Assembly (NCBI GenBank): GCA_902581775.1
Contig: CACHPJ010000011.1
Location: 1 to 33,615, forward strand
DNA: 33,615 nucleotides
Reading direction: 5' to 3'
DNA from: an uncultured Pelagibacteraceae bacterium
GTDB taxonomy: Bacteria; Pseudomonadota; Alphaproteobacteria; Pelagibacterales; Pelagibacteraceae
The notes under the pieces are model-generated. The model did no database searches, was not told the DNA's origin, and saw only the letters and a program-made list of their open reading frames with translations. Of the stretch, positions 1-33,615 are shown one piece after another. The position numbers were made by a program, and so were the translations under genes. Numbering within the stretch: the stretch's first letter is position 1; each line of letters starts with the position of its first letter.

Positions 1-234
1 GATAAAATATTTCGTTTATTCAAAAATGAAAAAAATAAAGTCTTTATTAACTTGGCTTTGTTTTTATCGGAGAGTCATTTTAATGATCTTTATTCTTCTA
101 ATAAAGATAAAATTATTAAAATTAATAATTTAAAGATTGAAACTTTAAAAAATATCAATGAATTTGTTGATTATAATTTAAATCAACAATTAATTTTAAA
201 CAAGATATCTAATAATATAGCTAATGCCTCGTAA
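1..234 (+). CDS. holB: DNA polymerase III delta' subunit, C-terminal end (partial)
   Basis: The reading frame is open from the first base and gives the last 77 residues of a protein that starts outside the window. The fragment is Lys/Asn/Ile-rich and helical, with no diagnostic motif. The call rests mainly on position: in alphaproteobacteria the clamp-loader subunit delta' gene typically sits directly before metG and tatD, as here. Its 3' end overlaps the metG start by 11 bp, which suggests co-transcription and coupled translation. The ATP-binding domain that would settle the identity lies upstream, so the identification is an inference from synteny. Confidence 0.6.
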   Translation, partial: DKIFRLFKNEKNKVFINLALFLSESHFNDLYSSNKDKIIKINNLKIETLKNINEFVDYNLNQQLILNKISNNIANAS

Positions 235-1759
235 AAATTTTTATATAACTACGCCTATATATTATCCCTCTGGGAGTCCTCATATGGGTCACGCTTACTC
301 TAGTATCATTGCAGATGTATTAGCCCGTTTTAAAAGAATAGAAGGTTACAATGTCCATTTCTTAACTGGCACTGATGAACATGGATTGAAAATTCAAAGA
401 GAAGCGGAAAAGAGCGGTAAAGAAACCCAGCTTTTTTGTGATGAAATTTCAAAAAAATTTAAAAATTTAACTAAAATTCTGAATCTTTCTAATAATGACT
501 TTATAAGAACTACTGAGATGAGACATCATAAATCAGTCGAAAGTATTTGGAACAAGCTAATACAATCTGGTGATATTTATTTAGACAAATATAAAGGATG
601 GTATTCAATTTCAGATGAAGCTTACTATGATGAAGATGAAATTAAAGACTTAAATGGTGAAAAGATTGCTATATCATCCGGATCAATAGTCGAATGGGTT
701 GAAGAGGATTCATTTTTTTTTAAGCTTTCTTCATGGTCAGAAAAACTCTTGGCTCACTATAAATCTAACCCTAAATTTATAATGCCTTCTTCAAGACGAA
801 ATGAAGTTGTAAGATTTGTAGAAAAAGGTCTGAGCGATTTATCGGTTAGTAGAACTTCTTTTTCCTGGGGTATACCAGTTCCTAAAAATTCAAAACACGT
901 AATTTATGTATGGTTAGACGCTCTTACAAATTATTTGAGTGCATTAGATTTTCCAGACACTTCATGTAAATTATATAGCAATTATTGGCCCGCAGACTTA
1001 CATATCATTGGAAAAGATATCTTAAGATTTCACGCCATATATTGGCCTGCATTTTTGATGGCTGCAAACATTCCTTTACCAAAAAGAGTGTTTGGACATG
1101 GATGGATCCTTTCTGAAGAAAAAAAAATGTCAAAATCTATTGGTAACATTTTAGATCCGCTTGAAATTATAGAGAACTACGGAATTGATCAACTTAGATA
1201 TTATCTAATTAAAGAAGTGTCATTAGGTAACGATGGCAATATATCGTTAATCAACTTAAAAAAATGCATTAATAATGATTTAGCAAATAATTATGGAAAT
1301 TTATGCCAAAGAGTTTTTTCTTTTATAAAAAAAAATTGCTCAAATAAAATACCTAATAAAGAAACCAATTCAAAAAAAGGAAAAGAATTAACGGATAAAC
1401 TCAAAAATAATATTGAAGAGCTAGTTGAATTGATGAACAATCAAGATCTTAATACTTATATAAAATCAATTATAGATTATTCATTTGACTCGAATAAATA
1501 CTTTAATGATTCAGAACCATGGTCATTAAAAAAAACAAATCTAAAAGAAATGAACTCTGTCTTATTTTTTATTACAGAACAAATTAAAAATATAAGCATT
1601 CTCTTGTTACCTGTTATTCCAATTAGCGCCAATAAAGTTTTAGATATTTTAAATGTTGATAAAAGTTTAAGAAATCTGACTGGTATTACCAAAAATGACA
1701 ATTTACTATCAAATAAAGAATTAGGTAATATAGAAATTTTATTTAAAAAGGTTGAATAA
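224..1759 (+). CDS. metG: Methionyl-tRNA synthetase
   Basis: Cytoplasmic class I aminoacyl-tRNA synthetase that charges tRNA-Met for initiation and elongation. The 511-aa product has the HIGH-type signature as HMGH at residues 20-23, the TDEHG segment near residue 50, and the KMSKS loop at residues 301-305. The anticodon-binding helical domain follows (about 350-510). The length matches the compact form that lacks the C-terminal EMAP/Trbp111-like dimerisation domain. The start ATG lies inside the end of the preceding gene and the stop overlaps the tatD start (TAATG), so the gene belongs to a translationally coupled holB-metG-tatD-hydrolase operon. Nothing unusual is seen in the catalytic motifs. 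Confidence 0.97.
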   Translation: MPRKNFYITTPIYYPSGSPHMGHAYSSIIADVLARFKRIEGYNVHFLTGTDEHGLKIQREAEKSGKETQLFCDEISKKFKNLTKILNLSNNDFIRTTEMRHHKSVESIWNKLIQSGDIYLDKYKGWYSISDEAYYDEDEIKDLNGEKIAISSGSIVEWVEEDSFFFKLSSWSEKLLAHYKSNPKFIMPSSRRNEVVRFVEKGLSDLSVSRTSFSWGIPVPKNSKHVIYVWLDALTNYLSALDFPDTSCKLYSNYWPADLHIIGKDILRFHAIYWPAFLMAANIPLPKRVFGHGWILSEEKKMSKSIGNILDPLEIIENYGIDQLRYYLIKEVSLGNDGNISLINLKKCINNDLANNYGNLCQRVFSFIKKNCSNKIPNKETNSKKGKELTDKLKNNIEELVELMNNQDLNTYIKSIIDYSFDSNKYFNDSEPWSLKKTNLKEMNSVLFFITEQIKNISILLLPVIPISANKVLDILNVDKSLRNLTGITKNDNLLSNKELGNIEILFKKVE

Positions 1760-2535
1760 TGATAATAGACTCACATTGCCACCTTGATTATGAACCAATG
1801 TTTTCATCACTAGATGAGGTTATTAATCGAGCAAAGGAATCAAAAGTAAATTTAATGCTTACAATTTCAGTTGCAGATAATAAGTATAACGTCATACTTG
1901 ATATAATTAAAAAATATCCTCAAGTTTATGGAACATACGGAATACACCCACATGAAGCAAAAAATCATCTAGATTTAACATCAGAAAAAATTATAAAAAA
2001 AGTAAATTTAAGTAATAAAATTATTGGAATTGGAGAAACTGGGCTTGATTTTTTTTATAATCATTCTGAAAAAGATGAACAATTGAATTTATTTGAACAA
2101 CATATTGAAGCATCTATAGAAAGCAATTTACCTTTAATTATTCATTCAAGAGCGGCGGAAGCAGATACTTATAAAATTCTTAAAAAATATTCAAATAAAA
2201 AAGATTTAAAAATTTTAATGCATTGTTTTACTGGATCAAAAAAATTTGCAAAAGATCTTTTAGATTTAAATGCATATTTCTCAGCAAGTGGCATTATTAC
2301 ATTCAAGAAGACAAATGAATTAAAAGAAACTTTTAAATCTTTACCAATAAACAAAATTTTAGTTGAAACAGATGCTCCATATTTATCACCTGAGCCTTTT
2401 AGAGGGAAGTCAAATGAACCAACAAATATAATTTATACCGCAAAATATCTTTCTAATTTAAAAAATATTGAATTTAAAAGTTTCTGCAAACAAACTTCAG
2501 AAAACTTCTATAAACTCTTCGGTAAATTAAATTGA
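1759..2535 (+). CDS. tatD: TatD-family metal-dependent DNase/hydrolase
   Basis: A 258-aa TIM-barrel amidohydrolase-like enzyme of the TatD/YcfH family; members are Mg-dependent 3'-5' nucleases or phosphodiesterases linked to DNA repair and turnover. Metal-binding signatures are visible: the N-terminal DSHCHLD (H6 and H8), the GETGLDFF segment with E93, the IHSR strand near residue 128, the MHCFTG segment, and the terminal ETDAPYL with D205. Length is typical for the family. It starts within the stop codon of metG and its own stop overlaps the next TTG start, so it is the third gene of a coupled operon. The exact paralog (TatD or YcfH/YjjV type) cannot be resolved from sequence alone. Confidence 0.95.
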   Translation: MIIDSHCHLDYEPMFSSLDEVINRAKESKVNLMLTISVADNKYNVILDIIKKYPQVYGTYGIHPHEAKNHLDLTSEKIIKKVNLSNKIIGIGETGLDFFYNHSEKDEQLNLFEQHIEASIESNLPLIIHSRAAEADTYKILKKYSNKKDLKILMHCFTGSKKFAKDLLDLNAYFSASGIITFKKTNELKETFKSLPINKILVETDAPYLSPEPFRGKSNEPTNIIYTAKYLSNLKNIEFKSFCKQTSENFYKLFGKLN

Positions 2536-3302
2536 AAAATAAATTTACTATATTAGGATGTGGAAGTTCTTTAGGTTCACCTTGGATAAATAATTACTGG
2601 GGTAAACTAAAAAAAAATAATCCAAAAAATATCAGATCAAGATGTTGTGCTCACATACAATATAATGGAATTTCAATATTAATTGATACCTCTCCCGATA
2701 TTAAAAGTCAGATCCAGTTTAACAAAATCAAACAAGTCGATGCTATAGTCTATACGCATGAACACGCAGATCAAACCGTCGGTATATTTGAGATGAGACC
2801 TTTTTTTTGGAGAAATAAAAAAAAGATTCCAGTTTATGGAAATAGCAGAACTATAAAGGCTTTAAAGCAAAAATATACTTTTTGTTTTATGGCACGTCAT
2901 GGATATCAACCAATTATGCATGCCTCGGTCGTTAAAAATAGTTTCAAAATCAAAAAAAAAAATAAATCAATAAAACTAAATTGTTTCGATGTTCAACATG
3001 GTTTAATAAAAGCTTATGGTTATGAATTTAATAAAATAGCTTATATTAGTGATTGCAATAAAGTTTTTAATAAATCAAAAAAATACTTAAAAAATCTTAA
3101 TTATCTTATAATTGATTGTTTAAGAAGAAAAAAACACCCATCACATTTTAATTATGAAGACGCTATAAAATTTATCAATGAAGTAAAACCTAAAAAAGCA
3201 ATACTAACAAATCTTCATGTTGATTTAGATTATGATAAATTAAAAAATAAATTACCGAAAAATATTATTCCAGCTTATGATGGTTTGTCTTTTAATTTTT
3301 AA
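2532..3302 (+). CDS. PhnP-like metallo-beta-lactamase-fold phosphodiesterase
   Basis: A 256-aa MBL-fold hydrolase related to PhnP (phosphoribosyl cyclic phosphodiesterase). The di-metal motif THEHADQ is at residues 75-81; further metal ligands are in the DVQHG and YISDC segments, and the N-terminal GCGSSLGSP is characteristic of this subgroup. The start is TTG, overlapping the tatD stop (ATTGA). This gene follows tatD in many alphaproteobacteria, so it is a conserved operon member rather than part of a phosphonate (phn) cluster; no phn genes are nearby. The natural substrate is therefore unknown. Its 3' end overlaps the convergent glutathione peroxidase gene by 11 bp. Confidence 0.88.
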   Translation: MKNKFTILGCGSSLGSPWINNYWGKLKKNNPKNIRSRCCAHIQYNGISILIDTSPDIKSQIQFNKIKQVDAIVYTHEHADQTVGIFEMRPFFWRNKKKIPVYGNSRTIKALKQKYTFCFMARHGYQPIMHASVVKNSFKIKKKNKSIKLNCFDVQHGLIKAYGYEFNKIAYISDCNKVFNKSKKYLKNLNYLIIDCLRRKKHPSHFNYEDAIKFINEVKPKKAILTNLHVDLDYDKLKNKLPKNIIPAYDGLSFNF

Positions 3303-3837
3303 GTGCAGTTTCTAATGATTTAATAAATTTCTTAGAATCCGGCTTTGTAAAGGGAGCAAAAGTATCTGCTACTTTTCCATTTTTACTAACAATTATTTTA
3401 TGAAAATTCCATTTTGGTATTGCACTAATACCATGATTTTTTTTTGCCCAGGCATAAAAAGGATGAGCTTTGCTTCCTATAACATCAATTTTTTCTGTCA
3501 TAGGAAAGCTTATTCCAAAGTTAGTCTCACAAAAATCTTTTATTTCACTATTTGTTCCCGGCTCCTGTTTAAAATTATTTGTTGGCACACCTATTACGAC
3601 AACATCTTTATTTTTGTAATTCATCCAAACTTTTTGTAATTGTTCATACTGAGGAGTATATCCACATCTACTTGCCACATTTACTACAATGATTACTTTC
3701 CCTTTATAATCTTCAAGATTAATTTTCTCTCCATTTATTCCATTAAAATGAAAATCATAAGCTAATTCATCGTAGTTAGCATTTGCGGGAAAAATATTAA
3801 ATATCATGATAAGACATATAATTAAAAGCTTTCTCAT
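3292..3837 (-). CDS. Exported glutathione peroxidase family protein
   Basis: A thiol peroxidase of the GPx family that reduces hydrogen or lipid peroxides, probably with thioredoxin-type reductants as in most bacterial Cys-GPx. The catalytic cysteine is C58 in the ASRCGYTP motif, with Q91 (NFKQEPG) and W143-N144 (PKWNFHK) completing the usual tetrad. Residues 1-20 form a signal peptide: a Lys/Arg start, a hydrophobic core and an ANA cleavage site, so the enzyme should act in the periplasm. C-terminal length is normal for the family. It is the last gene of a reverse block behind nhaA and the Fe-S scaffold-like gene. Confidence 0.93.
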   Translation of the reverse strand: MRKLLIICLIMIFNIFPANANYDELAYDFHFNGINGEKINLEDYKGKVIIVVNVASRCGYTPQYEQLQKVWMNYKNKDVVVIGVPTNNFKQEPGTNSEIKDFCETNFGISFPMTEKIDVIGSKAHPFYAWAKKNHGISAIPKWNFHKIIVSKNGKVADTFAPFTKPDSKKFIKSLETALKN

Positions 3838-3846
3838 AAATTATAA

Positions 3847-4242
3847 TTATACATTTAAAGCTTTAGATAAAGCGGTAAAAGGTAGCATTATACAATTGTA
3901 TCTATTTTTATTTTTATTATTAATCAAGATATTGATGAATTTAAACTTTTTTGGAATTTTATTTTCTGATATTGAGTCATTCAAAATCTTAAAATTCTTT
4001 TTAAAAGATTTTACTGATGATGATTTTAAATAATTTGCTAGAAGACTAGCTGAAGCCTGACAATATACACAAGACTCTGTGTCATATTTTATTAGAGAAA
4101 TTTTGTCTTTTTTTACAATAATTTCCAACTTTATTTTATCACCACAAGTTTTATTTTTTGCTGTTATTTTATGAGTATACTTGTTTGTTAACCCTAAATA
4201 TTTAGTATCTGATGCCAGCTTAAGTATTTTAATATTTATCAT
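3847..4242 (-). CDS. SufU/NifU-N-like iron-sulfur scaffold-type protein
   Basis: A 131-aa protein resembling the IscU/SufU scaffold domain. The expected ligands are present: C33 and D35 in TCGD, C58 in the segment matching the family GCxxSxAS motif (here SCVYCQASAS, with an extra C61), and C117 in NCIMLPF. This fits binding of zinc or an Fe-S cluster. Lys/Asn enrichment is ordinary for this genome. Its start overlaps the nhaA stop by 4 bp (ATGA), so the two are probably translationally coupled, although no functional link to Na+/H+ exchange is known. No suf or isc genes are visible, so whether it assembles clusters or serves another sulfur-transfer role is unresolved. Confidence 0.75.
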   Translation of the reverse strand: MINIKILKLASDTKYLGLTNKYTHKITAKNKTCGDKIKLEIIVKKDKISLIKYDTESCVYCQASASLLANYLKSSSVKSFKKNFKILNDSISENKIPKKFKFINILINNKNKNRYNCIMLPFTALSKALNV

Positions 4243-5411
4243 TTTTTAGAGCCAATAAATAACAATAGAAAACCAAATATAGTAGACATTAGAGAACCCA
4301 CTAAGACTCCAATTTTTACACCGTCCATATATTCAATATTGTTTACAAAAGCTAAATTTCCTACAAATAAACTCATAGTAAAACCAATACCGGTAAGCAC
4401 AGATACTGCATAAAAAGAAATCCAATTTGATTTATTTGGTTTATCTGCAAATTTAAAATAGATTGCCATATATGAAAAAATAAAAACACCAAATTGTTTA
4501 CCAAAAAATAATCCACATAATATTCCAAGAGGAACTGGATTGAACAACGAATTAATCGATAATCCCTCTAATGAAACACCCGCATTAGCAAAAGCAAAAA
4601 TTGGCATTATCCCAAATGCTACATACGGTGATATATTATGCTCTAATTTTAATAATAATGATTTAGAAGAATTTTTTTTATTATGTGGTATTGTAAGAGC
4701 TAACAAAACTCCGGCAATTGTTGCATGTATTCCAGACTGATGAGTAAATTCCCACAAAAGTATTCCTACAATTAAATATGGTAAAAATTTTTTAATATTT
4801 AACCTGTTTAAAAAAATCAACGCTATTAAAGAAACTAACATTAAAATTAAAAATTTAACTTCAATATTTCCTGAATAAAAAAAAGCTATTATTATTATTG
4901 CGCCGAGATCATCAATTATAGCCAAGGCAGTTAAGAAAACTTTCAATGAGATTGGAACTTTTTTACCTAGTAATGACAATACCCCTAATGAAAATGCTAT
5001 GTCCGTTGCTGAAGGTATTGCCCAACCATTTAATGTTACACTATCATTTAAATTTATCACAATATATACAGCTGCAGGAACAACCATTCCACCTACAGCA
5101 CCTATGATAGGTAAAGATGCTTGTTTTGGATTTGATAATTCACCTTGAATGAACTCTCTCTTAATTTCAAGCGAAACAAGAAAAAAGAATATTGCCATCA
5201 AAACATCATTTATCCAATGTAATAGAGATAATTTTAAACCAAAATTTTTAAAGCCAAGGGTGAAGTATTTTTCTAAGCTATTAAAATAATACTCACTATA
5301 ATCACTGTTGCTGATCAATAGTGCAAGTACTGCACTAAATAACAATAAAATCCCAGATGCTGATTCTAGTTTAAAAAAGTACTTAAATGGTTTAGAGATT
5401 TTTTGAATCAT
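4239..5411 (-). CDS. nhaA: Na+/H+ antiporter NhaA
   Basis: Inner-membrane sodium/proton antiporter that exports Na+ in exchange for H+, a logical function for a marine cell. The 390-aa protein has about 12 hydrophobic segments. The ion-binding aspartates are recognisable: D137 in ATDIAFSLG and the DD pair D167-D168 in ALAIIDDLGA. The GIHATIAGV segment and the C-terminal GIGFTMSLFVG helix are also typical. It is the first gene of the reverse nhaA - scaffold - GPx block and is transcribed divergently from kdsB across a 66-bp gap. Confidence 0.97.
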   Translation of the reverse strand: MIQKISKPFKYFFKLESASGILLLFSAVLALLISNSDYSEYYFNSLEKYFTLGFKNFGLKLSLLHWINDVLMAIFFFLVSLEIKREFIQGELSNPKQASLPIIGAVGGMVVPAAVYIVINLNDSVTLNGWAIPSATDIAFSLGVLSLLGKKVPISLKVFLTALAIIDDLGAIIIIAFFYSGNIEVKFLILMLVSLIALIFLNRLNIKKFLPYLIVGILLWEFTHQSGIHATIAGVLLALTIPHNKKNSSKSLLLKLEHNISPYVAFGIMPIFAFANAGVSLEGLSINSLFNPVPLGILCGLFFGKQFGVFIFSYMAIYFKFADKPNKSNWISFYAVSVLTGIGFTMSLFVGNLAFVNNIEYMDGVKIGVLVGSLMSTIFGFLLLFIGSKK

Positions 5412-5442
5412 AAATTATAATATCAGAAATGTTTTAAGATAA

Positions 5443-5473
5443 TTGACAAAATTTGTCACCTATATTATATAAT
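5443..5473 (+). promoter_or_regulatory. kdsB promoter with palindrome over the -35 box
   Basis: A perfect TTGACA (5443-5448) is followed after 17 bp by TATATA (5466-5471); an alternative TATAAT at 5468-5473 has a 19-bp spacer. A perfect inverted repeat, TGACAAA-A-TTTGTCA (5444-5458), overlaps the -35 box. With either -10 box, transcription would begin about at the kdsB ATG (5478), so the mRNA may be leaderless or nearly so. Promoter boxes are read directly; regulation is inferred. Confidence 0.6.
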
Positions 5474-5477
5474 TTTA

Positions 5478-6212
5478 ATGATAATTGCTTTAATTCCATC
5501 AAGATTAAATTCCAAAAGATTGAAAGAAAAACCTCTTATAGAATTAGATGGACTACCACTAATTGTTCACTGCTATAAAAGAGCGAGATTAGCAAAAAAA
5601 GTTGATAAGGTTATTGTTTGTACTGATAGCAATAAAATTAAAAATGCTGTGGAGAAACATGGTGGAATCGCATTACTAACATCTAATAAACATAAGAATG
5701 GAACTGAAAGGATCAATGAGGTTGCAAAAAAGTTCAAAACAAAGTTGATAATTGATGTCCAAGGAGATGAACCTTTAATAAACCCAAAATCAATAGATAA
5801 AGTAGTGGAGTTTCACTTAAAAAATAAAAAATTCGAAATAATATTACCAAGTGTTCCATTTGATATAAGATATGATAACAAAAATATCGTTAAAAACTTA
5901 TTTAATTATAAAAAAGAAATTATTTACCTTAGTAGATCGCTTATACCATTTAATAATACAAAAAAAAAAGTAAAATATTTTAAACATTCATCGATAATTT
6001 CTTTTACTAAAAAAGCGCTTGATAAATTTTGTAAATTAAAACAAAGTCCATTAGAATTAGCAGAGAGTGTAGAACTATCGAGAGCTATAGAAAATAATTT
6101 TAGAATAGGAACCTTTATTTTAAATGATAAAAGCTTTTCCGTTGATGTTAATTATGATCTACTAAAAGCAATCAAAAGAATTAAACTAGATAAAATTAGA
6201 AAACGTTATTAG
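5478..6212 (+). CDS. kdsB: CMP-KDO synthetase (3-deoxy-manno-octulosonate cytidylyltransferase)
   Basis: Cytoplasmic enzyme that activates KDO with CTP for lipopolysaccharide core synthesis. The 244-aa product opens with the nucleotide-binding signature IPSRLNSKRLKEKPL (family form PARxxSxRxPGKPL), then VIVCTDSNKI, the VQGDEPLI motif with the Mg-binding Asp near residue 98, and a C-terminal VDVNYDL segment. Length agrees with the family. Its start sits just behind a strong promoter with no room for a Shine-Dalgarno sequence, and its stop overlaps the following GTG start. It implies the organism makes KDO-containing LPS. Confidence 0.95.
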   Translation: MIIALIPSRLNSKRLKEKPLIELDGLPLIVHCYKRARLAKKVDKVIVCTDSNKIKNAVEKHGGIALLTSNKHKNGTERINEVAKKFKTKLIIDVQGDEPLINPKSIDKVVEFHLKNKKFEIILPSVPFDIRYDNKNIVKNLFNYKKEIIYLSRSLIPFNNTKKKVKYFKHSSIISFTKKALDKFCKLKQSPLELAESVELSRAIENNFRIGTFILNDKSFSVDVNYDLLKAIKRIKLDKIRKRY

Positions 6213-6853
6213 TGAAAAAAATTAACAAACTTACAAATATAAAATTAATCATATTTGATTTAGATGGAGTTTTAATTGATAGTAAAAAAAATATGCAATT
6301 TGCTTGGAATCAAGTAAAAAAGGTTCATTCAATAAATAGTTCATTTAAGGATTATTTAAAATTTATAGGCTTACCGTTCAACAATATATTAAAAAATCTC
6401 TCTATTAAAAATAATCACAAATCTATATTTAATACCTTTAAAGCTTCATCATCATCTAAATTTAAACTAATAAAACCTTATCCATACATGAAATTAATTT
6501 TATCTATACTCAAAAAAAAAAACATTAAGCTGGGTATTGTTACATCAAAAGATTCTTATAGAACCAGAAAAATTTTAAAATTATATAAAGTTAATAATAT
6601 TGATGTAGTGTCTCCGTATACTATAAAAATGAAAGGCAAACCTTATCCAGATCAATTAATTCATGTTTTAAAAAAAACAAACATTAAAAGTATTAATGCT
6701 GCCTATGTGGGTGATATGTACGTTGATTTTCTTGCTTCTAAAAGGGCTAAAATGAAATTTATTTTTGCAAAGTACGGATATGGAAATAATTCAAATAAAT
6801 ACAAACATAAAATATCAAGTTTATTAGACTTAAAACACCTCAATTATAGTTAA
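6212..6853 (+). CDS. HAD-superfamily phosphatase (phosphoglycolate phosphatase-like)
   Basis: A 213-aa HAD hydrolase. Motif I is FDLDGVLIDS near residues 15-24, with both catalytic aspartates; motif II is the GIVTSK segment; the conserved Lys is in KGKPYPDQL; motif IV is YVGDMYVD. An insert between motifs I and II indicates a helical C1 cap, unlike the uncapped KDO-8-P phosphatase KdsC. Its GTG start shares a base with the kdsB stop, so it is translationally coupled to kdsB. That coupling raises the possibility of a sugar-phosphate substrate in the KDO pathway, but the cap argues against simple KdsC equivalence; the substrate is unknown. Confidence 0.85.
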   Translation: MKKINKLTNIKLIIFDLDGVLIDSKKNMQFAWNQVKKVHSINSSFKDYLKFIGLPFNNILKNLSIKNNHKSIFNTFKASSSSKFKLIKPYPYMKLILSILKKKNIKLGIVTSKDSYRTRKILKLYKVNNIDVVSPYTIKMKGKPYPDQLIHVLKKTNIKSINAAYVGDMYVDFLASKRAKMKFIFAKYGYGNNSNKYKHKISSLLDLKHLNYS

Positions 6854-6898
6854 ATTTTAATAGTATAAAAATTAAATTTGCTTTATAAAACATCAGAT

Positions 6899-6975
<77 letters not shown>

Positions 6976-6981
6976 TTCATT

Positions 6982-9204
6982 ATGAATATAAAAAAAGTTG
7001 TAGTTATTGGTTCTGGAACAATGGGAAGTGGAATTGCAGCACACTTATGTAATGCAAATATACCTGTTGTATTACTGGATTTAAAAACTGAAATTGCTGA
7101 AAAAGCAAAAGAAAAAATTCTTAAATCTAGACCACCTTTATTATTTGAAAAGGATAAAATTAAAAGTTTAAAGATCGGTAATATTTCTGAAGATTTTAAT
7201 AATGTTTCTGATGCTGATTGGATTATAGAAGCAGTTGTAGAACGAATTGATATTAAACATGAAATTTATAAAAAAATTTTTAATAAAAGAAAAAAAGATT
7301 CCATTGTTTCATCAAATACATCTACAATACCGTTAAAAGTTTTATCGGAAAAATCTACTCCAGAGGACAAAAAAGACTTTTGTATAACACATTTCTTTAA
7401 CCCTGTGCGTTATATGGGATTACTTGAAATAGTTCGAGAAAAAACAAATGATGAAAATAAAATTAATTATTTAAAAAAATTTTGTGAAGAAAAATTAGGT
7501 AAAGGAGTAATAGTTTGTGGAGATACGCCTGGTTTTTTAGGGAATAGAATTGGTGTTTATGCTATGCAGGTCGCGATGACAGAAGCTATTAATATGGACC
7601 TTTCTATTGAAGAGGCCGATGCTGTATTTGGTAGACCTATGGGTATCCCCAAGACAGGAGTTTTCGCTTTATATGATTTAATTGGTATAGATTTAATGTC
7701 GGATGTCCTCAAAAGTTTTCATAAAGAATTACCTAAAGAAGATGAATTTCAAAAGGTTATTTCTGGTTTACCTGTAATAAAAAAATTAATTGAGTCGGGA
7801 TATACAGGCCGAAAAGGTAAAGGAGGTTTTTACAGAATGAACAAATCAGAAAACAAAAGAATATTAGAAGCCCTTGATTTAAATAAAAATAAATATTTTC
7901 CTGCTAAGAAAGTAGATTTAAAAATTAATAAAATAGATCTCTTAAAATTAGTTAATAGAAGTGATAAATATGGTGAGTATGCATGGTCAGTAATATCTAA
8001 AATCATTTTGTATTCATCTTCATTAGTACCAGCTATTACTGATGAATATAATGACATAGATGAAGCTTTGAGATTAGGATTTAATTGGTCTATGGGTCCA
8101 TTTGAAATGCTAGAAGCAATTGGATTAAAAATTTTTTTTTCAAAAATTGGAAATATTAATCTCAATAAATTTTTAAATAATTTAAAAGAAAAAAAAGTAG
8201 AAAGTTTTTACGATGAGAGACAAAAATATACTGATTTACAAACATTAGGAAAGATAAAAAAATCAGTTATTAAATTAGAAAAAAATGACTCAGCTGAAAT
8301 ATTTAGATTTAAGGATTTTAATATTGTTGAATTTAATACAAAAGCCAACGCTTTGGATAACGATTCAATGGATGCATTGAAAAAGGCTACAGATAAACCT
8401 CTAATAATTATAAATGAAAGTATGCAATTTTCTGCAGGTGTTAATCTTAATTATGTAATGGAATTTATTAAAAATAATGATTTCAAATCAGTTGAAAAGT
8501 TCATCAAATATTTTCAAGAAACTTGTAAGCATCTTAAGTATTGTAAACATCCTGTTATATCTGCACCATCTGGGCTAGCACTTGGAGGAGGGGAAGAAGT
8601 TGTATTACAAAGCAATTATGTAGTTACTCATACTAATATAGTAATGGGCTTAGTAGAAACTATTGTCGGTTTAGTCCCAGCCGGTGGCGGATGCAAAGAA
8701 TTACTTTGGAGATGGTCTCAAACAAATGACTCTAAAACTGATCCAGATTATGCTCCATTAAAAGTTTTTGATATTATTGGTTATGCTAAAACAGCTTCGT
8801 CACCCCAAGAGGCAAAACCTATGTTATTTTTAGATGATAATAATAAGGTTATTATTAATAGAAATGAATTATTACCAGCCGCAAGAAGATTGCTCAATAA
8901 AAACGCTGTAATGTCTCCTTCGACCGAATGTAAATTTAATCTATCTGGTAAAAAAGCAAGAGAAAAAATGCACAAAGTACTTGAAGCATTATATAATGAT
9001 AAAAAGATTCTAGATCACGGTATGGAAGTTGGTAAAGAATTAGCATATGTTTTAAGTGGTGGAGATACAGATTTAAATAAAGAGGTGACAGAAGATCAAA
9101 TGTATAAATTAGAATTGAATAGTTTTATGAAATTAGTTGAAAATAAAAAAACTCAAGAGAGAATTACTCATACATTAAAAACAGGAAAGCCATTGGTTAA
9201 TTAA
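6982..9204 (+). CDS. FadN-type 3-hydroxyacyl-CoA dehydrogenase/enoyl-CoA hydratase
   Basis: Bifunctional beta-oxidation protein of 740 aa with the dehydrogenase first and the hydratase last, the order of Bacillus FadN and the reverse of FadB/FadJ. The NAD-binding glycine motif is G10-S-G-T-M-G15; the catalytic pair is H137 and E149 ([14 protein letters not shown]). A second 3HCDH C-terminal domain lies around 330-415 and the crotonase domain around 430-650. Both hydratase glutamates are present: E539 (GGGEEVV) and E559 (GLVETIVG), 20 residues apart as in rat enoyl-CoA hydratase. It starts 6 bp after tRNA-Pro with no space for a ribosome-binding site and abuts dmdC with no gap. In this setting it is the best candidate for hydrating methylthioacryloyl-CoA, although ordinary beta-oxidation is equally possible; no thiolase is present. 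Confidence 0.92.
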
Positions 9205-10965
9205 ATGACAACTTATAATGCACCAGTTGAAGACATGATGTTTCTTTTTGATTATCTAAAGGATAACAAAAATTACAAAGAAATAGATAAGTTTAAAGAA
9301 ATTAATTCAGATTTAGTAAAAGATATATTAGATCAAGCTGCAAAAATTAATCAAGAAATTGTTCACCCATTAGCTAAAATCGGAGATGATAGCCCATGCG
9401 TTTATGAAAATGGTATTGTTAGATCTCCTCCAGGTTACAAAGAGGCTTATAAAAAATTTATAGCGGATGGTTGGACGTCACTATCGTGTGATCCTAAATA
9501 TGGTGGTCAAGGGATGCCTAAAACTGTAAGCACTTTTTTTGAGGAGATGCTGTCGTCTGCAAGTCTATCATTCAAACTATATAGTGAACTTAGTATTGGT
9601 GCATATAATTGTATTCTACATCACGCTGATCAAAGAATTAAGGATAAGTTTCTTCCTAAAATGGTTGAAGGTAAATGGAGTGGTACAATGTGTTTAACTG
9701 AGTCACAATGTGGAACTGATTTAGGGTTAATTAAAACGAAAGCAGTTAAAAATGATAATGGAACATATTCTTTAACAGGTCAAAAAATATTTATTACGTC
9801 AGGTGATCACGACTTAACAGAAAATATAATACATTTAGTTTTAGCAAAAATACCTGGAGCTCCAGAGGGCACTAAAGGTATTAGTTTATTTTTAGTTCCA
9901 AAATTTAACGTAAATGAAAATGGATCTGTTGGTTCAAGAAACGGAGTAAGCACTCTATCTATTGAAACAAAAATGGGTATCAAAGGCTCTCCTACCTGTG
10001 TATTAAATTTTGATAGCGCAAAAGGTTTTCTAATTGGAAAAGAAAATAAAGGTTTAAGCTCAATGTTTACAATGATGAATTTAGAAAGAATTATTGTTGG
10101 TATACAAGGATTAGGTATTGCCGAAACAGCTTATCAAAATTCATTGGCTTATTGTAAAGAGAGAAAACAAGGAAAATCAAATGATAATAAAGATAATGAA
10201 ACAGATTTAATAATAAAACACGCGGATATAAGAAGAAGTTTGATGACTATGAAATCATTAATTGAAGGCCAAAGATCTTTGGCTTTTTGGCTTTCTCAAC
10301 AGGTAGATGTAAGTTTAAATCATTCAAATGATCAAATTAGAAAAGAAGCTGATGATATAGTTTCTTTAATGACCCCAGTAGTAAAATCTTTTTTTTCGGA
10401 TATGGGAATGGAAATAACTAATGAAGCAATACAAGTTTTCGGTGGTTATGGCTACACTAGAGACCAAGGTATTGAACAATTATATCGTGATAATAGAATT
10501 ACGCCTATATATGAAGGAACTAACTCAGTTCAAGCTATTGATTTAGTATTTAGAAAAGTCTTAGCAAATAAAGTGTTGGATAAGTTTATTAATTTGATCC
10601 AAAATGAAATAAAAAATAATAAAGATAATAAAGAGCTAAAAAATTTTATAGATATTCTCGAAAAAAAGATAATTATACTTCAAGACTTTACAAAATGGTT
10701 GGAAGAAAAGTTAAAAGTTCAAAAAGATGATGTTAGCGCTGCTTGTAATGATTTTTTAAAAGTTCTTAGCTATGTAGCATTAGGTTTCTCATGGTTAAAA
10801 ATGTCTAAAATAAGCTATGAAAATTCAAGTAAAAATAAAGATTTTTATAATGAAAAAATTAATACTGCAAAATATTTTTTTGATAAAATATTTCCAAGAG
10901 TTGATAGTCACTATCAATCCGCTATTACTGGTAGTGAAAATATCATGAAAGCTAAATTTAATTAA
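9205..10965 (+). CDS. dmdC: Acyl-CoA dehydrogenase DmdC (methylmercaptopropionyl-CoA dehydrogenase)
   Basis: FAD-dependent dehydrogenase of 586 aa, the long acyl-CoA dehydrogenase form with an extra C-terminal domain (about 460-586) that is typical of DmdC. The N-terminal segment, the FAD/substrate motif TMCLTESQCGTDLG (around 160-175), the FGGYGYTRDQGIEQLYRD segment and the catalytic glutamate E437 in YEGTNS are all visible. DmdC oxidises MMPA-CoA to methylthioacryloyl-CoA in the DMSP demethylation pathway. The call is supported by the immediately downstream acyl-CoA ligase (2 bp) and by dmdA in the same run of genes. Long-chain or other acyl-CoA substrates cannot be excluded from sequence alone. 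Confidence 0.87.
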   Translation: MTTYNAPVEDMMFLFDYLKDNKNYKEIDKFKEINSDLVKDILDQAAKINQEIVHPLAKIGDDSPCVYENGIVRSPPGYKEAYKKFIADGWTSLSCDPKYGGQGMPKTVSTFFEEMLSSASLSFKLYSELSIGAYNCILHHADQRIKDKFLPKMVEGKWSGTMCLTESQCGTDLGLIKTKAVKNDNGTYSLTGQKIFITSGDHDLTENIIHLVLAKIPGAPEGTKGISLFLVPKFNVNENGSVGSRNGVSTLSIETKMGIKGSPTCVLNFDSAKGFLIGKENKGLSSMFTMMNLERIIVGIQGLGIAETAYQNSLAYCKERKQGKSNDNKDNETDLIIKHADIRRSLMTMKSLIEGQRSLAFWLSQQVDVSLNHSNDQIRKEADDIVSLMTPVVKSFFSDMGMEITNEAIQVFGGYGYTRDQGIEQLYRDNRITPIYEGTNSVQAIDLVFRKVLANKVLDKFINLIQNEIKNNKDNKELKNFIDILEKKIIILQDFTKWLEEKLKVQKDDVSAACNDFLKVLSYVALGFSWLKMSKISYENSSKNKDFYNEKINTAKYFFDKIFPRVDSHYQSAITGSENIMKAKFN

Positions 10966-10967
10966 TA

Positions 10968-12596
10968 ATGAGCGTATACGAGAAAAATTTAGATAAAAAT
11001 AAAGCTAATTTTGTACCATTAACTCCACTAACATTTTTAAAAAGAGCAAAAGATGTTTATCCTAATTATGAAGCAATAATTTATGAGGATCGTAAATACA
11101 CCTGGACAGAAGTTTATAAAAGGTGTGTTAAGTTTGCTAGTGCACTATCGAAAATAGGAGTCAAAAAAGGTGATACAGTATCTTTTTTAGCATTTAACAC
11201 TCCTGAGATTTTTGAAGCTCATTATTCAGTTCCAATGTCTGGTGCAGTTTTAAACACAATTAATATAAGATTAGATGCAAAAACTATTTCCTATATTCTA
11301 GAACATGGTGAGGCTAAAGTTTTGGTTGTAGATCGTCAACTTCATAATGAAGTAAAAAAAGCCTTAAATTCTATTAAGCGTAAAATCACTATTATAGATA
11401 TAAATGATGAGTTTGCAGATCAATCAAAATTAGATAAAATTGGTGATTTAGAGTATGAGGATTTTTTAAACACCGGTGACGAAAATTATAATTGGCAAAT
11501 GCCAGATGATGAATGGCAAGCTTTATCATTAAGCTACACTTCAGGAACTACAGGAAATCCTAAGGGTGTTGTATATCATCACAGGGGATCTTATTTAATG
11601 TCAACAGGAAGTGCTACGGCATGGAATATGCCGAATAGACTTAATTTTTTAACAATTGTGCCAATGTTCCATTGTAATGGATGGGGTTATCCTTGGACTG
11701 TTCCTATGTTAATAGGACGTACAATTTGTTTAAGAAATATTGATGTCAAAAAAATTTTTGAATTAATTGAAAAATATAAAGTAACACATTTTGGAGGAGC
11801 ACCAATAGTATTAAATATGATAACTGGTGCACCTGAGAAAGATAGAAAAAAACTAAAACATAAAGTTTTTGTTTTAACAGCAGGAGCACCACCACCAAGT
11901 ATAATTTTTAAGAAAATGAAAAGTCTTGGTTTTGAAGTAATGCATGTTTATGGATTAACAGAAACATACGGCCACGTTACTCAATGTGCATGGAATGAAT
12001 CTTGGGATGTACTTAATGAGGAAAAACAAAATGAAATTAAAGCTCGTCAGGGTGTAAGATACCCAAATACCGAAGGTGTGGCTATAATGGATCCTGAAAC
12101 TATGAAAGAAGTTCCGAAGGATGGAAAAACTATTGGTGAAATAATGATAAAAGGGAACATTGTAATGAAAGGTTATTTTAAAGATAAAGATGCTACTGAA
12201 AAAGCCATGAAAGGCGGTTGGTTTCATACTGGTGATTTAGCTGTGATGAACCCGGATGGATATGTCAAAATACAAGACAGATCAAAAGATATAATTATAT
12301 CTGGTGGTGAAAATATATCATCTATTGAAATTGAAAACACACTAGCGAAGCATCCGTCTGTATCCATTGCAGCAGTTGTTGCTAAACCTGATGAAAAATG
12401 GGGTGAAGTCCCATGCGCTTTTATTGAAATGGTCAAAGATAGACCCGTTACCGAAAAGGAATTAATTTCTTTTTGTAAAGAAACATTAGCTGGATTTAAA
12501 GTTCCAAAAAAAGTTGAATTTTGTGAGCTTCCAAAAACTTCAACCGGAAAAATTCAAAAATTTGAATTAAGGAAAAAAGCTAAAGGGTTAGATTAA
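10968..12596 (+). CDS. dmdB: Acyl-CoA ligase DmdB (methylmercaptopropionate-CoA ligase)
   Basis: ANL-superfamily acyl-adenylating enzyme of 542 aa, the usual DmdB length. The phosphate-binding loop is YTSGTTGNPKG at residues 190-200. The GLTETYG motif follows, then GWFHTGDLAV and the hinge segment IQDRSKDIIISGGENIS. The catalytic lysine is K528 in PKTSTGKIQ. It would convert 3-methylmercaptopropionate, the product of DmdA, to MMPA-CoA using ATP and CoA. It lies 2 bp behind dmdC and 12 bp before the OsmC-family gene. DmdB enzymes also accept other short and medium fatty acids, so a broader role is plausible. Confidence 0.88.
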   Translation: MSVYEKNLDKNKANFVPLTPLTFLKRAKDVYPNYEAIIYEDRKYTWTEVYKRCVKFASALSKIGVKKGDTVSFLAFNTPEIFEAHYSVPMSGAVLNTINIRLDAKTISYILEHGEAKVLVVDRQLHNEVKKALNSIKRKITIIDINDEFADQSKLDKIGDLEYEDFLNTGDENYNWQMPDDEWQALSLSYTSGTTGNPKGVVYHHRGSYLMSTGSATAWNMPNRLNFLTIVPMFHCNGWGYPWTVPMLIGRTICLRNIDVKKIFELIEKYKVTHFGGAPIVLNMITGAPEKDRKKLKHKVFVLTAGAPPPSIIFKKMKSLGFEVMHVYGLTETYGHVTQCAWNESWDVLNEEKQNEIKARQGVRYPNTEGVAIMDPETMKEVPKDGKTIGEIMIKGNIVMKGYFKDKDATEKAMKGGWFHTGDLAVMNPDGYVKIQDRSKDIIISGGENISSIEIENTLAKHPSVSIAAVVAKPDEKWGEVPCAFIEMVKDRPVTEKELISFCKETLAGFKVPKKVEFCELPKTSTGKIQKFELRKKAKGLD

Positions 12597-12608
12597 AATA
12601 ATACAGAT

Positions 12609-13058
12609 ATGACTAAAATCTCAATAGATCTTACTTGGAAATTAAATGATGGAGTCTTATCCCCTGGAAAATATTCAAACAAACATGAAATAAAATTCAA
12701 TGATGAAATAAGTATTAATGGTGATGCTGCTCCTGACTGGAAAGGAGACAAGCAAAATAGCAATCCTGAGCAAACACTTGCAGCCTCTTTGAGCAGTTGT
12801 CATATGATGACATTTTTAGCTTTAGCAGCTAAAATGAAATGGCCGATATTAAGCTACACAGATAATGCAATTGCAACACTGGGTAAAAATTCGAAAGGAA
12901 AAATGTCTGTAACAAACATAGAATTAAATCCAAAGATAACATTTTCAAATAATTTTTTAGTAGATTCTAAAAAAATGAAAGAAGTTCAAGATAGAGCTCA
13001 TCGATATTGTTTTATTGCAAATTCACTCTCTGAAGAGGTGATTGTAAAGATTAATTAA
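12609..13058 (+). CDS. OsmC/Ohr-family thiol peroxidase-like protein
   Basis: A 149-aa OsmC-fold protein. The two redox cysteines of the family are recognisable: one in LSSCHMMTFL (about residue 63) and one in HRYCFIANS (about residue 137). The GDAAPDWKGDKQNSNPEQTL segment matches the substrate-loop region that carries the conserved Glu. Family members reduce organic hydroperoxides with lipoyl or other dithiols. It lies between dmdB and the crotonase-like gene with gaps of 12 and 1 bp, so it is very likely co-expressed with the DMSP enzymes. A role in coping with peroxide or reactive sulfur formed during DMSP breakdown is inference. Confidence 0.88.
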   Translation: MTKISIDLTWKLNDGVLSPGKYSNKHEIKFNDEISINGDAAPDWKGDKQNSNPEQTLAASLSSCHMMTFLALAAKMKWPILSYTDNAIATLGKNSKGKMSVTNIELNPKITFSNNFLVDSKKMKEVQDRAHRYCFIANSLSEEVIVKIN

Positions 13059-13059
13059 A

Positions 13060-13869
13060 ATGAATATTAGAAAAAATAGCAAAATATTAGAAACTTCATT
13101 AACAAATGAAGGGATATTGCGATTAAATTTAAATAGCCCAGAAAATCTTAATGCATTGTCAGAAAGAATGATTGATTTAATGCAAAAAAATATTGATAGA
13201 GCAGCCTCTGATAAAAATGTTAGAGTTATAATTATTTCATCTGAGGGGTCAACTTTTTCATCGGGTCATGATCTTAAAGAGTTAGAAACAGCAAGAAATA
13301 AACCAGATAAAGGCAAGAAATTTTATCAAAAAATAATGAAGAAATGCTCGAAAATGATGCAATCAATTATAAACAATCCAAAACCGGTCATTGCTGAAGT
13401 GGGAGGTGTGGCTACAGCTGCAGGATGTCAACTTGTTGCTAGTTGTGATTTAGCTTATGCGAATGTCTCAGCCAAGTTTGCAACACCTGGAGTAAATATT
13501 GGTTTATTTTGTTCCACTCCAATGGTTGCGATTTCAAGAAATCTCTCAAATAAACATTCTATGGAAATGTTATTAATTGGGGATTTAATTTCTTCAAAAA
13601 AAGCTGTTAAAATTGGACTTATTAATGAGTTATCTGAAGATGACAATCTTAAAGATTTTGTTTTCAATAAAGCTTTATTAATATCAAAAAAGTCAGCAAT
13701 TACTTTAAAAATAGGTAAACAAGCTTTTTATAAACAAATCGATATGAAATTATCTGACGCATATGATTATGCATCTAAAGTAATGGTTGAAAATATGTTA
13801 AAAGTTGACGCTAAAGAGGGTATAGACGCATTTGTAAATAAAAGACAACCTAAGTGGAAAGATAAGTAA
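13060..13869 (+). CDS. Crotonase-fold protein, ECHDC3-like, lacking catalytic glutamates
   Basis: A 269-aa enoyl-CoA hydratase/isomerase-superfamily protein whose core strongly resembles the ECHDC3 subgroup (ATAAGCQLVASCDLA, FATPGVNIGLFCSTP and a C-terminal NKRQPKWKD tail). The oxyanion-hole regions are present (SGHDLKEL and the GVATAAG turn). The two hydratase glutamates are replaced: Q124 at the E144-equivalent position of rat hydratase and G144 at the E164-equivalent. A standard hydration reaction is therefore unlikely. It sits where a DmdD hydratase might be expected in a DMSP cluster, but these substitutions argue against calling it dmdD. Possible roles are isomerase, thioesterase, decarboxylase or acyl-CoA binding; none is established. 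Confidence 0.85.
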   Translation: MNIRKNSKILETSLTNEGILRLNLNSPENLNALSERMIDLMQKNIDRAASDKNVRVIIISSEGSTFSSGHDLKELETARNKPDKGKKFYQKIMKKCSKMMQSIINNPKPVIAEVGGVATAAGCQLVASCDLAYANVSAKFATPGVNIGLFCSTPMVAISRNLSNKHSMEMLLIGDLISSKKAVKIGLINELSEDDNLKDFVFNKALLISKKSAITLKIGKQAFYKQIDMKLSDAYDYASKVMVENMLKVDAKEGIDAFVNKRQPKWKDK

Positions 13870-13898
13870 TTAATTCTTAAAATAATTAAGGTTTTAAA

Positions 13899-14672
13899 TT
13901 GATCACGGAAATAAAAAATAAAAAAATATATTCAACCGATGTTGGCCACTCATATGATTCAAAAAAACCAACAATTATTCTTTTACACGGGAGTGGTCAG
14001 TCACATATTGTTTGGTCATTAACCGACCAGTTTTTAGCTGATCAAGGATTTAATGTATTTACTTTAGATTTACCAGGACATGGAAATTCTGAGGGCCCGC
14101 CATTAAAATCAATTGAAGAGATGTCTCAATGGTTGAATGAGTTTATTGAATACATAGGTATAAAAAAATCAATTTTAGTTGGTCATTCTCAAGGCTGTCT
14201 AATATCTCTTGAACTTGCTAAACTTTATCCAAATAAAGTTGACAAAATTATTTTTATCGCAGGTTCTTATTCTATTCCGGTGAATAAAGTTTTAATTGAT
14301 CTCTCTCTAGCTGGTGACATGGAAGCTTTAAACCTTATGATGAAATGGGGATATGGATATTCTAAACAGTTTATAGGAGGAAATCCTTTACAAAAAATAC
14401 TAAATTCTCCTCGGGAAGTAAGAGAAGTTTTAGCAGTTGATTTAATAGCTTGCAATAATTATAAAAATGGTATTGATGCGGTAAAAAGTATTAGTTGTCC
14501 AACATTTTTTATTTTTGGGGAAATTGATAAAATGATAAAATTAGAGTCAGGTAAAAAATTTGCAAATATGATTAATAATTCTCAAGTACATACAATTAAA
14601 GATTGTGGTCACATGATCATATTAGAAAATGCTTTTGAGATGCGAGAAAAAATTACAGAATTTTTAAAATGA
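13899..14672 (+). CDS. Alpha/beta-fold hydrolase, translationally coupled to dmdA
   Basis: A 257-aa alpha/beta hydrolase with a complete catalytic triad: S97 in GHSQG, D210 in FGEIDK and H238 in DCGHMI. The LHGSGQS oxyanion segment and the LDLPGHGNS strand are also typical. The start is TTG, chosen because AAGG lies about 8 bp upstream and the sequence just after it leads into the first core strand. No signal peptide is seen, so it is cytoplasmic. Its stop overlaps the dmdA start (ATGA), which implies coupled translation and a linked function. Candidate substrates are thioesters of the pathway or DMSP-related esters; the sequence alone does not decide. Confidence 0.88.
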   Translation: MITEIKNKKIYSTDVGHSYDSKKPTIILLHGSGQSHIVWSLTDQFLADQGFNVFTLDLPGHGNSEGPPLKSIEEMSQWLNEFIEYIGIKKSILVGHSQGCLISLELAKLYPNKVDKIIFIAGSYSIPVNKVLIDLSLAGDMEALNLMMKWGYGYSKQFIGGNPLQKILNSPREVREVLAVDLIACNNYKNGIDAVKSISCPTFFIFGEIDKMIKLESGKKFANMINNSQVHTIKDCGHMIILENAFEMREKITEFLK

Positions 14673-15775
14673 ACAATTTTTTTATAAGTAAATCACGTAG
14701 GTTAAGATCAACTCCATTTACTTCAAGAATTGAAAAACAAGGTGTTAAGAATTATACAGTATATAATCATATGTTGTTACCCACGACCTTTTCGACTGTA
14801 GAAGAGGAATATTTGCATCTAAAAAAAGATGTTCAGGTATGGGACGTCTCGGTTCAAAGAGAAATCGAAATCTCAGGTAAAGATGCTCATAAACTTGTTC
14901 AGTTAATGACCTGTAGAGATTTATCTAAATCAAAAATTGGAAACTGTTATTACGTACCCTTAATTGACCTAAATGGAGGAATGGTAAATGATCCATTAAT
15001 TTATAAAGTGAAGGATGACAAATGGAGAGTTTGTATAGCTGATTCAGACGTATTATTATTTGCAAAAGGTATTTCAGCTGGTAGAAATTTAGAAGTGAAT
15101 ATTTTTGAAGCTAATATAGATACCCTCGCTATCCAAGGACCAAAATCTTTTAAATTAATGGAGGAAGTCTTTGGTGATGAAATAAATAAACTCAAGTTTT
15201 TTAAATATGATTATTTTAAATTTAAAAATAACAAATATTTAATCTCAAGATCTGGTTTTTCAAAACAAGGTGGTTATGAAGTACATGTTGAAGACATTAA
15301 ATCAGGTCATGACTTATATGATCATTTATTTGATATTGGTGGTAAATTTAATATTAAGCCTGGTGCACCAAATCATGCAGAAAGAATAGAAGGGGGCTTA
15401 TTGTCGTATGGTAACGACATGCTCATAGGTGATAATCCGTTCGAATGTGGTTTTGAAAAGTCTGTACATTTAGATGCAAAAATAGACTTTATAGGAAAAG
15501 AAAAATTACAAATAATTAAAAATAAAGGAATTTTAAGAAATCTTATGGGAGTGAAAATTGATACAGATCAGATAAATTTAACTGACGTAAATTTACTAAA
15601 TAAAGAAAACAAAATTATTGGTGATTTAAGGTCTGCTGCATTTTCTCCTGACCTTAAAAAGATAGTTGGTATTGCTATGGTAAAAAAAGATTTTTGTAAT
15701 AATAATAAAAATTTTATCATTAATATAAACAATAAGATTATAACTGGAGAAATTTGTAGTTTTCCTATCAAATAA
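14669..15775 (+). CDS. dmdA: DMSP demethylase DmdA
   Basis: Tetrahydrofolate-dependent demethylase of the GcvT/aminomethyltransferase fold that moves a methyl group from dimethylsulfoniopropionate to THF, giving 3-methylmercaptopropionate and 5-methyl-THF. The 368-aa length equals known DmdA. Diagnostic stretches are the RSTPFTSRIEKQGV start, YTVYNHMLLP, VQVWDVSVQREIEISG, LMTCRDLSKSKIG, IQGPKSF, SKQGGYEV, LLSYGNDM, NPFECGF and DLRSAAFSP. These resemble Pelagibacter DmdA much more than GcvT. Residues 197 and 206 are Phe and His here, where I recall Trp and Tyr in the P. ubique enzyme. It is coupled to the hydrolase upstream and is followed after 1 bp by the NDUFS4-like gene. Confidence 0.95.
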   Translation: MNNFFISKSRRLRSTPFTSRIEKQGVKNYTVYNHMLLPTTFSTVEEEYLHLKKDVQVWDVSVQREIEISGKDAHKLVQLMTCRDLSKSKIGNCYYVPLIDLNGGMVNDPLIYKVKDDKWRVCIADSDVLLFAKGISAGRNLEVNIFEANIDTLAIQGPKSFKLMEEVFGDEINKLKFFKYDYFKFKNNKYLISRSGFSKQGGYEVHVEDIKSGHDLYDHLFDIGGKFNIKPGAPNHAERIEGGLLSYGNDMLIGDNPFECGFEKSVHLDAKIDFIGKEKLQIIKNKGILRNLMGVKIDTDQINLTDVNLLNKENKIIGDLRSAAFSPDLKKIVGIAMVKKDFCNNNKNFIININNKIITGEICSFPIK

Positions 15776-15776
15776 T

Positions 15777-16058
15777 ATGAAAAAAGTTAAAATTTATATT
15801 CCCACAAAGACTGCCATGCAATCTGCAAAAGGCAATCAGAGAAAATGGGTATTACAATTTGCCTCAAAAGATCCTAAAATAAATCCTCTTATGGGGTGGG
15901 AGTCTTCGATGGATACATTAGATGAAATTAGAATAGAATTTGAAAACAAAGAGCAAGCTATAACTTACGCAAAAAACAATAATTTTGAATATGAGGTAAT
16001 TGAACCAAACAAAAGAAAATTTGTTATAAAATCATATGCGGATAATTTTACCAAATAA
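15777..16058 (+). CDS. NDUFS4-like respiratory complex I accessory protein
   Basis: A 93-aa protein of the family that includes the mitochondrial 18-kDa/NDUFS4 subunit and its alphaproteobacterial counterparts. Recognisable segments are the start KVKIYIPTKTAMQSAKG, KWVLQFA, the NPLMGWESSMDT motif, the EQAITYAKNNNFEYEVIEP helix-strand, and a C-terminal KSYADNF. Length equals the bacterial family. It would bind the peripheral arm of NADH dehydrogenase at the inner membrane. In this window it lies 1 bp behind dmdA and 5 bp before the SbmA-like gene, away from any nuo genes, which is notable. Confidence 0.9.
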   Translation: MKKVKIYIPTKTAMQSAKGNQRKWVLQFASKDPKINPLMGWESSMDTLDEIRIEFENKEQAITYAKNNNFEYEVIEPNKRKFVIKSYADNFTK

Positions 16059-16063
16059 TTGTT

Positions 16064-17068
16064 ATGTGGCGTAGTTTTTTTACAGAAAAAAAATGGATTT
16101 TATGGTCTTGGGGAGGATTTTTATTTATTATATTTTCTCTTTTAGCACAAACTTATATAGATGTTAAAATAAACGAATGGTACAAAGGTTTTTACGATTT
16201 GTTACAAAAAGCTCCTGAGAGGGATCTTTCCGAATTCTACGATGGCATTTTTTTATTTATGAAGCTAGCAATTCCGTATGTAATTATTTACACAATTACA
16301 AATTATTTTACTAGACTTTGGGCTTTTAGATGGAGAGAGGCAATGACTTATTCATATATGCCTTATTGGAGGGCAGTTGATGCCAAAGTTGAGGGAGCAT
16401 CCCAGCGTATTCAAGAGGATGCTATGAATTTTGCCAAAATAGTTGAAAGTTTAGGTCTACAAATAGTCAGAGCTATTATGCTTTTAATAGCCTTTATACC
16501 TATTCTGTGGGGCTTATCTTCAAATGTTGTAATACCTTTCTTTAAGGATATATCCGGATCATTAGTGTGGGTTTCTCTAACTGCAAGTCTAGGAGGTTTA
16601 GTTGTAAGTTGGTTAGTTGGAATTAAGCTACCTGGGCTTGAATATAATAATCAAAAAGTTGAAGCTGCATTTAGAAAAGAGCTAGTCTACGGTGAAGATG
16701 ATAGAAAAAATTATGTTCAGGCACCAACTATATTTCAGCTTTTTACCGGAATAAAATTTAATTATCACAGATTATTTTTACATTATGGATATTTTGATTT
16801 ATGGTTAATCATGTATAATCAATCTATGATAATCGTTCCTTATTTATTAATGGGACCAGGCTTGTTTACTGGGGCTATGACCTTAGGTGTTTTAATCCAA
16901 ACATCTTCAGCTTTTAGAGAAGTACAAAGTAGTTTTTCACTATTTCTTCAAAACTGGACAAGAATTACTGAATTAAGATCTATCTACAAACGATTAATGG
17001 AATTTGAACATGCTATAAATTTCAATAAAAAGTTGAGAAAACCTCGAAAATCTGATGTAAGAGCTTAA
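16064..17068 (+). CDS. SbmA/BacA-like inner-membrane transporter
   Basis: A 334-aa membrane protein clearly homologous to E. coli SbmA/rhizobial BacA, which import peptides and other compounds using the proton gradient. Matching blocks include INEWYKGFYDLLQ, FRWREAMTYSYM, the QRIQEDAMNFA helix, VGIKLPGLEYNNQKVEAA, FRKELVYGEDD, FNYHRLFLHYGYFD and LRSIYKRLMEFEH. It lacks about 70 N-terminal residues present in SbmA, so it begins at what is the second membrane region there. No ATPase domain is present. Its stop overlaps the start of the AEC permease gene (TAATG). A solute linked to DMSP metabolism is possible but unproven. Confidence 0.88.
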   Translation: MWRSFFTEKKWILWSWGGFLFIIFSLLAQTYIDVKINEWYKGFYDLLQKAPERDLSEFYDGIFLFMKLAIPYVIIYTITNYFTRLWAFRWREAMTYSYMPYWRAVDAKVEGASQRIQEDAMNFAKIVESLGLQIVRAIMLLIAFIPILWGLSSNVVIPFFKDISGSLVWVSLTASLGGLVVSWLVGIKLPGLEYNNQKVEAAFRKELVYGEDDRKNYVQAPTIFQLFTGIKFNYHRLFLHYGYFDLWLIMYNQSMIIVPYLLMGPGLFTGAMTLGVLIQTSSAFREVQSSFSLFLQNWTRITELRSIYKRLMEFEHAINFNKKLRKPRKSDVRA

Positions 17069-17967
17069 TGGAGCTCTATTTAAAGTTAATTGATGTTCTT
17101 TTTCCCGTTTTTTTTATTATTGGAGTGGGTTATTATCTCGGGACGAAAGATCCAAAATTTGATACAACTTTTATAACTAATTTTGCTGGAAATATTGGTA
17201 CACCGGCAATGATTTTTTATACGATTACTACTACAGGAGTAACTCTTGATATTTTTATTGAATACTTTATTTATGCAGTTATAATTATTGCAGGATTTTC
17301 AATTGTTGGTTATATTTTTTTATTTATTCTTAAAAAAGATACAATTACAGAATTACCTCCACTAATTTTGCCTAATACCGGTAACATGGGCGTTCCTATT
17401 TGTCTCTTTGCATATGGTACTGAAGGGTTGGGGGTAGCTTCTGCGATAGCATCAGTGATCATCTTATTCCACTTTACAATTGGTGTTTTATTAGCAAAAA
17501 AAAGTTTTTCCTTTGATATTTTAATTAAAAATGTTCCAATTTACGGAATTATAATTTCAGTTCTTTTTCTCTATTTCGAATGGGAGGTTCCAGGTTTTAT
17601 TGAAAACACCACATTTTTATTAACGTACACCACAATCTTTTTAGTTTTGATGTCTTTGGGTATCGCATTAACCAGATTAAAAGTTGTTTCATGGACTCAT
17701 GCATCTATATTGGGGGCGGTTAGAGTAATTATAGGTCCTATTATAGGTTTTACTCTAATTAAGTTTTTAGGACTCAGTGGTTTTGCTGCTGGTGTTCTTT
17801 TGATACAATCATCTATGCCAAGTGCTGTGCTTACTTATTTAGTTGGTTCAATGTACTCTGAAAAGAAGGCAGTAGATAATGTAGCTAGTGTTATTGTAAC
17901 TTCTACATTGATGTCATTTATAACAGCTCCTGTTATCGTTTATATAAGTCTTCTTTTTTATCAATAA
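17068..17967 (+). CDS. AEC-family (auxin efflux carrier-like) permease
   Basis: A 299-aa protein with about ten hydrophobic segments arranged as two similar halves, as in the AEC/bile-acid-sodium-symporter-like permeases. Family landmarks are the FIIGVGYYLG start, the broken-helix motif LILPNTGNMGVPI and the second-half LIQSSMPSAVLTYLVG. Bacterial AEC proteins export or import small carboxylates such as malonate or malate. It shares one base with the preceding SbmA-like gene and is the last gene of the long forward run. A carboxylate or organosulfur substrate connected to the dmd enzymes is an inference from position only. Confidence 0.88.
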   Translation: MELYLKLIDVLFPVFFIIGVGYYLGTKDPKFDTTFITNFAGNIGTPAMIFYTITTTGVTLDIFIEYFIYAVIIIAGFSIVGYIFLFILKKDTITELPPLILPNTGNMGVPICLFAYGTEGLGVASAIASVIILFHFTIGVLLAKKSFSFDILIKNVPIYGIIISVLFLYFEWEVPGFIENTTFLLTYTTIFLVLMSLGIALTRLKVVSWTHASILGAVRVIIGPIIGFTLIKFLGLSGFAAGVLLIQSSMPSAVLTYLVGSMYSEKKAVDNVASVIVTSTLMSFITAPVIVYISLLFYQ

Positions 17968-18345
17968 AAACAGTGGTTTAGAGATAATAATTAATCTAAA
18001 ATATTAATATATTAGTAAGTACTAATTACCTAATTAAAGAAATCAGTAAATAAGTGTTGATATTGTTAAGATATTTAAGATGAAATTAAAAAATTTTAAA
18101 TTAGTTCTATTAATATGACCAAATTATCTTAAATAAATAGTAAAAAAAACATCTTTTTAGGAAGATCTAGAATTGGCTGCTAGTGCGAATTCTGGAAGAA
18201 TGCAGTATTGGAATATAGCGTTTAAAAGCCCATAGATAGCGTTTTTTTTGCGATCATACATTTGATGGTACAACTAAGCCGCGAATATTTAAAAAAAACA
18301 ACTGCCCAAAGATAAATTGGCTAGAATGCTTGTAAAATAACAATT
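17968..18345. other. Intergenic region with repeats and a possible gene remnant
   Basis: No complete gene is seen in these 378 bp. Contents: an AT-rich perfect palindrome ATTAGTA-AG-TACTAAT at 18011-18026; a 10-bp inverted repeat TCTAGAATTG (18166-18175) / CAATTCTAGA (18341-18350), whose right copy covers the ogt stop codon; the direct repeat AATTGGCT at 18171 and 18315; and a relatively GC-rich stretch 18161-18235 that reads as 24 sense codons without an early start. The left 10-bp repeat also lies in a local hairpin, TCTAGAATT (18166-18174) with AATTCTGGA (18188-18196). It could be a decayed gene, a small RNA or a mobile remnant; I cannot decide. Confidence 0.5.
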
Positions 18346-18621
18346 CTAGAGAGTTAACCCCTCATTTTTAAGTAATTTTTTCTTAGTTTTTATACCCCCT
18401 TTGCCTGAGTAACCGCCAAGGCTACCATCTGACTTTATTACTCGATGACAAGGTATTTTAGGAGCATAAGGGTTTTTACCCACTGCATTACCGACAGCTC
18501 GTGCAGAGTAGGGGCTTTTAATGGCTATAGCCACTTGTTTATAGGTTTTGACCTTGCCTTTTGGTATTTTAAGCAAATATTTCCAAACTTTTACCTGAAA
18601 CTTAGTTCCTTTTAGCTTCAT
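18346..18621 (-). CDS. ogt: Minimal O6-alkylguanine-DNA methyltransferase (acceptor domain only)
   Basis: DNA repair protein that transfers an alkyl group from O6-alkylguanine to its own cysteine. The DNA-binding/active-site domain is intact: FQVKVWKYLLKIPKGKVKTY, the arginine-finger segment SARAVGNAVGKNP and the acceptor motif PCHRV, then GGYSGKGGIKTKKKLL. I chose the ATG at 18621, giving 91 aa, because it begins just before the conserved FQxxVW helix; the upstream in-frame ATG at 18663 lies inside the cupin gene. The usual N-terminal RNase H-like domain of Ogt/Ada is missing. Because the acceptor cysteine is kept, it is not an alkyltransferase-like (ATL) protein. It overlaps the cupin gene by 20 bp and is probably coupled to it. 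Confidence 0.88.
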   Translation of the reverse strand: MKLKGTKFQVKVWKYLLKIPKGKVKTYKQVAIAIKSPYSARAVGNAVGKNPYAPKIPCHRVIKSDGSLGGYSGKGGIKTKKKLLKNEGLTL

Positions 18622-19003
18622 TTTGATATTTTGAACTTGTTTTACTAGAATGGTGAGGCCCAACCAACATAATTGTCCAAGCAGGCTTATTTTTTCTCAA
18701 TTTGAGGCTGTGTTTATCAGTATTTTTTCTAAAACCAATGTATCCAGGGCCTCTCCAAAACTTACCTTTATTGTTTGTTTCAAAATAACCACCTCTTAGG
18801 ATGATTGTAATATAGGACCAATAATGATCATGTAAGTCACCTCTATCATCCTTAAGTATTTTATGAACTAAAATATTGAATGGAAACCATTTAGGTCTTT
18901 TACGAAATAGTAAATAGTACCTTATCATAAACGGTTCTGCTTTATCATAGTCTGGCCAACTAGGACCTCTGTCTAAAATGATTCTTTTTCTGCTCTCAAA
19001 CAT
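18602..19003 (-). CDS. Cupin-fold protein of unknown function
   Basis: A 133-aa protein with a single small beta-barrel. The first cupin motif is visible in the segment LHDHYWSYITIILRGGYFE (about residues 56-74), with two His as likely metal ligands and a downstream Glu; the second motif is around RKNTDKHSLKL (His near residue 98). The fold is similar to that of cysteine dioxygenase-like and sugar-binding cupins, but the reaction is not known. A PHHSSKTS tail is unusual. It starts 3 bp after the 54-aa membrane protein and overlaps ogt, so the three are likely one transcript. Confidence 0.7.
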   Translation of the reverse strand: MFESRKRIILDRGPSWPDYDKAEPFMIRYYLLFRKRPKWFPFNILVHKILKDDRGDLHDHYWSYITIILRGGYFETNNKGKFWRGPGYIGFRKNTDKHSLKLRKNKPAWTIMLVGPHHSSKTSSKYQNEAKRN

Positions 19004-19006
19004 AAG

Positions 19007-19171
19007 TTAATCAATTAATAAGGCTATAATTAATAAAATGCCAACTATAAGAATTGCTACACTCGTTGTTAAAGTTAAATTTCTAGTTTTATTTTTAAGT
19101 TTTTCCCAACGATACAGCGCAAAAAAAACTATTATTGGAACTGTTAGTCCTAATAAAATATATTTTATCAT
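19007..19171 (-). CDS. 54-aa two-helix membrane protein, hypothetical
   Basis: A short reverse-strand gene of 54 codons with an ATG at 19171. It has an N-terminal hydrophobic helix (YILLGLTVPIIVFFALY, residues 4-20), a basic cytoplasmic-like loop (RWEKLKNKTR) and a second helix (SVAILIVGILLIIALLI, residues 37-53). The arrangement resembles small DUF6111-type proteins of alphaproteobacteria, but I cannot confirm the family. It ends 3 bp before the cupin start, which supports that it is a real first gene of the cupin-ogt unit. Function is unknown. Confidence 0.65.
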   Translation of the reverse strand: MIKYILLGLTVPIIVFFALYRWEKLKNKTRNLTLTTSVAILIVGILLIIALLID

Positions 19172-19193
19172 CCAAATATTTTATCTTATTTGC

Positions 19194-19222
19194 TTGACAT
19201 CTAAAATGAGTTAATATATTAC
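19194..19222 (+). promoter_or_regulatory. Recombinase promoter (TTGACA)
   Basis: A perfect -35 hexamer TTGACA at 19194-19199 is followed after 17 bp by TATTAC (19217-19222), or after 15 bp by TATATT (19215-19220). The -10 region runs into the long palindrome before the recombinase start. The boxes are seen directly; use as a promoter is inferred. Confidence 0.5.
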
Positions 19223-19253
19223 TAATGATAATTAATCGTTATCAATAGTAATA
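19217..19253. promoter_or_regulatory. 37-bp palindrome against the recombinase start codon
   Basis: Two 15-bp arms (19217-19231 and 19239-19253) match as an inverted repeat at 14 of 15 positions around a 7-bp centre, TTAATCG. The right arm ends 2 bp before the ATG. The inner TGATAA...TTATCA part faintly recalls Fur-type operators, but the arm length is closer to a phage- or recombinase-type control site. It covers the expected -10 and transcription start, so binding there should repress; as RNA it would form a hairpin at the start codon. Confidence 0.65.
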
Positions 19254-19255
19254 GT

Positions 19256-20209
19256 ATGAATAAACTAACAACCGACATAAAGGCTTTACATGAGGAAACA
19301 TTAAATAACCTCAAAACATCTAAGGCAAATAATACTCTTAGAGCTTATAGGTCAGATTTTAAGGATTTTGGAGCTTTCTGTGCCAAGCATGGCTTTAAGT
19401 CAATGCCAACAGATCCAAAAATTGTATCTTTATATCTAACCAATTTATCTAAAACTTCAAAAATGAGTACTTTAAGGCGAAGATTAGTTTCTATAGGAGT
19501 TGTTCATAAGCTAAAGGGACATTATTTAGATACTAAACACCCAGTAATTATAGAGAATTTAATGGGTATAAAGAGGTTAAAAGGCAGCAAACAAACAGGA
19601 AAAAAACCTATATTAATCAATCACTTAAAGCAAATAATTAATGTTATAAATGAACAAGATATCGATGAAATTGTAAAATTAAGAAATAAGACTTTAATAT
19701 TAATAGGATTTGGTGGTGGTTTTAGACGAAAAGAGCTAATTTCTATTGATCATGAAGACTTAGATTTTGTAGAAGAAGGTGTAAAAATAACTTTAAAAAG
19801 ATCTAAAACAGATCAATTTGGAGAGGGAATGATCAAAGGACTTCCCTACTTCACTAATGAAATTTATTGTCCAGTAGTTAATCTAAAAAAATGGTTAAAA
19901 ACTTCAAAAATTAAATCAGGGCCCATTTTTAAAAGGTTTGTTAAAGGGTCTATTTTAAGCAATAATAGATTAACAGACCAAACAGTTGTTTTGTTGATTA
20001 AAAATTGTTTGAGGTTAGCTGGTATTGAAAATAATAATTTTTCAGGACACAGTTTAAGATCTGGTTTTGCTACAGTTGCTGCAGAATCTGGCGCGGACGA
20101 GAGGAGCATAATGGCAATGACAGGTCATAAAACTACTCAAATGGTAAGACGATATATAAAAGAAGCCAATATATTTAAGAATAATGCATTAAGTAAGATT
20201 AAAATTTAA
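19256..20209 (+). CDS. Tyrosine recombinase/integrase
   Basis: A 317-aa site-specific recombinase. An N-terminal SAM-like core-binding domain (about 1-105) precedes the catalytic domain, in which all active-site residues are identifiable: R157 (GGGFRRKEL), the beta-hairpin lysine in KRSKTDQ, H265 and R268 (SGHSLRSGF), H291 (TGHKT) and the nucleophile Y300 (RRYIK). Both domains are complete, so it is probably active. It is an orphan: no excisionase, phage genes or clear att repeats are visible. It sits between the ogt trio and the glycan cassette, converging on the GT2 gene with a 4-bp overlap. Closest relation to XerC/D or to island integrases cannot be settled here. Confidence 0.93.
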   Translation: MNKLTTDIKALHEETLNNLKTSKANNTLRAYRSDFKDFGAFCAKHGFKSMPTDPKIVSLYLTNLSKTSKMSTLRRRLVSIGVVHKLKGHYLDTKHPVIIENLMGIKRLKGSKQTGKKPILINHLKQIINVINEQDIDEIVKLRNKTLILIGFGGGFRRKELISIDHEDLDFVEEGVKITLKRSKTDQFGEGMIKGLPYFTNEIYCPVVNLKKWLKTSKIKSGPIFKRFVKGSILSNNRLTDQTVVLLIKNCLRLAGIENNNFSGHSLRSGFATVAAESGADERSIMAMTGHKTTQMVRRYIKEANIFKNNALSKIKI

Positions 20210-21042
20210 AAAGTTAATAAAAACTTAATTTTACATTTAATAAAATCAATATAAAAGTTAAGGTTTTTAATAGGATTTTTTAATTCAGATATGTATTTTG
20301 AGCGAGATTTTAAATAATGTTTTTTAAAGAATTTTGTTGTTATACCCCACTTCTTAAGAAAAGTTTTATCTCCTCTATTTTGAATGATTTCATTATTTTT
20401 TCGCGTTGTTAAGGAGCCAAAATGATATACTTTAAAATTATTGATACCTTTAAAGATTCTAACACCTTCATTCCATAACTTCATATTCAAGTCAGGGTCT
20501 GATCCAATACCAGGATTAAATTCCTCACTCATACCACCTATTTTTTCCCACATTGATTTTTCAATCAAATGAGGTGCAAAGTGACTGCCCTGGTGGTCAT
20601 AAAAATTATGGGATTTATATTCTGATAATAATTTTTTTTCATCGAAGTTTTTAATGTCATCTCCACAATTTAACATAATATGACCAGAATACGGTTCAAT
20701 CATTGTTCCAGAAAAATAAAATTTATTATTAACAACTTTATCTAATTCTTTTTTTAAAAATATATCCCATTCAGGTAAAAAATACATATCATCATGAGAA
20801 TAGAGAAAATATTTAGTCGTAGCTTTTTTAAAAATTTTATTTATTGATGAGCATAAACCGATATTTTTATCTGCATAGGTATATTTAAAGTTGTTTTCCT
20901 TAACATAATTAAGAGTTCCATCAACACCTTCGTTAATATGAATCAAAATTTCATGATTATAAAAAGAGTTATTTTTTATGCTTGATATGCATAGTTTCAA
21001 ATAATCTAAATTATTATATGTAGGAATACCAATAGAAAACAT
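20206..21042 (-). CDS. Family 2 glycosyltransferase (rhamnosyltransferase-like)
   Basis: A 278-aa GT-A glycosyltransferase. The N-terminal nucleotide-sugar fold is seen in FSIGIPTYNNLDYLKLCISS, the metal-binding DXD-type motif in YSHDDMYF (about residues 83-90), and the acceptor side in the GIGSDPDLNMKLW segment. The C-terminal end has one short hydrophobic stretch, so peripheral membrane attachment is likely. It would add a sugar to a surface polysaccharide or LPS. It is the last gene of the reverse glycan cassette, 1 bp after the methyltransferase. Donor and acceptor are not predictable. Confidence 0.87.
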   Translation of the reverse strand: MFSIGIPTYNNLDYLKLCISSIKNNSFYNHEILIHINEGVDGTLNYVKENNFKYTYADKNIGLCSSINKIFKKATTKYFLYSHDDMYFLPEWDIFLKKELDKVVNNKFYFSGTMIEPYSGHIMLNCGDDIKNFDEKKLLSEYKSHNFYDHQGSHFAPHLIEKSMWEKIGGMSEEFNPGIGSDPDLNMKLWNEGVRIFKGINNFKVYHFGSLTTRKNNEIIQNRGDKTFLKKWGITTKFFKKHYLKSRSKYISELKNPIKNLNFYIDFIKCKIKFLLTF

Positions 21043-21043
21043 T

Positions 21044-21853
21044 TTAAAATCTTAATAAAATTAAACGTTTAATTAAAGAATATATAAATAAAATCAAAGT
21101 AAAAATTCTAAATAAAACTAAATATTTAAAAAAATATTTCATTTTATTCTTATTTCTTTTGGTTTTTGTTAAGTATCTCTTTTTTTCATAAGAATTATTT
21201 AAAACTAAGTTACTTTCCATGTTATTTATATTTTTAGTTATAACAACAATATTTCGGTAAAAAGAGACATTAGAAATAAATCCATCAAAAGAATTTTTTA
21301 TGTAAAAAGGATTGGGAATTTCTTTATAATTTAAACTGTCACTTAGATTTTTAAAAAAATTTAAATGTGTATTGGCATATTTCAAATCAAAAGGATTTCC
21401 TCCAAAAAAATGATTATAACTAGTTTGGGTATCCTCAATAAAGTATATTCCACCCTTTTTTAAATATGGAAACAAAAACTTAAAACTCTTAATTACATCT
21501 TTTGGAAAATGACTTCCGTCATCTATAATAAAATCAAAGCTTTTATATTTATTTACTAATTCATCTAAGAAAATTAGATTAGATTGTGAACCTTTTAAAA
21601 GATCGATATTTTTTGATTTGATTTGTAATTTTTTTTTATCAATTTCTTTGATGTCAATGCCTACTATCTTTCCTTTTTTAAAGAATTTTGACCAAGCCTT
21701 AACAGAGGAACCATCGGCAACTCCAATTTCAAGGAGTTTTATCTTTCTTCTCTTAAAATTATTAAGATATGTCTCATATATTTTAAAATATTTATGATTA
21801 TATTTATCAGATTTATATTTTTTAAAAAGATTCCTTAATAAAGTATCACTCAT
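21044..21853 (-). CDS. Class I SAM-dependent methyltransferase, probable sugar O-methyltransferase
   Basis: A 269-aa protein with a Rossmann SAM-binding domain: motif I LLEIGVADGSSVKAW (about 40-54), the acidic strand IVGIDIKE, and the post-I segment FDFIIDDGSHFPKDV with acidic residues and a His typical of metal-assisted sugar or macrolide O-methyltransferases. YFIEDTQTSYN follows. An unusual C-terminal extension, very basic and then strongly hydrophobic (about 238-266), may anchor it to the membrane. It overlaps the upstream double glycosyltransferase by 8 bp. Methylation of a glycan sugar, possibly as a cap, fits the context but is inferred. Confidence 0.8.
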   Translation of the reverse strand: MSDTLLRNLFKKYKSDKYNHKYFKIYETYLNNFKRRKIKLLEIGVADGSSVKAWSKFFKKGKIVGIDIKEIDKKKLQIKSKNIDLLKGSQSNLIFLDELVNKYKSFDFIIDDGSHFPKDVIKSFKFLFPYLKKGGIYFIEDTQTSYNHFFGGNPFDLKYANTHLNFFKNLSDSLNYKEIPNPFYIKNSFDGFISNVSFYRNIVVITKNINNMESNLVLNNSYEKKRYLTKTKRNKNKMKYFFKYLVLFRIFTLILFIYSLIKRLILLRF

Positions 21854-23969
21854 TTAAAAAATCCCAAAAAAAGTTTTTTGTATTATATCTAAATGTTTTT
21901 TTAATAATATAATCTGCAATAATAGTCGAATTAAAATATTTAAAGTATTTAACTCTACCATTTCTAGCAATTCTCATTCTCTTTTTATCATCTTTATTTA
22001 TTCTATTAATTTTATCAGCCAAATCATCTATACCTCTATAGAAAATCAATTCTTTATCAGTAAATAGATCATTTAATCTAGTTCTAACATCTACAAAGGT
22101 TAATAAACCATTGCCAACCATTTGTGATATTCTATCACTACTATAATATTTTACCGGATTCCCTTGACTAAGATTTAGGGCCATTTTGGATTGAGATATT
22201 GTTTTAATATAATTGTCAGCCCAAATTGGTTGTTTATTATCCATTCCATAAATATCATATTTAACTGAAGGTGTTTTATTCATTAGCTTCTTTATAAAAT
22301 TTTCTCTTACGTCAAATTTACCTTTTTTTAAATTTCCCCTATGTACGCCGTGACTCATCGCAAAAAATAAATCTCTGTTAAATGATTTTTTTTGATCAAT
22401 TTTTAACTTTTCAAATGAGCTATCAACTGGATTTGGTAAATAAAATATATTGTTAGATTTAAATTTGAGAATATCTGGTGAGGTTGTACAAAAATTTGCA
22501 TCTGTAATTTGAAATTTATCCTCAAATCTCTTACGATTTATAATCCATTCAGAGTCCATTCTATCTAAAAACCATTGTGAAATTCTAATATTTGGATAAA
22601 TTTGTTTTATATAAAATAGTGTATCAACGTTGATTAAGTCAGCATGTCCTAAAACTATAAGATCAGGTAAATAATTACTGACTACTTCGATAAGTTTTTT
22701 ATTTAATTTTTTTGATCCCTTTAAATCATTAATGGATCTATAATAACTTACAATATCGCGATCACTAAATTCTAAAACACTATGATTTAATCTAATAAAA
22801 CCATTGTTTATTCTTCTACCCGTATTATAAAAAAGTCTACCATTATGCCTTTCATTAAAATTGGTAATATGTAAGATTTTTAGTTTTTTTTCAGACTTAA
22901 AAATAAAATTCATTTTATCTTTAAAACTTATATTTTTTCTATATTGATCAATTTTTTTTGATATATGTTTGTGAGTTAGATAGAAGTTTTTTAAAGATAA
23001 TTTTTGTAACTCTCTTCTAAATTTTGGTTTTTTAATAAGATTCTCAATAGCTGAATATAAAGTTTTTGTGTTTAAAGTTCTTAGAATAATGCCATTAGTT
23101 ATTGTTTCAGGAAGCCCCCCTCTATTACTTATAATCACGGCACAGCCACGACTTGATGCTTCTAAGCCTGTACGACCAAAAGGTTCTTCCCATCTTGAGC
23201 AAGCTACAGCTATACTGGTATTTTCAAAAATCTTTAAAACTTTTTTGTGTTCCAAAAATCCAAGAATCTTTAAATTTTTATGTTTAAAAAAAATTTTTTC
23301 TCGGTGTTCATCTCCAATTACGATTGCTTTCCATTTTTCATACTTATTAAGAATCTTAATTACTGTTTTGCCAAATATATCGTAGCCCTTTGCAGAGTTT
23401 AATTTACCAACAAAAGTTATAATTCTTTGTTTTTTCCTTAAATTAACATTTTTTTTAATATTAGCAGATTGTTGTATTACACTTAGTTTTTCGGAACTTT
23501 GTATTAATTTATTTAAACCACTTATAAATCTACTTTTAGACCATTCGCTATTAAAAATAACTTTTGAGCAGTTATATAGTAATTCTAATCTTTCATTTAC
23601 AGTTTTCGATCCAACCATTGAAAGAGGGTCGTTATGAAAATACAAAACTAATTGAGCTTTTGTATTTTTTTTAATTAAATTTATATAATTTGGGCGGTTA
23701 TGAATTTCTATTAAATCTGAACAACGTTTATTTTCAAGTTTTATAAATTCCTCTACATATCTTTTTGATTGACTTTGTAAAAATCTTTTTTTTAACGGTA
23801 TATTTACATAATTTAGATTAAAGACATTCTTATAATCAGTGTTTCCGTATATATTTATATTTTTTTTAAAGTTACTTATTTGAACAGTGTCATTAATGAA
23901 CAATGAAACAGCACCAGCGTATATTGGCGAGAAGTTCTCTTTGTAGGGTAATAGGATCGATATTTTCAT
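21846..23969 (-). CDS. Two-domain glycosyltransferase (GT4-like plus CgeB-like)
   Basis: A 707-aa fusion of two GT-B units. The first (about 1-355) is GT4-like: FVGKLNSAKGYDIF opens the donor-binding half and CSRWEEPFGRTGLEASSRG with GGLPETI forms the nucleotide-sugar EX7E-type motif. The second (about 363-707) begins anew with LKILHITNFNERHNGRLFYNTG and has a CgeB/DUF3880-like acceptor half, then a C-terminal GT1-type half (LNLSQGNPVKYYSSDRISQM, a Glyco_trans_1_2-like region). No membrane segment is seen. It may add two sugars in sequence to one glycan. It overlaps the GIY-YIG gene by 4 bp and is the first glycosyltransferase of the cassette. Confidence 0.8.
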   Translation of the reverse strand: MKISILLPYKENFSPIYAGAVSLFINDTVQISNFKKNINIYGNTDYKNVFNLNYVNIPLKKRFLQSQSKRYVEEFIKLENKRCSDLIEIHNRPNYINLIKKNTKAQLVLYFHNDPLSMVGSKTVNERLELLYNCSKVIFNSEWSKSRFISGLNKLIQSSEKLSVIQQSANIKKNVNLRKKQRIITFVGKLNSAKGYDIFGKTVIKILNKYEKWKAIVIGDEHREKIFFKHKNLKILGFLEHKKVLKIFENTSIAVACSRWEEPFGRTGLEASSRGCAVIISNRGGLPETITNGIILRTLNTKTLYSAIENLIKKPKFRRELQKLSLKNFYLTHKHISKKIDQYRKNISFKDKMNFIFKSEKKLKILHITNFNERHNGRLFYNTGRRINNGFIRLNHSVLEFSDRDIVSYYRSINDLKGSKKLNKKLIEVVSNYLPDLIVLGHADLINVDTLFYIKQIYPNIRISQWFLDRMDSEWIINRKRFEDKFQITDANFCTTSPDILKFKSNNIFYLPNPVDSSFEKLKIDQKKSFNRDLFFAMSHGVHRGNLKKGKFDVRENFIKKLMNKTPSVKYDIYGMDNKQPIWADNYIKTISQSKMALNLSQGNPVKYYSSDRISQMVGNGLLTFVDVRTRLNDLFTDKELIFYRGIDDLADKINRINKDDKKRMRIARNGRVKYFKYFNSTIIADYIIKKTFRYNTKNFFWDFLNE

Positions 23970-24214
23970 TTAAATTTATTTTTTATACTGTTTCTCAACT
24001 TTCTATTATTCTTTATATAATATTCTCTAGAAATTGCTTTATTTTTTGTATCGACTTTTTCCATATAAATTAGCTTCCATTTTCTCCCTCTAGTAAATTT
24101 AGCACCCTTACCTTTGTTATGAAGAATCAATCTTTTATAAATATTATTTGTATATCCAACGTAAGTGATATTTTTTTTTGAAATAGATTTTAACATATAA
24201 ACAAAATATGCCAT
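23966..24214 (-). CDS. Single-domain GIY-YIG endonuclease-like protein (UPF0213/YhbQ type)
   Basis: An 82-aa protein that is just the GIY-YIG nuclease fold. The motif is present as FVYMLKS...YVGYTNN, then the conserved Arg in YKRLILHNKGKGAKFTRGR and the catalytic Glu in AISREYYIKN. Proteins of this type are stand-alone DNA-structure or damage nucleases of uncertain role and are often gained by transfer. It precedes the double glycosyltransferase with a 4-bp overlap. Together with the tyrosine recombinase at the far end it brackets the glycan genes, but this may be coincidence. Confidence 0.88.
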   Translation of the reverse strand: MAYFVYMLKSISKKNITYVGYTNNIYKRLILHNKGKGAKFTRGRKWKLIYMEKVDTKNKAISREYYIKNNRKLRNSIKNKFK

Positions 24215-24292
24215 TTTAACTAAATTGTATTAGCCTAGTAATAACAGTATTTATGAGTTTCTATATATATCATATGTAACCCAAGATTATTT

Positions 24293-24910
24293 TTAAACAG
24301 GATCAGAGGTTCCAGCAGATACGATAAATTTAGAAGCTTGTTCAAAGGAAATATCTAAAAATATTAAATCATTCTTTGGAACCATTAATAAAAAGCCACT
24401 TGTTGGATTGGGTGTTGTAGGTACAAAAACATTAACCAAATTTTTATCAGTTTTTTTGCTCATTGAACTATTATTTTCTTTTGTAACAAAACCTACTACC
24501 CAAACATCTTTTCTTGGATATTCAAGCAAAACAACACTTTTTTTCTTATCACCATCACTATCTGTAAATGATTCTGTCATTTGTCCAATTGCTGAATAAA
24601 TTGTTCTAAGAATAGGTATTTTTTTTAATAAAGAATTTAATAATTCAATTACTTTTTTTCCCAAAAAAGATAAAGATAACCATCCGATAATCGTAATAAA
24701 TATAACTGATATTAAAATTTCTAATCCTGGAATATCTATCGGCAAATAATGGTTAGGGTTTATTTCTTTTGGTATAATCTTTGTTGATATTTTAACTATA
24801 AAAACCGTTAAGTATAAAGTGATTGCTAGAGGTATTAATACAACAGCCCCAGCAAAAAAATAATTCCTAATTCTTGAAAATAATGATTTTTTTGTTTTTT
24901 TTACTGACAT
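24293..24910 (-). CDS. DUF502 family membrane protein
   Basis: A 205-aa DUF502 protein. Two N-terminal membrane helices (about 15-38 and 58-82) are followed by a soluble domain with the family motifs IPILRTIYSAIGQ, VVLLEYPRKDVWVVGFVT, VFVPTTPNPTSGFLLMVP and a C-terminal GTSDP. Family function is unknown; it is widespread in proteobacteria and in the LCV1-like proteins of plants. It is a stand-alone gene facing the M48 protease gene across 85 bp. A 78-bp gap with no gene separates it from the GIY-YIG gene, so it is likely the first conserved chromosomal gene beyond the glycan cassette. Confidence 0.9.
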   Translation of the reverse strand: MSVKKTKKSLFSRIRNYFFAGAVVLIPLAITLYLTVFIVKISTKIIPKEINPNHYLPIDIPGLEILISVIFITIIGWLSLSFLGKKVIELLNSLLKKIPILRTIYSAIGQMTESFTDSDGDKKKSVVLLEYPRKDVWVVGFVTKENNSSMSKKTDKNLVNVFVPTTPNPTSGFLLMVPKNDLIFLDISFEQASKFIVSAGTSDPV

Positions 24911-24995
24911 TAGTTATAACTTGAATATATTATAAATATTAAGATTAATATAAAAATTGCAATTAATAATTTATTATTTAAAATCATGAATCTAA

Positions 24996-25832
24996 ATGAA
25001 ATATATCATAAATAGAAGAAAATTTCTTGGTTTAATTGGATGCGGTTGTTATAGTCTTTTCTTGCCCTCATGTTCAACCGTGCCAATCACGGAAAGAAAA
25101 CAATTAACATTAGTTTCCGAAGCAAGAATAAATTTACAAGCTAGTGCTGCTTATGAAAAATTTAAATCAACAAATAAACTTATTAATACTGGCATCCAAA
25201 TTAAAGAAATAAGAAACATCGGTAAACGTATGGAAAATGCGGTATCAGCTTTTTTTCAAAAACAAAACGAGCCTGACCCAACAAGTAATTTTGAATGGGA
25301 ATATGTTTTAGTTGATAACGATAAGATTAAAAATGCCTGGTGTATGCCGGGAGGTAAGATAGCTGTTTATACAGGTATATTAAAAGTCACTAAAAATAAA
25401 AATGCTTTGGCGGCTGTAATGGGTCATGAAATAGCACATGCTGTAGCAAAACATTCTGTTGAAAGAATGAGTCATGCCATGACTTTAAATTTAGGTACTT
25501 CAATTGCAGATATTTTTCTTGGTGGCGCAATAAATAGAACTCGAAACACTGTTGGGCAAAATACCGGTCTTGATATTTTTCAGTTGGGTGTCATGAACCC
25601 CTTCGGACGTAAACAAGAAACTGAAGCTGATTATCTTGGTCTTATTTTTGCTTCTTTGTCTGCATTTGATATAAGAGAGTCTATTAATCTTTGGAAAAGA
25701 ATGTCTGAAAGTAAAAAAGGAAAAGAAATTCCACAGTTTATGAGCACACACCCTTCTAGTAAAAAAAGAATAGAAAACTTACAAACTTGGGTCAAGGAAG
25801 TTATGATTAAATACCCACCGATAAAAACATAA
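24996..25832 (+). CDS. M48-family metalloprotease, Tat-type lipoprotein
   Basis: A 278-aa zinc protease of the YcaL/LoiP/BepA-related M48 group that degrades misfolded envelope proteins. The zinc motif is H144-E145-IA-H148, with the third ligand Glu in QETEADYLG. The N-terminus carries a twin-arginine motif NRRKFLGL and a short hydrophobic stretch that ends in the lipobox LPSC (C26), suggesting export by Tat and lipid attachment. The alternative ATG at 24986 is out of frame. No TPR domain is present, so it is the short form. The gene is transcribed alone, toward the reverse tRNA-Lys gene. Confidence 0.9.
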   Translation: MKYIINRRKFLGLIGCGCYSLFLPSCSTVPITERKQLTLVSEARINLQASAAYEKFKSTNKLINTGIQIKEIRNIGKRMENAVSAFFQKQNEPDPTSNFEWEYVLVDNDKIKNAWCMPGGKIAVYTGILKVTKNKNALAAVMGHEIAHAVAKHSVERMSHAMTLNLGTSIADIFLGGAINRTRNTVGQNTGLDIFQLGVMNPFGRKQETEADYLGLIFASLSAFDIRESINLWKRMSESKKGKEIPQFMSTHPSSKKRIENLQTWVKEVMIKYPPIKT

Positions 25833-25839
25833 GTTTTAT

Positions 25840-25915
25840 TGGTGAGCCCTGATGGACTCGAACCATCGACACCCTCCTTAAAAGGGAGGTGCTCTACCAA
25901 CTGAGCTAAGGGCCC
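25840..25915 (-). tRNA. tRNA-Lys (anticodon TTT)
   Basis: A 76-nt cloverleaf on the reverse strand. GGGCCCT pairs with AGGGCTC (one G-U), followed by A and an encoded CCA. The D arm is GCTC/GAGC. The anticodon stem CCTCC/GGAGG encloses the loop CTTTTAA, and the T arm GATGG/CCATC carries TTCGAGT. It lies between the convergent M48 gene (7 bp away) and the tgt 3' end (42 bp upstream). A TATAAA motif about 14 bp before the 5' end could be its own -10 box. Confidence 0.98.
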
Positions 25916-25957
25916 TAAGAGGACATACTTTTATAATTAATTGTCACAAAATTCAAA

Positions 25958-27082
25958 TCAATTTTTTTCAAATATACTCATATACTTTTTATAAAAAATA
26001 TTAAAATTACCGTTTTTAATTTCTTTTCTTATTTTGATCATAAACTGTTGATAAAAGTAAATATTATGCAATGAAATAAGCATCGATGCCAACATTTCAT
26101 TAGATTTAATCAAGTGGTGCAAGTAACTTTTAGAATAACAATTAAGGTTCCTGATGTGGCAATTTTTATCAATAGGACTTTTGTCATATTTGAATTTAGA
26201 GTTCCTTAAATTAAGTTTTCCTTCCCAAGTATATGCCAAACCGGTTCTTCCAGATCTGGTCGGTAAAACGCAGTCGAACATATCAATTCCATATTTAATT
26301 GCCCCAAGCAAATCTGCGGGTGTACCAACCCCCATCAAATATCTAGGCTTATTTTTTGGCATATATTTGACAGTGGCACTCAATATATTAAACATTTGAG
26401 ACTGTGTTTCTCCAACAGCAAGACCACCCATAGCGTAACCTTGAAAATCTATTTCTTTCAACCTCTCTAAAGATTCAATTCTCAAATCTTTATACAAACC
26501 TCCCTGAATAATACCAAATAACGCTTTTTTTTTATTATTACCAAATTCAATTTTACATCTCTTGGCCCAATATAAAGAGGTGTCTAATGATTTTTTTAAT
26601 AAATTTTTATCATTAGTTAGTTTCGGACAGTCATCTAAAACCATTAATATATCAGAATTAATTTTTTTTTGGATTTGAATGCTTTTTTCAGGACTTAAAA
26701 TAATTTTTTTTCCATCTAGATGAGATTTAAAAACTGCTCCAATTTTTCTATCAATTTTATTATATTTTGAAAGAGACATTATTTGGTAACCACCAGAATC
26801 AGTCAAAATAGGTTTTTTCCAATTCATAAATTTATGAAGACCTCCAAATTTTGAAATAATTTCAGTTCCAGGTCTAAGTAAAAGGTGGTAAGTATTCCCT
26901 AAAATTATTTCAGATTTTGTTTTTAATAAGTCATCTGTAAAAATACCTTTCAGAGTTCCTTGTGTTCCAACAGGCATAAATGCAGGAGTGTTTATAGAAC
27001 CTTTGGATGTAGTAATTTTACCAACTCGTGCTTCATTATCTTCAGCTTTTAACTTGAAAGAGAAATTTGACTCTGACATCAA
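25958..27082 (-). CDS. tgt: Queuine/preQ1 tRNA-ribosyltransferase Tgt with altered zinc site
   Basis: tRNA-guanine transglycosylase, 374 aa, which swaps guanine-34 for preQ1 in GUN-anticodon tRNAs. The TIM-barrel signatures are present: TDSGGYQ with the catalytic Asp (Phe to Tyr after GG), LDDCPKL, GGLAVGE, LMGVGTPADLL and FDCVLPTR with the nucleophile. The Val in GGLAVGE is the bacterial preQ1 type. The zinc site is unusual: of the canonical three cysteines only C308 remains; the next two positions are I310 and L313, with C315 nearby and the His ligand H339 kept. It is 1 bp behind the cyclophilin gene; queA, often placed between them in alphaproteobacteria, is absent here. Confidence 0.95.
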   Translation of the reverse strand: MMSESNFSFKLKAEDNEARVGKITTSKGSINTPAFMPVGTQGTLKGIFTDDLLKTKSEIILGNTYHLLLRPGTEIISKFGGLHKFMNWKKPILTDSGGYQIMSLSKYNKIDRKIGAVFKSHLDGKKIILSPEKSIQIQKKINSDILMVLDDCPKLTNDKNLLKKSLDTSLYWAKRCKIEFGNNKKKALFGIIQGGLYKDLRIESLERLKEIDFQGYAMGGLAVGETQSQMFNILSATVKYMPKNKPRYLMGVGTPADLLGAIKYGIDMFDCVLPTRSGRTGLAYTWEGKLNLRNSKFKYDKSPIDKNCHIRNLNCYSKSYLHHLIKSNEMLASMLISLHNIYFYQQFMIKIRKEIKNGNFNIFYKKYMSIFEKN

Positions 27083-27083
27083 A

Positions 27084-27638
27084 TTATTTTGATCTTATAG
27101 TAAGAATTTTATCTGGGTCAGTTACGGAACCGTTTGGTCCATCCCCTTTTTTAATTTTATCTATTAAATCCATACCCTTTATAACTTTACCAAATGCTGT
27201 GTATTGACGATCTAAGTGAGGAGATGACTCAAAACAAATAAAAAATTGACTATTTGCGCTATTAGGATCTGAAGATCTTGCAGCTGATAATATACCTCTA
27301 GTATGTGCCACATCAGAAAATTCTGCTTTTAAATTAGGCAAATCGGATCCACCTGTCCCAGCAATATTCAAATCATATTCAGGTGAATTAGAATTTCCAA
27401 ACTTAACATCTCCTGATTGCGCCATAAAACCAGGTATAACTCTATGAAAAACAACGCCGTCATATTTACCTTCATCGGACAAAGTTTTAAATCTTTTTAC
27501 GTGATTTGGTGCGATATCTTCAAATAATTCGATTTCAACAATCCCATTTTTTAACTTCATTATCATAATGTTTTCTCCTGAATAAACTTTTGTACTAAAT
27601 AATAATATCAAAAAAATACAATAAAATATTTTTTTCAT
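27084..27638 (-). CDS. Periplasmic cyclophilin-type peptidyl-prolyl isomerase
   Basis: A 184-aa cyclophilin that catalyses cis-trans isomerisation of prolyl bonds during protein folding. Core motifs are VVFHRVIPGFMAQSGD, with the catalytic Arg and Phe, and SQFFICFESSPHLDRQYTAFGKV, the Leu/Tyr-type variant where human cyclophilin has Trp. A signal peptide is evident: MKK, a hydrophobic stretch FYCIFLILLFST and a likely cleavage after VYSG. The start overlaps the end of coaD (ATAATG region), placing it in a gyrA-coaD-cyclophilin-tgt operon conserved in alphaproteobacteria. Confidence 0.93.
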   Translation of the reverse strand: MKKIFYCIFLILLFSTKVYSGENIMIMKLKNGIVEIELFEDIAPNHVKRFKTLSDEGKYDGVVFHRVIPGFMAQSGDVKFGNSNSPEYDLNIAGTGGSDLPNLKAEFSDVAHTRGILSAARSSDPNSANSQFFICFESSPHLDRQYTAFGKVIKGMDLIDKIKKGDGPNGSVTDPDKILTIRSK

Positions 27639-28126
27639 TATATTCTCTTTTTTAAATATTTAATTACTGATTTTGTCAAGAATTTACTTACATTGCCATC
27701 TAATTTAGAGATTTCTTTTACAAATTTTGAAGATATTATTTGATTTTCAACATCGGACATTAAAAAAATTGTTTCAATTTTATTATTCAATTTTTTGTTC
27801 ATACCTGCTAATTGAAATTCATACTCAAAATCTGACACTGCCCTTAATCCTCTAATTATTACTTCAGCTTTATACTTTTTGCACAAATCAATGGTTAATG
27901 TGTTAAATGGTACAATTTTTATTTTACTCATATTTAATTTTAAGTCTTTGAATAATGATAACTTGATCATATCTATTCGTTCATCTATCGGAAAAAAATA
28001 ATCTTTATTTGAGTTGTCTGTCGTAGCAATTATTAATCTATCTACTATTTTTAATGATTTTTTTATAACATCAATATGACCTAAAGTTATTGGATCAAAA
28101 GTTCCTGGATAAATTGCTGTTCTCAT
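27638..28126 (-). CDS. coaD: Phosphopantetheine adenylyltransferase
   Basis: Cytoplasmic enzyme of coenzyme A synthesis that makes dephospho-CoA from 4'-phosphopantetheine and ATP. The 162-aa length is typical. The nucleotidyltransferase motif is YPGTFDPITLGHIDVI with the T/HxGH-type His, then VIIRGLRAVSDFEYEFQLAGMN, and the ISSKFVKEI motif near the C-terminus (family ISSTxVRE). Its start shares a base with the gyrA stop and its stop with the cyclophilin start, so it is tightly coupled in the operon. Confidence 0.97.
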   Translation of the reverse strand: MRTAIYPGTFDPITLGHIDVIKKSLKIVDRLIIATTDNSNKDYFFPIDERIDMIKLSLFKDLKLNMSKIKIVPFNTLTIDLCKKYKAEVIIRGLRAVSDFEYEFQLAGMNKKLNNKIETIFLMSDVENQIISSKFVKEISKLDGNVSKFLTKSVIKYLKKRI

Positions 28127-30702
28127 TATTCAATATTATTTTCAATTTTAATTACAGAAGCAACTTTTTCACTTCCAGATAATTTTTTAATTCTTACACC
28201 CTGAGTATTTCTTCCAGCAACACGAATTTCTCTGACCGCACATCTCATTATACTTCCTTTATCAGTAGATAATATTATTTCATCTGACTCATTGACAACT
28301 AAAGTAGAAGCCACATCACCGTTTCTTTCTGAGTTTATAATTCCTATTATGCCTTTTCCACCTCGATTTGTTACTCTATAATCCATAAAAGAGGATCTTT
28401 TTCCATATCCGTTTTCCGTAACAGATAATATAAATTTATTTATACCGTTTTTAATTTTTTCATTTTTTTTAATTATTTTTTGATCGATTTTTGAATTATC
28501 TAGAACTGATAAAGAAATGACTTTATCATTACCATTTAAAGTTATACCTTTTATACCTTTTGATGATCTTCCTTTGAATAACCGTAATTTTTTTGACATA
28601 AATCTTATACATTTACCTTTTTTAGTACCTAAAAGAATATCTTGATCATCTTTGCAAATTTTAACACCCACGATTTTGTCATTTTCTTCTAATTTCATAG
28701 CTATTTTACCACTTAAACTAATATTGTTAAAATCTTCAAGTGAGTTTTTTCGAACATTTCCATTTGCTGTAACAAAAATAACCATTAATTTTTTCCACTC
28801 ATTCTCATCTTCGGGCAAAGGCATGATTGAACTAATAGAATGATGACTTTTTAAAGGTAAGAGATTAAAAATTGACTTACCTTTTGAAACTGTTGTTCCT
28901 TCAGGTATTTTATAGGCTTTTATTTTGTAAACCAAACCTTGGGTTGAAAAAAATAAAACGGGAGTATGAGTATTCGCAGTAAAGATTTGTATTACAAAAT
29001 CCTCTTCTCGAGTTACTATTCCTTTTTTTCCTTTGCCACCTCTTTTTTGTGATTTTAAAGAAGTAAGAGGACTACGTTTAATGTAACCTTGATTAGTAAT
29101 ATTGATTACAACAGACTCTTTTTGAATAGTTTCCTCAATATTATAATTTAAAACTGCATCTATAATTTTTGTTCTTCTTGGTACGGAGTATTTGTCTTTA
29201 ATATTTAAAAGTTCAGACTTTATTAAATTGTTAAGTTCCTTTTTTGAATTTAATATTTTGTTGTATTCCATAATGAGTTTTGAAAGTTTATCAATCTCAT
29301 TTTGTATTTCGCTTATTCCAAAAGCAGTTAATCTTTGTAGTTTTAAATCTAAAATTGCCTCAACTTGAGTCTTGGAAAGTTGATAAGAGGTTATATTTTT
29401 CTTTTTTTCAATAAGACTAATCATCTTATTGCTTTTTTTTATCTTCCATTTCTTTGATAACAAATTATTTTTTGCATTATCAGCATTTTTTGAATTTTTA
29501 ATTATTTTAACTATTTCATCTATATTTTCTACTGCTACAGCTATACCTAATAAAATGTTTGCCCTAGTTTCTGCTTTTTTTAAATCAAATTTTATTCTTT
29601 GGGTTAAAGTAAATTCTCTAAATTTTAAAAATTCAAATAAAAATTCTTTAAGATTCAATATTTTTGGTTTATTTTCTACTATTGCCAAAGTATTAAAACC
29701 GAAAGAGCTTTCAATGTTTGTTAATTTATAAAGTTGACGTCTAATAGTTTCTGGTTCAACGGCTTTTCTTAATTCAATAACAACTCTTATACCATCTCTG
29801 TTTGACTCATCTCTAATATCACGAACCCCCTCAAGCTTTTTATCTCTTGCTAGTTGAGCTATTCTCTCAATAAGTAGTGATTTATTAATTTGATATGGAA
29901 TGGATTTGATAATTAAATTATCTCTTCCACTTTTTTTTTCCTCGAACTCTATCTCCCCTCTTATCTTAAAAGACCCCCTTCCTTTGTTATAACCTTGTTT
30001 GATTATATCTTTTCCAATAATTATTCCTCCAGTTGGAAAATCGGGACCTGGTACATGTTTCATTAATTGAGAAATGGTAATATCTTTATTTTCAATAAAA
30101 GCTATAGTGGCATTTATAACTTCACCTAAATTATGTGGCGGTATACTTGTGGCCATTCCTACAGCAATACCTCCTGCTCCATTAACTAATAGGTTCGGAT
30201 ATTGTGATGGTAGAACAGTGGGTTCCTTTTCAGTTTCATCATAATTATTTCTATAAGAAACGGTATTTTTTTCCAAATCTTCGGTTAAATGTTTTGCAAT
30301 CTTTGCTAATTTAGTTTCTGTATATCGCATTGCTGCAGGAGGATCACCATCGATTGAACCAAAATTGCCTTGGCCACTTATCAAAGGTAAGCTCATTGAG
30401 AAATCTTGAACTAGTCTTACTAAAGCATCATACACAGATTGATCTCCATGCGGATGGTATTTACCTATCACGTCACCTACTATTCTCGCAGATTTTCTGA
30501 ATGATTTCGACCAGTCGTACCCACCTTTGTACATAGCATATATAATTCTTCTATGTACGGGTTTTAAACCATCTCTAACATCTGGTAATGCTCTACTTAC
30601 TATAACGCTCATTGCGTAAGATAGATAAGATGAGCTCATCTCATCCTGGACAAAAATTTGTTTATATGAATTATTTGAGTTTTGAATATTTATTTTTTCC
30701 AT
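28126..30702 (-). CDS. gyrA: DNA gyrase subunit A
   Basis: Type IIA topoisomerase subunit that, with GyrB, introduces negative supercoils. The 858-aa protein has the winged-helix/tower DNA-breakage domain with the catalytic Tyr in AAMRYTET, the coiled-coil region, and a C-terminal beta-pinwheel domain. The GyrA box is present as QKRGGKG, which separates it from ParC. The quinolone-determining segment reads [11 protein letters not shown]88 replaces the Ser at E. coli position 83, while the Asp at position 87 is kept (D92). The gene lies 5 bp behind ssb and overlaps coaD, so it heads a housekeeping operon on the reverse strand. Confidence 0.98.
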
Positions 30703-30707
30703 AATTG

Positions 30708-31166
30708 TTAAAATGGAATTTCATCGTCTAAATCATTTCCAGCTTGATTAATATTTTCATCTGGAAGAGAGCTTTTATTTTCATTTACTAAATTATCTGA
30801 ATTACTTTTATTTCTACCATCAAGCATTGTAAGACTTGAATTATAGCCTTGAAGAACTATTTCTGTCGAATATTTATCTTGTCCAGTTGACTCATCTTTC
30901 CACTTTCTAGTACTTAGTTGACCCTCTATATAAACATTGGCACCTTTTTTTAAATATTGCTGTACAACGTTTATTAAACCCTCATTAAATATTACAACTC
31001 GATGCCATTCAGTTTTTTCTTTTCTTTCTCCACTATTTTTATCCTTCCATGATTGACTTGTTGCCACACTTAATCTTGCGACGTTTTTTCCGTTAACCAT
31101 TTGTTTAATTTCAGGATCAGCTCCTAATCTCCCTATTAATAACACTTTATTTAAACTACCAGCCAT
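30708..31166 (-). CDS. ssb: Single-stranded DNA-binding protein
   Basis: A 152-aa SSB. The OB-fold (about 1-110) has [53 protein letters not shown] and [17 protein letters not shown] disordered Asn/Ser-rich linker leads to the acidic tip DDEIPF, which recruits partner proteins. It is transcribed divergently from uvrA, an arrangement common in proteobacteria, and 5 bp before gyrA. I see no clear alphaproteobacterial LexA site (GTTC-N7-GTTC) in the 100-bp gap to uvrA. Confidence 0.98.
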
Positions 31167-31266
31167 AAAATTTTAAGAATATATTTTTGATTTTAACTAT
31201 TAAAGCTATTAAATATACCATATTTGATTAATTAATATAAGATTATAATTTTTAAAAACAAAAATA

Positions 31267-33615
31267 ATGTTGAAAAAAATCGTTATAAAAGGGGCTAAAG
31301 AGCACAATTTAAAAAACATATCTTTGGAAATACCCAAGGAAAAGTTAATTGTTATTACCGGACTGTCTGGCTCAGGTAAATCATCTTTAGCTTTCGATAC
31401 GATTTATGCTGAGGGTCAAAGGAGATATGTTGAAAGTTTATCTGCTTATGCTCGTCAATTCTTAGACAAGATGAAAAAACCCAATGTTGAATTTATTGAA
31501 GGATTGAGCCCAGCAATTTCTATTGAACAAAAAAATACATCAAAAAATCCTAGGTCTACAGTTGCAACTGTTACAGAAATTTATGATTATATGAGAGTTT
31601 TATACGCAAGGATTGGAATACCATATTCACCATTTACTGGTAAACCTATTGTTTCTCAATCAGTGACTGACATAGTAACTAAGATTAAAACTTTGCCAAA
31701 AAATAATACAATTTTTCTTTTATCGCCTATTATAAGAGGTAGAAAAGGTGAATACAAAAAAGAAATTTTAAATTATAAAAAAAGAGGTTTTTCGAAAATT
31801 AAAGTAGATGGCAAATATTTAAATATTGATGAATTTCCAAGTTTAAATAAAAAAGTAAAACATGACATTTCTATTATTGTAGACAGAATTGTTATTAATT
31901 CAAATATTGGCAATAGATTAGCTGATAGTGTTGAAACTGCATTAAATTTATCTAATGGCCTTTTAGTTGTAGAATATGAAAACGAAACTTTACCAAAAAA
32001 ATTTAGGAAAAAAGAATCAATTACTTTTTCATCTAAATTTTCTTGCCCAGAAAGTGGTTTTACTATTGAGGAAATAGAGCCAAGACTTTTTTCTTTTAAT
32101 TCACCCTATGGAGCTTGTGAGGAATGTGAAGGGATTGGACATAATTTGAATGTTGATCCAAATTTAGTGGTACCAAATACGAAATTAAGTCTCCAAGATG
32201 GGGCAATATCACCTTGGGCTAAATCAACATCTTTATATTATGCTCAAACATTATCTTCTCTATCAAAACATTATAAATTTTCTATGCAAGTTCCGTGGAA
32301 GAAATTATCAAAAAAAATCCAAGAGATCATTTTATACGGTTCTGACGATGATGAAATTAAATTTTCCTACGATGATGGTTATGATAAATATACTACAACT
32401 AAATCTTTTGAAGGTGTAGTAAATAACTTAGAAAGAAGATTTCTAGAAACTGATAGTGAGTGGAAAAGAGAAGAAATAGCCCAATACCAAAGCGAGTCGA
32501 ATTGTGAAAAATGTAATGGTTTTAGATTAAAAGAGGAAGCACTTTGCGTAAAAATTGATAAATTAAGTATTAGTGAAATCACAAAAAAATCCATAGATGA
32601 AGCTAAAGATTGGTTTGATAGTTTATTAAACAAATTAACTGAGAGAGAGAATAAAATTGCACAACATATTTTAAAGGAAATAAAAGAAAGATTAAATTTT
32701 TTGATCAATGTTGGATTAAATTATTTAACATTATCACGTGAGTCAGGTACATTATCAGGTGGTGAGTCGCAAAGGATTAGATTAGCATCTCAAATTGGTT
32801 CAGGCCTTACAGGAGTATTATATGTTTTGGACGAACCATCGATTGGATTGCACCAAAGAGACAATAAAAAATTAATAAACGCATTAAAAAAATTAAGAGA
32901 TCTTGGAAATACAGTAATAGTTGTTGAACATGATATAGAAACAATGGAAAATTCTGATCATATAATCGATATCGGTCCTGAGGCAGGAATAAATGGCGGA
33001 AAAATTATAGCTGAAGGCGATGTTAAAAAAATTTCTCAAGATAAAAGCAGCATAACTGGTGATTATTTATCTGGTAGAAAATTTATTAGTCTTCCAAAAA
33101 AAAGACGTTTAGCAAAAAATGGAAGATTTATAGAAATTAGTGGTGCAACTGGTAACAATCTGAAAAATGTGAATTTAAAAATTCCGACAGGAACTCTTAC
33201 TTGCATAACTGGTGTTTCTGGAAGTGGTAAGTCAACTTTAGTACTACATACTCTGTATAATGCTTTGAACTTAATGTTAAATAATAATAAATCAAGAAAA
33301 ATACCTAAACCGTTTAAAGGCTTTAAAGGAACAGAATATATCGATAAAGTTATAAATATTGATCAGTCTCCAATAGGAAGAACTCCAAGATCAAATCCGG
33401 CTACCTATACTGGTGCGTTTGGTCCAATAAGAGAGTGGTTCTCGTCATTACCAGAGTCTAAAGCAAGAGGATATAAAGTCGGAAGATATTCTTTTAACGT
33501 TAAAGGAGGCAGATGTGAAACGTGTGAAGGTGATGGTGTTATAACTTATGAAATGCATTTTTTACCTGATGTTTTCATACCTTGTGATTCTTGTAAAGGT
33601 GCAAGATATAATAAG
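31267..33615 (+). CDS. uvrA: Excinuclease ABC subunit UvrA (partial, 3' end missing)
   Basis: The first 783 residues of UvrA, the damage-recognition ATPase of nucleotide excision repair; the frame is open to the window edge, with about 160-180 residues missing. The first Walker A is [14 protein letters not shown] and the second is [11 protein letters not shown]. The ABC signature [12 protein letters not shown] is followed by the Walker [18 protein letters not shown]. The first zinc finger is [10 protein letters not shown]...CEEC, with Ser for the second Cys, which I recall as common in alphaproteobacterial UvrA. The C-terminal zinc finger is complete (CETC...CDSC). Start chosen at the ATG before [16 protein letters not shown]. 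No SOS box is visible upstream. Confidence 0.98.

Follow-up and report, generated by a model that had tools for sequence, protein, structure and literature searches.

SAR11 bacteria, which are abundant in the ocean, rank among the chief degraders of DMSP. The window analysed here (the whole stretch of 33,615 nucleotides from an uncultured Pelagibacteraceae bacterium) carries an operon that ends in the DMSP demethylase gene dmdA and includes a crotonase gene whose product has Gln and Gly where enoyl-CoA hydratases have two Glu residues. The locus raises the question of what such a protein does among dmd genes, and which protein of the operon would hydrate MTA-CoA.

A dmd operon with two crotonase domains

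The operon is a run of seven plus-strand genes at 6982-15775, separated by −4 to 29 bases and probably co-transcribed, in the following order:

6982..9204, plus strand: FadB-like fusion of 740 amino acids, a 3-hydroxyacyl-CoA dehydrogenase followed by a crotonase domain (Pfam, NCBIfam, alignment)
9205..10965, plus strand: acyl-CoA dehydrogenase, DmdC-like by context (Pfam Acyl-CoA_dh domains with PF12806)
10968..12596, plus strand: acyl-CoA ligase, DmdB-like by context (PRK08162 model)
12609..13058, plus strand: OsmC-family protein with Cys64 and Cys134, paired with the crotonase gene (Pfam PF02566)
13060..13869, plus strand: PRK08139/ECHDC3-family crotonase-fold protein without either hydratase Glu, 269 amino acids (profiles and alignments)
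13899..14672, plus strand: alpha/beta hydrolase, retained by most of the SAR11 operons read (Pfam, locus comparison)
14669..15775, plus strand: dmdA, DMSP demethylase (NF009133, 498.7 bits, cut-off 410)

The names DmdB and DmdC rest on context and domains because the cut-offs of the curated models were not passed. The presumed DmdB scored 862 bits with PRK08162 and 351.8 with the 3-(methylthio)propionyl-CoA ligase model, far under the cut-off of 822, and the presumed DmdC passed none of the 11 curated models that it matched. With the two names understood in this way, the crotonase gene is embedded among dmd genes, as had been claimed from the DNA letters. Locus L033 of an uncultured Pelagibacteraceae bacterium has the same order from the FadB-like gene through two genes beyond dmdA. 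In Pelagibacter HTCC1062, an alpha/beta hydrolase, a CoA ligase and an acyl-CoA dehydrogenase had already been named alongside dmdA for DMSP (excerpt of PMC3160333). Rfam and tRNA scans of the whole window returned two tRNA genes and nothing else. At 19256-23969 a tyrosine-recombinase-like ORF is followed by opposite-strand glycosyltransferase-like ORFs (judged by eye), which looks like a variable surface-polysaccharide region.

The odd crotonase belongs to the PRK08139/ECHDC3 family

The ORF at 13060-13869 starts with ATG, has no internal stops and is in an intact reading frame. Its 269-residue product scored 371.9 bits with the NCBIfam model NF006008/PRK08139 (curated cut-off 313), and its best two solved relatives by phmmer were human ECHDC3 (2vx2, E 2.8e-62) and an M. 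smegmatis protein (3myb, E 7.6e-60). The intact SAR11 protein belongs to the PRK08139/ECHDC3 family, which bears out its original description as ECHDC3-like. An AlphaFold2 model (mean pLDDT 93.8) matched 3myb with a Z of 36.3 and 1.3 Å rmsd, 2vx2 with a Z of 36.0 and 1.3 Å rmsd, and DmdD (4izd) with a Z of 31.2 and 1.9 Å at 22% identity; going by this model, the crotonase fold is retained whole. The family, with members in SAR11 and humans, is old. The function of ECHDC3 was described as scarcely explored in a 2016 paper (excerpt of PMC5009642), and a search of the open-licence PMC literature, by titles and the starts of abstracts, found no assay of a family member.

The hydratase glutamates are replaced throughout the family

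Five codons of the crotonase gene are central to the comparison with hydratases:

13429..13431, plus strand: Gln124, in the position taken by Glu144 in rat ECH and Glu121 in DmdD (alignments; equivalence of numbers from an excerpt of PMC3660561)
13489..13491, plus strand: Gly144, in the position taken by Glu164 in rat ECH and Glu141 in DmdD (alignments; equivalence of numbers from the same excerpt)
13267..13269, plus strand: His70, family-invariant, Ala in ECHS1 (113/113 rows and 2vx2, 3myb, 3l3s)
13345..13347, plus strand: Cys96, family-invariant (113/113 rows and 2vx2, 3myb, 3l3s)
13510..13512, plus strand: Cys151 in GLFCSTP, family-invariant, Pro in ECHS1 (alignments, 113/113 rows)

Alignments with phmmer and MAFFT placed Q124 and G144 on the columns that have Glu in human ECHS1 (8zru) and in 3-hydroxypropionyl-CoA dehydratase (5zai), and the 20-residue spacing is that of the ECHS1 Glu pair; both points had been predicted. 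The two sites aligned without a gap between them, which rules out a shifted alignment that hides a glutamate. The protein thus lacks the pair of canonical ECHS1-type enzymes (rat Glu144 and Glu164), and Q and G at both positions together with the GLFCSTP motif are those of the PRK08139/ECHDC3 family. According to excerpts of PMC3660561 and PMC5651017, respectively, the rat residues correspond to Glu121 and Glu141 of DmdD and to Glu112 and Glu132 of AcuH; the crotonase has Q and G at the DmdD positions (by alignment to ECHS1) and likewise at those of AcuH. The same excerpts report that methanethiol (MeSH) release and CoA-ester hydrolysis were abolished in DmdD E121A, that DmdD E141A showed no hydrolysis and ~88,000-fold lower MeSH release, and that activity was undetected in either Glu mutant of AcuH. 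Set against Q124 and G144, these losses make it very unlikely that the crotonase acts as a DmdD through the established mechanism, in agreement with the original prediction.

Q124, G144, H70 and C151 were unchanged in all 30 SAR11 rows (the window's own protein and 29 relatives, the best 30 of 32 family-type matches), which were fetched by whole-protein search, so that their invariance is free of pattern bias. A wider set of 113 family rows combined 33 from SAR11-order genomes with 80 from genome_contigs (the best 80 of at least 594). Q124, G144, H70, C96, F150, C151 and P154 were fixed in 113/113 and also in 2vx2, 3myb and 3l3s, and Ser152 was retained in 109/113. The 80 genome_contigs rows were fetched by peptide patterns containing Gln124 or Cys151, either of which was enough, and the invariance of these two residues in those rows is partly forced by retrieval; that of G144, H70 and C96 is not. 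A decayed DmdD is ruled out, since the Q/G pair is fixed family-wide and the gene is intact. Judged from these sequences, the double Glu loss is an old, fixed trait of the PRK08139/ECHDC3 family and no peculiarity of this operon.

Counted from the two Glu sites, Cys151-Ser152-Thr153 fall at residues 148-150 of DmdD. The residues changed in the family should sit at the reaction centre beside Gln124, and the invariant His70, Cys96, Gln124, Phe150 and Cys151, with the nearly invariant Ser152, probably line the active site. The CoA site and the oxyanion hole appear, by position, to be kept.

The FadB-like fusion is a candidate hydratase

The first gene of the operon encodes domains in the order 3HCDH_N, 3HCDH, ECH_1 (Pfam), the reversed domain order found also in S. 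aureus FadB. Its crotonase domain has E539 and E559, 20 residues apart, on the catalytic Glu columns, and the pair was also present in 8/8 relatives examined. The best NCBIfam model for the fusion was that of S. aureus FadB (NF052272), at 520.7 bits and so under the cut-off of 999; a double E550A/E570A mutant of S. aureus FadB fails in E. coli complementation, as stated in an excerpt of PMC12369327.

The window's own genome (76.7% complete) gave two ECH_1 matches, both inside the dmd operon. At E 1e-5, just the two crotonase kinds were found in G021 (96% complete) and G051 (92%), which have the same arrangement of the operon as the window (form A, below), and likewise in the single-contig genomes G020, G044 and G053 (99-100%). 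A third crotonase occurs in other genomes of the 60-genome sample described below; five were read, and 0/5 have the Glu pair. At the two Glu positions these five have His/Gly (L150 and L151, of one group) or Glu/Ile (L148, L149 and L152, of another). The FadB-like protein is not universal: G047 (99%) has dmdABC and the odd crotonase, with no FadB match.

Pelagibacter lacks DmdD by homology and alternate enzymes have been hypothesized for methanethiol release (excerpt of PMC5069961), and AcuH has been invoked for SAR116 (excerpt of PMC12262181). We infer that the FadB-like fusion is the best candidate for the operon's MTA-CoA hydratase, and a better one than the odd crotonase. A literature search for papers naming a FadB-like protein as the SAR11 methanethiol-releasing enzyme found none.

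The crotonase mostly co-occurs with dmdA

Distribution was surveyed in 60 genomes, namely the window's own and 59 others of its family, each of the others at least 80% complete. A PRK08139-type crotonase, counted at an identity of at least 48% (14 matches at 27-30% were left out), was present in 32/60. dmdA at an identity of at least 53% was present in 31/60, and 30 of those have the crotonase. Viewed from the other side, 31/32 crotonase genomes have dmdA, 30 of them at that identity and one (G058) with a dmdA cut by the contig end; the DmdA match of the last, G006, is only 39%. One genome, G059 (98%), has dmdA, dmdC and the FadB-like gene and lacks the crotonase and CoA_binding_2, either by joint loss of the two genes or through one assembly gap. 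Of 198 genomes of the order, searched for the crotonase at E 1e-50 and for dmdA at 1e-110, 124 have both genes, 19 have the crotonase only, 16 have dmdA only and 39 have neither. The Fisher p value of 1e-14 for this tie ignores kinship and has few independent events behind it.

In five genomes of a sister family (f2) the crotonase is present and no DmdA match exceeds 39% identity. dmdC and FadB were not found at E 1e-30 in G001 (95% complete) and G037 (86%), both of which have dmdA and the crotonase. A strict MTA-CoA role for the crotonase is disfavoured because in these two genomes it would have no DmdC product to act on. In both (L133 on G001:C6, L134 on G037:C14), dmdA adjoins sbmA and a membrane transporter, and the pathway may stop at MMPA. 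Strict dependence of the crotonase on dmdA is weakened by G059, G001, G037, G006 and the f2 family. The PRK08139/ECHDC3 family is not DMSP-specific, because the f2 and G006 matches are weak and most of the best 80 loci (of at least 594) have no dmdA nearby.

The SAR11 crotonase comes in two alternative modules

The crotonase came in two settings. Form A (at least 66% identity; 8/60 genomes) has the order dmdB-osmC-crotonase-hydrolase-dmdA, with dmdA cut by the contig end in one genome. Form B (24/60) lay outside the dmd operon wherever the locus was read. CoA_binding_2 was located at most 3 kb downstream on the same strand in 20/20 form B loci read, and mtnA was upstream of the crotonase in 8/20. 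Across the 60 genomes, OsmC was found in exactly the 8 form A genomes; CoA_binding_2 was found in 24/24 form B genomes (the G003 copy has an internal stop), in 0/8 form A genomes and in 3 others, each with internal stops. None of the 60 genomes has both forms, and each positive genome of the 198-genome sample gave one crotonase match at E 1e-50. In genus g2, five genomes have form A, eight have form B and none is without the crotonase.

The dmdA region was read in nine form B genomes. Five (L135-L139) have fadB-dmdC-dmdB-hydrolase-dmdA without osmC or crotonase. In G013, fadB is away from the dmdA region (L140, L141); G047 has dmdC-dmdB-dmdA with neither fadB nor hydrolase alongside (L142); and dmdA has no fadB, dmdC, dmdB or hydrolase alongside in G001 (L133) and G037 (L134, which starts just before dmdA). 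Form A with OsmC probably replaced form B with CoA_binding_2, or vice versa, and the alternative modules suggest that the two crotonase forms have equal function. In one SAR11-family genome (L026:2903-3738), a form B crotonase and a CoA_binding_2-like gene are followed by a pair of YeeE/YedE-type genes for sulfur transport, identified by PF04143 for the first and by eye for the second.

Relatives outside SAR11 have sulfur-related neighbours

We surveyed the best 80 of at least 594 loci, one of the 80 being SAR11, and counted as a neighbour any gene on the same strand within 3.5 kb; the counts are raw, uncorrected for chance linkage. Clustering of neighbours undercounts in GC-rich genomes and was used solely to choose query proteins. 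Among these best 80 loci, CoA_binding_2 was near the crotonase in 53, MetY in 34, a dmdB-like gene in 13, OsmC in 10 and a DmdA-like gene in 9. CoA_binding_2 was downstream in 46 and upstream in 7 (six gammaproteobacterial by title or family, one unclassified), and its linkage on both sides points to two arrangements. The MetY linkage was confined to Alphaproteobacteria, and the one MetY scanned scored 826 bits with NF004650 (cut-off 667). A COX15-like gene and a thioesterase occurred anywhere in the locus in 27 and 35 of the 80, respectively; with such conserved neighbours, part of the synteny reflects inheritance.

Of the DmdA-like neighbours outside SAR11 (L034, L036, L045, L060, L064, L087, L095 and L109), two were scanned: that of L087 passes the cut-off of 410 with 532.5 and that of L034 falls below it with 367.6. 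The crotonases linked to dmdA do not clearly form a single clade: the AU test gave a borderline p of 0.0449 against one, for a group that was defined after the first tree had been seen. A TPP enzyme is near the crotonase at L087:3118-8726 and L107:3723-8774. The L087 enzyme is acetolactate-synthase-like, under the cut-offs of the 25 models shown, and stands with a transthyretin-like gene and dmdA-osmC-crotonase; the L107 enzyme was judged by eye.

Candidate functions of the crotonase

The genomic context points to sulfur or methionine metabolism beyond DMSP alone, since neighbours that handle methanethiol, methionine or thiols recur. The active site lacks a carboxylate that could activate water to add across a double bond, which makes thioester chemistry (hydrolysis or thiol exchange) or simple binding likelier than hydration. 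Our preferred reading, to which we give about an even chance, is that the crotonase is an intact ECHDC3-family non-hydratase that acts on a CoA thioester linked to methanethiol or methionine, and that the FadB-like protein is the MTA-CoA hydratase. The crotonase domain of the FadB-like protein (6982-9204), which has both Glu residues, would then most likely hydrate MTA-CoA, and methanethiol would be lost spontaneously afterwards. The substrate of the odd crotonase would most likely be a CoA thioester, or a mixed thiol of CoA, from methanethiol or methionine sulfur metabolism; the reaction could be, for example, hydrolysis or thiol exchange of the CoA ester left once methanethiol has been released. 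This proposal takes family, predicted fold, invariance, gene order, modules and sulfur neighbours as its basis; the substrate and chemistry are a proposed extension.

A broader and rather unlikely version would make the whole PRK08139/ECHDC3 family, from SAR11 to human mitochondria, a methanethiol- or methionine-related non-hydratase that uses a Gln/Cys/His chemistry of its own on CoA thioesters, with SAR11 having swapped a CoA_binding_2 version for an OsmC/dmd-operon version and the reversed FadB serving as the DmdD substitute. A search of open-licence PMC papers for a link between ECHDC3 and methanethiol found none.

It is unlikely that the crotonase is instead a non-catalytic CoA- or thiol-binding partner, for instance a subunit or sensor acting with OsmC or CoA_binding_2. 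Such a role would suit the loss of both glutamates and the constant company of a small partner gene, which is adjacent or within 3 kb in 8/8 form A and 20/20 form B loci read and was found by search in all 32 crotonase genomes; CoA_binding_2 (PF13380) is itself a CoA-binding domain family. However, the invariance of His70, Cys96, Phe150 and Cys151 from SAR11 to human ECHDC3 goes, in our judgement, beyond the usual ligand shell, and the whole crotonase fold is retained in the AlphaFold2 model.

We think it distinctly improbable that the crotonase is itself the missing SAR11 MTA-CoA hydratase, with Gln124, His70 or Cys151/Ser152 replacing the glutamates in a new mechanism. The gene lies in the dmd operon or mostly co-occurs with it, DmdD is missing from Pelagibacter, for which a different enzyme has been hypothesized (excerpt of PMC5069961), and G047 combines dmdABC and the crotonase with no FadB-like protein, its other crotonase having one Glu only. 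Against a new mechanism stand the inactive or nearly inactive Glu mutants of DmdD (excerpt of PMC3660561) and AcuH (excerpt of PMC5651017). Both glutamates are, moreover, present in the operon's FadB-like protein, and the crotonase persists in G001 and G037, where dmdC was not found. An enzyme that decarboxylates, or that proofreads metabolites, and so clears a toxic side product of the pathway, akin to methylmalonyl-CoA or ethylmalonyl-CoA decarboxylase (ECHDC1), is most improbable: some decarboxylating crotonases work without the Glu pair, and a His stands at the oxyanion hole of the E. coli methylmalonyl-CoA decarboxylase, but the methylmalonyl-CoA decarboxylase model (NF008506) scored 117.8 bits, far under its cut-off of 257 and below many other crotonase models, which rejects that identity.

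With one crotonase that has the catalytic pair and another that lacks it, the operon turns the question of methanethiol release into a comparison of two proteins. The odd crotonase's family includes human ECHDC3, and its annotated activity is unsupported by the active site; the bacterial neighbours CoA_binding_2, MetY, MtnA and DmdA provide a first substrate area for ECHDC3-type proteins. The interest of the locus lies in the FadB-like protein as a possible SAR11 methanethiol-releasing hydratase and in ECHDC3-type proteins as possible sulfur-linked CoA enzymes.

Comparison with known systems

The crotonase shares with PRK08139/NF006008, ECHDC3 (2vx2) and 3myb the Q..G pair, GHD/N, ATAAGCQL and GLFCSTP; it differs from the family generally in its place in a dmd operon with osmC. 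The family label of PRK08139, "enoyl-CoA hydratase", is at odds with the family's active site. S. aureus FadB and the fusion at 6982-9204 have the same dehydrogenase-then-crotonase order and a Glu pair 20 residues apart, although the score of the fusion is below the cut-off of the S. aureus model. DmdD of Ruegeria pomeroyi (4izc, 4izd) has the crotonase fold in common with the window's protein and also comes from a DMSP-demethylating bacterium, but it requires Glu121 and Glu141, both of which the window's crotonase lacks. AcuH likewise shares the crotonase superfamily and an origin in DMSP bacteria, yet it requires Glu112 and Glu132, and the window's crotonase is again without both. A published precedent for such a mismatch between name and active site is the Mycobacterium avium "hydratase" 3q1t, which lacks the equivalents of rat Glu144 and Glu164 and was judged misannotated in an excerpt of PMC3584854; that protein was itself assigned to beta-diketone hydrolase-like residues in the same excerpt.
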